DNA from: Pseudomonadota bacterium
Lineage (GTDB): Bacteria; Pseudomonadota; Gammaproteobacteria; Steroidobacterales; Woeseiaceae
Assembly: GCA_027621915.1 (NCBI GenBank)
Contig: JAQCAD010000009.1
Span: forward strand, 1 to 64,000
Direction of reading: 5' to 3'
Length of the DNA: 64,000 nt
Both the position numbers and the translations under genes were made by a program. Within the stretch, counting starts at the first letter, position 1. Every line of letters begins with the position of its first letter. Below the pieces are notes generated by a model that was not told the DNA's origin, did no database searches, and worked only from the letters and a program-made list of their open reading frames with translations. Positions 1 through 64,000 of this stretch are shown here, piece by piece.

Positions 1-792
1 GTTGTGGCTCTCGTCGCGGACGACGAAGACCGACTCTTCGCGTTGTCCTGGCGTCAGGTCATGGTGGTCAATCAGTATTACCTCGCCGCCGTGTGACGGA
101 ATGACCTGTCCGTCGAGCGCGTAGTATTCAGCTTCGGCGATGGCGTCGAGCTGTCCCGCGTCGAACTCCTCGTAGAGTTGAGCAAAAGTCTCGGTCGTTC
201 TTACGATGACGGCATCCGGCGCACGTTGACTGACGTCACGTTCGGCCGCCATGCCGGAAACGACGCCGACGGTCTGACCGACGAAATCGTTGATGTGCTC
301 GTAGCGCCCCTCGTCTTCGGGGTGAATACGCAGCGCCCGTCGTTCGTAGAGGAACGGCGCGGAAAACGTCGCTCCTGCATGCGCGCGATCGGGAAAGCTC
401 GCGACATTTGTCGCGACCAGGTCGACTTCATCACGGCTGGCGAGCAGCCACGACTCATTGAAAGGAACGACTACCCAGGAGATCGCCAACTCGCGCTCGG
501 CGGCGAACTGCTCGACGTATCGTCTGATCCAGAGCTGCGGATCGTACGCGTTGGTGGGGGCGCCCGATGTCACCGCGACAGTGAGCACGCCTGGTTGGAG
601 CGACTCGATTTGCTGATCGCCAGCGCACCCGGTTGGAACGATCGACGCTCCCAGAATCGCCACGCTGGCGACGATACGCAGCATGGGGGCGGACGCGATA
701 CACAGGCATCTGGCGAGGGTCATGGCCAAAACAATCCAGCTCAGACCGGGTAATTCATCTAATCGCAGTATCGAAAAGCGGCGGAACAACAT
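1..792 (-). CDS. Partial family 3 solute-binding lipoprotein (runs off left edge)
   Basis: Reading leftwards, the frame is open to the window edge, so the C-terminus is missing. The mature part begins with 'LQPGVLTVAV' and contains an alternating pattern typical of bacterial extracellular solute-binding proteins family 3 (SBP_bac_3): a first lobe ending near 'FSAPFLYERRAL', then 'LYEEFDAGQLDAIAEAE' in the second lobe. The same fold forms the N-terminal domain of MltF-type lytic transglycosylases, so either identity is possible. Three in-frame ATGs exist, at 792, 723 and 684. The one at 684 gives a clean lipoprotein signal (MLRIVASVAILGASIVPTGC) and is attractive biologically. The one at 792 lies 5 bp after the bactofilin stop and has a weak purine stretch before it. 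Family is moderately sure; ligand is unknown. Confidence 0.65.
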   Translation of the reverse strand, partial: MLFRRFSILRLDELPGLSWIVLAMTLARCLCIASAPMLRIVASVAILGASIVPTGCAGDQQIESLQPGVLTVAVTSGAPTNAYDPQLWIRRYVEQFAAERELAISWVVVPFNESWLLASRDEVDLVATNVASFPDRAHAGATFSAPFLYERRALRIHPEDEGRYEHINDFVGQTVGVVSGMAAERDVSQRAPDAVIVRTTETFAQLYEEFDAGQLDAIAEAEYYALDGQVIPSHGGEVILIDHHDLTPGQREESVFVVRDESHN

Positions 793-797
793 AGCTC

Positions 798-1271
798 TTA
801 CGCCGACTTGTTTTCTGCTTCAGCATACGATTCATCGCTAGCTTCCGGTTTGGGCGCGATCTTCAGTGGTGACTGCTTCACCATCTCAATCTTGCCATTG
901 AAGCGAGCCCCGTCCGCCATAACAAGCCGCGCGCAATAGATATTGCCGTTCACTATCGAGCCCTTTGCCAGCGACACCAATCCATCGCTATTGATATCGC
1001 CATCGAGCTGGCCTTCGACGAGAACCGAGCTTGCATGAATGTTCGCCGATACCTTGCCTTTGGTGCCGATCGTCAGGTTCTTCTTGTGGTGCGCAATAGT
1101 GCCCTCGATCGTGCCTTCGATTACCAGGTCCTCGTCTGCAGACAGTTCCCCCCTGAAGACCAGGGTTGGTCCAATGACAGACACGTTTTTTGAGCGAACG
1201 GGTGGTTGCTCACCGATTCGCAATGGCGGCGTTTGTTTCGAATTTTCGTCCTGCCGATCTTTCTGGAACAT
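798..1271 (-). CDS. Bactofilin 1
   Basis: Predicted 157-residue bactofilin (polymer-forming cytoskeletal protein, DUF583/PF04519). Bactofilins polymerise without nucleotide into filaments that scaffold cell-shape and envelope proteins. The central region (roughly residues 30-130) shows the right-handed beta-helix signature of short repeats: 'GELSADEDLVIEG', 'NLTIGTKGKVSANI', 'VLVEGQLDGDI', 'GLVSLAKGSIVNGNI'. The flanking tails are charged and disordered, as is usual. I place the start at ATG 1271 because GAGG lies 7 bases upstream; an upstream TTG at 1277 sits too close to that site. A second bactofilin lies immediately upstream on the same strand (54-60 bp gap) and a solute-binding lipoprotein follows within 5 bp, so the three may share a transcript. 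Confidence 0.9.
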   Translation of the reverse strand: MFQKDRQDENSKQTPPLRIGEQPPVRSKNVSVIGPTLVFRGELSADEDLVIEGTIEGTIAHHKKNLTIGTKGKVSANIHASSVLVEGQLDGDINSDGLVSLAKGSIVNGNIYCARLVMADGARFNGKIEMVKQSPLKIAPKPEASDESYAEAENKSA

Positions 1272-1330
1272 AATCAATCCTCGGAATCCGCGTTATGCAG
1301 TCGATAGCGGTGGCTGCCCGCACCACAGGC

Positions 1331-1765
1331 TCAAGAGTACTCCAGATCTGTACGAGTGGCACTTTCACCGGACGAAATTTGACCGATGAAACGTGCGCCT
1401 TCCTCGACATGCAGGCAGCCGCAATTGATATTGCCACGGACATCCGACCCGTTTGCCAGTGTGACTTTGCCTTCACTGAAAATGTCGCCAGTGAGTTGCC
1501 CAAAAACGACAACTGTGGGCGCATCGATGTTGCCTTCCACTCGAGCGTGTTCACTGATCGTCAGATGCTGTTGGTGGTGCGCCATAGCGCACTCGAGAAA
1601 TCCGTCAATTACCAGGCCTTCTGCCGGTGACAATTTGTGCTTGACGAACCACGTGGACGCGATGACCGACACGTGCCTGCGTGGGATTTGTAACTGTTGG
1701 ATATTTTCGGACGAAGACGGGCGGTCCCGCCTGTCGTCGTCACGCGATCGTGAATATTTTGTCAT
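1331..1765 (-). CDS. Bactofilin 2 (diverged paralogue)
   Basis: Second bactofilin-family protein, about 144 residues, upstream of bactofilin 1 and on the same strand. The beta-helix core is recognisable and aligns repeat by repeat with its neighbour: 'LSPAEGLVIDGFLE', 'HLTISEHARVEGNI', 'VVVFGQLTGDI', 'KVTLANGSDVRGNI', 'LHVEEGARFIGQI'. Both copies carry an unusual 'AHHxxxLTI' segment, pointing to tandem duplication. The N-terminal tail is short, basic and rich in Arg/Asp/Ser. I chose ATG 1765 (MTKYSRSRDDD); an in-frame ATG at 1855 would add 30 residues with no resemblance to the family. The pair may co-polymerise, as paired bactofilins do elsewhere; that is inference. Confidence 0.85.
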   Translation of the reverse strand: MTKYSRSRDDDRRDRPSSSENIQQLQIPRRHVSVIASTWFVKHKLSPAEGLVIDGFLECAMAHHQQHLTISEHARVEGNIDAPTVVVFGQLTGDIFSEGKVTLANGSDVRGNINCGCLHVEEGARFIGQISSGESATRTDLEYS

Positions 1766-1908
1766 ACGAACTCGTACCTGCTGCGTTTCGTGCAAGAGAC
1801 AAGTTATCAGATTTTTTTCCCTTTTAATGGCCACAATCAATAGATCTGACACCATTAAGCCGAGCGGGGCGATATCCGGACAATGTAACGATCACAGGCT
1901 ACAGAAAA

Positions 1909-1960
1909 ACATGTCCATGTTCGTTGACATGTTCTGATATGTCCATTAGTCTCGACATAT
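1909..1960 (+). promoter_or_regulatory. arsR promoter with two tandem operators
   Basis: Two inverted repeats of identical architecture lie in series. The first is ACATGTC, 10-nt spacer, GACATGT (1909-1932). The second is ATATGTC, 10-nt spacer, GACATAT (1937-1960). Their centres are 28 bp apart. A perfect -35 hexamer TTGACA (1924-1929) overlaps the first repeat, and a weak -10 TAGTCT (1947-1952, 17-bp spacing) sits in the second. The predicted transcription start falls on or beside the A of the arsR ATG (1959), which is itself inside operator 2. This fits ArsR-type autorepression. Confidence 0.75.
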
Positions 1961-2333
1961 GGATATACAAGAAGCGATTATCATGTTCGATGCGCTCTCC
2001 CAGGAAACTCGCCTGAGCGCATTCCATCTGTTGGTGGTTGCCGGCCCTGATGGGCTGGCGGCAGGCGTGCTGAGTGAGGAACTCGGGACACCACATAACA
2101 CCATGTCTTTTCATCTTAATCACCTGTCAAACGCGGGGATTGTTTCATCGCGCAAAGACGGGCGCTCGGTAATCTATTCAGCGAACTTCAAAGTAATGCG
2201 AGATCTGATCGGCTTCATGGTCAGGGATTGTTGCAGCGCTGATTTCGCCAGTATTCGCGAGGACAAGAGAACCGGGTCTTCGGTCATTGAACTTGCCAGT
2301 TGTTGTGAACCCAAATCCAAAACTAAAAGGTAA
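1959..2333 (+). CDS. arsR: ArsR-family metalloregulator
   Basis: A 124-residue SmtB/ArsR winged-helix repressor. The family signature is clear: 'ALSQETRLSAFHLLVVAGPDGLAAGVLSEELG' followed by the recognition region 'TMSFHLNHLSNAGIVSSRKDGRSVIYSA'. The classical E. coli-type As(III) site (ELCVCDLC in helix 3) is absent. Instead vicinal cysteines occur at 91-92 and 115-116 in the C-terminal tail, like the C-terminal As(III) site known in Acidithiobacillus ArsR. It would repress the operon until trivalent arsenic binds. The next gene starts 5 bp downstream. There is no Shine-Dalgarno sequence before ATG 1959, and the promoter geometry predicts a leaderless message. A start at 1983 would delete conserved N-terminal residues. 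Confidence 0.92.
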   Translation: MDIQEAIIMFDALSQETRLSAFHLLVVAGPDGLAAGVLSEELGTPHNTMSFHLNHLSNAGIVSSRKDGRSVIYSANFKVMRDLIGFMVRDCCSADFASIREDKRTGSSVIELASCCEPKSKTKR

Positions 2334-2338
2334 TTCCT

Positions 2339-2812
2339 ATGAAACGCATGCACATTCATGTTGGCGTTGAAAACCTGGACCAGAGTATCCGGTTTTACAA
2401 CGCGCTTTTTGGCGCGTCGCCCGCCAAATCCAAATCCGACTATGCGAAATGGATGCTGAACGATCCGCGCATCAACTTCGCAATCTCCACGCGGGCAGGA
2501 ACGAAAGGCGTCGATCATCTTGGTTTGCAGGTCGATGACGAAAGCGAAATGGCAGCACTTCGGGAACGGTTGAAGGACGCTGAAATGTCGGTCTTTGACG
2601 AAGGCGAGACCACCTGCTGCTATGCCCGATCCGACAAGGTCTGGGTGCAGGACCCTTCGGGCGTCGCGTGGGAAGCGTTCCAGACGATGGAAGATGTCCA
2701 GTTATTCTTCGAAGCCGCAGCGGCAACGGAAGAAGTGTGCTGCACGCCGGAAACCAAGGGCCAACCGGGTTGCTGCGTGCCATCGGAGAAAACCGCGGGC
2801 TGCTGTGGCTAG
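2339..2812 (+). CDS. arsI: ArsI-type VOC dioxygenase (C-As lyase family) with Cys-rich tail
   Basis: A 157-residue vicinal-oxygen-chelate protein of the ArsI/CadI family. ArsI is an Fe(II)-dependent dioxygenase that cleaves the C-As bond of trivalent methyl- or aryl-arsenicals. Visible family residues are His7 (or His5) in 'HIHVGV', His60 in 'VDHLGLQV', Glu112 in 'VAWEAF' as the iron ligands, and the substrate-binding pair Cys93-Cys94 in 'TTCCYARSDKVWVQDPSG'. The C-terminal 25 residues add three further CC pairs (134-135, 145-146, 155-156), an unusual extension that may bind As(III) or hand it on. The gene lies between arsR and arsC, 5 bp after arsR. Its stop TAG overlaps the GTG of arsC by one base, implying translational coupling. 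Assignment to ArsI rather than a general CadI homologue rests on the CC pair and context. Confidence 0.85.
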   Translation: MKRMHIHVGVENLDQSIRFYNALFGASPAKSKSDYAKWMLNDPRINFAISTRAGTKGVDHLGLQVDDESEMAALRERLKDAEMSVFDEGETTCCYARSDKVWVQDPSGVAWEAFQTMEDVQLFFEAAAATEEVCCTPETKGQPGCCVPSEKTAGCCG

Positions 2813-3237
2813 TGAAAAAAGTCCTTGTACTTTGCACGGGTAATTCCTGTCGCTCGGTCATGGCGGAAGCACTGATTAACCAGCTGGGGGAGGGCAGACT
2901 CGAAGCGGTGAGCGCCGGCAGCCACCCTGCGGGACACATTCATCCGAAGGCGATCGAAACATTGCAGCGTCACGGCATTGATATTGGTACGCCGCGCAGT
3001 AAATCCTGGGACGAGTTCGCCGGTGAAAGTTTTGACTTGGTGATCACCGTTTGCGATGAAGCAGCCAGCGAGACTTGCCCGGTCTTTCGGGGCAGAAACG
3101 AAAGGCGGCACTGCAGTACGCCGGATCCGGCGAAAGCCGATGGGTCAGAAGAAAAGGTCAATCGTGCTTTTGACGGGGCGTTTCAAATGCTGAAGACGCG
3201 TATTGAAACGGAATTTCACTGTCCCTGTAAAGGTTGA
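2812..3237 (+). CDS. arsC: Arsenate reductase, low-molecular-weight phosphatase type
   Basis: A 141-residue arsenate reductase of the LMW protein-tyrosine-phosphatase fold. It converts As(V) to As(III). The P-loop 'CTGNSCRS' (Cys8 to Ser15) is at the N-terminus. Two more cysteines, Cys81 and Cys89 in 'TVCDEAASETCP', occupy the spacing of the redox cascade of thioredoxin-coupled ArsC proteins, and 'DPAKADG' carries the general acid Asp105. I chose GTG 2812, one base overlapping the arsI stop; the first in-frame ATG upstream (2668) would start deep inside arsI. No arsenite efflux gene (arsB or ACR3) follows, so export must be encoded elsewhere. It is followed by 48 bp and then the hydantoinase gene. 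Confidence 0.93.
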   Translation: MKKVLVLCTGNSCRSVMAEALINQLGEGRLEAVSAGSHPAGHIHPKAIETLQRHGIDIGTPRSKSWDEFAGESFDLVITVCDEAASETCPVFRGRNERRHCSTPDPAKADGSEEKVNRAFDGAFQMLKTRIETEFHCPCKG

Positions 3238-3270
3238 TCAATTCCTCACTGTCCCTCCAAATCCAACCAT

Positions 3271-3286
3271 TGCTACAATCGACCCA
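3271..3286 (+). promoter_or_regulatory. Extended -10 promoter for hydantoinase gene
   Basis: TGC followed by TACAAT (3274-3279) forms an extended -10 element, with no recognisable -35. Six bases separate it from ATG 3286, so transcription should begin on the start codon. No Shine-Dalgarno sequence is present, which agrees with leaderless translation. Confidence 0.5.
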
Positions 3287-4701
3287 TGAATAAGACATTG
3301 ATCAAGGGTGGCCGGATCGTCACCGCCGTCGACGACTACGTGGGTGACATCCTGCTGGAAAACGGGCGAGTCGAGGCGATTGGACGTTCGCTAAAGGTAC
3401 CGGATGCCGAAGTCCATGACGCCAGCGGGCAGCTCATCATCCCCGGCGGTGTCGATGTGCATGTGCATATGGAAACGCCGATGGGCAATGGCGTGGAGAC
3501 CTGCGACACATTTGAGACCGGCACCAAATCCGCGGCATTCGGCGGCACGACCACGATCCTCGATTTTGCCCAGCAGTTCAAAGGCGAGTCGCCCAAGGCA
3601 GCGCTGGACCGGCGCCTGGCATCAGCGGAACCGCAGTGCTGCATCGACTATGGCTTCCATTCGATTCTGACCGATGTCAGCAAGTCGGCACTTAGCGAGC
3701 TGCCTGATCTCGTCAACAACGACGGCGTGTCGAGCGTCAAGCTCTACATGGCCTACCCGGATGTACTGATGGTCGACGATGCCGATATTTATCGCACCAT
3801 GCGCAAGCTCGGCGATCATGGTGGCATGGTTAACCTGCACGCAGAGAACGGCGTAATCATTCAGGCGCTGATCGAAGAGGCGCTGGCACAGGGCAATACA
3901 TCACCGAAGTACCATCAGCTCACCCGTCCACAGTTGATGGAAGGCGAGGCCACGCACCGCGTCATCCGCATAGCCGAACTGGCCGAGGTGCCGGTTTATA
4001 TTGTGCATCTCTCGGCGAAAGAGGCGCTCGATGCGGTCGTCGAGGCGCGCGACAGGGGCGTTTCCGCATTTGCCGAAACCTGCCCGCATTACCTGTTCCT
4101 GGACAACTCGGAATACGACCGTCCCGGCTTTGACAGCGCGCGATTCGTAATGACGCCGCCGCTACGCGACCGCGAATGCCAGGGCGCTTTGTGGCGTGGC
4201 CTGAAATTCGACGACTTGCAAATCGTCTCCACCGATCATTGCCCGTTCTGTTTTAACGAGAAAGCGCACGGCATCCTGAAGTCGAAACAACTCGGCAAAG
4301 ATGATTTCTCGAAGATTCCGAATGGCGCGCCTGGCGTTGAGTTTCGGCTGCCGCTCTTGTTCGATGGCGGCGTCAGGGCGGGACGTATCAACCTGAATCG
4401 ATTCGTCCAACTCGTTTCAACGGCACCGGCCAAAATGTTCGGCATGTTCCCGCGCAAGGGAACGATTGCCGTAGGTAGCGACGCCGATATCGTGCTATTC
4501 GACCCGGAAGAAAAACACACGTTGGGTGCGAATACGCACCACTCGAACGTTGACTATTCGATGTTCGAAGGTCGCGAGGTAACCGGCAAAGTGAAAAAAG
4601 TATTTTCGCGTGGCCGGCTGATCGTCAATGGCGACCAGTGGCTGGGGCGCGCCGGGATGGGGCAGTACCTCAAGCGCGGGGCATCCGGCCGGATCCTCTA
4701 G
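3286..4701 (+). CDS. D-hydantoinase / dihydropyrimidinase
   Basis: A 471-residue cytosolic cyclic amidohydrolase that opens 5- or 6-membered cyclic diamides (dihydropyrimidines, hydantoins) to N-carbamoyl amino acids. The binuclear metal site is complete: HxH in 'DVHVHME', the carbamylated lysine in 'SSVKLYMAYP', histidines in 'NLHAENG' and 'YIVHLSAKEA', and the catalytic Asp in 'VSTDHCPF'. Length matches the family (about 460-480). The preceding arsC gene ends 48 bp earlier, but a separate promoter with an extended -10 suggests independent expression. No carbamoylase or other pyrimidine-degradation gene is adjacent, so the physiological substrate is undefined. Downstream lies an intergenic repeat and a convergent gene. 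Confidence 0.92.
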   Translation: MNKTLIKGGRIVTAVDDYVGDILLENGRVEAIGRSLKVPDAEVHDASGQLIIPGGVDVHVHMETPMGNGVETCDTFETGTKSAAFGGTTTILDFAQQFKGESPKAALDRRLASAEPQCCIDYGFHSILTDVSKSALSELPDLVNNDGVSSVKLYMAYPDVLMVDDADIYRTMRKLGDHGGMVNLHAENGVIIQALIEEALAQGNTSPKYHQLTRPQLMEGEATHRVIRIAELAEVPVYIVHLSAKEALDAVVEARDRGVSAFAETCPHYLFLDNSEYDRPGFDSARFVMTPPLRDRECQGALWRGLKFDDLQIVSTDHCPFCFNEKAHGILKSKQLGKDDFSKIPNGAPGVEFRLPLLFDGGVRAGRINLNRFVQLVSTAPAKMFGMFPRKGTIAVGSDADIVLFDPEEKHTLGANTHHSNVDYSMFEGREVTGKVKKVFSRGRLIVNGDQWLGRAGMGQYLKRGASGRIL

Positions 4702-4851
4702 AGAACTTCTGATCCATTCCTCATTGCGAGGCACGAAGCGACGACGCAATCTCTCAGATTGTGTTTCAGGACCTAAGGATTGATTCGCAATGCCCGCGAT
4801 GACCAGGGGGAAGTAACTTGTGGTTAGCGACACTGCCCCCTGTTTTTCTTT
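4702..4851. repeat. REP-like intergenic repeat between convergent genes
   Basis: The spacer between the hydantoinase gene and the convergent methyltransferase gene carries CATTGCGAGGCACGAAGCGA followed shortly by CGCAATCTC (about 4722-4754), and then an inverted-sense match CGCAATGCCCGCGATGACC (about 4788-4807). Such 'TTGCGAGG..CGAAGCGA..GCAATCTC' blocks are widespread palindromic repeats in gammaproteobacterial intergenic regions. It can fold into a stem and may act as a bidirectional transcription end. Only one copy is present in this window. Confidence 0.6.
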
Positions 4852-5727
4852 TCAGCGCGCCGGTCTGCGAAATTTCAGGGCCATGCGATCTGATTCCCCA
4901 ATCTTTCGGTATTTTTCCTTGTCCGCGTCGCTGGCATCCAGATCCGGCGGCAACGTCCACACGCCATTCGGGTGATCGTGTGTGTCCTTCGGGTTACGAA
5001 GGTGGTCCGATCGGGCCACAAACTCGAATCCTGCCGCCTTCGCCAAAGCGATGACCCGTTCTTCCGATACATAACCGTTGCCGGCCGCCGGATCTTCCGT
5101 TTTGGGGTCCGGCCAGCGATGTTCAACAACGCCGAGTACGCCGCCAGGCTTAAGCACACGGAACATTTCTTTAAATGTCGAGATTGCACCGGCGTCCCCG
5201 CCTGCTCCGGGCTCAACCCAGTTGTGCACATTGCGGAACGTGACCACCATGTCGGCCGAGGCCAGAGGTGCGATCGGCTCACCGCCGGGTTCCGATATTG
5301 TCGTTACGACAACCTGGTTGTAGACATCGGGTGTTGCAGCCAGTTTCCCGAGAAATCCAGCCACGCTGCGACGTTCGTAGCCGCCGCCATTCATACTGTA
5401 GTGCGGCGCGTACAGTTTGCCGCTGTCACGCACTGCCGGTGCCAGGATTTCGGTATACCAGCCGCCACCCGGTGAAAATTCAACGACCGTCATATCGCTC
5501 CTGAAACCAAAAAATGTCAGTGTTTCTTTTGGTCGTCGATACTGATCACGTGCCCGGTTGGCATCGCTTCGATGGCTTCCTTTGATAGCCGCGTCAATCG
5601 CGGCGTTCGTTTTGTCATCGAGACCATGATGATCTGCATGACTGATCATTGGCGCCAGGGTGGCTGCAATCACCAGGATGGTTAGCGCGCAGACGCGATT
5701 CAGACGGTTAGTCTTTGTAAGATACAT
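4852..5727 (-). CDS. Exported class I SAM-methyltransferase-like protein
   Basis: A 291-residue protein whose first ~31 residues form a signal peptide (hydrophobic 'VCALTILVIAATLAPMISHA'). The mature part has a class I methyltransferase fold: motif I 'MTVVEFSPGGGWYTEILAP' and a later 'MFRVLKPGGVLGVVEH' resembling motif VI. 'VVTFRNVHNWV' occupies the motif IV region. SAM is not thought to be available in the periplasm, so an exported member is puzzling. Such exported proteins recur in Gammaproteobacteria and are annotated only by fold. It may bind another ligand or be anchored facing inward. It is convergent with the hydantoinase gene and 207 bp upstream lies the end of a DUF6152 gene on the same strand. 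Shine-Dalgarno GCGAGG precedes the ATG. Confidence 0.78.
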   Translation of the reverse strand: MYLTKTNRLNRVCALTILVIAATLAPMISHADHHGLDDKTNAAIDAAIKGSHRSDANRARDQYRRPKETLTFFGFRSDMTVVEFSPGGGWYTEILAPAVRDSGKLYAPHYSMNGGGYERRSVAGFLGKLAATPDVYNQVVVTTISEPGGEPIAPLASADMVVTFRNVHNWVEPGAGGDAGAISTFKEMFRVLKPGGVLGVVEHRWPDPKTEDPAAGNGYVSEERVIALAKAAGFEFVARSDHLRNPKDTHDHPNGVWTLPPDLDASDADKEKYRKIGESDRMALKFRRPAR

Positions 5728-5934
5728 AGAGCCTCGCAGAAAATTCGTTAGGTTATCGATACAGGTTCAGCGTGAATTATGCAGAAAATATCGTCACGCG
5801 GCCATCTCCGTCGAGGTGGACTGAGGCAAAACCCGGGGTGAACCATGAATTTTCTGTGCGGTTAACAGGCTTTGACTCTTGTTACAGCGACTTTGCGCTG
5901 ATCAGCAAGATGAAAATTCAATTTCGAAAACAGG

Positions 5935-6996
5935 TCAACGCACCTGCTGATCCTCTTCGCACTTGTAAGCGCCGACGGTAATCTCCGGGCGCCAGTCCCA
6001 GTGGCGACGCAACTGGAGCGACGTCGGGAAGGTGTTGGGATCCGTTACGGTGAGCGTGTAGTCCAACCGATTCCCGCCGTCGGCTGGGCTGAACCGTTCA
6101 AGCAGGTACAGAGCCGCACTGAACGGCGTGCCATGATCATCGAACCGCTCGGGTTCCAGCCGTGATGTCTCGATGACCAGCGTGTCCCCTTCCCACCGAC
6201 CTGTTGAATATCCAAGTGATGACATTTCCAGCGAGGGTGCTCGAGACGATTCATCCATGTGGATGATGCGCACGTTGTCGTCCTCTTCGAAGCGCTGCAG
6301 GATATCGTCGCCATCTCGAATGAATTCCATCGGCAATGGATTGGCCATGATGCGCGGCATGGTCCACTTCGTGCACCCGCGGAGTGCCTGATCACCCGCG
6401 TCATATTCGCGTCGTTGTGCCGTGGCGCTTTCGGTCAAAGGATAATTTCCGTCAAACATCTTCAGCCTGTCACTTGAGCGGTCGTCAATATTGGTGCTCC
6501 AGACCCGGAAAATGCCATCGGCACTGATCCTGGCTGCCGCTATGGTCTCGTTATCGTACTCGGCTTCAAGGATGCTGCCGGCATCGTTCGCCGAAAAATA
6601 GGGCAGCGATCCCGCAGTCAAAATAACTTCCTTGCCGTTCTTCAGAAGCATATTGCGGGCAAACATTTCGTGATCGGAACGGATGGAGGAGTCGCCCATG
6701 ATTTTAACGTGGTCGCCCGGCTGAACAAATTCGCGGGCAAGGCCTCGTGAACGCAGCACGCCAAGAGCGCCGGATTCAATGATCCAGGTGGTGACGTCGC
6801 CGGAATCATTTGCGACGTCGACTTCAAAGACGGTATGGGGATTTCGCCATCGGACGTTTCTAATTACGCCTTCGATTTCAATCAGTTTCTCCGGGTCGTA
6901 GAACCCTGCCACCGAATGATGCGCGAACGCCTCGTGCGCCGCGATGATCAGGCACGCGGACAGCGGTAAAAAATATCGGAACGTTTTTATGCACAT
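5935..6996 (-). CDS. Exported DUF6152-family protein
   Basis: A 353-residue secreted protein. Residues 1-25 are a signal peptide ending 'AHEAFA', immediately followed by 'HHSVAGFYDPEKLIEIEGVIRNV', the characteristic start of DUF6152 proteins, with a small beta-barrel-like segment to about residue 125 ('PGDHVKIMGDSSIRSDHEMFARNMLL'). The C-terminal half ('GYSTGRWEGDTLVIETSRLEP', 'LERFSPADGGNRLDYTLTVTDP') resembles a repeat seen in other exported DUF6152 proteins of gammaproteobacteria. No function is established. An AAGG Shine-Dalgarno sits before ATG 6996. Co-directional with the methyltransferase-like gene downstream across a 207-bp gap in which I see no gene. Confidence 0.75.
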   Translation of the reverse strand: MCIKTFRYFLPLSACLIIAAHEAFAHHSVAGFYDPEKLIEIEGVIRNVRWRNPHTVFEVDVANDSGDVTTWIIESGALGVLRSRGLAREFVQPGDHVKIMGDSSIRSDHEMFARNMLLKNGKEVILTAGSLPYFSANDAGSILEAEYDNETIAAARISADGIFRVWSTNIDDRSSDRLKMFDGNYPLTESATAQRREYDAGDQALRGCTKWTMPRIMANPLPMEFIRDGDDILQRFEEDDNVRIIHMDESSRAPSLEMSSLGYSTGRWEGDTLVIETSRLEPERFDDHGTPFSAALYLLERFSPADGGNRLDYTLTVTDPNTFPTSLQLRRHWDWRPEITVGAYKCEEDQQVR

Positions 6997-7151
6997 AGGG
7001 CCTTTCCAGGGAGAGTCGCTTTTCAGCCGGTCAGTAAGAGACTACTTGCGCATGACGGCATGAACAAGTGTCCGGAATGGTCTGGTCGAAGAGAGTACTA
7101 ATGAAATAGCAGGCAATGATTATGCAACTGTCGGTCTTTCCCGGACTGATC

Positions 7152-7157
7152 TAGAAT
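7152..7157 (+). promoter_or_regulatory. Putative -10 element of the SIMPL gene
   Basis: TAGAAT lies 39 bases before ATG 7197, with a GAGG-type ribosome site in between. No convincing -35 hexamer is seen at 17-bp spacing, so this is tentative. Confidence 0.3.
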
Positions 7158-7196
7158 CGGTATTGGTTTTATTGGCTGTGAATTCGAGGAACGAAT

Positions 7197-7898
7197 ATGC
7201 GTGCAATGTTTTCCATGGTCGCTCTGCTCGTGCTGAGTGCATCGTTAATGGCCCAGGAACAACCGCGAACGATTACAGTAAGCGGCAGCGGATCGGCCAG
7301 CGTTATCCCGGATCGGGCCAGCGTAAACATGTCGATTGTTGCCATCAGCCCGACAGTAGCCGAGGCGCAGGCGGAGGCCGCGACGGTAACCGCCAGGATA
7401 CTGGCCATGACTGACAAACTGGGCATTGATCGGAGCCGAATCGACACAACCGGCTCATCAGTGCGCCCGAATTACCGCTGGAATACGCAGCGGGAGGAGC
7501 AGGAACTGCGCGGCTACGTGGCGGAAAGGCAAATGCTTGTCGATGTTCGTGACCTTGAAAAGCTGGGTGGGCTGATCGAAGGCGCGGTCGAGGCAGGTGT
7601 AAACCAGGTATCGCCGCCGCAGCTGGACAGCAGCAAGCGTCGCGATGCGTATCGGGAAGCGCTCGACGCGGCGGCCAAAGATGCCAGGGCCAATGCCGCG
7701 CAACTGGCGAATTCACTCGGAGCAAGACTCGGAGATGTGTTGCAAATTACAACCGAATCACAATACGCTCAGCCGATGCCGTACATGCGCGCTCAGGCGG
7801 CGCAGACCATGGATGCAGGCGCCGCAGAAACCTATAACGCGTCCAACCTGAGCTTTGATGCAACGATCAGTGTCGTATTTGAGTTAGAGAAACAATAG
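7197..7898 (+). CDS. SIMPL-domain (DUF541) periplasmic protein
   Basis: A 233-residue exported protein with a signal peptide (residues 1-19, cleaving after 'SLMA') and a single SIMPL/DUF541 domain. The family hallmarks are visible: 'RTITVSGSGSASVIPDRASVNMSIVA' at the start of the mature chain, 'GYVAERQMLVDVRDLEKLGGLIEGAVEAGVN' in the middle and 'AYREALDAAAKDARANAAQLANSLGARLGDVLQI' near residues 150-185. Members such as E. coli YggE and Brucella BP26 form oligomeric periplasmic channels or shells linked to oxidative stress tolerance; the precise role here is unknown. GAGG precedes ATG 7197. The stop is only 4 bp from the end of a convergent chimeric pseudogene. Confidence 0.9.
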   Translation: MRAMFSMVALLVLSASLMAQEQPRTITVSGSGSASVIPDRASVNMSIVAISPTVAEAQAEAATVTARILAMTDKLGIDRSRIDTTGSSVRPNYRWNTQREEQELRGYVAERQMLVDVRDLEKLGGLIEGAVEAGVNQVSPPQLDSSKRRDAYREALDAAAKDARANAAQLANSLGARLGDVLQITTESQYAQPMPYMRAQAAQTMDAGAAETYNASNLSFDATISVVFELEKQ

Positions 7899-7902
7899 CC
7901 AC

Positions 7903-8450
7903 TTATTTGTAGAAGGAATCGATGAAGTCACTCTGGTCCAGTTCGCGTATCAAGCTGTCATCATAAAAGTCGGTCGGTTTATATTTTCGCATCTCGTTTG
8001 AGTCATACATCTCGAACGTATTGTCGATGCCCTCGTAACAAGGATAGGGTTTTCTTGGCATCCACTGGCCTCTCTCGTATGCGTGCGCCGCAGTTTCCGT
8101 ATCGGTAATTCCGTTCCATTTTGCCATTACGCGAAGCGCCAGTTCGCGATCCTGGTGGAAGAGCGCGAGGCCCTCCACGATTGCCCGCAAAAAGCGTTTC
8201 GCTGCCTCGCGACCGCGATCATTCCCGGTCCCGGATCGACACCGGCAACATGCCCGGTTGATCCTGTTCGCTTCGAAACTTCGCGTGCCAGAATTCCTGT
8301 TCCACACGCAACATCGAGTACCCGTTCGCCATGCTGAATTCGCGCGGCGTCTGCCACTTTGTGCGCCCATTGCTCGAACAGGGCGGCCACGAATAAGGCT
8401 TCGTACGCGTTAGCGCCGTCAATTTGGTCCTGCAGTGTCGGTATGCCCAT
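7903..8450 (-). pseudogene. Chimeric remnant: methyltransferase N-terminus joined to a solute-binding-protein C-terminus
   Basis: Reading leftwards from ATG 8450 (Shine-Dalgarno GGAGA), about 80 residues match the N-terminus of UbiE-like SAM methyltransferases, including motif I 'RVLDVACGTGILAREV' and 'HVAGVDPGPGMIAVA'. Homology then stops near 8195-8215. In a different frame the sequence continues for about 100 residues as the C-terminus of an NMT1/SsuA-type ABC substrate-binding protein: 'AAKRFLRAIVEGLALF', 'WMPRKPYPCYEGID', 'KYKPTDFYDDSLIREL', stop at 7903. Neither half is complete, and the two are out of frame, so no functional protein is expected. This is best explained by a deletion that fused two genes. 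The retained sequence is well preserved, suggesting a recent event. Confidence 0.75.
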
Positions 8451-8553
8451 TGGTTTTCTCCAATCGACGTGTATAAAAAGTCCGCAAGAACTGCCGCGCC
8501 AAATTGCTGTTCGAGTTCAATATCGTTCACCTGTCGTGGCAGCTACGGATTTT

Positions 8554-8757
8554 TCAGGCGACGCCCGAAACATAAGCGTTGCGAAAGGCCCATGCAGCGA
8601 GACTTCCCGTAACGATCGCGCCGATCCAGGACGCCGCCATCGGAATTGCGGTACCGTCAACCTGAACCGACAAGCTGTACAGGATTCTGAGCAGGTGCAC
8701 CAAGGCAACAGCCGTAAAAAGCGTCCCTGAAATTACGCAATATCTTTTGATTGCCAT
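8554..8757 (-). CDS. Small two-helix inner-membrane protein
   Basis: A 67-residue hydrophobic protein with two predicted membrane helices (about residues 8-28 and 40-62) linked by a short polar loop 'SVQVDGTAIPMAASW'. A strong Shine-Dalgarno (AAGGGG) precedes ATG 8757. The pattern resembles small conserved membrane proteins of unknown function found singly in proteobacteria. It lies upstream of the chimeric pseudogene on the same strand (103-bp gap) and divergent from iorA. No function can be proposed. Confidence 0.6.
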   Translation of the reverse strand: MAIKRYCVISGTLFTAVALVHLLRILYSLSVQVDGTAIPMAASWIGAIVTGSLAAWAFRNAYVSGVA

Positions 8758-8978
8758 TTTTTCGCCCCTTTACAAAAATGCCGCCGAGCCCCGATCGCGG
8801 CAGCCTTTCCTGATTATAGTCTGGCGGCAAGTCGTCGCATGCAAAGGTCACGATGGCTACTGGCCCCGCAAGCGCGCTAGAATTCAGCCAGAACAAGATA
8901 CTTGCCGGATCGTGGTCGAAGCCTGTTAGCAGGGGCGGCGCCACTGGCATTCGGACACCTGATTACGCGGGGAATTCA

Positions 8979-9437
8979 ATGACGATAGAACTCAAGCTCA
9001 ACCAAAAGTCCGTCTCGCTGGACGCAGATCCCGATATGCCACTGTTGTGGGCGATTCGTGACCTGGCCGGCATGACCGGTACCAAATATGGTTGCGGAAA
9101 AGCGTTGTGCGGCGCCTGCACGGTGCACGTTGACGGTCAGCCGGTACGCTCGTGCTCGTACCCGATTTCCTCGGCAGCCGGTAAGTCCGTGACGACGATC
9201 GAGGGACTCTCCGCGGACGGCAGTCACCCGGTTCAGGTGGCATGGCGCGAGCTGAACGTACCTCAGTGCGGCTACTGCCAGTCAGGGCAGATCATGAGTG
9301 CCGTTGCGTTGCTGGACAAGAATCCGAAACCGACAGACGAGGACATCGATAACGCGATGAGTGGCAACATATGTCGTTGTGGCACCTATACGCGTATTCG
9401 TGCCGCAATACACAAAGCGGCCGGAGAATCGTCATGA
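8979..9437 (+). CDS. iorA: Isoquinoline 1-oxidoreductase-type small subunit, 2 x [2Fe-2S] (copy 1)
   Basis: A 152-residue iron-sulphur subunit of a xanthine-dehydrogenase-superfamily molybdenum hydroxylase. The N-terminal plant-ferredoxin domain has the cysteines of '[17 protein letters not shown]' plus 'VRSC'. The C-terminal four-helix domain carries the second cluster in '[11 protein letters not shown]' and '[10 protein letters not shown]'. It passes electrons from the molybdenum subunit to an external acceptor. ATG 8979 follows a GGGGA site. An upstream in-frame start at 8853 would add non-homologous residues. It overlaps the next gene by 4 bp (ATGA), so the two are translationally coupled. 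A second copy lies at 18918-19385. Confidence 0.92.
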
Positions 9438-11683
9438 GTAACATCATTAATGGCGTTAGCCGGGTAAGCCGACGGGACTTCATTCGAAATACCGGCCTGG
9501 CCGGCGGCGGATTGATCCTCGCTGCAAATTTCTCGGCCTGCTCAGGCGAAAAGGAACTGGCCGGCGGAGATTTCGCGCCGAATGTCTACGTCAACCTGCT
9601 GGAAAGCGGCGAGGTCGAGATAGTGTGCCACCGCTCCGAGATGGGGCAGGGTGTTCGCACATCCCTGGTGCAGGTGATTGCCGACGAAATGGAAGCCGAC
9701 TGGGATCGCGTCACGCTGTTGCAGGGAATCGGCGACGCGAAGTATGGCGATCAGAATACGGACGGGTCGACGAGCATCCGCATGCAGTTCGACCTGTTGC
9801 GAAACGCAGGCGCCATTGCGCGAAAAATGCTGGTGAATGCCGCAGCAGATATCTGGGGCGTTCCCGCCGCGGAGTGTTCCGGCCACCATCACGCCGTGCA
9901 CCACAAGGCATCCGGCAAGATGCTCGGTTATGGCGAACTGGCCGGACATGCTGCGACGATGCCGTTGCCGGAGCAGGTTGAGTTCAAGTCTCCGGCCGAT
10001 TATCGCTACATCGGCAAGCCGATGGACCTGGTCGACGGCATGGCGTTCAGCGTCGGTACTGCCGCGTTTGGCATCGATACGGTAGTGCCCGACATGTTGT
10101 ACGCGTCGATCGAGCGTTGCCCTGTGGTCGGTGGCAAGCTGATTTCGGTCGATGACACCGCAGCAAGGGCAGTAGCGGGCGTCGTCGACGTCATTCAGCT
10201 GGGTGACGGCACATCACCGCCGGATTTCAATCCCCTGGGCGGTGTCGCGGTGTTGGCCAACAATACCTGGTCGGCGCAAAAGGGTCGGGAGGCCCTGCAG
10301 ATCCAATGGGACATGGGCACGAACGCGAGCTATGACTCTTCGAGCTATCGCAAGCAACTCGAAGCAGCAGTCAACGCTGCAGGTTCCGTAGTTTTAGAAC
10401 GCGGTGACGTTGCGGCGGCGTTGGCGAATTCGGCGAAAACGCTGGACGCAACCTACTACGCACCCTTGTTATCTCAGGCACCGATGGAGCCACCCGCGGC
10501 GACTGCCATGATCAACGATGATGGAAGTTGCGTGATCTGGGCGTGCACGCAGGATCCACAAACCGCGCAAGCCGTCGTCGCTGGTGCGCTTGGCCTCGAG
10601 CCCGCGCAGGTTACCGTGAACGTCACGCTGTTGGGCGGCGGATTCGGCCGCAAGTCAAAGCCGGATTTTATCGCGGAAGCGGCGTTGCTCGCGAAGCTGT
10701 CGGGGAAACCCGTCAAAGTGACGTGGACCCGTGAGGACGATATTCGGCATGGCTATTTCCATTCAGTGAGCTGCCAGTACCTCCGTGGCGGAATCGATGC
10801 GGACGGCAATACCACCGCATGGATGCAGCGAACGGCGTTCCCGTCGATTAACGCGACATTCGAACCAACGGACGGGCCGTCCGCATCGGAACTCAGCCTG
10901 GGGTGCACGGATAATCCGTATGCGATCGACAACATGAAGATCGAAGCGTGTGACGCGGCAGCCCATGTCAGGATCGGATGGCTGCGTTCCGTATCAAACG
11001 TGTATCACGCGTTTGCCGCCAGCAGTTTCGCTGACGAACTCGCACACCTTGCGGGACGTGATCCCAAGGAATACTTGCTTGATCTGATCGGACCGGACCG
11101 GCATGTGGTGCCGGCCGAAAGCGGCGCCGAGTACGAAAACTATGGGCAGGATCTCGGCGAGCATCCGATCGATACGGCACGCCTGAAAGCGGTTCTTGAG
11201 GAAGCAGCATCGATGTCCGGCTGGGGCAGGAAGTTGCCGGGCGGGCGGGGGCTTGGCATCGCGGTCCATCGTTCCTTTTTGGGTTACGTTGCAACCGCAG
11301 CACAGGTCAGCGTCAGCGACGCGGGCAAGTTGCAAGTCGAAGAGCTGTGGACAGCAGTCGATGCAGGTACGGTCGTCAACCCGGACCGAGTACGTGCACA
11401 AATGGAAGGCGCCGGCATATTCGGCATGAGTCTTACACTGCACGGTGAGATAACAGCCAAAGGTGGTGCGATCGTTGAAGGAAACTTTGACTCTTATCCG
11501 GTGATTCGCATGAGCGAGGCGCCCAGGGCAATCAATGTCAGGATAATGCCATCAAATGCCAAACCGGGTGGTGTTGGCGAACCGGGTGTGCCGCCGGTGG
11601 CGCCTGCGATCTGTAATGCAATTTTTGCTGCAACCGGCAAGCGCGTGCGTGAGCTTCCGCTACGCAACGTGAGCTTGGCTTAG
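9434..11683 (+). CDS. iorB: Isoquinoline 1-oxidoreductase-type molybdopterin subunit (copy 1)
   Basis: A 749-residue large subunit of the IorB type, binding molybdopterin cytosine dinucleotide. It starts with a twin-arginine signal ('[25 protein letters not shown]'), indicating export of the folded complex together with IorA. Visible signatures are '[14 protein letters not shown]', the molybdopterin-binding '[10 protein letters not shown]', and '[15 protein letters not shown]' near the C-terminus, where the catalytic Glu lies. Members hydroxylate N-heteroaromatics or oxidise aldehydes; the substrate cannot be read from sequence. I use ATG 9434, inside the iorA stop, since the upstream in-frame start at 9371 lies within iorA. 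A strong hairpin follows the stop. Confidence 0.92.
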
Positions 11684-11721
11684 TTAGAAGCCAATCGTCA
11701 GGACAGTGACAATCACATCGT

Positions 11722-11754
11722 CTTTGAGCGTCGCTGTGCCTGCAACGCTCAAAG
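11722..11754 (+). terminator. Hairpin after iorB copy 1
   Basis: Perfect 10-bp stem CTTTGAGCGT / ACGCTCAAAG with a 13-nt loop, 38 bp after the iorB stop and just before the next gene. There is no T-run, so it may be a weak or processed end, or only attenuate read-through into the hydrolase gene. Confidence 0.5.
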
Positions 11755-11769
11755 ATCGATCAGCATACG

Positions 11770-13398
11770 ATGCGCAGCGATAGACGAAACAACGTGAGTT
11801 ACTTTTTTCCCCGGTGCGTAATGTTGGCATGCATTTCTGTCGCGATTCCGACGTTGGTTGATGCGCGGGATGAGATTTTGTTACCGACGCTTGAAGGACC
11901 GATCGAAAACACTGCAGCGTCACACCCCTGGAACGGAGCCATGTGGCAAAAAGTGCCGCTCCACCTGTCAGACTACGATTACGTCGAAGAAGAGTATTAC
12001 GTGAGCGGTAACGCGCACGTTTACGACTGGGTTCCGGGCAGCAATTTCGAACTCGTCGTTCTCGATGCCAGCTCGGGTAAGTGGTTACCGTATGAGCAAA
12101 AAGGACAGATTGAGCCAACGGCGTACACCAGCAGGATCATGATCCGTCGACCGCAGGATATGCAGAAATTTAGTGGTCGCGTTGTCGTCGAGATTATCAA
12201 TATGACGGCCGGCTATGACTGGACAGCAATCTGGGGCGCGTTGTGGGAACAAATTCTGAAGCAGGGCGATGTTTACGTCGGTCTCACCAGCAAGCCAAAC
12301 GTATTTCCCGGCATGGTTCGATTCGATGCTGCTCGTTATGGGCCGCTGTCGATGCCAAACCCGCTCCCGGCCGCGGCGCAGATTTGTGGCACGCTGCCGG
12401 GTGAGCCAGACTATGATCCGAACCTGTCCAGGCTGACGGAAAATGGCCTCGCCTGGGATATGTTCTCGGGACTCGGTGCACTGTTAAAGTCCGAACGTGT
12501 CGGCAATCCGCTTGGTCAGGCGGCAAAGCGCCTTTACCTCACTGGCGAATCACAATCGGGCTTCTATCTCGCACGCTATTTTCGCTGGTTTCATCAGCGC
12601 GCAAATTTGGGCAACGGTGACCCGGTCTATGACGGATATCTTGCGGAAACGGGCGGTACGGATACTGCTGAAATCGAGGGGCTTCACCAGTGTGCAAACG
12701 AGCTGAACCCGCTGCCCGCCGATGATTTGCAACGCGCCATTCCCGGTCGTGGCGTACCGTATTTCGTCGTGCACTCGCAGTGGGATTTTCCACTGTCGAA
12801 GTGGCCACCCTATGACTGGCCCGCTTCGGTCCGCAGGCCCAATGCCAATACGGCACTGGATAAATTCATGCTGTGGGAGCTGGCCGGTGCCAGCCATGGC
12901 TGGACGTGGCAGTACGACTACAGCGACGCCGCGCGCGAGGATGTAACGGCAGCCGGTTTCGAGACCTACGATTTTTCCTGCGGGGTGAATCAACCCGAAA
13001 TCAAACTTTACATGGTCGAGAAAGCTGCTTACGTCCTGCTGCATCGCTGGGTAACCACTGATGCTGCGCCGCCGGCTGCCGATTATATTGCGACGGACAT
13101 TCCGGAGCATCCGCAGGATCCGCTTCGTGACGTGTATGGCAACGCGATAGGTGGGTTGCGCATGCCGGAGATCGCGGTACCCGTCGCCGCCTATACTGGT
13201 GCGTACGCGCCGGATCCGGACTGCAGGAATGTCGTTCTGCCATTCGATGCGGATACACTGAAAACACTTTACCCCGCGCCCGGCGACTATCTGGAAAAAT
13301 TCACTGCCGTGACCGGGGACCTGGTAACTGACGGATTCCTGTTGCCTGCCGACGCTGCCAGGTTAATAGAAGCGGCCGGTTCACGACGCATTCACTAG
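11770..13398 (+). CDS. Exported alpha/beta-hydrolase-domain protein (Abhydrolase_10 type)
   Basis: A 542-residue protein with an N-terminal signal ('MLACISVAIPTLVDA' region). It matches the large secreted alpha/beta hydrolase group annotated 'alpha/beta hydrolase domain', with the nucleophile elbow 'LTGESQSGFYLARYF' (catalytic Ser in GESQSG), a probable acid downstream, and 'ELAGASHGWTWQYDY' supplying the catalytic His. The preferred start is either ATG 11770 or the internal ATG 11821, which gives a compact signal peptide; neither has a strong Shine-Dalgarno. It follows iorB by 86 bp and precedes a flavin oxidoreductase by 82 bp on the same strand, so it may hydrolyse an ester or amide feeding the molybdenum hydroxylase. 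That link is inference. Confidence 0.8.
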   Translation: MRSDRRNNVSYFFPRCVMLACISVAIPTLVDARDEILLPTLEGPIENTAASHPWNGAMWQKVPLHLSDYDYVEEEYYVSGNAHVYDWVPGSNFELVVLDASSGKWLPYEQKGQIEPTAYTSRIMIRRPQDMQKFSGRVVVEIINMTAGYDWTAIWGALWEQILKQGDVYVGLTSKPNVFPGMVRFDAARYGPLSMPNPLPAAAQICGTLPGEPDYDPNLSRLTENGLAWDMFSGLGALLKSERVGNPLGQAAKRLYLTGESQSGFYLARYFRWFHQRANLGNGDPVYDGYLAETGGTDTAEIEGLHQCANELNPLPADDLQRAIPGRGVPYFVVHSQWDFPLSKWPPYDWPASVRRPNANTALDKFMLWELAGASHGWTWQYDYSDAAREDVTAAGFETYDFSCGVNQPEIKLYMVEKAAYVLLHRWVTTDAAPPAADYIATDIPEHPQDPLRDVYGNAIGGLRMPEIAVPVAAYTGAYAPDPDCRNVVLPFDADTLKTLYPAPGDYLEKFTAVTGDLVTDGFLLPADAARLIEAAGSRRIH

Positions 13399-13480
13399 CG
13401 TGCAGCACCCGCAATCTGATCGGTTCATCATGTAGAGCGGCGGGGTCACTGTACTGCCGATACCGGGTATTCTCTGAATT

Positions 13481-15022
13481 ATGAAAAAACCTGACATTGT
13501 GATCATCGGCGCGGGCATCAACGGTCTTGTTGCGGCCAACTATCTGCAGCGCGCAGGATGCAACGTGACGATGATTGACCGCGCGGAGCGTGTTGGCGGC
13601 GCATGCGTTTCTGCGACCGCGACTGTCGACGGCCAGACTCAACCATATGCACTGGGCGCCTCGGTGCTTGGTCTTATGCAGGATTTCGTGTTCGACGAAA
13701 CCGGGCTGTCGAGTCGTCTGCAAACTTTCGTTCCGGAGCATCCAAAATTTATTTTTTTCCCGGGAGACAAGGAACCAACCTGGATTTTTCGCGATCCGGT
13801 TGAACTCGATCGCGAGCTTGCCCGAAAGTGGGGCGAGAAGGGCGACGTCGAAGCGTTTCGTGAAGATGAGGCAAAGGTCGTCAGCTTTTTGCAGGAAGGC
13901 TACGTCAATGCGACCCCGCCATCGCTCGATGAGGCGAAAGAGGTTCTCGGAGACACCTTGACGAAACTGTGGATCTCGGGGTCCGCGCGAACCCTGATGG
14001 ATCACTACCTGACCAGTGAACGCAGCAAGATGTACATGGCGATGACGGTGACCGAAAGCGGCCCGGTCCCGTTGAGCGATCCCTATTCGGCATTTACATT
14101 GCCGTTGATGGATTCGGGATCCATTTTCGGCGGTTACTACGGGTTCGTTAAGGGCGGCATCTGGCAGATCACCGAGGAACTTGGCAGGCTGAATGCGGAA
14201 CTCGGTGTTAAGGCCCATTTATCAAGCAAGGTCGTTGCGGTTGATGCGGCGAACGGAAGCGTCTCGTACAAACAGGGCGGTACGGAACGAAAACTCAAAT
14301 TTGACTATGTCGTCATGGGTACCGATCCGCTGACCGCAATTCGCCTGGTCGGTAGCCCGGAGCAGATCGCGAAAACCGAAGGACAACGATTTCTCGGTAG
14401 CAGCGGAAAGCTGAACCTGATGTTCAGGAAACCGGTCCGATGGAAATACGGATCAGATGCTGCCGATTCTGACGCGGCCTTTCGGTTTCTGTTTTCTGTT
14501 TCCAGTGTCGACGAATATGAAGACGCGACACTGAAGGTGCTGGATGCCGGGGTCGATTATGTCCCCGGTTACATGCAGATTTATTGTGAAGGCGCTGCAA
14601 TGCGTCAACTTAAACACGACGAGCCTTTCGATCGGCTGGCGGTGTTTTTCAAGAACCTTTCGCTGGGAGAAAAGGGCGCTGATCTTGCCAATGTGGAATC
14701 AATGGTCAGGGAAAAATTGCTGGAGCACATTCAGAACCCGGAAGATTGTGCATGGACACGCTTGTTGACGCCGCGAGACTTGCAGCAACTGTTTTATTTT
14801 CCTGGCGGCAATCTTGATCACACGATGCTGACTGGTGGCCAGACATTTTTTGATCGAACCTATGCCGACGATCCTGCGACCGATTTTTACCGTATGGGCG
14901 GCCTCAACAACGTCTTTTTGTGCGGATCCGGCACGTATCCCTGTGGTTCAGTCGCCGGCACGCCCGGCTACATGTGCAGCCAGCAACTGCTGCGCCAGGC
15001 CGAACTCATGCCGCAAACATAG
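13481..15022 (+). CDS. FAD-dependent phytoene-dehydrogenase/PYROXD2-like oxidoreductase
   Basis: A 513-residue flavoprotein. The N-terminal Rossmann motif 'VIIGAGINGLVAANYLQRAGCNVTMIDRAERVGG' binds FAD. The C-terminal 'MGGLNNVFLCGSGTYPCGSVAGTPGYMCSQQLL' matches the FAD-closing motif of the phytoene desaturase/PYROXD2 branch. Those enzymes saturate, desaturate or isomerise hydrophobic substrates; the specific reaction is unknown. ATG 13481 has a TATTCT hexamer seven bases before it and no Shine-Dalgarno, so it may also be leaderless. Its stop lies 4 bp from the end of the convergent alkaline phosphatase gene. Confidence 0.85.
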   Translation: MKKPDIVIIGAGINGLVAANYLQRAGCNVTMIDRAERVGGACVSATATVDGQTQPYALGASVLGLMQDFVFDETGLSSRLQTFVPEHPKFIFFPGDKEPTWIFRDPVELDRELARKWGEKGDVEAFREDEAKVVSFLQEGYVNATPPSLDEAKEVLGDTLTKLWISGSARTLMDHYLTSERSKMYMAMTVTESGPVPLSDPYSAFTLPLMDSGSIFGGYYGFVKGGIWQITEELGRLNAELGVKAHLSSKVVAVDAANGSVSYKQGGTERKLKFDYVVMGTDPLTAIRLVGSPEQIAKTEGQRFLGSSGKLNLMFRKPVRWKYGSDAADSDAAFRFLFSVSSVDEYEDATLKVLDAGVDYVPGYMQIYCEGAAMRQLKHDEPFDRLAVFFKNLSLGEKGADLANVESMVREKLLEHIQNPEDCAWTRLLTPRDLQQLFYFPGGNLDHTMLTGGQTFFDRTYADDPATDFYRMGGLNNVFLCGSGTYPCGSVAGTPGYMCSQQLLRQAELMPQT

Positions 15023-15026
15023 ATCG

Positions 15027-16544
15027 TCAGTGTGCCTGTTCCAGTGCCTCGCGCATCACGTCGTAAATATGTGTGTTTCGGTAGGCGCCCCGGAACTTGT
15101 CTGCGCCAGGTCCGCGTGCGTAAGTTGGGACAAGGTCACTCGTGTGGCCGCCCGACGACCAGATGACGAATGTCTGCCGTGACAATGCCTGTCCCAGCAG
15201 CGCAGTCGCGTTGTCGCCGGGGTCGTCATTGAAAATGCGATTGTTTTTGAGCCAGGCGTCACCTGCTTCGTCCCTGACCAGCGCCTCTTTTGCCTCGTCC
15301 ATCGTGATCGTGAGGCCGGTATGGGTCTGGACCCGCTCGATGAGTGTGTCCGGATCGGTGCCGGCCTGCTGCAGGATGTATTGCAAGGACGCATCCTGGC
15401 GGTGGAGCATTTCCAGCGGTTCCGTCGTCGGATACTGGTGACCCGGTTGATAATCGACTCCACTGTTGAGCTTCGTCTTGTCGATCGGACCCAGGTTCGC
15501 GTACGCGAATGAGAACCCACCGGTGCCGTGATCGCCGGTCACGATAACAAGCGTGTCTGGGTGACTCCGCTGGAACGCCAGTCCCGCGCCCACCGCGCCG
15601 TCAAAATCCAGGATTTCGTGCAGCAAAGTGCCAGGGTCGTTCGCATGCCCGGCATAGTCGATCCGTCCGCCTTCCACCAGCAGGAAGAAACCTTCATCGT
15701 TCCGCGACAGCACATCAATTGCGGCACTCGTCATGTCAGCAAGCGTCGGAACGTTCGTGAGATTCATTTGCCGACGATCGAGGACATAGGGCAGATGATC
15801 GGCTGCAAACAGTCCCATGAGTTTCCTTGCGTGACTCGCGGCCTCGCGCAACGATGGCAGATCTGAAGCGATGGAGTAACCATCTGTTACCAGTTCGTCG
15901 AGCCTTTGCGCTTCGTCCGTGCGAATCGACTGCAGGTCGAGCTCGGGAGGGATGCCCGGGAGCACCTCGGATGCCCACGCACCGGCAGGCGCCAGCGCGC
16001 GTGCACCGCCGCCCAGAAATACGTCGACGTCCCGTTGCTGCAAAAGGTCATCCATGATCTCCTGCTCGCTTACGTAGCGTGAGCCCTGGTGAACGGCAAA
16101 GGCGGCGGGTGTTGCATGCGTCACGCGCATGTTGGATACGAGGCCGGTACCAAGACCGCGCTGGTGCGCCCACTCAACAATTGTTTCGAGCGGATAACCC
16201 TCGGGATTTAATCCCAGGGTTTCCGGCAGGACCTCTTGACCGGTTGAAAAGTGCGTTGCGGCGGCAGCGGAGTCGGTGAGTATTCTTTCGTACGGCAGAG
16301 GCAATGCGTAGCCGGTATTTCCGTCCTGCATCAGGACGTCGATGTTCAGCTCGCTTTGCCCGATCAGCCGCCCGTATTGAATGCCAAGCGCTGTCTGGCC
16401 GGCCCCTAAGCCATCGCCGACGAACAGGATCACATTGCGGGCCCCAGCCGGCGGCTGTTTTGTCGTTTCGACCGGGCTGCACGCTGCGAGCAATGTGATA
16501 CAAATCAACGAGTAAACAGACTTAAATAAAATGCGATCGATCAC
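15027..16544 (-). CDS. Alkaline phosphatase, lipoprotein
   Basis: A 505-residue member of the PhoA alkaline phosphatase superfamily, with a lipoprotein signal ('LICITLLAACSP'), so probably anchored in the periplasm or outer membrane. Catalytic and metal-binding signatures are all visible: 'VILFVGDGLG' (Asp), 'TDSAAAATHFSTG' with the nucleophilic Ser, 'VTHATPAAFAVH', 'GGRIDYAGHANDPG', 'VIVTGDHGTGGFS', and 'SSGGHTSDLVPTYARGPGA'. It releases phosphate from monoesters. The start is GTG 16544, preceded by a good AAGGA site. It lies 117 bp downstream of the second iorB stop, transcribed in the same direction. Confidence 0.93.
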   Translation of the reverse strand: MIDRILFKSVYSLICITLLAACSPVETTKQPPAGARNVILFVGDGLGAGQTALGIQYGRLIGQSELNIDVLMQDGNTGYALPLPYERILTDSAAAATHFSTGQEVLPETLGLNPEGYPLETIVEWAHQRGLGTGLVSNMRVTHATPAAFAVHQGSRYVSEQEIMDDLLQQRDVDVFLGGGARALAPAGAWASEVLPGIPPELDLQSIRTDEAQRLDELVTDGYSIASDLPSLREAASHARKLMGLFAADHLPYVLDRRQMNLTNVPTLADMTSAAIDVLSRNDEGFFLLVEGGRIDYAGHANDPGTLLHEILDFDGAVGAGLAFQRSHPDTLVIVTGDHGTGGFSFAYANLGPIDKTKLNSGVDYQPGHQYPTTEPLEMLHRQDASLQYILQQAGTDPDTLIERVQTHTGLTITMDEAKEALVRDEAGDAWLKNNRIFNDDPGDNATALLGQALSRQTFVIWSSGGHTSDLVPTYARGPGADKFRGAYRNTHIYDVMREALEQAH

Positions 16545-16660
16545 GATTCATCCTTTGTGTGGCGGCAAAGAGCCGTCGATTCTATCGCGCGGACGACGAC
16601 AAGAAAGAGAATAACTCAAGTACAACTTCGTAAAAGGGATAAGTATTCTTTCCCGGCCCA

Positions 16661-18925
16661 TCAGGCTCGCATAATGCGTTCCCACTCAGGCAGGAAAGGC
16701 ATGCGACGGAAACGGTGGCCGGTTGCCGCATAGAGCGCACCAGCCAGGGCAGGGGCGATGACCGGCGTCGGTGGCTCGCCAATACCGCTCGGCGCTTCGT
16801 CGCTGTCCATCAGGTGTGCGCGGATGATACCGGGCGCTTCGTGAATTCTCATGATCCGGTAGTCGCTGAAATTGCTTTGCTCAACCCTACCGCCACTTGC
16901 CGTCAGCTCGCCGTAAAGCGCGATGGTCAATCCATAAATCGTCGCACCCTCGACTTGCGCAATCACACCCTCCGGATTGACGATGCGACCGCAATCGACG
17001 GCGGTATCGACGCTCACAACGTCAAATCCGCCATCGTCATTCATTGCGATTTCCACAATCGTTGCGGCGTAGCTGTAAAAACTGTTGTGTGCAGCAATGC
17101 CACGAAAATGCCTGTCGGGCAGGGGCTTGTCCCAGCCCGCACGTTCAGCAACAAACTCCAGCACGCGACGATAGCGTCCTGAGTCAACGGTAAGGCCATT
17201 GAACGATCCCGTTTCCTCTGCTGACGCACCCGGGTCAGCCGGTGGGGGTTCGTTCGGCGCATCGAATATGCGATCTTCACCCAGCAGTTTCCGGCGATAG
17301 GCGACCAGGTCCACACCGGCTAACTCGGCCATTTCGTCAACGAAACTATTGATGGAGAAAGCGTGCCAGACATTACAAACACTGCGAAGCCAGCCGATAC
17401 GAATCGGAATGCGAGCTTTGCATCCTTCAACGCTCACGTTAGCGACATCAAATGGCATGTTGGTCCAGCCCATGCCCACTTCCCAAGGTCGTGGTTCGTC
17501 AAGGCCGGGTTGCCACATCCAATCGATTGATGGATACGCCGCCCGCATCAGCCAGCCGTTAGGCATGCCGTCCTCACCAAGCCTCGCCCGCATCAGCTGA
17601 ACCGCCTCGGAATGAAAATAGCAGTTGCGGATATCGTCCTCTCGAGTCCACAGAAGTTTCACCGGCGCACCGGCCTGGCGGGATGTTTCCACTGCTTCGA
17701 CGGCGAAATCGGTCTGCGACTTGCGACCAAATCCACCGCCGAGCATTGTGACATTGACAGTCACACTTGATGGATCGATGTTGAGCCATTCGGCGATCAG
17801 GGCCTGCGTCGCCTGCGAATCCTGGACCGGTGCCCAGAGTTCGCAACTCCCGTCGTCGCGAACCCACGCGGTTGCGACCGGCGGTTCCATTGGAGCCTGT
17901 GCCAGCATCGGCGTTTCGTATTGCGCTTCAATGAGTTGGCCATCGCCGGCGAGGGCCGCGTCGATGTCGCCGCGGCCGAGATGTACGGCACCTGGATTCT
18001 GAACGCTCGTCGCGAGCAGCTCGCGGTAGGCCTTCGTTTCGTAACCGGCATTCACACCAAGATCCCAATCAACGTTCAACGCGTCGCGGCCGCGCATTGC
18101 AGCCCAGCTGCTGTCCGCGACGACTGCGATACCTTCCTCGGGTCGAAAGTCGCGTGTGTGCGGTGAGAAAGGGATGTGACAGAAGCTCCGCACACCGGGC
18201 ACTTTTTCAGCTGCGGCCGTATCGTAGTCCTTGATCCGCGCATCGAATACCGGCGCACGCGCGACGCACGCGTACTTCATTCCGGGCACAACAACGTCAT
18301 AACCATAGATGGCACTGCCGGTCACGATCGCTTCCCGATCGACACCGGGTGCTGCCATGCCGATATAACGAAAATCCGACGGGTTTTTCAGTCTCGGTTG
18401 CGTCGGCAGCTCAAGGGTTGCTGCGCTCGCAACAAGATCCGCATATTCGAGACGCCGACCGGACGCCGCATGCATGACACCGTGATTTTCAGCGCGGACG
18501 TCGTCAACCGTCACGCCCCATTCATCTGCCGCCGCCTGCTCCAGCATAGTCCTCGCGGCTGCACCGGCTTCGCGCAGCGGCGTGAACATCATGCGTATGG
18601 ATTTCGAGCCATCGGTATTCTGATCACCGAAGTCCGGATTCCCGATCGACTGTTTCAGTGTCACTCGCGCCAGGTCGGCTTCAAGCTCGTCGGCCACAAT
18701 GCGCGGCAGGCTGGTTCGCACACCCTGGCCCATCTCGCTTCGGCTGACCGTGATCGTTACCAGGCCGTTCGTATCCATTGATACAAAAACGTTCGGCTGG
18801 AATGTTGCGGCAGCGTTGTTCGTTCCGGGCCGGTTCGAGCAGCCGGGCAGGCTGACGCCAATAATCAGGAGTCCGCCAGCGGTACCACCGGCTTTAAGCA
18901 GTTCACGGCGAGTCAGCTTATTCAT
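16661..18925 (-). CDS. iorB: Isoquinoline 1-oxidoreductase-type molybdopterin subunit (copy 2)
   Basis: A 754-residue IorB paralogue with a twin-arginine-like signal ('[26 protein letters not shown]'). Conserved stretches shared with copy 1 include '[24 protein letters not shown]', '[14 protein letters not shown]', '[12 protein letters not shown]' and '[18 protein letters not shown]' near the active-site Glu. It forms the catalytic subunit with the IorA encoded just upstream. ATG 18925 overlaps the iorA stop by 8 bp, indicating coupling; an in-frame GTG at 18934 is an alternative. The two IorB copies face each other across 5 kb. They are clearly diverged, so different substrates are likely. 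Downstream 117 bp lies the alkaline phosphatase gene. Confidence 0.92.
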
Positions 18926-19385
18926 GCGCGTCACTCAACTTCGAAGCGGCATTATGGATTGCCTTTCGGATACGCGGATAAGTGCCACACCGGCACAGGT
19001 TGCCGGCCATTGCGATATCGATATCGTCATCTGTCGGCCGATTGTTTCGTGCGAGCAAAGATGCCGCACTCATGATCTGCCCGGCCTGGCAATAACCGCA
19101 TTGCGGCACGTTTTCGTCCATCCAGGCCTGTTGCGCAGCATGCAACCCTTCTGCGCCGAGTCCCTCAATTGTCGTGATTGATTTTCCGGCCACGGAAGCC
19201 AGTGGCGCAAGGCAGGACCTTGTCGCCTGGCCATCAACATGCACAGTACATGCGCCGCAAGCGCCAATGCCACATCCATACTTGGTGCCTGTCATGCCGA
19301 GCGTATCGCGCAAGGCCCACAGCAAAGGTGTGTCGGGATCAGCATCGATGTCGTACGCGGCGCCGTTAATAGTGACTGTAACCAT
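18918..19385 (-). CDS. iorA: Isoquinoline 1-oxidoreductase-type small subunit, 2 x [2Fe-2S] (copy 2)
   Basis: A 155-residue two-cluster iron-sulphur subunit. Cluster ligands are in '[23 protein letters not shown]' (its first part) and in '[11 protein letters not shown]' with '[10 protein letters not shown]'. It closely resembles copy 1 at 8979 in length and motif order. A GGGAG ribosome site precedes ATG 19385. It is translationally coupled to the following iorB. The 153-bp spacer to the divergent dienelactone hydrolase gene probably holds both promoters, though I could not pick convincing hexamers. Confidence 0.92.
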
Positions 19386-19538
19386 GTGTTTTCTCCCGAA
19401 TTAACGGGGACAAGATTAACGCAGGATTGACCTGTTCGGTAGGTTGATGGAGCGACAGCGACCGAAATTTCCTTGAGCTTGACGGCTTATTGGTTAAAAC
19501 TGACCTGCCCGTCACGCCTGCTTTTTCAGGAGAAGATC

Positions 19539-20417
19539 ATGTGCGATGAACTGACCGCAAAAGATACTGAAGACTATGTGCGTCGAAAAGGATTGACTCG
19601 ACGTGACTTTAACAAACGCAGCGCTGGCGTCGCACTCGCCATGTTGCTGCCACCGGTCGCGAACGCGCTGGACGTGGTTGAGCAGGATGTCGTGGTACAG
19701 ACGCCCGATGGCATGGCCGATTGCTATTTCGTGCATCCGGCAAGTGGAAAGCACGCAGCAGTGATTGTCTGGCCGGATATCGTAAGCATTCGCCCGGCAT
19801 TTCGTGCCATGGGAAAGCGCCTGGCTGAATCAGGTTACTCCGTACTCGTTGTCAATCCTTACTACCGGACTGTCAAGGGTCAGGTCGTGCCCGATGGGAA
19901 AGGATTTCGCGATCCGGGAATTCGTGAACTGCTGATGCCGCATGCGCAGTCACTGTCTCCGGAAACCTGCGTCACGGATGGTCGCGCGTTTGTCGAATAT
20001 CTCGACAAGCAGGCATCTGTCGATACCGGCCGCAAGATCGGTACCACCGGGTATTGCATGACCGGTTCCTATACGATGCGCCTTGCGGCCGCGATTCCGG
20101 ATCGTATCGGCGCCGGAGGATCGTTTCACGGCGGCGGCCTGGCGACGGCGGACGATGAAAACAGCCCACACCTGCTTGCGCCGCAGATGAAAGCAGGTTT
20201 CCTGATTGCCATCGCGGCAAATGATGACGAACGGGACCCTGACGCGAAAGTTCTGTTACGCAAAGCATTCGATGCCAACAGCGTAAGGGCGGAAATCGAG
20301 GTTTACGAAGATACGCTGCACGGTTGGTGTCCACCGGACTCGGCCGTCTACCATGAGGCCCAGGCGGAACGCGCCTGGAGCAGGTTGCTGGCGCTGTTTG
20401 AGCGCGAATTGTCCTGA
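19539..20417 (+). CDS. Dienelactone hydrolase-family protein with Tat-like leader
   Basis: A 292-residue alpha/beta hydrolase of the dienelactone hydrolase family. An N-terminal segment 'LTRRDFNKRSAGVALAMLLPPVANA' looks like a twin-arginine export signal. The nucleophile is the cysteine of 'IGTTGYCMTGSYTMRLA', as in classical dienelactone hydrolases, with His in 'DTLHGWCPPD' and an acid residue in 'AIAANDDERDPDAK'. It would cleave a lactone or related ester, possibly a ring-cleavage product. I chose ATG 19539, which has a strong AGGAG site; an in-frame start at 19473 lacks one. It is divergent from iorA copy 2 and ends at a bidirectional terminator. Confidence 0.88.
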   Translation: MCDELTAKDTEDYVRRKGLTRRDFNKRSAGVALAMLLPPVANALDVVEQDVVVQTPDGMADCYFVHPASGKHAAVIVWPDIVSIRPAFRAMGKRLAESGYSVLVVNPYYRTVKGQVVPDGKGFRDPGIRELLMPHAQSLSPETCVTDGRAFVEYLDKQASVDTGRKIGTTGYCMTGSYTMRLAAAIPDRIGAGGSFHGGGLATADDENSPHLLAPQMKAGFLIAIAANDDERDPDAKVLLRKAFDANSVRAEIEVYEDTLHGWCPPDSAVYHEAQAERAWSRLLALFERELS

Positions 20418-20422
20418 CCAAC

Positions 20423-20474
20423 TAAACAAAAAAAAGGGTCAGAGCCCTTTAATGGGCTCTGACCCCTTTTTTTG
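20423..20474. terminator. Bidirectional intrinsic terminator with GGGTCAGAGCCC arms
   Basis: A perfect 12-bp stem GGGTCAGAGCCC / GGGCTCTGACCC with a 6-nt loop is flanked by A8 on the left and CT7 on the right. It can therefore end transcription from both sides, matching its place between two convergent genes. The same arm sequence recurs at 57682-57706, and a relative at 32921-32977. Confidence 0.9.
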
Positions 20475-20482
20475 GATATCGA

Positions 20483-21238
20483 TCAGGTTTCGGCGGGCGT
20501 CCAGGGATCGGCTTCAACAATGTCAATTATTTCCAGCGAGTCGCGATCCAGGAGCATGCCCAGGTTTTTTTCAATTCCGCCAATCGGCAGGACGCCGAGA
20601 TTCGGATGATCTGTTTCATAGGCAGCGATAGCCCGCCGCAATTTTTCCTGCTCGTCGGAGGTTTTGGGAACAATCTTTTCAACCGGTTTAATTCGCTGGC
20701 GAATGACGTCTGCGCCAGCTAACCAGGGTGCCCAGAATTCCGGCCGACTTTCGAGGTCAGGTTTTCCGTCGGATATCACACTATCGATATATCGCTGATG
20801 CGCTTCGGGATCTTCCGGAGGACTCGCGAATACCATCGCAAGACCCGCGAAATGTTCTGTCCCCGCTTCGTCGAATTGCATCGTTGACTGATCGATCTGC
20901 TTTTTCGATACAAATTCCAGCCTGTCGATTGCGAACACCAGGTAATCAGGTTTTTCGTCATACAGTCTGTACGAGCCGTATATCAGCGCGACAATCTGCA
21001 TCAAGGCGATCACGCAAAGGTCAAATTTCAAACCGGGCTTGCCGTATTTGTAGACGACCAGCGTCAGCAGCGGGCCGATTCCCAGGTTGACACCTGCCAG
21101 AACGAGAACGATCGGCAGGACGCCGACAATCGAGAATATCGGTTCCGGGTACCAAACCCAGTAAATGATCCCAAATACGCTTCCTGCCAGCGCAGTGCTG
21201 ATCATTAAATGAATAAAAGAAGCTCGATACCTGCTCAT
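20483..21238 (-). CDS. TfpX/TfpZ-family type IV pilin accessory protein
   Basis: A 251-residue inner-membrane protein. About three membrane helices occupy the first ~110 residues ('FIHLMISTALAGSVFGIIYWVWYP', 'VLPIVLVLAGVNLGIGPLLTLVVY', 'FDLCVIALMQIVALIYGSYRLY'), followed by a soluble C-terminal domain containing the family stretch 'PDYLVFAIDRLEFVSKKQID'. TfpX and TfpZ are needed for stable expression or assembly of particular major pilins in Pseudomonas. Here no pilin gene is adjacent, so it is an orphan in this window. A GGA-type ribosome site precedes ATG 21238. It converges on the dienelactone hydrolase gene at a shared terminator. Confidence 0.85.
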   Translation of the reverse strand: MSRYRASFIHLMISTALAGSVFGIIYWVWYPEPIFSIVGVLPIVLVLAGVNLGIGPLLTLVVYKYGKPGLKFDLCVIALMQIVALIYGSYRLYDEKPDYLVFAIDRLEFVSKKQIDQSTMQFDEAGTEHFAGLAMVFASPPEDPEAHQRYIDSVISDGKPDLESRPEFWAPWLAGADVIRQRIKPVEKIVPKTSDEQEKLRRAIAAYETDHPNLGVLPIGGIEKNLGMLLDRDSLEIIDIVEADPWTPAET

Positions 21239-21370
21239 CGTTCCTGTCCTATTTTCAATCGTATGCGGGAACCTTATCAGGGCACCTCACTTGTCATAGA
21301 AAATTTCGCTTTCGCGCACACGCAAATTTCAACGAATTCTTCAGCAGGTTTCCAGTAACCTGATTCACAT

Positions 21371-21871
21371 TCACAGGGATTTCTCATATCTAACCGACAG
21401 CACAACGACCGTTGTGACTTTCTCCCCAGCTTCGAACCGGACTTCATCATTTACGCGTTTTTTCAGGAGCGCCCGGGCGAGCGGGGAATCAATGCTGATA
21501 GCCGCAGTTCTTGCGTCTGTTTCATCGGGCCCGACGATCCGGTAGGTGTGTGTCTCTCCGGAATCGTCCCGAACTTCGACCGAAGCGCCAAAAAAAATTG
21601 CTTCATTGTCGGGAAATTCCCGAATGACTTTCAATACCGGCAGACGCTTTTGAAGATAGCGAATGCGACGGTCCAACCCACCCAGTTCTTTTTTTCTGTA
21701 GATGTATTCGGCGTTCTCCGATCGGTCACCTTCAGCGGCGGCCGCCGACAACGCCGTGACGACATCGCGCCGGCGTACCCAAAGGTCAACCAGTTCCTTT
21801 TGTAGCTTCAGGAAACCCGCTGATGTGATGTACGGCGAAGAGCTTGGAGCGGGTGGGCGCCAACGTCCCAC
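21371..21871 (-). CDS. greB: Transcript cleavage factor GreB
   Basis: A 166-residue Gre factor. The N-terminal coiled coil has the GreB-type acidic tip region ('[38 protein letters not shown]'), where the Asp and Glu of 'GDRSENAEY' reach the RNA polymerase active site. The C-terminal FKBP-like domain includes '[23 protein letters not shown]' and '[20 protein letters not shown]'. It rescues backtracked polymerase by stimulating RNA cleavage. The start is GTG 21871 as judged by length. An ATG is not available nearby in frame. It lies 92 bp downstream of fusA on the same strand, separated by a GC-rich hairpin. Confidence 0.93.
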
Positions 21872-21903
21872 GTCAATCGTCCGGGCAGACGGACGCGAAG
21901 CGC

Positions 21904-21931
21904 CGACCCCGGCCTGGAGGTGCCGGGGTCG
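21904..21931 (-). terminator. GC-rich hairpin between fusA and greB
   Basis: Perfect 10-bp stem CGACCCCGGC / GCCGGGGTCG with an 8-nt loop, 33 bp past the fusA stop in the direction of transcription. There is no T-run, so it may be a leaky terminator limiting read-through into greB. Confidence 0.5.
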
Positions 21932-21963
21932 ATGTTTTCGCGAGTGTTTTCACGGGCCGACCG

Positions 21964-24048
21964 TTACTTGGCGGCTTTTCGATCCAGCGTTTCCTTGATC
22001 ACCACGTCCGCAACGTTCTTCGGGCACGGAGCGTAATACGAAAACTCCATCGAAAACTGGCCGCGACCAGAAGTCATGGTGCGAAGCTGGCCAATGTAGC
22101 CGAACATTTCCGACAGCGGTGCGTTAGCCTTGATGCGAACTCCCGTCGGGCCCGGCTCCTGAGACTTGATCATTCCGCGGCGACGGTTCAAATCGCCGAT
22201 GACGTCACCAACGTGATCCTCCGGTGTGTACACGTCAACTTTCATGATCGGTTCCAGAAGTTGCGGGGCAGCCTTGGGAATCGTTTGCCGATACGCTGCT
22301 TTCGCCGCCAGTTCGAACGCCATCGACGAAGAATCGACAGCGTGGTACGCGCCGTCCATCAACGTGACTTTGACGTCGAGCAATGGAAATCCAGCCAGCG
22401 TTCCCTGGCTCATGCTGAAGCCAAACGCTTTGTCGATTGCCGACCAGTATTCGCGTGGCACATTGCCGCCGGTAACCTTGGATTCGAATTGATATCCGCT
22501 GCCCGGTTCGCCAGGCTCAATGACGTAGTCGATTCTGCCGTATTGGCCTGAACCACCCGACTGTTTCTTGTGTGTATAGGTATCTTCAACGAGCTTGGTA
22601 ATCGTTTCACGATAGGCTACTTGAGGCTTGCCCATCTGCACTTCAACACCGTGCGTACGTTTCAGGATATCGACTTTAATGTCCAGGTGGAGTTCTCCCA
22701 TACCTTTGATGATGGTTTCACCCGAGTCTTCATCGGTTTCCATCCTGAAAGAGGGGTCCTCCTGGATCATTTTATTTAACGCAACACCCATTTTTTCCAT
22801 GGCGGCCTTGTCCTTCGGCGCAATCGCGATGGAAATTACGGGATCCGGGAATACCATTGGCTCGAGTGTTGCCGGCTTGTCAGGATCACACAGTGTGTGG
22901 CCGGTCCGGGTATTCTTCATACCCAGCAATGCGATAATATCTCCGGCTTGTGCCGAATCACGTTCCTCGCGTGAGTTCGCGTGCATTTCGACAATTCGCC
23001 CGATACGTTCTGTTTTTCCGGTAAACGTATTCAGAACACTCATGCCTTTCGTGAGGCGACCGGAGTAGACCCGGGTAAAAGTTAACGCGCCGTAGCGATC
23101 ATCCATAATCTTGAATGCCAGTGCACGCAGCGGATAGTCAGGATCAACGATCGCGGTGCCTCCGGTAGGATTACCTTCCAGGTCGATTTCAGGTTGCGGC
23201 ACTACTTCGGTGGGACTCGGCAAATAGTCGACGACACCATTCAATACGTTTTGCACGCCTTTGTTCTTGAACGCCGAGCCACAATACGTCGGGAAGAAGT
23301 CGAGCGCAATCGTGCCTTTGCGGATGCAGCGTTTCAGGTCCGCTTCGGAGGGCTGTTTGCCGTCGAGATAGGCACCCATCAGATCATCATCCTGGTCGAG
23401 CGCGGTTTCGACGAGCATCTCACGATACTCCTCGACCTTGGCTTTCATATTCTCAGGCACATCGGTGATCGTGTAATTGGTCGGATCTTCCGAACCTTCC
23501 CATACCCAGGCTTTGCGAGTAACAAGATCGACTACGCCGGTGAAATCCTCTTCTGTTCCGATCGGCAACGTCATAACCAGGGGATGGGCACCCAGTACAT
23601 CCTTGACCTGTCTTACCACGCTGAAGAAATCCGCCCCTATGCGATCCAGCTTATTGACGAAAATGATGCGTGCAACTTTGGAATCATTCGCATAGCGCCA
23701 GTTGGTTTCTGACTGCGGCTCAACGCCACCGGATCCGCAGAAAACGCCGACGCCGCCGTCGAGAACTTTCAGCGATCGATAAACTTCAATGGTGAAGTCA
23801 ACGTGTCCTGGTGTATCAATAATGTTTAGTCGATGGCCGTCCCATATGCAGGTCGTTGCAGCGGACTGAATTGTAATGCCGCGCTCTTGTTCCTGTTCCA
23901 TAAAGTCTGTTGTTGCGGCACCGTCATGCACTTCGCCGATTTTGTGGATCTTGCCGGTAAGTTTCAAAATGCGTTCCGTGGTGGTGGTCTTGCCAGCGTC
24001 CACGTGCGCGAAAATTCCAATGTTTCTGTACTTGCCAAGGTCGGTCAT
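21964..24048 (-). CDS. fusA: Elongation factor G (second-type, stand-alone)
   Basis: A 694-residue translocation GTPase. G motifs are intact: '[15 protein letters not shown]' (G1), switch I '[10 protein letters not shown]' (G2), 'DTPGHVDF' (G3) and '[10 protein letters not shown]' (G4). Domains II-V follow, with domain IV '[21 protein letters not shown]' and domain V '[27 protein letters not shown]'. It moves tRNAs and mRNA through the ribosome. No str-operon genes (rpsL, rpsG, tuf) flank it. Its sequence ('[23 protein letters not shown]') resembles the extra EF-G found alongside the str-operon copy in many gammaproteobacteria. That it is a second copy is inference. The 515-bp region upstream contains no gene. 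Confidence 0.95.
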
Positions 24049-24563
24049 GATCTGCTCATTTACTCAAAAAATATAAAACGCCACGCGGACAATCGTTGAC
24101 CGATGGGCGCCACAAACTCAATCGTTCCGTGCCGGAGCGACCAGGGGTTTGCCGTCAATAGTGTTTAACTGTCGATACCAGGCTGGAATCGGGTCGATCC
24201 CGTTGCCCGATTCTTAAGGCCACGCGATCAGCCTCGTGCGATCCGGGCGAGATCATACCAGCGGATATCTGCCTAAGCACTCCGATTTAGGCATTTTCTG
24301 TGAAAAAACAAGGGGTATTGCCTGACCGGCGAGCTTTTGGAATCGAGACGTTTATCCACCGACGGATTCGGGCAGGCGAAGACGAATGAGTCGCGTGCTG
24401 CGAGAGGATCGGATGGCTCGCGGCGAACAGCATGTATCGAAATAGTCATTTATAACAACTAGATATTGAGGTTACCTGACGTAAATTCTTCAGTATGCTG
24501 CGGCAGTTGCGTACCACGGTGATACGCCGTGGCCCTGCGCTGGGAGCCGCGGCGCGTCTGCCG
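24049..24563. other. 515-bp gene-free region upstream of fusA
   Basis: No credible coding frame lies here. Visible are an AT-rich stretch close to the fusA start (24065-24075) that could hold a -10 (TATATT on the minus strand), a 6-bp hairpin GCCTAA / TTAGGC at 24271-24292, and nested stems CCACGG / CCGTGG (24514-24532) inside GCGGCAG / CTGCCGC (24500-24564). The nested stems follow the ydbL stop and could end that operon. A small RNA cannot be excluded. Confidence 0.5.
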
Positions 24564-24902
24564 CTATTTTTTGACCCAGCGGCCCCCGGCGTCCTGGTAG
24601 TAATGCCCGGACGCGGTTTTCTGCACCGCCAGCTCGTAAAATCGGGCGGCCACCTGGGCCACGGTTACGCCGGTTTTTTGCGCTGTGTCCGCAAAGCTCG
24701 CTTGTCGTTTGCCGTTAACTTCAGCGATTAACGCCCTGACTTCGGCGCTAGCGGGATTTTGCACGGCGGCAAGGTAGCCGGTGTTATCTTCGCCAACAAG
24801 ACCCTGTTCTTTGGCTGCCCCGATGTCGATAGCCCATGCGCTTTGCAAAAACATCATCAGGCCAATGGCTGCAAAAATCTTCTTCATAGTCATCATCCTC
24901 AA
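24564..24902 (-). CDS. ydbL: YdbL-family (DUF1318) periplasmic protein
   Basis: A 112-residue protein with a signal peptide (about residues 1-24, 'IFAAIGLMMFLQSAWA') and the DUF1318 core 'AKEQGLVGEDNTGYLAAVQNPASAEVRALIAEVNGKR' and 'VAQVAARFYELAVQ'. In E. coli ydbL is the last gene of the ydbH-ynbE-ydbL operon. YdbH is an AsmA-like bridge moving phospholipids between membranes, YnbE is its outer-membrane lipoprotein partner, and YdbL modulates the pair. The same gene order is kept here, and the start overlaps the ynbE stop by 4 bp (ATGA). Confidence 0.9.
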   Translation of the reverse strand: MRMMTMKKIFAAIGLMMFLQSAWAIDIGAAKEQGLVGEDNTGYLAAVQNPASAEVRALIAEVNGKRQASFADTAQKTGVTVAQVAARFYELAVQKTASGHYYQDAGGRWVKK

Positions 24903-25084
24903 AATACGTCGCTTTCTTCATCAAACAGGCTTTCCAGTTCCTTATCGACCTGAAGGCGAATGTTGTGTTCGATTTTCACGTTGAGATTTATCTCTATCGG
25001 TTTATCGGGCGCCTGAACCTTGACTGTTGGATTGCAGCCCAGAAGGAAGAGGAGTGGAACGACCAGCAAATACATCGATTTCAT
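24899..25084 (-). CDS. ynbE: YnbE-family outer-membrane lipoprotein
   Basis: A 61-residue lipoprotein. The lipobox is 'LFLLGC' (Cys17), and the mature part 'NPTVKVQAPDKPIEINLNVKIEHNIRLQVDKELESLF' is the standard YnbE beta-strand signature. In E. coli YnbE stacks by beta-strand augmentation onto the C-terminus of YdbH to complete an intermembrane bridge. It sits 72 bp after ydbH and overlaps ydbL by 4 bp, which supports the same function. Confidence 0.9.
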   Translation of the reverse strand: MKSMYLLVVPLLFLLGCNPTVKVQAPDKPIEINLNVKIEHNIRLQVDKELESLFDEESDVF

Positions 25085-25156
25085 TTTGTCACCGCGCGCA
25101 GCATAGGGCTGCGAATAAGCTTACCTTATGTCCTCACCACCGCATACCGGTGGCGT

Positions 25157-27619
25157 CTACTTCTTTACCCGCTTCTCAAGAACGTCCTCGACCGCACGCG
25201 CGGCTTGCAGGCTTTTGAGCATTTGCGGCACGTTGTTTTCTACGCTGAGATTCAAAATGACCGGCCGGTTGCCCTCCATATCGGGATTTCGACCCACAAG
25301 TTTCATCTTTAACACCAGGTCACCGGCCTCGTTGTAACTCACCTCTGACGCAAGTGACTCGTATTTAAAATGGCTCAGTGCTGCCGTCACCAGTCCAACG
25401 CTCGAGCCGTCGGTTACACCCGGCGCACTGCCGGACAGGTAACGAATTACGCCGCCAGGTTCCTCGCCGGTGAGTGCGCCGCCTGCCACCGTGACGCCAT
25501 CTGCCGTGAACGTGATCGGCAACGTCGCCGCAATTTTTCCACTGACTTCAATCGCCTGAAATTCCTTAAGTGTCAAAATCTCTGCAATATCCAGCGACTC
25601 AGCTCTCAGGATTACAGTATTGCTGCTGCTGTCTGTACGGAAGCTGAACGGATCGGCCGTGATCGCTCCACCGAAGGCTGACATTTTCAGGTTCGATACC
25701 ACTGCAGCCAACGAGTTGAGGTCCAGCGCATAGTCAGCAGAAATATTTTCGATGGGCAGGCCCATTTCGATCAGTGCAATCCTGATGTTGGAGGGCGCAG
25801 CGCTAAAGCCGGAATCTCGGTCGTAGATGCCGTTGATGCTTGTCGTCAGACCAGTGAAGACAGTGTCGGTATAAAAACCCGCGAGGTCCGTAATCTCCAT
25901 TGCCAGTCGGCCGGTGTTGAGTGACTCTTGTTCATTGAGCGCCCAGCTTGCTTCTGCATCAATCGATGCGATACCGGCGATGAGATCCCAATCTTCGTTC
26001 CAGGGTGAAACGCGCTTTGAAAGCTTTGCCGAGCCAAAAGACACGCCGACACCCTTGACGCGAACCTCACCAATACCGGAATCCAGATGTTGATTGCCTG
26101 AAATGCTTCCGTCCTCGTGAAAACCAACGGTGACGAGGTCAAACGCCAAAGCGGCATTTTCCTGACTGAGGTCGCCTTTGAGTCCGGGCAGCGTAACTGA
26201 CTGTCCGTTCAGCATGGCGTGTATGGAAGGAGCGAATACGCCGAATCTGGCGGACAGTACATCGTCGAGTTCGCTGACAAGCACCTTTTCAAGGAAGAGG
26301 GGCGCTGAAAGCGATAAATTTTCGCCAATGGATGCTGTATCGAGCTTGATATCTACCGACTCCGCTGCCAGCTTCCAGCCGGCGTCAACCAATTCGATCC
26401 CTGCCGATGACGCCAGTGTCGCATCGATGGCTGCGATGTTGGCGTCGGATACCGATAGTCCGTATGCAGAAAACGTGGCACCCCGTTGAATTTCGATAAA
26501 GACCCCGTCATCGGGGAACGTGACTGTCTGCGCTGATGCGAACGAAAAACGTTCGGCTGTTCCGAATGGCAAGTCTGCCGCGCGCAGGTCGATAGCGGTA
26601 TTCATCGAACAGCGTGGCCCGGTCTGGCAGGACAGCTTTGTCACATTGACGGGAATGTCACGCCATTCTTCGTAGTTCACACGAAGCGATGCCTGGCCCT
26701 CCTGCAGGTTCCACTCGACTTCGGGGAAAGTGGCCGTAATGTTAACGACGCTGCCTGACTCCACGATGATTGATGTGACGATGTCCGGCGAGTTCGAGTA
26801 TTCAACCTGCAATGGCGCTGATGGGGTGAGCGTCGCAGTCAGGGACGGAGTCCGATTTGTGTCATACGGAATATCAATGTCGAATTTAAGTCCCGCAGAA
26901 CCCGATAGCAGGCTTATGGCGTCCGGAACGACGCCAGCAAATTTTGTCAATGGTTCCCACGCGCGCAACTCAAGCGAAGCTGAACCGGTCAATGCAACGC
27001 CCGTTTCAGATCTTTGCAAATGAGCCGAAACTGTATGAACGTTGCTGGCCGACGGCTTGCCGGGTATCGAATACGTGATCGCATAATCGCCGGATTCGCC
27101 GTTTATCACTATGACCGACATCGCGTGCGATTCAATGCTTGCCGACAGCTCCTGTTGTCCGTCGCGTAACGTCCATTCCAGGTTCATCACTACGGGATAC
27201 GGAGGCAGGACCAATTCCGCGATGCTGAATTCACTGCCGGCGAGATTTTCGGTAAGCGATAACCACTGATCAATCAGCAAGGCCATTTCGAACGGCTCAC
27301 CTTCGGTTCGGGTGGCAGTGACGACAGAGACTTTCTTCGCGGAATACTTTTGGGCGGTACCGCTCGACCGGCCTATCGGCAACGTTAGTCCTTCGAGCAC
27401 AATCGTCGTGCCCTTGGCATGCAACAATTCCAGTCGGCTGATGCTTGCGTCATTTGTCGCGAGGGCGTCCAGCGACACATCGATAATCTCGATATCGTAG
27501 TTTTCAAGAATGGGGCCGGAGATCCGCTGGATAATCGTATTTCGGAGGGTCCAGCTGACTGCTGCAACGACCGCAACAATCGTTAAACCGATCGCCAGGT
27601 ATTTGCTGAATTTTGCCAT
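25157..27619 (-). CDS. ydbH: YdbH-like AsmA-family intermembrane phospholipid transport protein
   Basis: An 820-residue protein anchored by one N-terminal membrane helix ('YLAIGLTIVAVVAAVSWTL') with a long beta-rich periplasmic body. The C-terminal section 'GGAITADPFSFRTDSSSNTVILRAESLDIAEILTLKEFQAIEVSGKIAATLPI' and the ending 'LKSLQAARAVEDVLEKRV' match the YdbH (PF11739) domain. The AsmA-like beta-taco fold carries phospholipids across the periplasm. ATG 27619 puts the membrane helix near the N-terminus; an in-frame ATG at 27697 would overlap the upstream haemoglobin gene. It is followed by ynbE and ydbL, the conserved partners. The 13-bp gap to the globin gene suggests one transcript. Confidence 0.88.
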   Translation of the reverse strand: MAKFSKYLAIGLTIVAVVAAVSWTLRNTIIQRISGPILENYDIEIIDVSLDALATNDASISRLELLHAKGTTIVLEGLTLPIGRSSGTAQKYSAKKVSVVTATRTEGEPFEMALLIDQWLSLTENLAGSEFSIAELVLPPYPVVMNLEWTLRDGQQELSASIESHAMSVIVINGESGDYAITYSIPGKPSASNVHTVSAHLQRSETGVALTGSASLELRAWEPLTKFAGVVPDAISLLSGSAGLKFDIDIPYDTNRTPSLTATLTPSAPLQVEYSNSPDIVTSIIVESGSVVNITATFPEVEWNLQEGQASLRVNYEEWRDIPVNVTKLSCQTGPRCSMNTAIDLRAADLPFGTAERFSFASAQTVTFPDDGVFIEIQRGATFSAYGLSVSDANIAAIDATLASSAGIELVDAGWKLAAESVDIKLDTASIGENLSLSAPLFLEKVLVSELDDVLSARFGVFAPSIHAMLNGQSVTLPGLKGDLSQENAALAFDLVTVGFHEDGSISGNQHLDSGIGEVRVKGVGVSFGSAKLSKRVSPWNEDWDLIAGIASIDAEASWALNEQESLNTGRLAMEITDLAGFYTDTVFTGLTTSINGIYDRDSGFSAAPSNIRIALIEMGLPIENISADYALDLNSLAAVVSNLKMSAFGGAITADPFSFRTDSSSNTVILRAESLDIAEILTLKEFQAIEVSGKIAATLPITFTADGVTVAGGALTGEEPGGVIRYLSGSAPGVTDGSSVGLVTAALSHFKYESLASEVSYNEAGDLVLKMKLVGRNPDMEGNRPVILNLSVENNVPQMLKSLQAARAVEDVLEKRVKK

Positions 27620-27632
27620 CGACGAATCGGTC

Positions 27633-28064
27633 TCAGGTCGCGTCGAGGTTCTGATGGGCGCTGGTGCAACGTCGCCGTACTGCTTCAGCCGGTACATACA
27701 GTTGTTCCATCAGGTAAACCTTGAAGTCGGCGGCGAAAGGTTGTTCGTCAACCGTTTCACTCATGCAGGTGAGCCATTGATCCCGCTCTGACGTTCCAAT
27801 TTTGAGGTGCGCATGAACCCGGGGGATTCCAATGGCGCCATATTTCTCCTGGTACAACTTTGGCCCGCCCAGCCAGCCGCAGAGAAATCGAAACAGTTTG
27901 TCCCTTGATACGTCGTTGGTTTTCGGGTGCATCGCATAGATTGTAGAAAAGCGATTGTCAGCACTCATTCGATCGAAAAATAGTTCGACGAGTCTTCGCA
28001 AGCCCTTTTCACCGCCTGCGGCTTGGAACGAGGCATTGCCGGTGCCATATGGCTTTTTTGGCAC
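27633..28064 (-). CDS. Group II truncated haemoglobin
   Basis: A 143-residue 2/2 globin. 'FFDRMSADNRFSTIYAMHP' matches the B-E region, and 'FLCGWLGGPKLYQEKYGAIGIPRVHAHLKIGTSERDQWLTCM' holds the proximal His (in 'HAHLKI') and the Trp G8 (in 'DQWL') that define group II. Such proteins bind O2 and NO and are linked to peroxide or nitrosative stress. The start is GTG 28064; length agrees with the family. It lies between a small membrane protein gene (3-bp gap) and ydbH (13-bp gap), an unusual setting for a globin. Confidence 0.92.
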   Translation of the reverse strand: MPKKPYGTGNASFQAAGGEKGLRRLVELFFDRMSADNRFSTIYAMHPKTNDVSRDKLFRFLCGWLGGPKLYQEKYGAIGIPRVHAHLKIGTSERDQWLTCMSETVDEQPFAADFKVYLMEQLYVPAEAVRRRCTSAHQNLDAT

Positions 28065-28067
28065 GGA

Positions 28068-28271
28068 CTAATCTTGGGTTTTTTTCGCGGCGCCGGCCAG
28101 CATCATCGAAATGACCACAGAGCATATGCCGAGCAGGACTAACGTTCCTTCGACTTTTATCAGAAGTTCAAGGGCCTCGTCGCCAGTCTTCACGTCAAAA
28201 ATGTACATACTGCCGACGGCAGCGAATCCGAGAATGGCGAGAAATCCAAACAGGATGATGGTCGTTTTCAT
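28068..28271 (-). CDS. Small two-helix membrane protein
   Basis: A 67-residue protein with two membrane helices ('IILFGFLAILGFAAVGSMYIF' and 'GTLVLLGICSVVISMMLAGA') and a short acidic linker 'DVKTGDEALELL'. A strong AAGGAG site precedes ATG 28271; the longer in-frame version starting at 28385 would overlap the neighbouring dehydrogenase gene and is not favoured. First gene of the run leading to ydbL. No function recognised. Confidence 0.7.
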   Translation of the reverse strand: MKTTIILFGFLAILGFAAVGSMYIFDVKTGDEALELLIKVEGTLVLLGICSVVISMMLAGAAKKTQD

Positions 28272-28368
28272 GAGCTTGCTCCTTACAAAATGTCCTGATA
28301 GCTGCAGCATAACGTAGCGATCGCAGAATATACGACGGGGACCGGAAAAAGCGTGCCAAATCACACAA

Positions 28369-29304
28369 TTAGTAGCCCGTTGCAAAATCGATTACGTACT
28401 TCAGCGGCTGTTCGTTAACGTAGCGGCGATAGTTATCGACAAAAATCGGCACCAACAGCAATGGATGACTGATCGCGGCGATATGTGCGGTTATGGACAA
28501 ATTTGGCGTGCCCCAAAGCGTACTGTCTTTGGGTATGGGTTCTTCGTCAAACACGTCCAGTGCCGCACCGGCCAGCCTGTTATTTCGCAACGCATCGATC
28601 AGGGCATTGTCGTCGACGACATTGCTTCGGCCAACATTGATGAAGTATGCATGTGCGGGGAGCCTCTGCAGCGCCGTTGCATCGAGCAGATTATCAGTCG
28701 CGTCCGTTTGCGGAAGCGTCGAAACCAGGTAGTCGGTTTCCTTGAGAAATTCATGTAGCTGATCAACAGGCATTACTTTATCGAAACCAGGCGCGACTTG
28801 GCCCGACCGACTCAGGCCGGTCACTTGTAGCCCGAAGGACTTTGCAGTGTTCGCAATGTGCCGGCCGATCGAACCCGTACCCATGACACCGAGTCGTTTT
28901 CCAGCGAGAGAGCCGGAAAATCCCTTAAACCAGTTTCGTGCCTTTTGTTCCTGCATTCGACGCAGCACTTTGAGTTCGTGCGCCAGCAGATAACCGATCA
29001 CGTACTCCGACATCTGTGGCCCAAACACGTCCTTAACGCCAGTTAAAACATAGTCACGGCGTTCACAGTCCATGAATGGCGTCACGCCTGCCCAGGACGA
29101 TTGCACCCATTTGACGGATGGCATGCTCGGCAGAATTGGCACGATCAGGGCGGGGTTACCGAAGAGGACGGTCTCGTTTGTATACTCAGCCAGGGCCTGT
29201 TCCGAAGAGGTGCACGCTTTGAGGGGAATGGAGGAATCCGCAAGGCGAGAGATCTCATCTGCGAACTCTTTCGCCAGCGTGGTGACAATCATGCAATCTG
29301 GCAT
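28369..29304 (-). CDS. D-isomer-specific 2-hydroxyacid dehydrogenase
   Basis: A 311-residue NAD(P)-dependent dehydrogenase. The nucleotide-binding motif is 'GVMGTGSIGRHIA'. Catalytic residues are the Arg in 'FINVGRSNVVDD', the Glu in 'DVFDEEPIP' and the His in 'ITAHIAAI'. It reduces 2-oxo acids to D-2-hydroxyacids; similarity is to glyoxylate/hydroxypyruvate reductase-like members, but substrate is uncertain. The Shine-Dalgarno is weak. It ends 97 bp before the small membrane protein gene on the same strand and is divergent from the DEAD-box helicase. Confidence 0.9.
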   Translation of the reverse strand: MPDCMIVTTLAKEFADEISRLADSSIPLKACTSSEQALAEYTNETVLFGNPALIVPILPSMPSVKWVQSSWAGVTPFMDCERRDYVLTGVKDVFGPQMSEYVIGYLLAHELKVLRRMQEQKARNWFKGFSGSLAGKRLGVMGTGSIGRHIANTAKSFGLQVTGLSRSGQVAPGFDKVMPVDQLHEFLKETDYLVSTLPQTDATDNLLDATALQRLPAHAYFINVGRSNVVDDNALIDALRNNRLAGAALDVFDEEPIPKDSTLWGTPNLSITAHIAAISHPLLLVPIFVDNYRRYVNEQPLKYVIDFATGY

Positions 29305-29457
29305 ACCGATTTCGCTTCAGTCCTTTTGCAGGTGGCGTGGATTGAGGCGGTATTATGAACGCATTCGGGCCTCGCGCCCCTTTTGTCACGCAGCAGGGTA
29401 TGATGCGCGCCTTCCGGTTAGGTTCTAATCGGCATTTCCAGACGCCAAAGCCATCCT

Positions 29458-31437
29458 ATGACCAATTCCACTGCCGCGCCCGGCACCGCTCGTTTTCGGG
29501 ATCTCGGGATCTCTCCGCCATTGATCAAGGTATTGAACGAGCTCGGCTACGAAACGCCCACGCCTATCCAGATTCAGGCCATCCCGCCGCTCCTGAAAGG
29601 CGGGGACATTCTGGGCCACGCGCCGACAGGAACCGGCAAAACCGCTGCATTCGCGCTGCCGCTCCTGTCAAACATCGACATAGAGAGCGGTCATGTTCAG
29701 GTCATGACGCTCACGCCGACGCGCGAGTTGGCCATACAGGTCGCAGAGGCCTTTCAACGCTATGCCGCCCACATTAAAGGATTTCATGTGCTGCCCATTT
29801 ATGGTGGCCAGGAATACGGCGGACAGATTCGCCAGCTCAGACGCGGTGTGCACGTCGTTGTCGGGACGCCTGGCCGGGTGATGGACCACATGCGCAAGGG
29901 CACGCTGAAGCTGGATGGCCTGAAGGCCCTGGTCCTGGATGAAGCCGATGAAATGTTGCGTATGGGTTTCATCGAGGAAGTCGAATGGATTCTGGAACAG
30001 ACACCAAAGAAACGACAAATGGCGTTGTTCTCCGCAACGATGCCGCCGCAAGTTGAGCGAATCGCACGAAAGCACCTGAACAATCCGCAGGAAATTTCGA
30101 TCAAGGCCCGGACGGCGACTGCCGAAACCATCCGCCAGCGTTATTGGCAGGTCAGCGGTCTGCATAAGCTCGATGCACTCACCCGAATACTGGAAGTCGA
30201 GCCTTTTGAGGCGATTTTGATGTTCGTGCGAACCAAAACGGCAACGACCGAACTGGCGGAGAAACTGGAAGCGAGGGGTTACGCTGCCGCCGCGATGAAC
30301 GGTGACATGGCGCAGAATCATCGCGAGCAAACCGTGGAGCGATTGAAAAAAGGCACGCTGGACATACTTGTCGCGACGGATGTGGCCGCTCGCGGTCTAG
30401 ACGTCGATCGAATCAGCCACGTCGTCAACTACGACATTCCAAACGATACCGAGGCCTATATACATCGTATTGGTCGAACCGGCAGGGCGGGTCGCCAGGG
30501 TGAGGCGATTTTGTTTGTCGCGCCTCGCGAAAAACGCATGCTCTATGCGATCGAAAAAGCGACGCGGCAAAAAATCGACCAAATGATCCTTCCGACGACA
30601 GAGACGGTCAACAACAAGCGAATTGCGGATTTCAAACAGAAGATCACCGATACGCTGGCGGAAGGTGAGTTGGCATTCATGCAGGGCCTGGTTGAACAGT
30701 ATCGACAGGAGCACGACGTGCCCGCGGTGGAAATAGCGGCTGCGCTTGCGAAGATGACCATCGGCGACAAGCCCATGCTGCTGAATCCGGAAAGCGATCG
30801 ACCGGCGAAGCGCGCGGATGATTCCAGATCCAGGATGGAGGGCGAGAGATCACCACGTGAGTGGAAACGTCGCGATAAATCGCTTTCCAAACCGGATGCT
30901 GATAAAGAACGATACCGAATTGAAGTGGGCCATATACATGGTGTAAAGCCCGGCAATATTGTTGGTGCCATTGCGAATGAATCCGGACTGGATGGGGAGC
31001 ACATTGGCCAGATCGAAATTGATCAGGATTTCAGCCTGGTCGATCTTCCCGTTGGGATGCCGAACGACATCCTGATGCAGCTGAAGAAAGTTCGTGTGTG
31101 TGGCGAGCAACTCGACATCTCTTTGGCTTCCGATTCCCGGGGGCCCTCGAAGCACAGGGCAAAGGCCAAACCCCGACCCGCCGACAAACGATTTGGCAAA
31201 GCGGCCGGCGACAAACGGGTCGGCAAAGCATCCGGCGACAAGCGAGTCGGCAAAGCAACAGGCGAAAAACGGGTCGGCAAAGCAACAGGCGACAAGAAAA
31301 GCTTCGGCAAGAAAAGATCCGACCAGAAAGGCAAACCGAAGTCGCGACCCGATGGAAAGCCAAAGCCAATACTGAGCCTTAACAAGAGAGCTGGCGGCGA
31401 AAAGGACAAAGGCAAAAGAATAAAACCCTCGAGTTAG
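29458..31437 (+). CDS. DEAD-box RNA helicase with repetitive basic tail
   Basis: A 659-residue ATP-dependent RNA helicase of the DeaD/CsdA type. Motifs in order: Q motif near 'YETPTPIQIQAIP', Walker A 'APTGTGKT', 'PTREL', Walker B 'LDEADEML', 'SAT' and 'HRIGRTGRAG'. Residues ~480-560 form a DbpA-type RNA-binding domain ('YRIEVGHIHGVKPGNIVGAIANESGLDGEHIGQI'). The last ~100 residues are a Lys/Gly-rich disordered tail built of nine-residue repeats (GDKRVGKAS-like). CsdA-type helicases act in ribosome assembly and cold-tolerant RNA turnover. A possible -10 TATGAT occurs about 55 bp upstream, but no clear ribosome-binding site is seen. Confidence 0.95.
   Translation: MTNSTAAPGTARFRDLGISPPLIKVLNELGYETPTPIQIQAIPPLLKGGDILGHAPTGTGKTAAFALPLLSNIDIESGHVQVMTLTPTRELAIQVAEAFQRYAAHIKGFHVLPIYGGQEYGGQIRQLRRGVHVVVGTPGRVMDHMRKGTLKLDGLKALVLDEADEMLRMGFIEEVEWILEQTPKKRQMALFSATMPPQVERIARKHLNNPQEISIKARTATAETIRQRYWQVSGLHKLDALTRILEVEPFEAILMFVRTKTATTELAEKLEARGYAAAAMNGDMAQNHREQTVERLKKGTLDILVATDVAARGLDVDRISHVVNYDIPNDTEAYIHRIGRTGRAGRQGEAILFVAPREKRMLYAIEKATRQKIDQMILPTTETVNNKRIADFKQKITDTLAEGELAFMQGLVEQYRQEHDVPAVEIAAALAKMTIGDKPMLLNPESDRPAKRADDSRSRMEGERSPREWKRRDKSLSKPDADKERYRIEVGHIHGVKPGNIVGAIANESGLDGEHIGQIEIDQDFSLVDLPVGMPNDILMQLKKVRVCGEQLDISLASDSRGPSKHRAKAKPRPADKRFGKAAGDKRVGKASGDKRVGKATGEKRVGKATGDKKSFGKKRSDQKGKPKSRPDGKPKPILSLNKRAGGEKDKGKRIKPSS
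31180..31287 (+). repeat. Four tandem 27-bp repeats in helicase C-terminus
   Basis: Four in-frame copies of a 27-bp unit lie end to end (31180-31206, 31207-31233, 31234-31260, 31261-31287), followed by a partial fifth. They encode ADKRFGKAA, GDKRVGKAS, GDKRVGKAT and GEKRVGKAT. The middle three copies are nearly identical in DNA, so the array is probably prone to slippage. Confidence 0.9.
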
Positions 31438-31532
31438 GTTCTTTTCGGTCCGTTCCTAGGCGTTTTCCGATATTTCCTCCTTGCTGGAGTTGCCAGACAA
31501 TGGTGCTGGCACCCCGCTGCGAGATTGGTGAT

Positions 31533-32147
31533 ATGAAAAACGCAAAACTTCTGTTTGCCACAACGCTTTTGCTTGCCGCCTGCGCATCTGATCCCGCGTA
31601 CGACCCTCTTGACGATTACGAAGAGGTCAGCACGACGGGCTTCGTCGATGCCCCCACACCGCTCGTTGTTGCGCCGGAAAACAGGGAGTCCGCTACGCGA
31701 GGGGAGTATCTCGTCGAATTGCTGGGTTGTGGCACGTGCCATACCGATGGCGCGCTGGTCGGCGAGCCGAACAGGGCTCGGTTGCTTGCGGGCTCGCGAA
31801 TCGGTATCGCCTTTACCAGCCCACTGGCGAATCGCTATCCGGGCGTTGTTTATCCGCCGAATATCACACCCGATAACGAAACCGGCATCGGCCGATGGTC
31901 AGATCGGCAGGTCGCTGAAGCATTACGGGCTGGAGTTGGACGACATGGCGATCGCCGCATTCTGGTTATGCCATGGCAGGGTTATGCGCAGATTTCAGAC
32001 GACGACGCCTATGCGATTGTCGGCTACCTCAGAAGTATCAAACCGGTCGTACATCGGGTGCCAGACGATGTGCCGGCCGGAACGATGGCGGGAAGCCCGT
32101 ACGTGCACTTCGGCGTGTATCGAAGTCGCGGGTTAAATATCGAATAA
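31533..32147 (+). CDS. Monohaem c-type cytochrome lipoprotein
   Basis: A 204-residue lipoprotein with a signal and lipobox ('LLLAAC', Cys17). One haem-binding motif CGTCH (Cys66-Cys69-His70) lies in 'YLVELLGCGTCHTDG'. 'YPGVVYPPNITPDNETGIGRWSDRQVAEALRAGV' is typical of class I cytochromes linked to dehydrogenases or SorB-type electron transfer, and the likely axial Met is in 'ILVMPWQGYAQISDDDAYAIVGYLRS'. ATG 31533 gives a proper signal peptide; an upstream in-frame start at 31500 does not. It stands 95 bp after the helicase gene, with no obvious redox partner next to it. The molybdenum hydroxylases of this window need an electron acceptor, but a link is speculative. Confidence 0.88.
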   Translation: MKNAKLLFATTLLLAACASDPAYDPLDDYEEVSTTGFVDAPTPLVVAPENRESATRGEYLVELLGCGTCHTDGALVGEPNRARLLAGSRIGIAFTSPLANRYPGVVYPPNITPDNETGIGRWSDRQVAEALRAGVGRHGDRRILVMPWQGYAQISDDDAYAIVGYLRSIKPVVHRVPDDVPAGTMAGSPYVHFGVYRSRGLNIE

Positions 32148-32174
32148 GTTCGACATATTGCCGGAGTCGACATT

Positions 32175-32441
32175 GTGATGATTGAAAGCACCAGCAAGAG
32201 TCGTACGCTGGTGGCCCATGCGTCTGATTTGTTGATCTGTCCTCGCTGGATTATTGAGCGGGACGTCGACTTCACTCATTGTCGCCACGGTGGTCGCTAC
32301 GAGAGCGATCAGTCTGCGTGCATGGAATGCCGGTTCGGTCCGGGGTGTCGATGGCTGGATAGTAACAGGACATCGACTATCGATGCCGCGTCGCTGAGCG
32401 ACCTCGTTCAGGCAATCGACAGCGCCTGCATCAACACGTAG
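32175..32441 (+). CDS. Small cysteine-rich hypothetical protein
   Basis: An 88-residue frame with five Cys in 'LLICPRWIIERDVDFTHC' and 'ACMECRFGPGCRWL', an arrangement (C-x2-C-x5-C) that could bind a metal. The downstream helix 'SLSDLVQAIDSAC' looks amphipathic. Two starts are adjacent (ATG 32175 and 32178) with little Shine-Dalgarno. The 3' end overlaps the convergent MAPEG gene by 34 bp. The composition is protein-like rather than shadow-like, but I recognise no family, so it is given with caution. Confidence 0.45.
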   Translation: MMIESTSKSRTLVAHASDLLICPRWIIERDVDFTHCRHGGRYESDQSACMECRFGPGCRWLDSNRTSTIDAASLSDLVQAIDSACINT

Positions 32442-32890
32442 CCGGCCATGGCGATAACGGACAGCGAACTCCACGTCCAGCAGAAGGCGCGGACGTCGTG
32501 CAATTGCGCCGTCAGATAGGCGATGAAGTGCGCCGCTCGCGCTGCGACATAAGTCCAGATCAGGACCTGGGCCAGCAACAGCGTTGGCTCCACAATAACG
32601 AACAACAACCCGACGACCAGGAAAGCGGGGATGCTCTCGAGATCGTTCAGATTCATACGGCGGGAGCGATCGACGTACTCATTGATGTCGAGTTGGCCTG
32701 CTCGTGGATTGGGGTTCAACGGGCTTTTTTTCGCGTCTTCCGGGCTGCGGTATCCGCCACCTGCCTGGACCATTCTCTGCACGGTGATCCAGGGCTGGAT
32801 CATCAGCTTTAAAATCATGATGCTGGCGGCCAGCAGGTAGGTGTGGAACACGGGGTTTTCAAGACTTAATACAGCGGTCTCTACGGGCAT
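32408..32890 (-). CDS. MAPEG-family membrane protein
   Basis: A 160-residue integral membrane protein with four helices. The MAPEG pattern is clear: helix 1 'HTYLLAASIMILKLMIQPW', then 'DRSRRMNLNDLESIPAFLVVGLLFV', and 'ARAAHFIAYL'. The family includes glutathione S-transferases/peroxidases acting on lipophilic electrophiles; bacterial members are largely uncharacterised. AGGAG precedes ATG 32890. An inverted-repeat terminator element sits immediately upstream, so it likely has its own promoter. It overlaps the small Cys-rich frame at its 3' end. Confidence 0.9.
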   Translation of the reverse strand: MPVETAVLSLENPVFHTYLLAASIMILKLMIQPWITVQRMVQAGGGYRSPEDAKKSPLNPNPRAGQLDINEYVDRSRRMNLNDLESIPAFLVVGLLFVIVEPTLLLAQVLIWTYVAARAAHFIAYLTAQLHDVRAFCWTWSSLSVIAMAGYVLMQALSIA

Positions 32891-32914
32891 GATGTGACTC
32901 CTGAAAAAAGGTCA

Positions 32915-32983
32915 AAAAAGGGGGTCGGATCCAATATTCAGTTAATTCGGAAAATGCAGAGAATTGGATCCGACCCCTTTTGT
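32915..32983. repeat. Inverted repeat GGGGTCGGATCCAAT flanked by A and T runs
   Basis: Perfect 15-bp arms (32921-32935 and 32963-32977) enclose a 27-nt loop; A6 precedes the left arm and T4 follows the right. It is a relative of the GGGGTCAGAGCC elements at 20436 and 57682. It follows the M14 peptidase gene in transcription and precedes the MAPEG gene, so it may terminate the former. Confidence 0.8.
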
Positions 32984-32991
32984 TGTCCGGG

Positions 32992-35763
32992 TTAACGATC
33001 AGGCAATGCGTTCCAGTTGAGGATCGCGTTCCAGACAAGGCGGTGCTCCGCGCGGTTCATGTCGCGGTGAATGCCATTAAAATTGTAGGTGATGATGTGT
33101 CCCTCACCGATCGGTGTGTCCAGGATCGCCGGGTGGCCCGCAAGTTCACGTTCGCCGCGCATCCCGCCACTCAAAACCATGTTTCCTTCACCACCCCAGG
33201 TCATGACGATGTGACGTTCATCGCGCGGGCCATTCAGGCACGACGTGCAATAAGCCATCGTCAACCAGCGGCGAGGTGTTTCGTACACCGGCAGGTTGGT
33301 GCGAAACACCGACGTCTCCGTGCGGTATCCGTAAGCGAGCGGATGGTCGGGTTTCGTGAACGTCGTGCGTAACACCGCGCCCGGCGTATACACCGCCGAA
33401 TTTGAAACTCGTGGGACACTTGGAACCAGACCACCTTCCAGTGCGAGGGTGGTGCCGGTGCCGAGTGTCAGCAAGGTCCCACCGGATGCCACGAATTTCT
33501 GCAATTCCGCAAGGCCGGCATAGCCAGGGCCACCGGTAATGTCATCGGACTCGACAGGCGTGCCGAGGCTCGGGAACTCCGGCGTGCTGCGAAATGGTAT
33601 CGGACCGTTCGTTGCCGCGATGCCGTGAATCTGGCCGGCGAGCTCGAGTCGCGAGAACGGGCCGTAAATGATGACATCTACCTCGTCGTTCAGTCCGCCG
33701 GCTCGCAAGTCCTCATCCCGTAAATAGGTATAGGGAATAGCGTCGCGGTCGAAGATGTACCGAATCCACCCCATCATGTCGGTATCCGCCCACGGCACCC
33801 AGAGCCCGATGCGGGGCACCGGTGACGGATGCCTGGTGACAACAGGTTCGCGGCTGGCCGAATCAAAATCCAGCGCGAGGTCGTTGCTGAGCGCGGCGAC
33901 GGCAGCCGCAACTTCACTTGCAGACTGACCGTTTCCGGCAGAAATAATCCACGAGCCGGGCGGATAGGTGACGTCGCCCGATTTGAATGATTGTTCTGCA
34001 ATCGAAACTCTCGAGTCGCCAAGCCTGAATCGGGCGGCCAGTAACGATTCCTGACCCTGGTCACGCAGGAGATAGACCGGACCTTTGCCACGCACCGATC
34101 CCTTGGCTATCGCGTCTTCCTGCAATAGCAGGGCGGAAACGGATTTGGCCCGTTCATCCTCGATTCGCACGGTTCGCACACCAAAGCCAACCGGGTAGGC
34201 CCAGGACATGTCGTCATAGGGCAGCTCTTGGGTCTCGGCTGGAAAACGCTGTGGCTCGAGCACGTCCAGCGCGAAGTTGCGATAAGGCTGATCCATCTTG
34301 ACGATGTAGTCGCCTTGCCGGAAGTCGCCTTCGGCCAGCTCGGCGGGCATTGACAGCGTGCCGACTTCGATATGCTGATCCTGCAGCCGATTGATCATTT
34401 GCGTCACTCGCCGGCGATCCGGCTGGTTCGCCGGAATGATGTAGGCGTATGGTTTCTCCAGAACGCCCTTCTGCCACGAGTTGTAGCCTGTCTGGTAAAA
34501 GTCGCGAAGCATCTCCCTGGCGTGTTTGGCTGACCAATCGAGTATCGCCAGTGCGCCGGTTTGCTGGTAATTCACGTTATCGCGCATCGACCATCTAAAG
34601 ACCGGGTCCGGTGGCCACGGGCGATACCATTCGCGTGTCAGGCTGTCTTCATCGGCATGGCGCGTTACCGTTTCGGCAGTGGCATTGCCAAAAGTTTCAT
34701 AACCACGCCCGATTCCGTTGTGATTGATCGAGATGGAATCCAGGTAATGATGTCCGAAGCCGTCGCCAAAATTCCAGGTCCAGACGCCGGGCATACCGAA
34801 TGAGTTCATTGTCGTCATTTCGTGAAAACTCATTTCGAGCCAACGCGAAAGGACGATGGGATCAATGTTGGGGTTGTACGGTCCCGTCCCATTCCAGCTC
34901 AACATGAGCGAGATCGCTTCGTGCAAATCGTGTACGACGGCCGGGTGGTAGTCGAAATACATCTTGCTCACCGCTCGCGTCGCCGCGAAATTTTTCTGGT
35001 GCGCATCCCGGTTGATGTCGACAAAAACGTAGCGACCCCAATAAGGGGGACTCTGACGCGGCAGCGCGTCAAAATCGGTTTTGCCTTTCAGATACTGGTA
35101 GAACCAGTCCGTGACTTTCTCTCGTCCGTCGGGCTCTGAAACGGGGTTAATCAACACAAGCACATTCTCGCGAATGGCTTTGATCATCGGCTGCTCTGAT
35201 ACGGCCAGGCGATAGATCAGCTCCATGCACATTTCACCGCTGCCGGTTTCGTCCGAGTGCAGGTTGCAGTTGAAGTAATAGGCAGGGCGTGCTGTCGCCA
35301 TGATTTCTTCAGCCATCGCGGGGCTGGTTATGCGGGGATCGGCAAGTGCGGCATTTGCTGCTTTCAAACGGTCCAGTTCACGAATGCCCGCCTCGTCACT
35401 GATTACGGCAAGGACGATATCCCGACCTTCTTCGGACACTCCGATTGTCTCCACGTGCACGCGTGGAGAATTTGCGCCGACCTGGCGAACGTAGTCGACG
35501 ATTGCCGCCGAGTGCGTGAGCTCTCCTGCCGCGCCGATGACATGACCGAGTACCTGGGTCGGCGACGGGACGCTGTCGGAGACTGGAACATAAGCGACCC
35601 AGGGGCTGAGAAATCGGGGCTCCGTCGTAAATCCGGCAATGGCCTCGACCGAGCCGGGCTCGGCCGCGTCAGGTTGCGGGTCGAATACCTGTGCGTGGCT
35701 GCCGGTTTGGATGAGCAGGACACCGGCAAAGAATAACGGCAATGCTGCGCGATTCATGTGCAA
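32992..35763 (-). CDS. Secreted M14-family zinc metallopeptidase
   Basis: A 923-residue exported protein with a signal peptide ('ALPLFFAGVLLIQTGSHA'). The carboxypeptidase A-like (M14) domain occupies residues ~50-400: the metal motif HxxE is in 'NCNLHSDETGSGEMCMELIYRL', and 'YHPAVVHDLHEAISL' supplies a further His region. The remainder ('LWVPWADTDMMGWIRYIFDRDAIPY', 'GGTLLTLGTGTTLALEGGLVPS') resembles the C-terminal part of large M14 enzymes with a glutamine-amidotransferase-like domain. It would trim peptides outside the cytoplasm. A good AAAGGA site precedes ATG 35763. An M20 peptidase lies 48 bp upstream on the same strand, probably co-transcribed. Confidence 0.9.
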   Translation of the reverse strand: MHMNRAALPLFFAGVLLIQTGSHAQVFDPQPDAAEPGSVEAIAGFTTEPRFLSPWVAYVPVSDSVPSPTQVLGHVIGAAGELTHSAAIVDYVRQVGANSPRVHVETIGVSEEGRDIVLAVISDEAGIRELDRLKAANAALADPRITSPAMAEEIMATARPAYYFNCNLHSDETGSGEMCMELIYRLAVSEQPMIKAIRENVLVLINPVSEPDGREKVTDWFYQYLKGKTDFDALPRQSPPYWGRYVFVDINRDAHQKNFAATRAVSKMYFDYHPAVVHDLHEAISLMLSWNGTGPYNPNIDPIVLSRWLEMSFHEMTTMNSFGMPGVWTWNFGDGFGHHYLDSISINHNGIGRGYETFGNATAETVTRHADEDSLTREWYRPWPPDPVFRWSMRDNVNYQQTGALAILDWSAKHAREMLRDFYQTGYNSWQKGVLEKPYAYIIPANQPDRRRVTQMINRLQDQHIEVGTLSMPAELAEGDFRQGDYIVKMDQPYRNFALDVLEPQRFPAETQELPYDDMSWAYPVGFGVRTVRIEDERAKSVSALLLQEDAIAKGSVRGKGPVYLLRDQGQESLLAARFRLGDSRVSIAEQSFKSGDVTYPPGSWIISAGNGQSASEVAAAVAALSNDLALDFDSASREPVVTRHPSPVPRIGLWVPWADTDMMGWIRYIFDRDAIPYTYLRDEDLRAGGLNDEVDVIIYGPFSRLELAGQIHGIAATNGPIPFRSTPEFPSLGTPVESDDITGGPGYAGLAELQKFVASGGTLLTLGTGTTLALEGGLVPSVPRVSNSAVYTPGAVLRTTFTKPDHPLAYGYRTETSVFRTNLPVYETPRRWLTMAYCTSCLNGPRDERHIVMTWGGEGNMVLSGGMRGERELAGHPAILDTPIGEGHIITYNFNGIHRDMNRAEHRLVWNAILNWNALPDR

Positions 35764-35811
35764 TCCTTTTGCGCAGCTCTGAAAAAAAGAGATAGAAGCT
35801 CTTTTCCCGAT

Positions 35812-37176
35812 TTAGTCATAAACGACTGCCCCTATTATCGCCAGGTGATCGATGACGCCTCGCTTGAACGCTTCCACGTTGACACGCTCGTCATTGCCGT
35901 GAATGCGTGAGAATTCGGATTCGGGTACGACGATCGGATCGAAACCATAGCTGGCAATGCCCAGATCCCTGGTGAAGTGGCTGTCGGTGAAGCCGGAAGC
36001 AACCGAGGGCATAACTCGCGAACCCGGATGACGTTCTGCGGTGACTTCTTCGATAGCCCGGTAGAGCAGGGAGTCCGTCGATGAAACCGCCGGTGTAAAC
36101 GCCATGATGATTTCGATCCTGACGCCCGTGTCCTTGATCAACTCGCGCAATTCATCGATGAAAACTTCACTCGGCCTGTCCGGCAAGATTCGACAGTCCA
36201 GTTCCGCCCAGGCCTCCGGTGGAACGACATTGATCTTGTTGGACGCGCCGAAGCGCGTCATCGAGCAGGTATCCCTGGTCAATGCATGCAAAAAGGCTGA
36301 ATGCGATTGCAGTTTTTCCAGAAAACCCGGCTCCTTGATAGCGTTCGCGATATTGCTGTAGGCCTCTTCCCATTCGGGCGACGCGCTTAGAGACAGTGAC
36401 TGAAACATCGCGTCCACTGCCGGCACAATGCGGGCCGGGAAGGGGTTTGTCCGCAGGATGGCAAGCGCATCGACAATTCGCGTCACGGAGGAAGTGGCGT
36501 TTGGCATTGAGCCATGCCCCGGCGTGTCGACAGCAACCAACCGCAGCCAGACCGGTACTTTCTGCGTCACTTCGACATTGAAAATCAATTCTTTCGCAGA
36601 CTGCTCGCCGTTACCGCCTTCATTGATCAGGAGGGCTGCACCGGCAAATATTTCGGGGTGTTTCTCAACCAGCCAACCGGCACCAAAAAGACCGCCGGCC
36701 TCTTCGTCGGCAGTGGCAACCAGCACCACGTCGCGATTCAAGGGCGTGCCAGCCCGATGCAGGCTGACGAAGGTCGCCAGTTGCGAAATACCGGTGCCTT
36801 TCATATCCAGCGTGCCACGCCCCCAAAGGAACCCGTCCCGGATTTCACCGGACAACGGGTCAGTGGTCCAGTACTGGGGATCTGCCGGTACAACATCGGT
36901 GTGCTGCAGCAGGATCAAAGCCGGTTCATCGCCACCCTCAAGACGCGCCCAGATGTTGCCTCGTCCCGGTGCACTTTCCGCTGTCTGATAGGGAATGCCT
37001 TCTGCTTCCAGAATGCTGGCGATGAACTGAACGGCCAGCGTCTCATTTCCCGGCGGGTTGATCGTGTCGACGCGGATGAACTTCTGCAGCCAGTCCAGCG
37101 CTTCGTCTTCAATAGATTGCGCGTTTAATGGAGAGGCGAGGAGAACCAGGGCAAGCGCACAAAGACGTTTGAGCAT
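35812..37176 (-). CDS. Secreted M20-family metallopeptidase
   Basis: A 454-residue M20/M25/M40 peptidase with a signal peptide ('LCALALVLLASPLNA'). Metal and catalytic residues are visible in 'ILLQHTDVVPADPQYW' (His, Asp), 'GRGTLDMKG' (bridging Asp), 'VATADEEAGG' (Glu pair) and a His in 'DTPGHGSMP' of the lid domain. It acts as an exo- or dipeptidase. ATG 37176 places the signal peptide correctly. Together with the following M14 gene (48-bp gap) it forms a probable peptide-scavenging operon. Confidence 0.92.
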   Translation of the reverse strand: MLKRLCALALVLLASPLNAQSIEDEALDWLQKFIRVDTINPPGNETLAVQFIASILEAEGIPYQTAESAPGRGNIWARLEGGDEPALILLQHTDVVPADPQYWTTDPLSGEIRDGFLWGRGTLDMKGTGISQLATFVSLHRAGTPLNRDVVLVATADEEAGGLFGAGWLVEKHPEIFAGAALLINEGGNGEQSAKELIFNVEVTQKVPVWLRLVAVDTPGHGSMPNATSSVTRIVDALAILRTNPFPARIVPAVDAMFQSLSLSASPEWEEAYSNIANAIKEPGFLEKLQSHSAFLHALTRDTCSMTRFGASNKINVVPPEAWAELDCRILPDRPSEVFIDELRELIKDTGVRIEIIMAFTPAVSSTDSLLYRAIEEVTAERHPGSRVMPSVASGFTDSHFTRDLGIASYGFDPIVVPESEFSRIHGNDERVNVEAFKRGVIDHLAIIGAVVYD

Positions 37177-37351
37177 GGGCGGTCCAATTGTTGTTGTTTG
37201 GCGCGAGAGTAGCATGAACGGGGCCGCTGCCCAGCCGGGCAGGAAACGGCGAACTGTGAGTCAGGGCACACTTCAGGGTGCGACGCAGTTTGATGTATTC
37301 TGGGAATTAGCAACGCTATCATTATGATATATAAGAAAAAGGATTTACTCC

Positions 37352-38647
37352 TTGCACCTCACCCGCGTACCCATGAGTACTTCGAACCTCAGCATCGGCA
37401 TGTATGTCGGCATGCTCGATCGACCGTGGCTCGAGACGCCGTTCCTGTTTCAGGGGTTCCTGATAAAAGACAGGACAGAACTCGAGCAGCTGCAGTCGTA
37501 CTGCAGTCAGGTCTATGTCGAAATCGAGCGGGGTAAATTGACCGAGGCACAGATCATCGCCATGGCCGCCGGCAAGGCGGTCAGAATCCTGGGACCGGAC
37601 GAGGCGGAGCCAGGCAAACCCGGCTGGTTGCACCGTATCGTATTTCGAATGGGCGTTGGCCGGTTTCTCAGCGCACGAAAAAGAAAGCAGTCTGCTTGCT
37701 ACGAGATTACTTCGACAGTCCGTCGTGAAGCGCCGCTGGCGAAAGCGGCTTACGAAAAGTGCGTAATATCGCACCGGCGTATTTTTGAACGAACCCGTCG
37801 CTCCGGAAGAGTGGATACTGCCCGCGTTATCCGGGCGGTGACACCACTCATTCAGAGCATCCTGCGAAACCCGAATGCCATGGCGTGGACGGTGTTTTCC
37901 GGAAAACGCAGCGGCAAGCCATACAGCCGCGCCGTTGCCACGTCGGTTTTGTCAGTGATGTTTGGGCGCCACCTGGGAATCGATCGGCAGGGACTGCAGG
38001 ATCTCGCTGTTGGCGGCCTGTTACTCGATATTGGCAACGTTGCAGTGCCGGATGAAATTCTGGCTGCCGCGGGCGCCATTACTCACGATGAGTACGAGCA
38101 GGTGCCGTACCATGTTCAGGCCGGCGTGGATATCCTGCATCGGTCCGAAGATATCAGCCCCACGATTTTCGAAATGGTCAATTATCATCACGAGCGGTAT
38201 GACGGGTCCGGGTATCCCCATGGTATGCGTGGTAGTGCCATTCCGGCTTACGGTCGAATCGCCGCTATTGTTGATTGTTACGATGCGATGACGACCAAGT
38301 CGTCGTATTCTCCGGCCCTGGCTGCCTATGACGCCGCACGCGAACTGAACGACATTCGGAACAGGCAGTTTTCGGCGGAAGTCGTGCAGCAGTTCCTTCA
38401 TACGATTGGCATGTTTCCAACCGGCACTGTGGTGGAGCTTAGCGACGGGTCGGCAGGCCTCGTGCTCGAGCAAAACCCCGTAAACCTGCTGCAGCCCAAA
38501 GTGCTGCTATTGAAAAAACCATCGGGCGAGATGAACAAGAGACCGAAAGTACTGAACTCCCAGGAATGGAAAGGAAGCGGGATCTGGATTTCCAAAGGGC
38601 ATGAACACGGCGCATTCGGCATCAATCCGATGGAGTATTTCAACTAG
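37352..38647 (+). CDS. HD-GYP domain protein with degenerate HD motif
   Basis: A 431-residue protein: DUF3391 domain at residues ~1-90 ('LSIGMYVGMLDRPWLETPF') and an HD-GYP domain at ~165-360. HD-GYP enzymes hydrolyse cyclic di-GMP. The GYP motif is intact ('NYHHERYDGSGYPHGM', residues 277-292), and so are His254 and 'VDCYDAMTTKS'. However, the defining 'HD' reads LLLDIGN, so the His is Leu225 and the usual Lys is Asn229. The earlier conserved His is also missing in 'PYSRAVATSVL'. The protein is therefore probably catalytically impaired and may act as a c-di-GMP sensor. The start is TTG 37352 with an AAGGA site; ATG 37373 is possible but lacks a ribosome-binding site. Confidence 0.88.
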   Translation: MHLTRVPMSTSNLSIGMYVGMLDRPWLETPFLFQGFLIKDRTELEQLQSYCSQVYVEIERGKLTEAQIIAMAAGKAVRILGPDEAEPGKPGWLHRIVFRMGVGRFLSARKRKQSACYEITSTVRREAPLAKAAYEKCVISHRRIFERTRRSGRVDTARVIRAVTPLIQSILRNPNAMAWTVFSGKRSGKPYSRAVATSVLSVMFGRHLGIDRQGLQDLAVGGLLLDIGNVAVPDEILAAAGAITHDEYEQVPYHVQAGVDILHRSEDISPTIFEMVNYHHERYDGSGYPHGMRGSAIPAYGRIAAIVDCYDAMTTKSSYSPALAAYDAARELNDIRNRQFSAEVVQQFLHTIGMFPTGTVVELSDGSAGLVLEQNPVNLLQPKVLLLKKPSGEMNKRPKVLNSQEWKGSGIWISKGHEHGAFGINPMEYFN

Positions 38648-38652
38648 TCGTT

Positions 38653-38673
38653 ACACGCGGTGAAAACGCGTGT
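38653..38673 (+). terminator. Hairpin after HD-GYP gene
   Basis: Perfect 7-bp stem ACACGCG / CGCGTGT with a 7-nt loop, 5 bp after the stop. No T-run follows, so termination strength is uncertain. Confidence 0.4.
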
Positions 38674-38696
38674 TCCCATCTGGCTGCCATTCGGTG

Positions 38697-38709
38697 AATA
38701 ATCACCGCA
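38697..38709 (+). promoter_or_regulatory. Putative promoter of the Rieske oxygenase gene (leaderless)
   Basis: AATAAT (38697-38702) lies six bases before ATG 38709. There is no recognisable -35 and no Shine-Dalgarno. The spacing equals that before arsR and the hydantoinase gene. Confidence 0.4.
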
Positions 38710-39857
38710 TGTCTCTTCTCAAAGATACCAAAGCGACTTTACCCAGCAGCTGGTACTACGACCCGGCACATTTTGCCCTCGAGCTCGATGTAATCTGGTA
38801 TCGGGATTGGGTGTGCATCGGGCGACAGGAAGACATACCGCGATCCGGCGATTACTTTGTGGTCACGATCGGCACCCAGCAACTCATCGTGACGCGAGGC
38901 GAGGAAGGCCAGGTTCGCGTCTATCACAATACGTGCCGGCATCGCGGTTCGAGACTTTGCGCATCGGATCGGGGACATTTTCGCAATGGACGAATTGTTT
39001 GCCCGTATCACACCTGGACTTACTCGATTGACGGAAATTTAATCGCGACACCGGCACGTGTGGAGACCGACGATTTTCATTTCCAGGATTATTCCCTGTA
39101 CGACGTTCACACCGATAGCTGGGGTGGTTTCCTGTTCATCAACCTCGGCAAAGAGCCAAGAGATTCACTGATCGATTTCCTCGGGCGTGAAGCGCATGAG
39201 CTTGGCAACTGGCCGCTTGCAGACATGGTGTCCGTGCATCAGGAGCGAAAAACCGTTGCCTGTAACTGGAAAGTGTTCTGGGAAAACTACAACGAATGTT
39301 ACCACTGTCCGCGTGTGCACCCGGAATTGTGCAAAGTCGTGCCGGTATTCAAAAAAGGCCTGCAGAGTTACACGGAAGACCCCGACTGGCGTCCCGAATC
39401 TGATGGCGATGACGGACGGGCCAGAATAGCCAGCGATCTCAGGACATGGACGACCGATGGACGTTCGTCATTGCCGCAAATCGATGGTCTGACTGATGCC
39501 GAACGAAAAACCGGCATGGCATTCGCGTCTTTCACGGCAAGCATGTATGTCGTCGGTCATAGCGACTATGTGCGCAGTGTCCGTTTGTTGCCGACAGGAC
39601 CTGAATCGATCGAGGTGACGATTGACTGGCTGCTGATGCCAGGGGTGAAAGAGGCGCACCCGGATGCGATATCACACATCCTGGAACTGGGCCGCCTGGT
39701 TGTCGCGCAGGATTCCGCGATTTCCGAGACAAACCAGCAGGGTCTTAAGAGTATGCGACACGACCACGGCGTGCTGGTCCCGCAGGAGTACGATCTCTGG
39801 AAGTTTCACGAATGGCTGCGGGATCGCCTGCTTGGTTCGAATTCGCATAACGACTGA
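38709..39857 (+). CDS. Rieske non-haem iron oxygenase, large subunit
   Basis: A 382-residue aromatic-ring-hydroxylating oxygenase alpha subunit. The Rieske [2Fe-2S] site is in 'TCRHRGSRLC' (Cys-x-His) and 'CPYHTW' (Cys-x2-His). The catalytic mononuclear iron site is in 'NYNECYHCPRVHPEL' (two His), with a distal carboxylate. Members attack aromatic rings, quaternary amines or sterols; the 'WENYNECYHCPRVHP' form is common in glycine-betaine and stachydrine-type demethylases, so substrate is open. No ferredoxin or reductase gene is adjacent. ATG 38709 fits the family start; an in-frame start at 38670 overlaps the preceding hairpin. Confidence 0.9.
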   Translation: MSLLKDTKATLPSSWYYDPAHFALELDVIWYRDWVCIGRQEDIPRSGDYFVVTIGTQQLIVTRGEEGQVRVYHNTCRHRGSRLCASDRGHFRNGRIVCPYHTWTYSIDGNLIATPARVETDDFHFQDYSLYDVHTDSWGGFLFINLGKEPRDSLIDFLGREAHELGNWPLADMVSVHQERKTVACNWKVFWENYNECYHCPRVHPELCKVVPVFKKGLQSYTEDPDWRPESDGDDGRARIASDLRTWTTDGRSSLPQIDGLTDAERKTGMAFASFTASMYVVGHSDYVRSVRLLPTGPESIEVTIDWLLMPGVKEAHPDAISHILELGRLVVAQDSAISETNQQGLKSMRHDHGVLVPQEYDLWKFHEWLRDRLLGSNSHND

Positions 39858-39984
39858 CGAAATCCCATACGAGATCCATGCCTGCGTGAACGGATTCACC
39901 GGTGGACTCCCGGTATCCGTCGCAGATTACCGTTGCAAAGGATTCATCAGCGGCCGGCGCATCTGCCAGGCGAGATGGAAAGCG

Positions 39985-39990
39985 TATAAT
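39985..39990 (+). promoter_or_regulatory. -10 element TATAAT upstream of DUF885 gene
   Basis: Consensus TATAAT, 20 bases before ATG 40010, with GGAGG between. No good -35 is seen at normal spacing. Confidence 0.5.
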
Positions 39991-40009
39991 CGCCAAAAAC
40001 GGAGGCACT

Positions 40010-41674
40010 ATGAATTTGTTCAAGAAGTCGATGGTCGTTTCGTCACTGATCCTGTCGATCCCGTTCAATACGATGACACACGCTCAGGAAATCGGAAATC
40101 ACAATGATCTTGTGGCGCTTTTCGCCGAATGGCGCCAGTTCGAGAATCCGCCGCTTTTGAATGGCGCGCCGGATTACACCGCCGGGAGATTCGCAGAGCG
40201 CTACCCGGCATTTTTGGCGCTGCGGGCCAGGCTCGATAGTTTTGACATCGATGACTGGCCGGTTCCAGAACAGGTCGACTGGCATCTGGTTCGCGCCGAG
40301 ATGAATGGCTTCGATTTCAATTATCGCGTGTTGAAACCGTGGGCAAGAGATCCCGCGTTCTACGCCAGCGTCTGGATGGAGCGAAGTGACGTGCCGGCGC
40401 ATGAAGGGGCGAACAATCATGCGATCGTAGATGTCTGGAAATACAAGTTCCCTCTTACGAATGACGATGAGCGGCGCCTCGTCGATGAACTCGGTGCCAT
40501 TCCGCCGCTGATGCGCCAGGCCCCGCAGAACCTCACCGGCAATGCACGCGATTTATGGGTTACAGGTATTCGTGACGTTCGAAGCCAGATAACGGCCCTC
40601 GACCAGGTACTCGACATGGCCGGCCCTTCGGCAGGCGTCGAACTCATGGCTGTTATTTCAGAAGCCAGGGAAGCGACACGCGAGTTGGTCAAATGGCTGG
40701 AAGATCAGGCGCCGTCCAAACGTGGTCCGTCGGGAATTGGGAAGGAGAACTACACCTGGTATCAGCAAAATGTGCACCTGGTACCCCTTTCGTGGGACGA
40801 CGAAGTGCGCCTGCTGAATCGTGAGCTCGACCGGGCTTGGGCATCGCTAAAACTGGAAGAACAGCGCAATCGCGATTTGCCACCACTGGTCGCTGCCAGG
40901 AATTCTGAGGAATTTACCGTCAGGGCCGAAGAGGCCGTCGATCGCATCATGAATTTCTTTGCAGAAAAAGAAATTCTTTCGGTGAGCGATTACATGAAGC
41001 CGGCGCTGCTTGAGCATCTGGGGTCATTTGTGCCGGAAGAACGGCGAAATTTTTTCGCCATCACAGCGCATTATGATCCGGCGCCCCTGATGACGCATTC
41101 CTATCACTGGATCGAGCTTGCGCGCATGGACCTCGATCCGCATCCGAGCCCGATTCGCCAGGGCGCATTGCTCTACAACATTTTCGATAGCCGAAATGAG
41201 GGCACAGCTACCGGCGTAGAGGAGATGTTCATGCATGCGGGCCTGTATGACGACAGTCCACGCTCCCGTGAACTCGTGTGGATCATGCTGGCGCAGCGTG
41301 CCGCGCGCGGCCTGGGATCGCTGTACGCACAGGCTAACGAGATGACCATGGAAGAGGCCGGTGGCGTACACCAGGACTGGACGCCCCGGGGCTGGATGAA
41401 GACGGAACCCGAGTTGCTTGTTTTTGAACAGCATCTATATTTACGACAACCAGGTTATGGCACCAGCTATGTCACAGGTAAGTATCTGCTCGAACGCGCA
41501 CTCGCCGATTTCGCCAAATTACGGGAAGAAAAAGGGGAAGAATTCCGGATGAAGGATTTTTTTGATCGGCTGAATCAAATCGACAGTATTCCTATTTCGC
41601 TCGCACGTTGGGAAATGACCGGGCTGGATGAAGACATCCGGTCGCTCATGCAAAGTGAGACGAGACTGCAATGA
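40010..41674 (+). CDS. Exported DUF885-family protein
   Basis: A 554-residue secreted protein with a signal peptide ('[18 protein letters not shown]'). It belongs to the DUF885 family, distantly related to alpha-helical metallopeptidases; the characteristic C-terminal section '[55 protein letters not shown]' is visible. The HExxH of related peptidases is not seen, so catalytic activity is unproven. Start ATG 40010 has a strong GGAGG site. The downstream amidohydrolase start overlaps its stop by 4 bp (ATGA), so the two are coupled and probably act on the same exported substrate. Confidence 0.85.
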
Positions 41675-42894
41675 GAATCTACACATGGCTGATGCTCGTT
41701 ATTCTCTTGCTCTCGGCGGGGCAATCTGCATTTGCGCAGGGCGAGTCGTTCGCGATCACGAATGCCAACCTCTTCAACGGGGTTGATAACCGGATATACG
41801 GGAATCGGAATGTTTTTGTAAGGAACGGGAAGATTGAGCGAATCACCGAAAACGGTGTTTCGATTTCTTCCGATTACGTAGTGATCGACGCGGAAGGCAA
41901 CTACCTGATGCCCGGGCTATTCGACGCACACACGCATATCAGCACACTGGATCAGGCGAGGCGGGCGCTCGAGTCAGGCGTGACGACGGTTCGAACCGGC
42001 AGTGTGTCCGCTTACCAGGACGTCGCAATGCGTGAGCTGGTGAAAAGTGGTCAGCTGCCAGGCCCCGATGTCGTTGCCGCCGGTGTTTTTGTTACGCCGA
42101 ATCTCGGCGAAACCGTGCTTGCGGATCCGAGGCTTGCCGCTTTACACGACGGCGTAAACACAGACGACGAATTGCGAATGCTGGTCAATATCAACGTCGA
42201 GCGCGGTGTCGATGTCATCAAGACTCGTGGTACACAAAGAGCAGGGCTGCCGGACACCGACCCGCGGCAACAGGTCTATACCGAGCGTCAGCTTCGGGTC
42301 GTGGTGGACGAGGCGGCGAAGCACGGCATTCCGGTCATGGTGCACGCGCACGGCGACGAGGGTGCCAGGGCTGCAGCGCTCGCGGGGGCCCGCAGTATCG
42401 AGCATGGTACGTATCTGTCTGACGAGACATTACGCCTGATGAAAGAGCGCGGGACCTGGTTGGTTCCGACCTACGTGACGATGGATGAAATGAACGAGGA
42501 ACAATATGACTTTGTATTGCGACTTCGCGGCAGGCACATGGTGCCGCAGCTGGAGCGTGCGATACGCTCAGCCCATTCGATGGGCGTAAAGATCGCCACC
42601 GGCGCAGATAATTATTACGACGAAAAATCGATCAATCGAATTTCTATTGAAGTCGAGCACTATGTGCGCATGGGCATGACCAATTTCGAGGCGCTGCAGA
42701 CAGCGACGGTCAATTCAGCGGACCTGCTACGCGTCGCCGATCGAACGGGGCGAATCGAACCGGGTTTTGAGGCTGACATGATCCTTGTGCCGGGCAATCC
42801 TCTGACGCACATCGAAGCATTGCAGGATGTGCTGCTCGTCATGAGCAATGGCAAGCTTGCCGTGAAGCGAATACCGTTTCGCGTGGTGGATTAG
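41671..42894 (+). CDS. Exported metal-dependent amidohydrolase
   Basis: A 407-residue amidohydrolase of the imidazolonepropionase-like/Xaa-Pro dipeptidase-like group with a signal peptide ('[14 protein letters not shown]'). The binuclear site is complete: HxH in 'LFDAHTHIS', a probable carbamylated Lys in 'VDVIKTRG', His in '[10 protein letters not shown]' and 'SIEHGTYLS', and Asp in '[10 protein letters not shown]'. It likely hydrolyses a peptide or cyclic amide in the periplasm. Coupled to the DUF885 gene upstream and followed by a strong hairpin. Confidence 0.9.
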
Positions 42895-42913
42895 AAGAAT
42901 TGTTTCGATTAAC

Positions 42914-42946
42914 CATTCCCGGGAATCATTCTTGATCCCGGGAATG
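42914..42946. terminator. Hairpin between convergent genes
   Basis: Perfect 11-bp stem CATTCCCGGGA / TCCCGGGAATG with an 11-nt loop. It lies between the amidohydrolase and the M16 gene. No long T-run on either side. Confidence 0.55.
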
Positions 42947-42955
42947 TCGTTGTCG

Positions 42956-44347
42956 CTACTCTTCCTCGCCCCTGACGTAAGGTTCTACCTGTTCGGAAAC
43001 CTGGCTCCGGTCACCAATAACGGCAAGCGTCATGTCTTCTTCCCGCAAATAGGTCTGCGCGATTTCTGAAACCTGGCGCGGTGTTACTGCATAAACTTCG
43101 CTCACGTAGTCGGTGAGGTAGGTGTCGGGGAGTTCCTGCAGCTCCAGGTAACTCAACATGTTGATAATTCCGCCGGGGGTAGAGTTCTGCAAAACGAAAA
43201 TGCCAGCCGCGTAGTTCTTGATGCCATCGAGTTCTTCTGCGGTTGGCGGGTTCTTTTGCAGATTGTCAATTTCGTACACGATCTCCTTCAGCGCTGCACC
43301 GGTCACGTCAGTGGTCACGGCGGCCGACTGCACCCAGTAGGCATCCTGGTATCGAGTGGAAATCGAGCTGAACGGCGAGTAAGTGTAGCCCTTGTCTTCG
43401 CGAATGTTGGACGTAATACGAGAAGAAAAGGAGCCGCCGAGCAGGCTGTTGGTAATCTGCAGCGGTATCCAGTCCTCATGCCCTGGCGCGATCGTCGGCA
43501 ATCCAAGCATGATGTCCGACTGCGACGCGTCCGGGCGGTCAACCACATCAACCACGACCTTGCCGGTTGCACGCTTTGGCAGATCGATCAGCACATCGGG
43601 GCCTTTACGCCAATCCGTAAAACCGCTCTCGATTGCGGCACGGGTTGCTGCGGCATCGAACATGCCGGCTACATAGATTTGGGTCCGCTGCGCGCCAAAG
43701 TTGTTGTTATAGAAATTTCGTGCATCGTCCAGCGTGTATGCAGCCAATTGTTCTTCGGCCGGAAGCATGCGGCCATAGGGGTGGTCGCCATAAAGTGCCT
43801 TCCTGAACTCGGCAACTGCCATCTGTTGCGGCTGAGTTTTTGCGATACTCAATTGGCGCAGGCGGTCACGTTTCAACCGTTCCAACTCGGACGCCGGAAA
43901 AGCCGGGTTCCGCACGATGTCGGCGAGAAGTTTCACCATGTCCGGCGCAAATTCTGCCAGCACGTCGGCACTGATCGTGGTCTGGTCCTCGCCGACGCCA
44001 ACGTTAACTTGTCCGCCCATGGCGGCCGCCGCCTTGGCAATGTCCTCCGCGCTGCGGTTGCTGGTGCCTTCGATCAGGAAATCAGCGCTAAGGTCGGCAA
44101 GCCAGGTCTGCTTACCCTCGTTCAGGTTCCCGGAACGAACAATGATACGGATGGTCGCTTTTGGCACGCTGCCAAATTCTACAAGCGTTCCCTGCAGCCC
44201 GTTTTCGAGGCCGAAGGAATTTGTTGCGGGCAGCGTGAAGTCTTTGGGCGTCCCACCAGCGGGTGGCACCTCTTTTTCCTGCGCGAAGATTGCTGCGACG
44301 AAGGACAGCGCCACGGCTGTTACCAGCAGATTCTTGAGATTAGTCAT
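42956..44347 (-). CDS. M16 peptidase-like protein, inactive-type subunit
   Basis: A 463-residue exported M16-family protein (signal 'NLLVTAVALSFVAAIFA'). The inverse zinc motif HxxEH is missing: the equivalent place reads 'WLADLSADFLIEGT', where active members have His-Leu-x-Glu-His. The second half keeps the M16_C pattern ('QRTQIYVAGMFDAAATRAAIESGFTDW', 'NSLLGGSFSSRITSNIREDKGYTYSPFS'), including the R/Y substrate-binding region. Such subunits pair with an active one, as in mitochondrial processing peptidase. Its start overlaps the active partner gene by 8 bp, consistent with a heterodimer. Confidence 0.9.
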   Translation of the reverse strand: MTNLKNLLVTAVALSFVAAIFAQEKEVPPAGGTPKDFTLPATNSFGLENGLQGTLVEFGSVPKATIRIIVRSGNLNEGKQTWLADLSADFLIEGTSNRSAEDIAKAAAAMGGQVNVGVGEDQTTISADVLAEFAPDMVKLLADIVRNPAFPASELERLKRDRLRQLSIAKTQPQQMAVAEFRKALYGDHPYGRMLPAEEQLAAYTLDDARNFYNNNFGAQRTQIYVAGMFDAAATRAAIESGFTDWRKGPDVLIDLPKRATGKVVVDVVDRPDASQSDIMLGLPTIAPGHEDWIPLQITNSLLGGSFSSRITSNIREDKGYTYSPFSSISTRYQDAYWVQSAAVTTDVTGAALKEIVYEIDNLQKNPPTAEELDGIKNYAAGIFVLQNSTPGGIINMLSYLELQELPDTYLTDYVSEVYAVTPRQVSEIAQTYLREEDMTLAVIGDRSQVSEQVEPYVRGEEE

Positions 44348-45770
44348 TTGCAGCGACCTCCGCATTGCCTGAACTCGCACCGGCTTCGAGGACCAGGATT
44401 GTCCGGTTGCTCGAGCGCAGATACTCCTGGGCGGTCTTCTGAATCATTTCCGGTGTCACGTTCGTCATCTCGGCCTCGAAACGATTTATTCGTTCCGGGT
44501 CGTCGTCATACAGAGCCAGCGACGCCAGCAGGTCTGCGCGGCCAAAGCCAAACGTTGCGCTAACGTCATTGTAGAAGGATGAGCGCCATTTTACTTTCGC
44601 CCTTTGAAGCGTTTCTGCGTCGATCGGTGCGTTCTGCACTGTCTGTATTACGCCATCGAGCGCCGCAACGATTCGGTCTTCTTCGACATCTGCATCATGG
44701 ATGAATGAGGCAAGCCAAAGCATCGGGCCCTGGTAGTTCAGCATGTTGCCGAGGAGTGCATTGATGCCGCCTTCTATCTCGGCGGTAATGCCTTCGTTTT
44801 TGACGAGCACCTGGTTGAGCAGGCTGTCCTCGCCTTGCAACAGGATCTGATCAAGAAGCCCCATCGCGTACCACTCTGGAGTCAGTCGCTCGGGTACATG
44901 ATAGGCAAATGCGAAACCGGGCCTCGTTGCCTGGGGGTCGAGTCGACTCGCCCGTTTCCCGGCTTCCTGGCGGGGCTCACTGATGTCTGGCAATTTGATT
45001 TCCTGGGCTGATCGGGAGATGGCGCCGAAATATTTCTCGACCAGGCGGAGCGCATCGGCATACTCGAAATCACCGACGATGGCCAACGCGGCGTTATTGG
45101 GTGCGTAGTACTGCTGGAAAAAGTCTGCTACGTCGTCGAGGCTCGCCGCATCCAGATCGTCCAGGTCGCCATAGAAGTTGTGTGAGTTGTACCAGTTCAC
45201 GTTGGCGTATTGCGGCATGTCGAGCCAGGGAAATCCGCCATACGGTGTGTTTAACACGTTCACTTTCACTTCGTTTTTCACAACACCCTGCTGGTTCGTC
45301 AGGTTGTCCTGCGTAATATCGAGGCTCCGCATGCGATCGGCTTCCGCCCAGAGCATTGTCTCCAGTTTATGTGAGGGCACGATTTCGAAGTAGTTGGTGT
45401 AATCGAATCGGGTCGACCCGTTTAGTACGCCGCCATTGCTTTGCACGAGATTGACGAATTCCATCTTGCCCAGGTTCTGGGATCCCTGGAACATCATGTG
45501 CTCAAACAGATGTGCGAATCCCGTTCGTTCCCGTGGCTCGATTCGGAAACCGATGTTGTAGTAGACGGCAACGGTCACAATTGGTGTGGTTTTGTCCTGT
45601 GACAGCACAACTTTCAGACCGTTGTCGAGCGTGTGGTACTGAATCGGTACCTGGAATGCAGAAGTCGTTGTCGTGCTCGTCGCCGAAGGCTGTCCGGCGG
45701 CAGGCCCGTCTTTCGACTGGCACGCGGACAACAAGATTGCCGCAAGCAGCATCATTATTCTGGTTAGCAT
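44340..45770 (-). CDS. M16 zinc metallopeptidase, active-type subunit (lipoprotein)
   Basis: A 476-residue M16 (pitrilysin-family) peptidase with a lipoprotein signal ('MLLAAILLSACQS'). The inverse zinc motif HLFEH appears in 'GFAHLFEHMMFQGSQ', with the downstream Glu in the 'NEVKVN' region. The C-terminal M16 domain contains 'NNAALAIVGDFEYADALRLVEKYFG'. It degrades small peptides outside the cytoplasm together with the inactive-type subunit encoded just downstream. GGGGAG precedes ATG 45770. Confidence 0.93.
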   Translation of the reverse strand: MLTRIMMLLAAILLSACQSKDGPAAGQPSATSTTTTSAFQVPIQYHTLDNGLKVVLSQDKTTPIVTVAVYYNIGFRIEPRERTGFAHLFEHMMFQGSQNLGKMEFVNLVQSNGGVLNGSTRFDYTNYFEIVPSHKLETMLWAEADRMRSLDITQDNLTNQQGVVKNEVKVNVLNTPYGGFPWLDMPQYANVNWYNSHNFYGDLDDLDAASLDDVADFFQQYYAPNNAALAIVGDFEYADALRLVEKYFGAISRSAQEIKLPDISEPRQEAGKRASRLDPQATRPGFAFAYHVPERLTPEWYAMGLLDQILLQGEDSLLNQVLVKNEGITAEIEGGINALLGNMLNYQGPMLWLASFIHDADVEEDRIVAALDGVIQTVQNAPIDAETLQRAKVKWRSSFYNDVSATFGFGRADLLASLALYDDDPERINRFEAEMTNVTPEMIQKTAQEYLRSSNRTILVLEAGASSGNAEVAAND

Positions 45771-45873
45771 TTGGACTCTCCCCGGAATCGGAGTCTTTTA
45801 GAGGGGAGGGAGGTTACCAGAGTTCCCGTTCCTGCGAAAAATCCCCGGTGGGGATTCCGGGAATGGCCATGCG

Positions 45874-45879
45874 TATAAT
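45874..45879 (+). promoter_or_regulatory. -10 element TATAAT upstream of NTF2-like gene
   Basis: Consensus TATAAT, 23 bases before ATG 45903, followed by a GGAGG ribosome site. No clear -35. Confidence 0.5.
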
Positions 45880-45902
45880 CAGGATGAAGCGGAGGAACAT
45901 TG

Positions 45903-46370
45903 ATGAATCTGAACAAAAAGACAATAACATTCGCGCTGCTTTCGTTGGTCGCGATGACTTATTCTCCCCTGGTCAGTGCAACAGAGGCCGATGACCTGGC
46001 TCAGTTGCTTGACGACTTTCTGGCGGGAGTGACCCAGGCTGAAACTCATGATCGATTCTGGGCGGACGATCTCATCTATACCTCCTCGCGCGGTACGAGG
46101 TCGACAAAGTCGGACATCATGTCCGGATTCGTTGTGCCCGATGACGGGGCGACACCCGCACCGGGTCCGGTTTTTTCTGCTGAGGACATACAGATTCACG
46201 TCTACAGTCAGGCAGCGGTCGTTGCGTTCAAACTGGTTGCGACGCCCCCTCCGGGCTCAGAAGAAATGGGCGTACAGAATTACTTCAACACCGGAACCTT
46301 TTTGAAGCGGAACGGCATCTGGCAGGCGGTGGCGTGGCAGGCAACAATTATTCCCTTGCAGAATGAATAA
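45903..46370 (+). CDS. Exported NTF2-like (DUF4440-type) protein
   Basis: A 155-residue secreted protein with a signal peptide ('FALLSLVAMTYSPLVSA') and an NTF2/SnoaL-like cone fold: 'LAQLLDDFLAGVTQAETHDRFWADDLIYTSSRGTRSTKSDIMSGF' and 'AVVAFKLVATPP' followed by 'FNTGTFLKRNGIWQAVAWQATII'. Members are diverse and often non-catalytic. The start ATG 45903 has GGAGG upstream. It overlaps the following methyltransferase gene by 8 bp, an odd pairing of an exported and a cytosolic protein. Confidence 0.8.
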   Translation: MNLNKKTITFALLSLVAMTYSPLVSATEADDLAQLLDDFLAGVTQAETHDRFWADDLIYTSSRGTRSTKSDIMSGFVVPDDGATPAPGPVFSAEDIQIHVYSQAAVVAFKLVATPPPGSEEMGVQNYFNTGTFLKRNGIWQAVAWQATIIPLQNE

Positions 46371-47559
46371 TATTCCTGACGTGACGCTAAAAGCCGGTCG
46401 TGAAAAATCGATCCGGCGGCGGCACCCATGGATTTTTTCAGGCGCGGTAGCGCGCGTCGAGGGTGCTCCGGAGTCCGGATCGACCGTTCGCCTGGTGTCT
46501 CCGTCGCACGAGTTTCTCGCGTACGCGGCCTGGTCACCGTCTTCGCAGATTCGACTCAGAACCTGGTCTTTTGACGAACAGGAAAAAATCGACGCCGTTT
46601 TCATTCAAAAGCGCGTTGCACGGTCGATCGAATTGCGCCGGCAACTCGGTTTGCTGGATAAATCAGGCGCGTGTCGCCTGGTTTTCAGTGAATCCGATGG
46701 TCTGCCTGGACTGATCGTCGATCGATATGGCGAGTATCTCGTCTGCCAGTTCCTATCGGCGGGCGGCGAGTATTGGCGCGACGCCGTCGTGTCTGCGTTG
46801 GACGAATTGTTGTCGCCTCGGGCGATCTATGAGCGATCAGAGGCCAGCGTTCGCAAGAAGGAAGGCCTGGAATCCAGAAGCGGATTGCTGAGCGGCGTGG
46901 CGCCGTCGGCACCGGTCGAGTTTGCGATTGGTGGCATGCGGCAGCTCGTGAACATCGAACAGGGACATAAAACCGGTAGCTACCTTGACCAGAGTATCAA
47001 TCGTCAGCGGGTCGCGACTTACGCAACCGGCGGGCGCGTGCTCGACGCTTACTCGTATTCAGGTGGTTTTGCGATTTCTTCATTGCTGCATGGGGCGGCA
47101 AACGCGACACTGATTGACAGCTCTGCAGACGCGCTGTCAATGGCGAAGCAACAAGCGGCGCTGAACGGCATTGCCGATCGAACCAGCTATACGAATGCGA
47201 ATGTACCTGAGGAACTACGGAGACTTCGCGACTCACGGCAGCAATTCGATCTCATCATTCTCGATCCACCGAAATTCGTGAGTTCGGCACAGCAAGTGAA
47301 GTCCGGGTGCAGAGGCTACAAAGATATCAACATGCTTGGCCTGCAATTGCTGAAACCGGGCGGCATCCTGGCAACATTTTCCTGTTCTGGTCATGTAAGT
47401 AGTGACCTCTTTCAGAAAATTGTCGCGGGTGCTGCTGTTGACGTGGATCGCGACGTGCAGATCATAGAAAGAATGTCACAAGGCCCCGATCACCCGGTCG
47501 GGTTGCAGTTTCCGGAAGCGGAATACCTGAAGGGTTTGTTGCTTCGCGTCGTCACGTAG
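46363..47559 (+). CDS. rlmI: RlmI-type 23S rRNA (cytosine-C5) methyltransferase
   Basis: A 398-residue class I methyltransferase with an N-terminal PUA domain ('LKAGREKSIRRRHPWIFSGAV') and a Rossmann core. Motif I is 'RVLDAYSYSGGFAISSLLHGA', motif IV 'FDLIILDPPKFV', and the catalytic Cys is in 'ATFSCSGHVSSDLF'. E. coli RlmI makes m5C1962 in 23S rRNA; exact target here is inferred. ATG 46363 lies inside the end of the upstream gene, so translation is coupled. tRNA-Gly follows 93 bp downstream. Confidence 0.88.
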   Translation: MNNIPDVTLKAGREKSIRRRHPWIFSGAVARVEGAPESGSTVRLVSPSHEFLAYAAWSPSSQIRLRTWSFDEQEKIDAVFIQKRVARSIELRRQLGLLDKSGACRLVFSESDGLPGLIVDRYGEYLVCQFLSAGGEYWRDAVVSALDELLSPRAIYERSEASVRKKEGLESRSGLLSGVAPSAPVEFAIGGMRQLVNIEQGHKTGSYLDQSINRQRVATYATGGRVLDAYSYSGGFAISSLLHGAANATLIDSSADALSMAKQQAALNGIADRTSYTNANVPEELRRLRDSRQQFDLIILDPPKFVSSAQQVKSGCRGYKDINMLGLQLLKPGGILATFSCSGHVSSDLFQKIVAGAAVDVDRDVQIIERMSQGPDHPVGLQFPEAEYLKGLLLRVVT

Positions 47560-47626
47560 CGAGAGCGATGCGGGGTCCTGGCGTCGTGGTCGCCGGCAGC
47601 GTTAACGCTTCCGGCTGCGGAAACTG

Positions 47627-47632
47627 TAGAAT
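47627..47632 (+). promoter_or_regulatory. Putative -10 of tRNA-Gly
   Basis: TAGAAT lies 20 bases before the mature tRNA 5' end. TTAACG (47602-47607) is a possible -35, but the spacing of 19 bp is long. Confidence 0.35.
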
Positions 47633-47652
47633 CACAAACAGGCAAAGCGTTT

Positions 47653-47726
47653 GCGGGTGTAGTTCAATGGTAGAACATCAGCTTCCCAAGCTGAGTATGA
47701 GGGTTCGATTCCCTTCACCCGCTCCA
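47653..47726 (+). tRNA. glyT: tRNA-Gly(CCC)
   Basis: A complete 74-nt tRNA with encoded CCA. The 7-bp acceptor stem GCGGGTG / CACCCGC closes, the anticodon arm has stem TCAGC / GCTGA and loop TTCCCAA giving anticodon CCC, and the T arm shows GGTTCGATTCC. It decodes GGG glycine codons. The downstream porin reading frame runs through it in the same direction. No integrase gene is near. Confidence 0.97.
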
Positions 47727-48449
47727 GGAATCCGGCGATGGGCCACAACTCGAAAAGGATTTGTTGCAGCGCTTGCCTTTTGTGTTTTGTCCGGCCTTGC
47801 CGTGCCGAGTGGGGCGGCCGAATTGAGCGGCTACCTGATACTCACCACCGACTATGTGTTTCGTGGTGTATCCCAGAGCGATGAACACGGCGCGGTGCAG
47901 TTGGGCGCGGACGCAAACTTTCAATCGGGATGGTATTTCGGCGCGTGGGGATCTACCGTCGACATCGGCGCTGGTACGCCGCGGCAACGAGATCTCGAGG
48001 TCAATTACTATCTCGGTTACACGCGTGATGTCTCGCGAAAATGGACAATTGGTGGCAACGCGGTCGCTTACGCATATCCCGGCGCAGCCGGGCTAATTGA
48101 TTACGACTACACCGAGTATTCACTAACTTCGAATTTCGATGATCGATTGTGGATTGAATACAGCTATTCTCCGGATCTCTACCACACGAGCGAGTCAGCA
48201 CAGAACCTGTCGCTTTACACTGAATGGCAGGCTGGTGATCTTTTCAAATTCGGCGTGGGAGCCGGATATTACGATGTATCCAACCTGATCGGTGATGGCT
48301 ACGCGAATTGGCAAATAGGTGTGACACGGTCTTTCAAATATTTGACGCTTGATTTGCGGTATCACGACGCCAGTCGCTGGCTGCCTATAATCAGCAGCCC
48401 GGACCACGCGGGCGCAAGAATAGTATTGAGCGCAAAGTTCCAGATCTAG
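47697..48449 (+). CDS. TorF-family putative outer-membrane porin
   Basis: About 250 codons as listed. The mature region matches the TIGR02001/TorF family of small outer-membrane beta-barrels: 'LSGYLILTTDYVFRGVSQSDEHGAVQLGADANFQSGWYFGAWGS', 'LEVNYYLGYTRDV', and a C-terminal aromatic-rich strand pattern ending 'IVLSAKFQI'. A hydrophobic signal 'GFVAALAFCVLSGLAVPSGAA' precedes it. The start is unresolved. No ATG, GTG or TTG lies in frame between the tRNA and the hydrophobic core; the nearest in-frame ATG (47697) is inside tRNA-Gly. ATG 47737 is well placed but in another frame, which would require a one-base change around the AAAAGG run near 47754. The porin body is sure; the first residues are not. 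Confidence 0.75.
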   Translation: MRVRFPSPAPGIRRWATTRKGFVAALAFCVLSGLAVPSGAAELSGYLILTTDYVFRGVSQSDEHGAVQLGADANFQSGWYFGAWGSTVDIGAGTPRQRDLEVNYYLGYTRDVSRKWTIGGNAVAYAYPGAAGLIDYDYTEYSLTSNFDDRLWIEYSYSPDLYHTSESAQNLSLYTEWQAGDLFKFGVGAGYYDVSNLIGDGYANWQIGVTRSFKYLTLDLRYHDASRWLPIISSPDHAGARIVLSAKFQI

Positions 48450-48456
48450 AGCGTCA

Positions 48457-49719
48457 TTATTCCTTGCAGCCAGAGGTGCTGCTCGCAAGACTCAGCGCCA
48501 CGCATGCATTTACTGACGTGAAAACAGAAATGTCAGCAGATTGGGATTCTCTGAGAATTTCGCGAACGGTATCGAATGATAATTCCGGGGATTCTGCGAG
48601 TAATAACGCGATGACACCGCTGACTACGGCAGCTGACAGAGAGCTACCGGAACGAAAATCGTAGGCATTGTCAGGAACGGCAACCATTATCTGGCTGCCT
48701 GGCGCATAAATGTGCCTGCGATTCGCCGATTCCGGAAACGCCAAATTCGACGCCACCAAATGTTGCTCGCTGGCGACCACGCCAATGACCTGATCCATGT
48801 TGCCTGGAAAACCATTGCTTTCGTTTGAGTACGCTGTGCTCGCGGCGACAACGATGACACCGGCTTCCAACGTTTTCTCAATGAGTCTCGTAAGCAAACC
48901 GTCATCCGGACCCATCAGGCTGAGGTTTAGCACTTCCGGCGGATTATCCAACAGACTGTCAAGTGCCTTGGCCAGCGTGAAACTGTCGCAAACCGCGCTG
49001 ATCGAACCGTCTTCCGACCAGCACGATACCAATAATTCCATGCTCGCTCCCGGTGCAATCCCAACGATTCCCGCCCCGTTGTTCGTCTTTGCTCCGATCA
49101 CGCTCGTGATCGCCGTCCCATGGTCCATGTCCGATCGACGGTCAGGGTCCGTGAACACCCTGATTCGGCGAAGCCGGCCTTGCAAGTCTTCATGTCCGGC
49201 ATCTGCGTTGCCGTCAATAATTGCAATCCGAACACCGGCACCCGTCGAAAAACGGTGCGCTGCGTTAATGCCCAATATTCCCAGCCCATGCTGCAAGTTC
49301 GCCAGCGTGTCGTTGTAGTCCATACCGGAGTCCGTGCTGGTCTCGAATTCGTTCAGCGGTTGCACGGATTCGACGCGGGCATCCGACCTTAACTGCTCGA
49401 TTATGTCGTCACGATTGACACCGGAAGGTATTCGATACACGAAGCAATACACGGACAACGAACGAATGGGCCAGTGGTCAATTTCACGCAGTGAATACTT
49501 GCTGGCGATATCGTTGGCACTTCGCCGGGCACTCGCCGCAATCGAGTAGCGACCGCGATTGCGATACGGTGCGCCGATGCCGGCGCCGTTCGCCCTCGCA
49601 CCGTCGTTTTCAAACGTGATGAGAATATCCTGGCTGCGCTCTGCGACTTCGTCGCTCGCGACCGCCACGGCAGACATTATCAGCCCAATGACTATTAATC
49701 CTGACAGTCGTCTTTTCAC
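48457..49719 (-). CDS. Exported subtilisin-like (S8) serine protease
   Basis: A 420-residue S8 family protease with a signal peptide ('LIVIGLIMSAVAVA') and an N-terminal prodomain-like region (residues ~25-135, 'YCFVYRIPSGVNRDDIIEQLRSDARVESVQPLNEF'). The triad is present in modified motifs: Asp in 'RIAIIDGNADAGHEDL', His in 'MDHGTAITSVIGAK' and Ser in 'RSGSSLSAAVVSGV'. Its start overlaps the anti-sigma gene stop by 4 bp (ATGA), making it the third gene of an ECF sigma / anti-sigma / protease operon. It may cleave an envelope target or the anti-sigma factor's periplasmic part; both are inference. Confidence 0.9.
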   Translation of the reverse strand: MKRRLSGLIVIGLIMSAVAVASDEVAERSQDILITFENDGARANGAGIGAPYRNRGRYSIAASARRSANDIASKYSLREIDHWPIRSLSVYCFVYRIPSGVNRDDIIEQLRSDARVESVQPLNEFETSTDSGMDYNDTLANLQHGLGILGINAAHRFSTGAGVRIAIIDGNADAGHEDLQGRLRRIRVFTDPDRRSDMDHGTAITSVIGAKTNNGAGIVGIAPGASMELLVSCWSEDGSISAVCDSFTLAKALDSLLDNPPEVLNLSLMGPDDGLLTRLIEKTLEAGVIVVAASTAYSNESNGFPGNMDQVIGVVASEQHLVASNLAFPESANRRHIYAPGSQIMVAVPDNAYDFRSGSSLSAAVVSGVIALLLAESPELSFDTVREILRESQSADISVFTSVNACVALSLASSTSGCKE

Positions 49720-50372
49720 ATCGATGGCTTCAGTGGCAATTGCATCGCTACGACCTCAATCGACTGCACTGACGTTAACGACTGCACGTCGCGGGTGTAC
49801 TGCTCGAGTTCCTCGAGCGTACTCACACGAAGTTTGACCGTGACCTGGTAGAGTCCCTCGGCATCGCCTGGTGTGATGCTCCTCGCATCAATCTCTCGCC
49901 AGACCTTGTCACGATCAGCCGCCTCCGTCCCGGCTGCAAAATGAACATTTAAAACGTAGTCCATGGCCGCCACCGGTACGGCTGAGGTTGCTGTCTGGAA
50001 GCGGGTGGGTACCGGCTGGGTCCGGGCCTGGTAAATCAAGGTCAGGGCTGTCACAACCAGCGTCGCCGTCAGCGATGCGACAAGCGTGATACGAAATCGA
50101 GGGATACGGCGGGTGCTTGGAAACACTTTGGCGCCGTCAATTGAATCAAGCAACCGTGTGAGATTCGCGTTCGGTAAGATCGGCGTCGGTGAACTTCTTG
50201 TTACGGCTGACCGCAGGGACGAATACAGCGCAACGTCCTTCTCGCACTCGCTGCATTCGTCGATGTGGTTCTGGACAATTTCCCGTTCCATGTCGTCCAG
50301 GGTGTTATTTACGAACCAGGGCAGCAGAAGGCTGACCTGTTCGTGTTGGGTGCTGGTTGTTTCTTCAATCAT
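49716..50372 (-). CDS. Zinc-finger anti-sigma factor
   Basis: A 218-residue membrane-anchored anti-sigma factor. The N-terminal zinc-binding domain has the HxxxCxxC motif of the ZAS/zf-HC2 family in 'NHIDECSEC' (His36, Cys40, Cys43). One membrane helix lies near residues 94-115 ('ITLVASLTATLVVTALTLIY'), and a ~100-residue periplasmic domain follows. It should hold the adjacent ECF sigma factor inactive until an envelope signal. ATG 50372 overlaps the sigma stop by 8 bp; an in-frame alternative at 50390 lies further inside the sigma gene. Confidence 0.88.
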   Translation of the reverse strand: MIEETTSTQHEQVSLLLPWFVNNTLDDMEREIVQNHIDECSECEKDVALYSSLRSAVTRSSPTPILPNANLTRLLDSIDGAKVFPSTRRIPRFRITLVASLTATLVVTALTLIYQARTQPVPTRFQTATSAVPVAAMDYVLNVHFAAGTEAADRDKVWREIDARSITPGDAEGLYQVTVKLRVSTLEELEQYTRDVQSLTSVQSIEVVAMQLPLKPSM

Positions 50373-50961
50373 CGAACTTCTCGATTTCACTGCTGGTTGG
50401 TTCCACAGACGGTTCCAGCAAAGTCTTTAACTTTTTACGCGCGTGAAACATTCGGGTTTTAACGGTGTTCACTGAACAGTCGCAGACCGCAGCGACTTCC
50501 TGATATGAAAGGCCAAGAAAGAATACAAGCTCGACCGTTATCTGCTGCGCCGCTGGTAACGCCTTGAGTCCGTGTCGAATCCAGTTCTCCAGTTCCAGGG
50601 ATGCACCATCGTCGGATGGCAGTTGATCGAGATCCAGGGACGTTACAATCCTGATTTGCTTCTGGGTAACCCGTCGCATTGTCTGTCTGTATGCGATGCC
50701 GAAGATCCAGGTGGATACTTTGGACTCGCCGCGAAACGTATTCGCCTTTTGCCAAACCAGCAGCATGATGTCATTCACCATCTCGTCGGCAATTGTGTAC
50801 GAATGTGTCAGTCGAAAAACGAATTTGAACAAGCGGGCGTGGTAGGTGTGAAATAGTTCTGTTAATGCATCCCGATCTTTGTCGGCAACTCGCCGGAGGA
50901 GCGACAGCTCCTGCTCATTCGAGACGTCAATTTTCGGCTTTGTCTGCATTTTAGGCTTCAA
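50365..50961 (-). CDS. ECF-type RNA polymerase sigma factor
   Basis: A 198-residue sigma-70 family factor of the extracytoplasmic-function type. Region 2 is 'LTELFHTYHARLFKFVFRLTHSYTIADEMVNDIMLLVWQKANTFRGESKVSTWIFGIAYRQ' and region 4 is 'LPAAQQITVELVFFLGLSYQEVAAVCDCSVNTVKTRMFHARKKLKTLL'. The N-terminal start may be TTG 50961 (close to a GAGGGA site) or ATG 50949. It leads an operon with its anti-sigma factor and an exported protease. A divergent inverted repeat upstream probably carries its own promoter. Confidence 0.93.
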   Translation of the reverse strand: MKPKMQTKPKIDVSNEQELSLLRRVADKDRDALTELFHTYHARLFKFVFRLTHSYTIADEMVNDIMLLVWQKANTFRGESKVSTWIFGIAYRQTMRRVTQKQIRIVTSLDLDQLPSDDGASLELENWIRHGLKALPAAQQITVELVFFLGLSYQEVAAVCDCSVNTVKTRMFHARKKLKTLLEPSVEPTSSEIEKFDD

Positions 50962-51022
50962 TGTCCCTCGGCCCTCACAGGTTTGACGAGCGCCCGGTGC
51001 GTAAGTGCCATTAAATCAGCGA

Positions 51023-51107
51023 AAAGGTTCAATACGCTCCACAAAATCTCTCAAGTTTGTTTTGTATCTCGAATTTCGTGACTGAATCAACGGGCGATTG
51101 AACCTTT
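51023..51107. promoter_or_regulatory. Divergent inverted repeat, probable paired ECF promoters
   Basis: Perfect 11-bp arms AAAGGTTCAAT (51023-51033) and ATTGAACCTTT (51097-51107), 63 bp apart, face outwards between the sigma operon and the haem-protein operon. TGAACC resembles ECF -35 elements. On the right side CGTACC begins 15 bases later (51120), a normal ECF -10 position; on the left no clear -10 is visible. A sigma-70-like AATAAT (51142-51147) is also present on the right. Confidence 0.55.
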
Positions 51108-51165
51108 CCCGGCTCACGACGTACCCACCTCAAAACCAGACAATAATCCGAGGTAGGTTCCGAAC

Positions 51166-52047
51166 ATGAAGAATACGTTGATATTGAAGATTCGTACCGG
51201 ACTCCTGTTGTTGATATTTTCGGGCGTGCTTGGCGCATGCGGTGGTGGTGGCGGTGGCGCTCCGCTGCCTCCGGCACCGCCACCACCACCGCCGCCTATC
51301 ACGGCTGTTTTTTCGTCAATTCAGAGCAATGTTTTCACCCCCACGTGTGCGGTATCCGGCTGTCACACGGGAGCAGGCGCGCCACAGGGGCTGCGACTGG
51401 ACGCAGCGAACAGTTATGCACTTCTGGTCGGTGTGGCGAGCATGGAGGTGCCGACGATTATGCGGGTGGCGCCCGGCGACCCCGCCAACAGCTATTTGGT
51501 TCAAAAGCTGGAGGGTACGGCGTCAAGCGGAGTCCGCATGCCGCTGGGCGGAGGCGCGTTGCCGGCCGCAACAATTAATGCGATCAGGCAGTGGATCACG
51601 GATGGCGCTACAGACGATCGTGTGGCGAGCACGAATCCGAAACGGGTCAGCTCACTATCACCATTGCCCGGCAGCATATTGGAAGCTGCGCCGTCGGCAA
51701 TTACTGCCATATTCGATCGTGATCCCGATCCCTCCACAGTCAACCTGAATACGTTCATCCTGGAGAGCAGTGGTGGTGATGGAACCTTTGGAGACGGAAA
51801 CGAGGTATCGATCGCGGCAGCATCAATATCAGTTCCCGCGGCCAATCCAGCCACCGCAGTTTTCGATCTGACCGGAGTCAGACTGGCCGACGACGTCTAC
51901 CAGGTCAGGCTTCTCGGCGAAGGCGCATCGATGATGCTCGATATGAGTGCCAACGCCCTGGACGGTGAATTCTCCGGCGCGTTTCCGTCCGGCGACGGCT
52001 CACAGGGCGGCGTCTTCACGGCAGAATTCGAAATCGCCAGCCACTGA
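51166..52047 (+). CDS. Lipoprotein with CX4CH haem motif and Ig-like C-terminus
   Basis: A 293-residue lipoprotein (lipobox 'VLGACG', Cys25), followed by a glycine run and a proline-rich linker to residue ~44. A cytochrome-like domain at ~45-150 has the atypical motif Cys61-AVSG-Cys66-His67 (CX4CH), as in the PSCyt1-type domains common in planctomycetes, plus 'RMPLGGGALPAATINAIRQWITDGA' with a possible axial Met. The C-terminal part (~165-290) resembles a bacterial Ig-like domain ('PSAITAIFDRDPDPSTVNLNTFILES'). It is likely attached to the outer membrane and may shuttle electrons. GGTAGG precedes the ATG. The haem-porin gene starts 20 bp downstream. Confidence 0.82.
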   Translation: MKNTLILKIRTGLLLLIFSGVLGACGGGGGGAPLPPAPPPPPPPITAVFSSIQSNVFTPTCAVSGCHTGAGAPQGLRLDAANSYALLVGVASMEVPTIMRVAPGDPANSYLVQKLEGTASSGVRMPLGGGALPAATINAIRQWITDGATDDRVASTNPKRVSSLSPLPGSILEAAPSAITAIFDRDPDPSTVNLNTFILESSGGDGTFGDGNEVSIAAASISVPAANPATAVFDLTGVRLADDVYQVRLLGEGASMMLDMSANALDGEFSGAFPSGDGSQGGVFTAEFEIASH

Positions 52048-52067
52048 TTAGATAAGGAAATCTGCCT

Positions 52068-53168
52068 ATGTTCTCTTTCGTGACGTCGCTTGTTCGCCGT
52101 GCGCCATTTTTTTTGGCCATTGCTCTTCTCTTTAGCGGAGTGGCATTTGGCGAGCCGTACCTGGCTATTTACAAAGGTATGCAATGTTCGTCCTGTCACA
52201 GTCAGCAGGCGGGCGGGGGCAAACGCAATGTCTACGGAAATGCTTTCGCGCAGACGGAATTGCCCGCACAACGCATTGGCGAAGGCGACCTGTGGACGGG
52301 AGAGATTACCAAGTCGTTGTCTATTGGCGCCGATCTGCGTGCCAGTTATCAAAACGTGGATGCGCCGAATAGTCCGGAAACCTCTGAATTCAGCGTTAAC
52401 CGCGGGACGGTATATCTTGAAGCGAGCCTGGTTCAGAATCGCCTGTACCTGTACGTTGATCAACAACTTGCGCCGGGTGCCAGCGTCAATCGTGAGGCCT
52501 ATCTGAAACTGCTAAGCGCTAGCGGCAAAGTCCAGTTTCTCGCGGGGCAGTTCTTTCTTCCCTACGGTTTGCGATTACAGGACGACACTGCTTTCGTGCG
52601 CCAGGCAACAGGGATTAACTTTACCAATCCGGATCGCGGCCTGCAGGTTGCGTACCAGACCGATCAATGGTCTTCGCAAGTGTCCGTCACCAACGGAAGC
52701 GGCGGTGGGGTCGAAACGGATACCGGCAAACAGATCAGCTTTGTAACGAGTTACATTCGACCGCTCTGGCGCGTCGGTGCAAGTCTCAACTACAACGACG
52801 ATGACCTCGGTGACAGGCAAATGCAGAACATATTCTTCGGCCTGAAAACAGGGCGACTCGTCTGGCTGGCGGAGATAGATCTGATTACCGACGATTTGCC
52901 CGGCGGATTCGAGCAGGACGCAACGGCCGGGCTAATTGAGGCCAACTGGCCGGCTCGACAAGGCCACAACCTGAAGGTCAGTTTCGACTTTTTCGATCCG
53001 AATGAAGACCTGGGCGCGGATCGCCAGACGCGATACAGCCTGGTTTGGGAGTACATGCCGATGCAATTCCTGCAGGGCAGGTTCGGCGCACGAATTTACG
53101 ACGGCGTTGTGCAGATTGATTTTCAGAACCGAGACGAATTTTTCGCCGAGATTCACGGTTTCTTCTGA
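52068..53168 (+). CDS. Outer-membrane beta-barrel with N-terminal haem motif (cytochrome-porin)
   Basis: A 366-residue protein: signal peptide to residue 28 ('FFLAIALLFSGVAFG'), then 'GMQCSSCHSQQAGGGKRNVYGNAFAQTELP' with a CXXCH haem-binding motif (Cys40, Cys43, His44). The rest (~75-366) is a beta-barrel pattern of alternating strands and short turns ('LYLYVDQQLAPGASVN', 'VQFLAGQFFLPYGLRLQD', 'WSSQVSVTNGSGGG') ending in aromatic 'FFAEIHGFF', the usual outer-membrane C-terminus. The layout is like Cyc2, a monohaem cytochrome fused to a porin that moves electrons across the outer membrane, but length and motif context differ. AAGGA precedes ATG 52068. Confidence 0.8.
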   Translation: MFSFVTSLVRRAPFFLAIALLFSGVAFGEPYLAIYKGMQCSSCHSQQAGGGKRNVYGNAFAQTELPAQRIGEGDLWTGEITKSLSIGADLRASYQNVDAPNSPETSEFSVNRGTVYLEASLVQNRLYLYVDQQLAPGASVNREAYLKLLSASGKVQFLAGQFFLPYGLRLQDDTAFVRQATGINFTNPDRGLQVAYQTDQWSSQVSVTNGSGGGVETDTGKQISFVTSYIRPLWRVGASLNYNDDDLGDRQMQNIFFGLKTGRLVWLAEIDLITDDLPGGFEQDATAGLIEANWPARQGHNLKVSFDFFDPNEDLGADRQTRYSLVWEYMPMQFLQGRFGARIYDGVVQIDFQNRDEFFAEIHGFF

Positions 53169-53242
53169 TTTGAAAGAAACGCTTCCAAGCCGCCTCAGAA
53201 TGCGGGCCGCCCGATCCGATCCCGGGTAACGCTCCGTTCGAC

Positions 53243-54697
53243 TTACCGCGAAGTGACGAAGTCGGAGCCAATTGCCTTGAGCACTTCGCGTGCGAGGTCG
53301 AAATTGTCGAAACCCTGCGCGCCGTAGTCCAGGCCGCGGCGAACAATCACGAGATCATGCGTCGGAACAATGACGACATATTGTCCGCGATTGCCGTTCG
53401 TCGAGTACGCGCTTTTCGGAACGTCATCCCGGTCATCCGGCACGAGCCAGAACTGTCCGCCATAAAAATTTCCGCGATCTGCCGTCGCGGGCGCCGGCGT
53501 GCTGACGAATCTGACCCAGTCTTCCGAAATGATTCGTTCGCCGTTCCAGATGCCTTTTTGTACATAGAGAAGGCCAAAACGAGCGAGATCGCGGGCGTTG
53601 GTATAAACCTGGCTGCTCAAAATGAAATCATGAAAGCGATCGGTGCTGACCAGTGTGTTTCTCATGCCGATCCTGTCGAGCAGGGCACGTCGCGGGTACT
53701 CCTGGTAGTCCTCGCCCAATACATTCTTCATTGCAAGCACAGCGAGCAATGTGTCGTAGTTTTCGTAATCCCAGTATGTGCCGGGTTTGCGAACCAGCGC
53801 CCGGCGACGAGCGCCGTTGACTGAACTCGCACCAGCCCAGTAGGACATTCCCGATCCGGTAACGTACTCCATACCCTGGTTGTCCAGTGGATAGAGGCCG
53901 GTGGACATGTTGAGCGCGTTCCGCAGTGTAATTTCGTTACGCGGATCAGACTCCGGCGAGCGAATTTCCGGCAGCCACTCGAAGCCCAGCGGTGCATCGA
54001 GATCCATCCGGCCATCGTCAACGAGTGTTCCAATCAAGGTCGCAGCAATGCTCTTGGCGGTGGACCAGGTACGCGTGCGCGTCGTCATGTCGATGCCGGG
54101 CGCGTAACGCTCGAGAATGATGTCGCCTTTGTAAACCACCAGCAGGCTCAGCGTGTCCTGTTCAGGCGTGTCGCGCTCGAATGCCCAGTCTGATGCCGCC
54201 TGTAACGCATTTGCATCGACGTTGCCTGGCAGTGGCTTGTCCTCGATCAGGTCTCCGTCGGGCCAGGGAATGGTTGCTGCATCACCGCGATAGGGCAGCT
54301 CCAGTTTTGGCAGGGAATCGATGTCGTCGAATGTCTGATCCGGCGCCATGACCACGCATCCAATGCCTTCGCGAAATGCCGCACGAATGATCGTGCCGGA
54401 TTCGGCACCGCCAATAGCCACAGCCTTAAGATCACGGTTGATCTCATATTCGCCGCCGTCCACCGTCCCAACCGGACCTTCAAACCTGGGCGTGGTCAGG
54501 TAAGCCAGTTCCTGTTCGAACACCTGCTCGAGCGTGCGATTCGACGTGAACAATCCGTTGCACATCAACACTGCCTGTACGCCGTTGCGAATCATCTGCC
54601 GGTTCGCCGAGAAGTAATCGAATTTCTCCTCTTGCTGGGCTTGGGCAGTGCCCGTTAGCATCGAGATCAACGCGATCAGAATGATTGGCTGTTTCAT
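53243..54697 (-). CDS. Exported serine hydrolase, beta-lactamase fold
   Basis: A 484-residue secreted protein with a signal peptide ('IILIALISMLTGTAQA'). An N-terminal domain of ~130 residues ('ANRQMIRNGVQAVLMCNGLFTSNRTLEQVFEQELAYL') precedes a class C beta-lactamase/PBP4-like domain with SxxK in 'TWSTAKSIAATLIG' and a Tyr motif in 'YWDYENYDTLLAV'. It likely acts as an esterase or peptidase; beta-lactam resistance is not implied. ATG 54697 puts the signal at the N-terminus. It is convergent with the haem-porin gene. Confidence 0.88.
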   Translation of the reverse strand: MKQPIILIALISMLTGTAQAQQEEKFDYFSANRQMIRNGVQAVLMCNGLFTSNRTLEQVFEQELAYLTTPRFEGPVGTVDGGEYEINRDLKAVAIGGAESGTIIRAAFREGIGCVVMAPDQTFDDIDSLPKLELPYRGDAATIPWPDGDLIEDKPLPGNVDANALQAASDWAFERDTPEQDTLSLLVVYKGDIILERYAPGIDMTTRTRTWSTAKSIAATLIGTLVDDGRMDLDAPLGFEWLPEIRSPESDPRNEITLRNALNMSTGLYPLDNQGMEYVTGSGMSYWAGASSVNGARRRALVRKPGTYWDYENYDTLLAVLAMKNVLGEDYQEYPRRALLDRIGMRNTLVSTDRFHDFILSSQVYTNARDLARFGLLYVQKGIWNGERIISEDWVRFVSTPAPATADRGNFYGGQFWLVPDDRDDVPKSAYSTNGNRGQYVVIVPTHDLVIVRRGLDYGAQGFDNFDLAREVLKAIGSDFVTSR

Positions 54698-54737
54698 ACG
54701 AGGAGCACCTGGGCGAGTGGGTGGGATCGCGAGCCAA

Positions 54738-54743
54738 TATAAT
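54738..54743 (+). promoter_or_regulatory. -10 element TATAAT upstream of VOC gene
   Basis: Consensus TATAAT, 47 bases before ATG 54790, in the short divergent spacer. No convincing -35. Confidence 0.45.
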
Positions 54744-54789
54744 CGATGCACCGGTAACAGGCAATTCCGCAAACTGAAAGGGTCAGAAT

Positions 54790-55740
54790 ATGGATCATAA
54801 AAGAGTCATAAGTATCGTATTTATAAGTGTTTTTTCTTTACTTTCCCTGCGTTCCGAGGCGGCAGACCCAATGACCGACTTCGGCACAACCGCGAGCAAT
54901 GTGTTCTTTTATTACGAAGATGTCGAAGTCGCGACGACATTTTACCGGGAGGTGATGGGTTTTCACCTGGCCGCCGACTATGGCTACGCGAAGGTCATGC
55001 AGGTGGCACCAAAGTCGTTTATTACGCTGGTCGACCAGGCGAAAGGCATGCACTCGGCGGATGACCCCAAAACAACAGCAATCGCGATCGTCACCGATCA
55101 ACTGGACGAATGGTGGAACTACATCCGAACCCAGGACGTTGAAATGAGGACGAAGGAGTACAAGACCGAACCAGGCAGGGCGCATCATGGTTTTGTCGCC
55201 GTCGATCCGGAGGGCTATCTGCTCGAATTCGAGCGCTTCAATCCACATGAGGAAAACGTCAGCTTTATGCCAGTGCTTGACGCAACGCCGACGCTCTATG
55301 CCGATCCGGATTCAAACGTGCCGGACGGGCTTGGCTTCAAGGCAACCGTGGTCTGGTTCTATTACAAGGACATGGAAGGTATTCAGCGGTTTTACGAGGA
55401 GACGCTGGGTTTTGATCTGATCGTCGACCAGGGCTGGGCGAAAATTTATCCAATCGGGCCGACAGGATATCTCGGACTGGTGGACGAAAAACTTGGCATG
55501 CACAAGTTCACCGAGAAGAAGGCTGTCACGTTGTCACTGATCACTGATGACATCGACGGCTGGTATGACTATGCGAAAAACAATAGCGCAATCAAAATGC
55601 GTTCAGAAGAAATTTCGGACACGGATCGCTATCGTGCCTTCGTCGCTTACGATCCTGAGGGTTACTACCTGGAATGGGATGTGTTTAAGCGAACAGACGA
55701 AAATGAAGCGCTGGTGAAGGCGATTGAGTCAGAAGACTAG
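54790..55740 (+). CDS. Exported double-domain VOC (glyoxalase-fold) protein
   Basis: A 316-residue protein with a signal peptide ('VISIVFISVFSLLSLRSEA') and two VOC domains in tandem (~35-155 and ~180-305). The halves are homologous: 'NVFFYYEDVEVATTFYREVMGF' and 'VVWFYYKDMEGIQRFYEETLGF', each ending 'DPEGYLLEF' or 'DPEGYYLEW' with a Glu that could be a metal ligand. Some typical VOC metal His residues are not obvious, so it may bind rather than transform its ligand. Its stop codon and the stop of the convergent gene share the palindrome CTAG. Confidence 0.85.
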   Translation: MDHKRVISIVFISVFSLLSLRSEAADPMTDFGTTASNVFFYYEDVEVATTFYREVMGFHLAADYGYAKVMQVAPKSFITLVDQAKGMHSADDPKTTAIAIVTDQLDEWWNYIRTQDVEMRTKEYKTEPGRAHHGFVAVDPEGYLLEFERFNPHEENVSFMPVLDATPTLYADPDSNVPDGLGFKATVVWFYYKDMEGIQRFYEETLGFDLIVDQGWAKIYPIGPTGYLGLVDEKLGMHKFTEKKAVTLSLITDDIDGWYDYAKNNSAIKMRSEEISDTDRYRAFVAYDPEGYYLEWDVFKRTDENEALVKAIESED

Positions 55741-57608
55741 CGATTGCACCGGTAGGGAAGTTCGAAAACCGGACGTGTTTCCATGCCCTGGCCTTCGAGT
55801 GATTTCATGAAGTTCGGGAAGGGCTTCGGGTCAAAATGGGGATAGTTGAGATAGCTCATAATCGTGTCCAGATCCCCTTGCTGGTCGAGCTCAAGAAACA
55901 TTTGCTCGGCGGCTTCGTCATCGCCGATGATTTTGAGGCCGAGCCACTTCAGACTTACATCATCGGGATACTCGGCAATGGCGCGGGCGAAGAGGTCTTT
56001 TGCGTCGATGGTGCGTTCTTCAGCGCAGAGCTGCCGTAATTCGGCAATCTTTTGTGTATCGAGCAGCAACTGGCTGTTCCGGATCCGTGGCATGAGGCTG
56101 CTGGCGCCATCGATATCGCTTGCCCATAACAGTTGCCGGTGAGATTGGTAGATTAGATTCGAATCGTCGTCACCAAATCTGCTGATGGCCTCCTGCGCCA
56201 AAACCCGCATCAGGTCGGCATCTTCGACCGTACGCAGGCCCTGCAACGCCTGGTCGGCAAAATCCTTCGTCAGGTTACCTGAATCAACAACAGTCCGAAT
56301 CATTTCAGTCAGTTCTTTATGGAGACCCAGCTCCCGCATCAATTGAATCTCCGATCCAATTGCGGTCTCGTCACTGGGCCGTGCAACGCGGTATTCGTGC
56401 ATCAGCCGGAGTGCACGGCGCAAATCCCTGTCACGCCAGACCTGGTGGGCGCGGTAATAACTCTTGGTGACCGGATCTGTCTCGAATCGAATGGCGTTTC
56501 GCAGCGCCTCATCCCGCTTTGTCTCTTTTTCTTCACGGGTAAATTGTGTCATGCCATAGAACATCTGGCTGGTTTCCAGTTCGCCGTACCAGAACCAGTA
56601 GAGCCGGAGATAGGCGTTCGCGAACTCCGGATCCAGGTCGACTGCTTTCTCGAACGCCTCAAGCGCGTTAAGTACTTCGTACACGTCGGTCGAGGCACCC
56701 GCCGCCCGCCAGATACCGATGCCGTTGAGATAGGCTTCAAATGCGGGCACAGAATTTGTACCGGCAGACATCATCTGTTTTAGCGCCTCGGGATCCATCG
56801 CCGTTTGCAGGGCTTTCGCGATCTCGATCGCTATTTCTTCCTGGATGGAAATGATGTTTTCCATCGTGCGGTCGAAGGTTTCTGACCACAGGTGGAAACC
56901 GTCTGCGGCGCGAATCAACTGAGCCGTGATCCGAATCGTATCTCCGCCGCGACGCACCGATCCTTCGAGCACATGATCCACACCGAGCGACGCGGCAATT
57001 TCAGGAATCGCAATTTCTGAATTTTTGAAACTGAATGACGAGGTTCTTGCGGCGACGAGCAAGTCGGGTGTGCGTGCCAACGAGTTGAGAATTTCTTCTG
57101 TAAGGCCATCGGCGAACCATTCCTGCTCCGTATCTGAAGACATATTGACGAATGGCAGCACGGCAATGGATTGCGGGCCCGTTTCGGTAACTTCGATTGT
57201 TGGCGACGTTCCTTCTGACGCCTGTTCCGCCGCCACGTTTGTCTGGTTGGGGACACCTCGATCCAGCGTCTGGCGTTCCCAGATGAAATAGGCAAGCGCG
57301 ATAACCAGCGACGCCATGATGAAGAAATTCAGTTTCTTGCCGGTCGAGTGCGTAAGGGACGAGGAAAGATCAACGTCCCGGGTTTTTTTCACGCCCTCTG
57401 GTGTAATTTCAAATGCCCACGCGAAGAGCAGCGCAAACGGGAATCCGATCGCGATCAGAACGATCACGGTCTTGATGACCCAGTCAGGCGTGCCGAATGC
57501 TTCAAATAGCACCTGGCTGATCTGCACGACTACCCAGCCGACAATGATGTAAGCCACGCCAACGCGAACCACGTTGCGGCGTTTCAGTTCCCCAAAAAAG
57601 CTACCCAT
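55737..57608 (-). CDS. Membrane-anchored TolB-like/TPR protein
   Basis: A 623-residue protein. Two or three helices occupy the N-terminus ('RVGVAYIIVGWVVVQISQVLFEAFG', 'VIKTVIVLIAIGFPFALLFAWAF', 'LNFFIMASLVIALAYFIWE'). A TolB-N/FlgO-like domain follows at ~150-270 ('SIAVLPFVNMSSDTEQEWFADGLTEEILNSLARTPDLLVAARTSSFSFK', 'VDHVLEGSVRRGGDTIRITAQLI'). The C-terminal half is TPR-like. In many gammaproteobacteria this architecture is joined to a DNA-binding or adenylate-cyclase domain; neither is seen here. It may sense or scaffold envelope components. AAGGA precedes ATG 57608. Confidence 0.83.
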   Translation of the reverse strand: MGSFFGELKRRNVVRVGVAYIIVGWVVVQISQVLFEAFGTPDWVIKTVIVLIAIGFPFALLFAWAFEITPEGVKKTRDVDLSSSLTHSTGKKLNFFIMASLVIALAYFIWERQTLDRGVPNQTNVAAEQASEGTSPTIEVTETGPQSIAVLPFVNMSSDTEQEWFADGLTEEILNSLARTPDLLVAARTSSFSFKNSEIAIPEIAASLGVDHVLEGSVRRGGDTIRITAQLIRAADGFHLWSETFDRTMENIISIQEEIAIEIAKALQTAMDPEALKQMMSAGTNSVPAFEAYLNGIGIWRAAGASTDVYEVLNALEAFEKAVDLDPEFANAYLRLYWFWYGELETSQMFYGMTQFTREEKETKRDEALRNAIRFETDPVTKSYYRAHQVWRDRDLRRALRLMHEYRVARPSDETAIGSEIQLMRELGLHKELTEMIRTVVDSGNLTKDFADQALQGLRTVEDADLMRVLAQEAISRFGDDDSNLIYQSHRQLLWASDIDGASSLMPRIRNSQLLLDTQKIAELRQLCAEERTIDAKDLFARAIAEYPDDVSLKWLGLKIIGDDEAAEQMFLELDQQGDLDTIMSYLNYPHFDPKPFPNFMKSLEGQGMETRPVFELPYRCNR

Positions 57609-57681
57609 AATTCCTTCTTATTCAGGCAGATATGGGGCAAGACAATAGCATTTTTTGGCCCGGCGCGCGCATCCTGAAAAT

Positions 57682-57706
57682 GGGGTCAGAGCCCGGCTCT
57701 GACCCC
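57682..57706. repeat. Inverted repeat GGGGTCAGAGCC forming a gene end
   Basis: Perfect 12-bp arms GGGGTCAGAGCC / GGCTCTGACCCC around a single C. Same arm as the terminator at 20436. The stop codon and last six sense codons of the MBL-fold gene (…GVRAGL) are formed by it. Confidence 0.85.
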
Positions 57707-58870
57707 GAAGTGGTAAGTTTCGCCTGGAATCGGCAATGCCCACGAATCGCCACGCGGTCCGCAAACCTCTGCATCAACAGGGCAATCATCGTCCGACTTG
57801 TTCAGTGGAGAGATGTGACGGGCATCTTTCGATTTGCCACTTTCAATTCTTCGGGCAAATGTATTTAGTTTGCTTTCACCTAATACGAGCGTCACCGGTT
57901 TCAGGCGATCATCACGCGGCTGGAAAAAATCTTCCCAATGACCCATTAAAACGTAACCCGTTTGACCCTGGTCCATTACCCATTCTGGGTAGTCCTCGAC
58001 ATAATGAAATCCGGGAACACACGCGATGTGAATGTCGACTTTGTGTTGCTGGAGCAAACTGGCCGAAATGTTGCTGTGCTCTGACCCTGCGACGGCATCC
58101 ATATAATGGATTCTCAGCACGATCTCATCGTTCTCATCGAGCAGATCGATCAGGTAGGCCCACGTATTGCCAAGCCGATAGTCGACGGGCCTCGCGGGGA
58201 GTTGAGGTTGTGGCTCGTCAACCGTCCCCTTAGAAATCGTGAATTCCATGCCCAGTACTTTTACGTTTGGTGCATGCTGACTTGCCAGCGGCGTTACACG
58301 AAATCCGCGCAGCGTGCAGTCTTTTGTTGGCTCGTCGTTGCCGAGTGGCGACTCCGCGCAACGAAACGACTCATTCGGTGGCATGATTTTGGCCAGCATG
58401 TTCAGCGTCGTCTCATTGGCGATCATGCCGGCCTGCTTGGGCCGCAATCCAGCCGCTGCGTAAGCAGGAATATCGGCTGCGTGATCGACATGTCCATGAC
58501 CAACGAGAATCAGGCCCGCATCGCTGAACGGTGTGTTACGAACGCCCTCATGTATTGCTGCAAGATCCGGTCCGTTTTTTCCAAACATGCCGAGGAACCC
58601 GTGGTTGGAAAAATACGGCGCCATGATCAGGTATTCGCCACGCCATTTGACCCCCCAGCCACCGACGCCGTAGTAGTGCAGCGCTGCGATATCATTGGTT
58701 ATCGCGAAATCTTCAGTATCAGCTGAAATGGCGTAGGTCGGAACACGTTGTCCCGCCACGTAAACAGCACAACCAGGAACAACCATGAAGGCAACGATGG
58801 CGATACCAATCAGAACCGGTATCCACACCTTGCGGGGCACGCGATAGGGCCAGTGAGGTGATGCTGCCAC
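57686..58870 (-). CDS. Membrane-anchored MBL-fold metallo-hydrolase
   Basis: A 394-residue protein with one N-terminal membrane helix or uncleaved signal ('VWIPVLIGIAIVAFMVVPGCAVYVAG'). The metallo-beta-lactamase metal motif HxHxDH is in 'ILVGHGHVDHAADIPAYA', with later His and Asp residues in 'LASQHAPNVKV' and 'HYMDAVAGSEHSN'. Substrate unknown. The C-terminal residues 'FGVRAGL' are encoded by an inverted repeat, suggesting that the natural end was replaced. Start GTG 58870 lacks a good Shine-Dalgarno; it follows the histidine kinase gene by 21 bp. Confidence 0.85.
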   Translation of the reverse strand: MAASPHWPYRVPRKVWIPVLIGIAIVAFMVVPGCAVYVAGQRVPTYAISADTEDFAITNDIAALHYYGVGGWGVKWRGEYLIMAPYFSNHGFLGMFGKNGPDLAAIHEGVRNTPFSDAGLILVGHGHVDHAADIPAYAAAGLRPKQAGMIANETTLNMLAKIMPPNESFRCAESPLGNDEPTKDCTLRGFRVTPLASQHAPNVKVLGMEFTISKGTVDEPQPQLPARPVDYRLGNTWAYLIDLLDENDEIVLRIHYMDAVAGSEHSNISASLLQQHKVDIHIACVPGFHYVEDYPEWVMDQGQTGYVLMGHWEDFFQPRDDRLKPVTLVLGESKLNTFARRIESGKSKDARHISPLNKSDDDCPVDAEVCGPRGDSWALPIPGETYHFGVRAGL

Positions 58871-58891
58871 GAAAAATTCAATCCGAAATGT

Positions 58892-61132
58892 CTAGAGTAC
58901 CGGGAATGATACGTTGAATTGCGCGCCGGGGTCGCGGTTCGCGACGTCAACCTTGCCGTTCATGGCGGTCGTGAGCTGATGCACGATCGCGAGGCCGATC
59001 CCGGTGCCGACCGTTTCCCGGGTGAGTTCTGATTCGGTTCGATAAAATAGTTTGAATATTTTTTTCATCTGGTCTTTCGGTATGCCCGGACCGTGATCTC
59101 GCACTGAAAATACGACTTGATTATCGCGAGTCAGTTTGCAGCCCACTTCGATCGTTTTGTTTTCGGAATTCTTTGAAAACTTGATGGCGTTATCGACCAA
59201 ATTGATGATGATCTGTGCGAAACAATCATCGTCAATACTGACACGTGTATCTGGGGAGATACCTTCCTGAAGCAGGTTGAAAACGAAGCCGGCACGCTCG
59301 ACCTGGCTCGCGATCTTGGAATGTACCTGGTCCATCAGGGCATTGACCGTGGTTGTTTTCAGGTTGAATTGCGGCTCGTTCCGTGAAATTTTCGCAAGTT
59401 GCAGCACGTTCGAGATCAGCCTCGTCAGCCTTTCCGATTCGTCATGAATGTATTCGTAATACTGTTTCCGTTTGGTCTCATCCGCCCAGCCTTCTTTTAA
59501 CATTTCGCCATACATGCGAATCGACGTCAGCGGCGTTTTGAGTTCGTGGCTGACCGCGGAGACGAAGTCCTGTTGCTGCTGTGCGAGCCGAATCTGACTC
59601 ATGCCCAGGCGATATAGCGCAAGGAAACCGCCCAGGAAAACGACTGCAATCACAACCGTGGTCCAGCCGAGCACCGTCGCGCCCGGGCCCGGAGGGAGCC
59701 GGTTGGCCGTGAAAATCAATTCCAGGCCGTCGAACGGCGCAGATAGCCTGCTGCGATAGAGCAGGGCACCTGCCAATTCCGCGGCGCTGGTGAGGGAGTC
59801 GCCGGGGTAGCTGCCGCTTCCCGGCAGCATCGTGATGACGTCATCGTTATAGCCGACCACGAGATTGGACATATCCGACAACGTCGTTGAGCGGAAGGCG
59901 GATTCGATCGCCGTACTAACGAAGCGATTTTGATCGACGAGTAGTCCCTGAATCGTGCGATTACCGTTGTGCCACGCATTGCGAAAAAGTACCAGGTGTC
60001 CACTGTCCAGCAGGCTGAATTCGAATGGATCGATGTCGCTTTCGAAGGCTGTGATCGTCAGACCGCTACTGACCAGATCCTGCCGCGGCGGGATCAATGC
60101 TGATGGCTCCGCCGTACGAGACGCCGAAAATCGTGCTTCCCGGCTTACCTGCTCCGCAAGGTCCTTGGTTTCCGCTTCGGGCGCGGCGACCTGGCGTTTT
60201 AAACCCTCGCTTTTTTTCTGCAACTCATCGTCAAATTTGATGTCCTCCACGCGGCCCAAAGCGTTGTTGGCCCGGGCTTTCTCCCCTGGCCGGTCTTCCT
60301 CGCTGTCCTCAAACGCCTGATCAGCAGATGCGGGTCGCATTCTCCGTGCCGGTTCGTTCAATAAGTCGAAGACCTGCTGGCTATAGACGGTATCAACTTC
60401 GGCCATCTTTGGTTCGGCGACTGATTCAGTCGTCTCGTTTTCAAATGACGCCATCGTGCTGGTTACGGCGAGTTCATCACGCGCGCGCAAGTCCTCGGCA
60501 GGGTCCGCTCCTTCCTTACCCGGTGACGTTGCGCTGGCTCCCACTGAAGCGGGCGGCTGTGATGCCGGCAGTGCGCGTGTCTCTTCCAGTGCCGGTGTCC
60601 CTTCTATTGGCGTCGCCACCCGTGCGCCGAGCGAGACTCGGTCGCGAACCAGTTTGTTTCGGGCCAGGACCGTTTGAATCTCGCTCGCGACAATCTCGCG
60701 CAGGCGAAACTCGGCGTCATCGATGTCGACATCGGCGGGAACTATGCCTGCCGCTGGCAATAGCGGTGTCGAAAACGCGCCATCTGCTTCCACCTGAAAA
60801 TATCCGATGAGCCCGGGCAGGGTCTCCGCGACCGGCCAGTCGGCCAGCGGCGATCGCTGCTGAATTTTCGCGGTGGGCACGCTGTTGAGAAAGGAAAAGT
60901 CTGAAAAGTTTCGTGATTCTGCGGTATTGATCGCCGTCGTGATCGTCGAATCAATTCGATTCGTCAGTTCCTCAGCCTGCACGCGATACTGGTAAAACGA
61001 CTCCCACTTGAGCTGGCTGTACCCTTGCCATACGAGGACGCCGGTCGGAATCGCCAGCGCCAGGAACAGGCCGGCGAGCAGGATTCGCAGGCGCCGCTGG
61101 TCGTAGTTCTTGATAAGCGCTCTCGGCAGCAT
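58892..61132 (-). CDS. Two-component sensor histidine kinase with long extracytoplasmic domain
   Basis: A 746-residue kinase. A first membrane helix at ~15-36 ('ILLAGLFLALAIPTGVLVW') and a second at ~480-503 ('TTVVIAVVFLGGFLALYRL') bracket an unusually long extracytoplasmic domain of ~440 residues, whose middle section (~160-330) is low-complexity and rich in Ala, Glu, Pro and Ser. HisKA follows with the phospho-acceptor His in 'FVSAVSHELKTPLTSIRMYGEML'. The ATPase domain has N box 'NLVDNAIKFS', G1 'VRDHGPGIP' and G2 'GTGIGLAIVHQL'. It sits 4 bp after its response regulator gene. Confidence 0.93.
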   Translation of the reverse strand: MLPRALIKNYDQRRLRILLAGLFLALAIPTGVLVWQGYSQLKWESFYQYRVQAEELTNRIDSTITTAINTAESRNFSDFSFLNSVPTAKIQQRSPLADWPVAETLPGLIGYFQVEADGAFSTPLLPAAGIVPADVDIDDAEFRLREIVASEIQTVLARNKLVRDRVSLGARVATPIEGTPALEETRALPASQPPASVGASATSPGKEGADPAEDLRARDELAVTSTMASFENETTESVAEPKMAEVDTVYSQQVFDLLNEPARRMRPASADQAFEDSEEDRPGEKARANNALGRVEDIKFDDELQKKSEGLKRQVAAPEAETKDLAEQVSREARFSASRTAEPSALIPPRQDLVSSGLTITAFESDIDPFEFSLLDSGHLVLFRNAWHNGNRTIQGLLVDQNRFVSTAIESAFRSTTLSDMSNLVVGYNDDVITMLPGSGSYPGDSLTSAAELAGALLYRSRLSAPFDGLELIFTANRLPPGPGATVLGWTTVVIAVVFLGGFLALYRLGMSQIRLAQQQQDFVSAVSHELKTPLTSIRMYGEMLKEGWADETKRKQYYEYIHDESERLTRLISNVLQLAKISRNEPQFNLKTTTVNALMDQVHSKIASQVERAGFVFNLLQEGISPDTRVSIDDDCFAQIIINLVDNAIKFSKNSENKTIEVGCKLTRDNQVVFSVRDHGPGIPKDQMKKIFKLFYRTESELTRETVGTGIGLAIVHQLTTAMNGKVDVANRDPGAQFNVSFPVL

Positions 61133-61136
61133 TGCG

Positions 61137-61838
61137 TCAGGCCTTCGTGACGAGGCGATAGCCCGCGCCCCGCACCGTAATCAGGTTGACCGGTTCTTTC
61201 GGATCGGTCTCTATTTTTCGCCGGAGTTTTGCGATATGGATGTCGACCGTTCTTGTCTCTATATCGAGGTTTCGTGCATAACCCCATACTTTTAAAAGTA
61301 ATTCTTCTCTGGAAATCGGTCGATCCGGGTGCTGCGCCAGGTAACAGAGGAGTTCGACCTCGCGTTTGGTGAAGTCGATTTCCTCGCTGCCGCCCCGGCC
61401 TTTCAGGTTCTCGGTGTCGATCTCTATGCCCTGTAGACTGATGGTTCTGGCCTGTTCGACGCCCATTCGCGACCGGCGCAGAACAGCCTCGATGCGAAGG
61501 ACGAGCTGCTGGATTGAAAAGGGCTTTGCGACGTAGTCGTCGGCGCCGAGTTTAAGGCCTTGTACGATTTCCTCGTCGGAGGTCTTGGCTGTCAGCATAA
61601 TGATCGGCTGGTTGCGGTCCTGGGCGCGGATGCGGTTGCAGATCTCGTAACCATCCATTCCGGGCAACATGACGTCCAGCAGGATCAGGTCGAATTTGCC
61701 CGTTAACGCTTTTTCAAGTCCTGCGGGACCGGTGGCGGCACTGTCGGTCTGGTATTTGTGAAATACGAGTACGTCGACCAGGCCTTCGCGGATGGCCTCT
61801 TCGTCCTCGACGATCAATATGCGGGCAGGGCGACTCAT
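61137..61838 (-). CDS. OmpR-family response regulator
   Basis: A 233-residue regulator. The receiver domain (1-120) has the phosphorylated Asp55 in 'FDLILLDVMLPGMDG', acidic residues in 'VEDEEA' and the conserved Lys in 'DDYVAKPFS'. The C-terminal winged helix (~140-230) is 'IDFTKREVELLCYLAQHPDRPISREELLLKVWGYARNLDIETRTVDIHIAKLRRKIETDP'. It controls genes in response to the adjacent kinase; targets cannot be read here. It is divergent from the penicillin acylase gene across 172 bp, which may be one target. Confidence 0.95.
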   Translation of the reverse strand: MSRPARILIVEDEEAIREGLVDVLVFHKYQTDSAATGPAGLEKALTGKFDLILLDVMLPGMDGYEICNRIRAQDRNQPIIMLTAKTSDEEIVQGLKLGADDYVAKPFSIQQLVLRIEAVLRRSRMGVEQARTISLQGIEIDTENLKGRGGSEEIDFTKREVELLCYLAQHPDRPISREELLLKVWGYARNLDIETRTVDIHIAKLRRKIETDPKEPVNLITVRGAGYRLVTKA

Positions 61839-62010
61839 GACGATACCAAGGCTAGCAGTTTCAGGAACTTATGTGCGTGTGGGAATGTAACGTTTTTGTA
61901 AATTCAGGCCGATACGTGACCAGGATCCGGCGTTTTCCCATGAGCATTCCGTGCGGAAAAAGGTTTATCCTGTCGACCACAAATAAAAAACGCTGACGAT
62001 CGGGGGTTCC

Positions 62011-64000
62011 ATGTCACTCAGTCATTCTATTTTCATTCGCGCGATAGCCATTTTCCTGTTGTTCCTGTCGGCTTGTTCAGAACAACCTGCCGGTACCACC
62101 GGCGCAGCCGATGCCGAAATTGCCCGGCTGGAAGCCCGGGCGGCCAATGTCACGATCATTCGTGATGACTTCGGCGTGCCACACATCTATGGCAAGACCG
62201 ACGCAGATGCCGTTTTCGGCATGCTCTACGCGCAAAGCGAGGACGATTTTAATCGCGTCGAACGGAACTACATATGGGCAACCGGCCGGCTTGCTGAAGT
62301 GGAAGGCGAGGAGGCGCTCTACAGCGATCTTCGCGCCCGGCTATACATGACGATTGAAGAAGCGCAGGCAGCGTACGATGCTTCGCCGGACTGGCTGAAG
62401 GCGTTGTGCGACGCCTATGCCGACGGCATCAATTACTACCTTTATTCACACCCGGACGTTAAGCCCCGATTGCTGACCCGGTTCGAGCCGTGGATGCCGA
62501 TGTTTTTCAGCGAAGGTTCGATTGGCGGCGATATCGAGTCTGTCGACCTCGATGGGATCAAGGCACTTTACGGTGGCATGTCGCCCCTCGAAACCCTGCG
62601 CAGCAATGTCGTCGAGGACAGAGAACTGGTCGAACCGAAAGGATCAAATGGATTCGCGATTTCGGGAGAGCACACGAAATCCGGCGCCGCCATGCTCCTG
62701 ATCAATCCGCACACCTCGTTTTTCTTTCGCGGCGAAATCCACGTGGTAAGCGAGGAGGGTTTGAACGCCTACGGCGCGGTGACCTGGGGGCAGTTTTTCG
62801 TGTACCAGGGCTTCAACGAAAATACCGGGTGGATGCATACATCAACGGGTGTTGACTTCATGGATGATTTCGTCGAGGACGTATACGAAGAGGGTGATGG
62901 GCTTTTCTATCGCTATGGTGACGAGAGTCGCCCTGTTACGGAGTCGTTGGTGACGTTGAAATACGTGGAGGGGGACAGGATGCTGGAGCGTACGTTCCCG
63001 ACGTATCGCACGCATCACGGACCCATCACCCATATTGAGGACGGCAAATGGACGGCGACCAAGCTGAACTGGGATCCGGTGAATGCGTTACAGCAGTCGT
63101 TCATACGCACCAAGCTCAAAAATCACGAAGAATTCTGGAAGATGATGGACATTCGCACGAACTCATCGAATAACACCGTCTTTGCGGATTCGAGCGGCAA
63201 CATTGCCTACTACCACGGTAACTTCATTCCGCGACGTGACCCGACATTCGACTTTTCGCAGCCGGTCGATGGCAGTGATCCGGCCACCGATTGGCAGGGC
63301 CTGCATGACGTGGAAGACATTGTCACGGTTGTAAACCCGGCCAATGGCTGGATACAGAATACAAACTCGACTCCGTTTACATCGGCCGCGGAATCCAGCC
63401 CGAAGCGTGCTGACTTTCCCGTTTATATGGCGCCGGATGATGAGAATTTTCGGGGCATTCATGCGGTTCGGGTATTGACCGGTGTATCCGACCTGACGCT
63501 CGATGGATTGCTGGATATTGCGTATGACACCTATCTGCCTGGTTTCCAGAAGCTGATCCCGGGCCTTGTTGAAGCCTACGATCAGTCTGATGCGGATAAC
63601 TCGGCGATTGCGGGAGCGATAGCCTATCTCCGTGACTGGGACCTGCGGGTGTCGGAGGATTCCATTGCGATGACGTTGGCGCATTTCTACGGCAGCACGT
63701 ACAACGAGATCGGTGACCGGCCTGATGCGATTAAGGACGCTTCTTTCATGGAACGAGTTGACCACTTCGGAACGGGTTCGCCGCCTGAGGAGCGACTGGC
63801 GATATTCGCGGCAACGGTTGCGATGCTCGAAGCCGATTTTGGTCAGTGGGACACGCCGTGGGGCGAAGTCAATCGCTACCAGCGGCTGAATGGTGATATT
63901 CAACAAGCATTCAACGACGGTGAACCATCACTGCCAATTGGCATGGCCTCAGGCAACTGGGGCGCCCTGGCATCGTTCGGTGCGCGACGTTATCCCGGAA
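62011..64000 (+). CDS. Penicillin acylase-family lipoprotein (runs off right edge)
   Basis: The first ~663 codons of an Ntn-hydrolase of the penicillin/aculeacin/acyl-homoserine-lactone acylase family. A lipoprotein signal ('AIFLLFLSACSEQ') is followed by the small chain 'VTIIRDDFGVPHIYGKTDADAVFGMLYAQSEDDF'. The autocatalytic site 'GSNGFAISGEHTKSG' supplies the N-terminal Ser nucleophile of the large chain after propeptide removal. A GGGGG site precedes ATG 62011. The frame is open to the window end. Substrates may be N-acyl amides, including quorum signals; specificity is unknown. Confidence 0.92.
   Translation, partial: MSLSHSIFIRAIAIFLLFLSACSEQPAGTTGAADAEIARLEARAANVTIIRDDFGVPHIYGKTDADAVFGMLYAQSEDDFNRVERNYIWATGRLAEVEGEEALYSDLRARLYMTIEEAQAAYDASPDWLKALCDAYADGINYYLYSHPDVKPRLLTRFEPWMPMFFSEGSIGGDIESVDLDGIKALYGGMSPLETLRSNVVEDRELVEPKGSNGFAISGEHTKSGAAMLLINPHTSFFFRGEIHVVSEEGLNAYGAVTWGQFFVYQGFNENTGWMHTSTGVDFMDDFVEDVYEEGDGLFYRYGDESRPVTESLVTLKYVEGDRMLERTFPTYRTHHGPITHIEDGKWTATKLNWDPVNALQQSFIRTKLKNHEEFWKMMDIRTNSSNNTVFADSSGNIAYYHGNFIPRRDPTFDFSQPVDGSDPATDWQGLHDVEDIVTVVNPANGWIQNTNSTPFTSAAESSPKRADFPVYMAPDDENFRGIHAVRVLTGVSDLTLDGLLDIAYDTYLPGFQKLIPGLVEAYDQSDADNSAIAGAIAYLRDWDLRVSEDSIAMTLAHFYGSTYNEIGDRPDAIKDASFMERVDHFGTGSPPEERLAIFAATVAMLEADFGQWDTPWGEVNRYQRLNGDIQQAFNDGEPSLPIGMASGNWGALASFGARRYPG

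Follow-up and report, generated by a model that had tools for sequence, protein, structure and literature searches.

A candidate outer-membrane electron conduit: a lipoprotein cytochrome paired with a fused cytochrome-porin that resembles Cyc2, yet is not a Cyc2

Introduction

Can a lipoprotein and a porin, encoded side by side and each carrying a haem motif, form a path for electrons across the outer membrane? This question is raised by a stretch of 64,000 nucleotides from a Woeseiaceae genome (contig JAQCAD010000009.1), the whole of which is called the window here. A preliminary description of this DNA had noted a CX4CH lipoprotein 20 bp upstream of a porin with a CXXCH motif directly after its signal peptide. 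It had likened the porin to Cyc2-type cytochrome-porins, proposed that an ECF system controls the pair, and taken the arrangement to be undescribed. As checks it had named conservation of the two-gene pair and comparison with Cyc2 profiles, and it had held that cysteines not conserved in orthologues would speak against its reading. Surveys of extracellular electron transfer commonly seek multihaem cytochromes or the Cyc2 motif, and the window pair has neither. Here we ask how well the pair is conserved, how it relates to Cyc2 and what might switch it on.

Results

The first gene of the pair (positions 51,166 to 52,047, forward strand) encodes a lipoprotein cytochrome c of 293 amino acids with a signal peptide and an LGAC lipobox. 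Following a gap of 20 bases, the second gene (52,068 to 53,168, forward strand) encodes a putative fused monohaem cytochrome-porin of 366 amino acids, which consists of a signal peptide, an N-terminal haem segment and a predicted 16-stranded barrel. These open reading frames bear out the layout given in the preliminary description. In single-sequence searches, neither protein matched anything above the Pfam or NCBIfam cut-offs and neither had a clear relative in the PDB. The plasmid collection held no match to the barrel.

Across 149 genomes (that of the window and its relatives), barrel matches were found in 37, one of them (G072) weak and partial, and lipoprotein matches in 94 at E ≤ 0.001, many of them weak. 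The scan of relatives, with one genome per species and 80 of 92 relatives kept, yielded 79 barrel loci. Their carriers are Woeseiaceae, Steroidobacter/Peristeroidobacter, Nevskia and Burkholderiales (e.g., Roseateles, Pelomonas, Paucibacter and Aquabacterium). Directly upstream of the barrel, adjoining or overlapping its start, 72 of 78 loci have a frame that contains a haem motif. In three of the six exceptions (L062, L090 and L096) the locus begins at a contig edge; the other three (L110, L114 and L138) are true misses, with no haem motif in any of the three forward frames over 1.6 kb upstream of the barrel. The pair is thus kept in 72 of the 75 loci that can be assessed. Given the chosen start codons, the two genes overlap by exactly 4 nt in 43 loci, a pattern as in translational coupling.

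The lipoprotein of the window runs from the signal peptide through the lipobox (Cys25), a glycine and a Gly/Pro linker to a cytochrome domain (about residues 46 to 150) and a C-terminal Ig/CopC-like domain (about residues 155 to 293). The glycine after the lipobox cysteine suggests that the protein is probably located in the outer membrane. Its haem motif, CAVSGCH (C61-x4-C66-H67, residues 61 to 67; 51,346 to 51,366, forward strand), aligns with the CXXCH of relatives. Methionine is the usual axial haem ligand, and alignment with relatives predicts this role for the methionine of Met125-Pro126 (51,538 to 51,543, forward strand). When the window protein was aligned with 41 of the 72 relatives' sequences, C25, C61, C66, H67, M125 and P126 were invariant in all 42.

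Over the 72 loci, a lipobox pattern precedes the haem motif in 66 lipoproteins; 23 have CX4CH as their first haem motif and 49 have CXXCH. In all 72, Met-Pro lies 62 to 68 residues past this motif. Its position is +64 in 22 of the 23 CX4CH proteins (+68 in the remaining one) and +62 in 47 of the 49 CXXCH proteins (+63 and +67 in the other two). Because the motifs exchange with Met-Pro shifted by two, CX4CH can be read as CXXCH plus two residues. All 72 lipoproteins therefore combine a CXnCH motif with a candidate axial methionine, as expected of a c-type cytochrome.

An extra haem motif beyond the first module occurs in 22 of the 23 CX4CH proteins and in 8 of the 49 CXXCH proteins, typically in the order cytochrome-Ig-cytochrome. 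The window lipoprotein is a short form of this arrangement, since in most close relatives the Ig domain is followed by a second cytochrome module. Steroidobacter lipoproteins likewise lack the second cytochrome, and several from Burkholderiales are hardly more than a cytochrome domain. The lipoprotein profile matched FoxE (E 7.9e-6; next best 0.02). At E ≤ 0.01, 24 of the 42 aligned members matched PSCyt1 (PF07635), the window protein not among them; Pfam Big_5 was matched by 24 of 42 and CopC by 4 of 42. Foldseek matches of the lipoprotein model fell mostly on the Ig domain, with CopC-type proteins nearest.

We then considered the barrel protein. Its signal peptide is followed by EPYLAIYKGMQCSSCH and then by the barrel, which ends in a terminal Phe. 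The haem motif CSSCH (C40-H44; 52,185 to 52,199, forward strand) sits in the segment EPYxAxxxGxxCxxCH...GGGxR and contains the only two cysteines of the protein. An N-terminal CXXCH is present in 78 of the 79 barrels, the exception (L067) being cut by a contig end, and EP[YW]xA...CXXCH is kept in all 78 readable barrels. Because the scan patterns sit in the barrel part, the haem segment was not selected for. Its recurrence, together with the haem frame upstream in 72 of 78 loci, argues that these motifs are not due to chance. The position of CXXCH directly after the signal peptide was correctly described before, and the cysteines proved to be conserved in orthologues, with CXXCH in 78 of 78 barrels and a haem motif in 72 of 72 lipoproteins. 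No axial ligand was identified for the barrel haem.

An AlphaFold2 model of the barrel protein, built from 65 aligned members (the window's sequence and 64 of the 78 relatives'), has 16 strands, a pLDDT of 90.6 and a pTM of 0.84. Foldseek ranked OprP first (E 6.5e-14), chitoporin second and OprO third (E 3.1e-13); on realignment OprO (Z 26.4) and OprP (Z 26.1) led, with general porins at Z 22-25. Porin_O_P (PF07396) was matched at E ≤ 0.01 by 11 of the 65 members (best 1.8e-6), and the window barrel was not one of them. By the structural comparisons the protein models as a 16-strand porin of the OprO/OprP type. OprO and OprP are also named as fold relatives of Cyc2 in Keffer 2021 (PMC8406198).

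This led to the question of whether the barrel protein is a Cyc2. According to He 2017 (PMC5566968), the known Cyc2, Cyc2-PV1 and Cyt572 are significantly homologous at the N-terminus only. For comparison we used a Cyc2-type set. A typed consensus probe matched 56 of 321 genomes of the class at E ≤ 0.01, and a motif pattern fetched 30 loci, which gave 22 open reading frames; 21 were aligned, and one short frame (L158) was lost. Since the probe carried the motif and a pattern was used in the choice, motif counts within this set are biased upward.

Compared by hhalign as full proteins, the barrel family matched the 21 Cyc2-type sequences with a probability of 96% (E 2.8e-9; 95% and E 3e-8 in a rerun). 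When signal peptides were removed, the full-length match was weaker (82%, E 1.1e-5), and the haem segment alone, also without signal peptide, matched with a probability of 95% (E 2.9e-8, score 38.2). None of 60 column shuffles of the haem segment, in which C, C and H were held fixed, reached this score; they averaged 21.8, and the best, at 34.8, came near the observed value. The barrel parts alone gave no sequence match between the two families (hhalign probability 3.8%). Of the 78 barrels, 73 have the spacing A.P..A...G..C..CH, as do 21 of the 22 members of the Cyc2-type set, which was itself partly chosen by this pattern. By these comparisons the haem segment of the barrel protein is distantly homologous to that of Cyc2, and the profile comparison proposed earlier comes out in favor of a relationship.

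The motifs of Cyc2 itself tell a different story. AXPXFAR[QK][TY], which precedes CXXCH (Keffer 2021), is found in 0 of 78 barrels compared with 16 of the 22 Cyc2-type frames, and PXL shortly after CXXCH, with 2 to 4 residues allowed between, in 0 of 78 compared with 20 of 22, both Cyc2-type counts being biased upward. Conversely, EP[YW]xA and G[GA]GxR are present in 78 of 78 barrels and in 0 of 22 Cyc2-type frames. We could therefore rule out strict membership in Cyc2, and the absence of both published motifs from all 78 marks the barrel protein as a separate family of fused cytochrome-porins. What the two families appear to have in common is a single N-terminal CXXCH after the signal peptide, fused to a porin, a 16-strand OprO/OprP-like barrel (predicted here) and distantly homologous haem segments. 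Unlike Cyc2, the window family has a lipoprotein cytochrome as partner and usually an ECF switch. It is also shorter, with a median mature length of 340 aa versus a median of 445 aa, signal peptide included, for the Cyc2-type frames. On this sequence evidence the barrel protein resembles Cyc2 in build and in haem segment, yet is not a Cyc2. The earlier likening to Cyc2-type cytochrome-porins thus holds for architecture, predicted fold and haem-segment homology, and fails for the published motifs.

Does the pair then oxidize iron? In a Cyc2-like iron(II) oxidase, the barrel haem would take electrons from dissolved Fe2+ and pass them to the lipoprotein cytochrome. The homologous haem segment and the predicted fold shared with Cyc2 would suit this function, as would the lipoprotein's match to FoxE, a cytochrome of iron-oxidizing phototrophs, and the presence in the same genome of a further gene whose haem segment is of the Cyc2 type. 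However, neither AXPXFAR[QK][TY] nor PXL is found in any of the 78 barrels, and the FoxE match may merely mirror the common cytochrome c fold. Moreover, the carriers, judged by name, are not known as typical iron oxidizers. We consider iron(II) oxidation unlikely to be the function of the pair.

We next turned to the proposed ECF control. Divergent from the pair, on the reverse strand, lie genes for an ECF sigma factor (50,365 to 50,961; Pfam Sigma70_r2 and Sigma70_r4_2), an anti-sigma factor (49,716 to 50,390; Pfam zf-HC2) and an exported S8 (subtilase) protease (48,457 to 49,719; Pfam). Sigma70 regions r2 and r4_2 adjoining zf-HC2 mark the first two as an ECF sigma/anti-sigma pair. Beyond them, on the forward strand, is a gene for a Gcw_chp protein (Pfam; 47,568 to 48,449), whose mechanically called frame starts too early. 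A tRNA-Gly (CCC) gene at 47,653 to 47,726 lies inside the 5' part of this frame, so the true start is probably later.

These genes recur with the barrel, although the synteny counts rest on gene calls from a crude greedy ORF picker. Among the 79 loci, an S8 protease cluster is present in 51 (within 7 kb of the barrel in 49) and an ECF sigma factor cluster in 44. Anti-sigma factors split into two clusters, of 23 and 15 loci, and 35 loci have an anti-sigma gene within 7 kb. A Gcw_chp cluster is found in 32 loci, and Gcw_chp genes are within 7 kb in 37; a further Gcw_chp cluster occurs in Burkholderiales. Where 6 kb or more of upstream sequence is available (57 loci), the numbers within 7 kb are 36 for ECF, 43 for S8, 29 for anti-sigma and 32 for Gcw_chp. 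Of these 57 loci, 47 have one or more of the ECF, anti-sigma and S8 genes and 10 have none. Three clusters of larger lipoproteins also lie within 7 kb of the barrel, in 24 of the 79 loci; those scanned have CHRD and Big_7 (L070 and L086) or Big_7 only (L099), and some have a haem motif.

By word counts, TGAACC, AAGGTTC and similar words are overrepresented in front of the lipoprotein and ECF genes. In the window, a promoter-like element TGAACC-N17-TACCCAC (51,099 to 51,128, forward strand) faces the cytochrome pair, and TGAACC-N18-CACTTAC (51,001 to 51,031, reverse strand) faces the ECF operon. The general form TGAACC-N15..18-YACNNAC was found in front of 21 of 54 lipoprotein genes, 16 of 44 ECF genes and 10 of 804 other genes. 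Its second half had been taken from the window itself and from six of the loci (L061, L065, L066, L070, L075 and L076); when these six are left out, the element is found in 15 of 48 lipoprotein and 12 of 38 ECF upstreams. Even these reduced counts are only partly independent, because the word counts covered the same upstream regions, including loci counted later. The spacer is 17 to 18 in all lipoprotein and ECF sites counted; other spacers, over a range of 5 to 30, gave no more than 2 sites before lipoprotein genes and 4 before ECF genes. Fifty shuffles averaged 0.04 and 0 sites versus the 21 and 16 observed. The exact element is missing from 33 of the 54 lipoprotein and 28 of the 44 ECF upstreams. 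An earlier guess, GAAC-N15-19-CGT, was discarded, as it matched 7 of 54 lipoprotein and 1 of 44 ECF upstreams versus 66 of 799 controls.

Of the ten matches upstream of other genes, nine precede genes of two CHRD-lipoprotein clusters (9 of 15; L070:11163-14327 and genes in L073, L075, L076, L079, L081, L083, L094 and L098) and one precedes a B12-radical-SAM gene (1 of 11). The remaining 778 upstreams had none. Scanned in full, 43 of the 79 loci contain sites, 67 altogether, and 18 of these sites precede no called gene. The whole genome of the window has 7 matches versus 2 for the reversed pattern, and the form TGAACCTTT has no match in that genome outside the window. This distribution is consistent with an ECF factor that would control its own operon as well as the pair, with the sigma factor presumed to bind the element. 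Both the synteny and this predicted shared element back the ECF control suggested in the preliminary description.

Could the regulation instead be what the pair is for? If the pair were a sensor of redox state or damage, its two proteins, the haem barrel and the lipoprotein, would signal the redox state of the envelope to the anti-sigma factor, perhaps via the S8 protease, with conduction incidental. Such a role would account for the recurrence of ECF, anti-sigma and S8 genes near the pair and for an element that faces both operons. However, an autoregulated sigma factor with driven neighbours is the usual logic of a regulated effector. Furthermore, the 10 of 57 loci without any of the three genes still keep the barrel, and Pfam scans at E ≤ 0.01 found no signalling domain in the pair. 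A sensor is thus quite improbable.

We also looked at other haem-related genes in the genome of the window. Pieces of a CcmF/NrfE-type haem lyase are found on two contigs, each below the family cut-off. The separate gene with a Cyc2-type haem segment (L171:54-1130, C98) is cut by the contig start and is followed by a trihaem cytochrome. A paralogous dihaem lipoprotein with CX4CH and CXXCH (L170:8398-9675, C6) lies directly upstream of a PQQ-dependent dehydrogenase.

This last arrangement raises the possibility of an enzyme system, in which the lipoprotein would accept electrons from a periplasmic dehydrogenase and the barrel would be the pore for that enzyme's substrate. A search for a PQQ dehydrogenase as a general partner of the lipoprotein family found it next to 0 of the 30 lipoprotein loci searched, 20 of them barrel linked. 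No dehydrogenase was found among those recurrent neighbour clusters to which an identity could be given, and the barrel haem would be left unexplained. We give this model little chance of being correct. Finally, the cysteines could be structural, forming disulphides in an ordinary porin, as the barrel's porin fold is ordinary and the haem is predicted from motifs; but the full CXXCH, His included, is kept in 78 of 78 barrels, and the lipoproteins swap CX4CH and CXXCH with Met-Pro shifted by two, so that this explanation deserves hardly any credence.

Discussion

With haem sites conserved, genes kept together and homology to Cyc2, the candidate reading of the preliminary description is well supported at the level of sequence. 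We think it likely that the pair constitutes a minimal, inducible outer-membrane electron conduit, in which haem would be attached to both proteins and electrons would be transferred between them. In this model, the barrel protein would join an N-terminal c-haem segment to a 16-stranded OprO/OprP-like barrel, an architecture of the Cyc2 type. The lipoprotein would be a cytochrome c, with a Met-ligated haem bound at CX4CH, positioned beside the barrel. Through a presumed contact with the barrel, it would act as an electron relay that links the barrel haem to other carriers. The divergent operon of ECF sigma factor, anti-sigma factor and S8 protease would turn the pair on, with the sigma factor recognizing TGAACC-N17/18-YACNNAC ahead of its own operon and ahead of the pair. 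Weighing against this model are the lack of a sequence match between the barrel parts of the two families, shuffles of the haem segment that come near the observed score, the three loci without a haem lipoprotein upstream, the upstreams that lack the exact element, and the 10 of 57 loci without ECF, anti-sigma or S8 genes. Most named carriers (Roseateles, Pelomonas and Steroidobacter), moreover, are not known as oxidizers or reducers of metals.

How does such a conduit compare with known systems? The MtrAB, MtoAB, PioAB and Pcc complexes likewise have a barrel and a cytochrome encoded together. MtrA-type systems have about ten or more haem motifs, whereas the window family usually has two or three, one of them built into the barrel protein. 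In its cytochrome domain, the lipoprotein family matches FoxE and, in 24 of 42 members, PSCyt1, both cytochromes c, but here the protein is a lipoprotein, often with an Ig/CopC-like domain, has CX4CH in 23 of 72 cases and is coupled to a barrel gene. A CXXXXCH motif also occurs twice in tetrahaem cytochrome c3 (PMC10454114). Unlike that protein, the lipoprotein module of the window is predicted to be single haem and of the Met type, with its CX4CH an insertion variant of CXXCH. Genomes of Woeseiaceae from sediment metagenomes are reported to have mtrA, mtrB and mtrC, and the word "porin" is absent from the text of that paper (PMC12175321). Judged by titles and abstract openings, none of the open-access matches listed describes the pair. 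This agrees with the earlier view that the arrangement is undescribed, although it does not prove that no description exists.

The classification that suits the pair best is a new family of fused cytochrome-porins that come with a partner cytochrome and, at most loci, with a regulator of their own. A broader proposal is that it represents a second lineage of fused cytochrome-porins besides Cyc2, one that in ordinary heterotrophs (Woeseiaceae, Steroidobacter and Roseateles relatives) has turned into a dedicated, sigma-switched conduit equipped with a lipoprotein cytochrome; we regard the chances of this proposal as evenly balanced. If it is true, electron exchange across the outer membrane by two or three haems would be common, as an inducible trait, beyond the known metal-cycling bacteria, and would have been overlooked by searches for multihaem cytochromes and Cyc2 motifs. 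Because named strains of Roseateles, Pelomonas and Steroidobacter have the pair, the idea is directly testable. The promoter-like element and the sigma factor would provide a handle on the signal that calls for an electron path in the outer membrane.

Two further observations concern relatives of the locus. A branch of dihaem lipoproteins (L048, L050-L052 and L055-L060) occurs in varied gene contexts, with no barrel within 1.5 kb flanks. In some Burkholderiales (L112, L116, L118, L122 and L123), genes of the radical-SAM or B12-radical-SAM type come after the pair.
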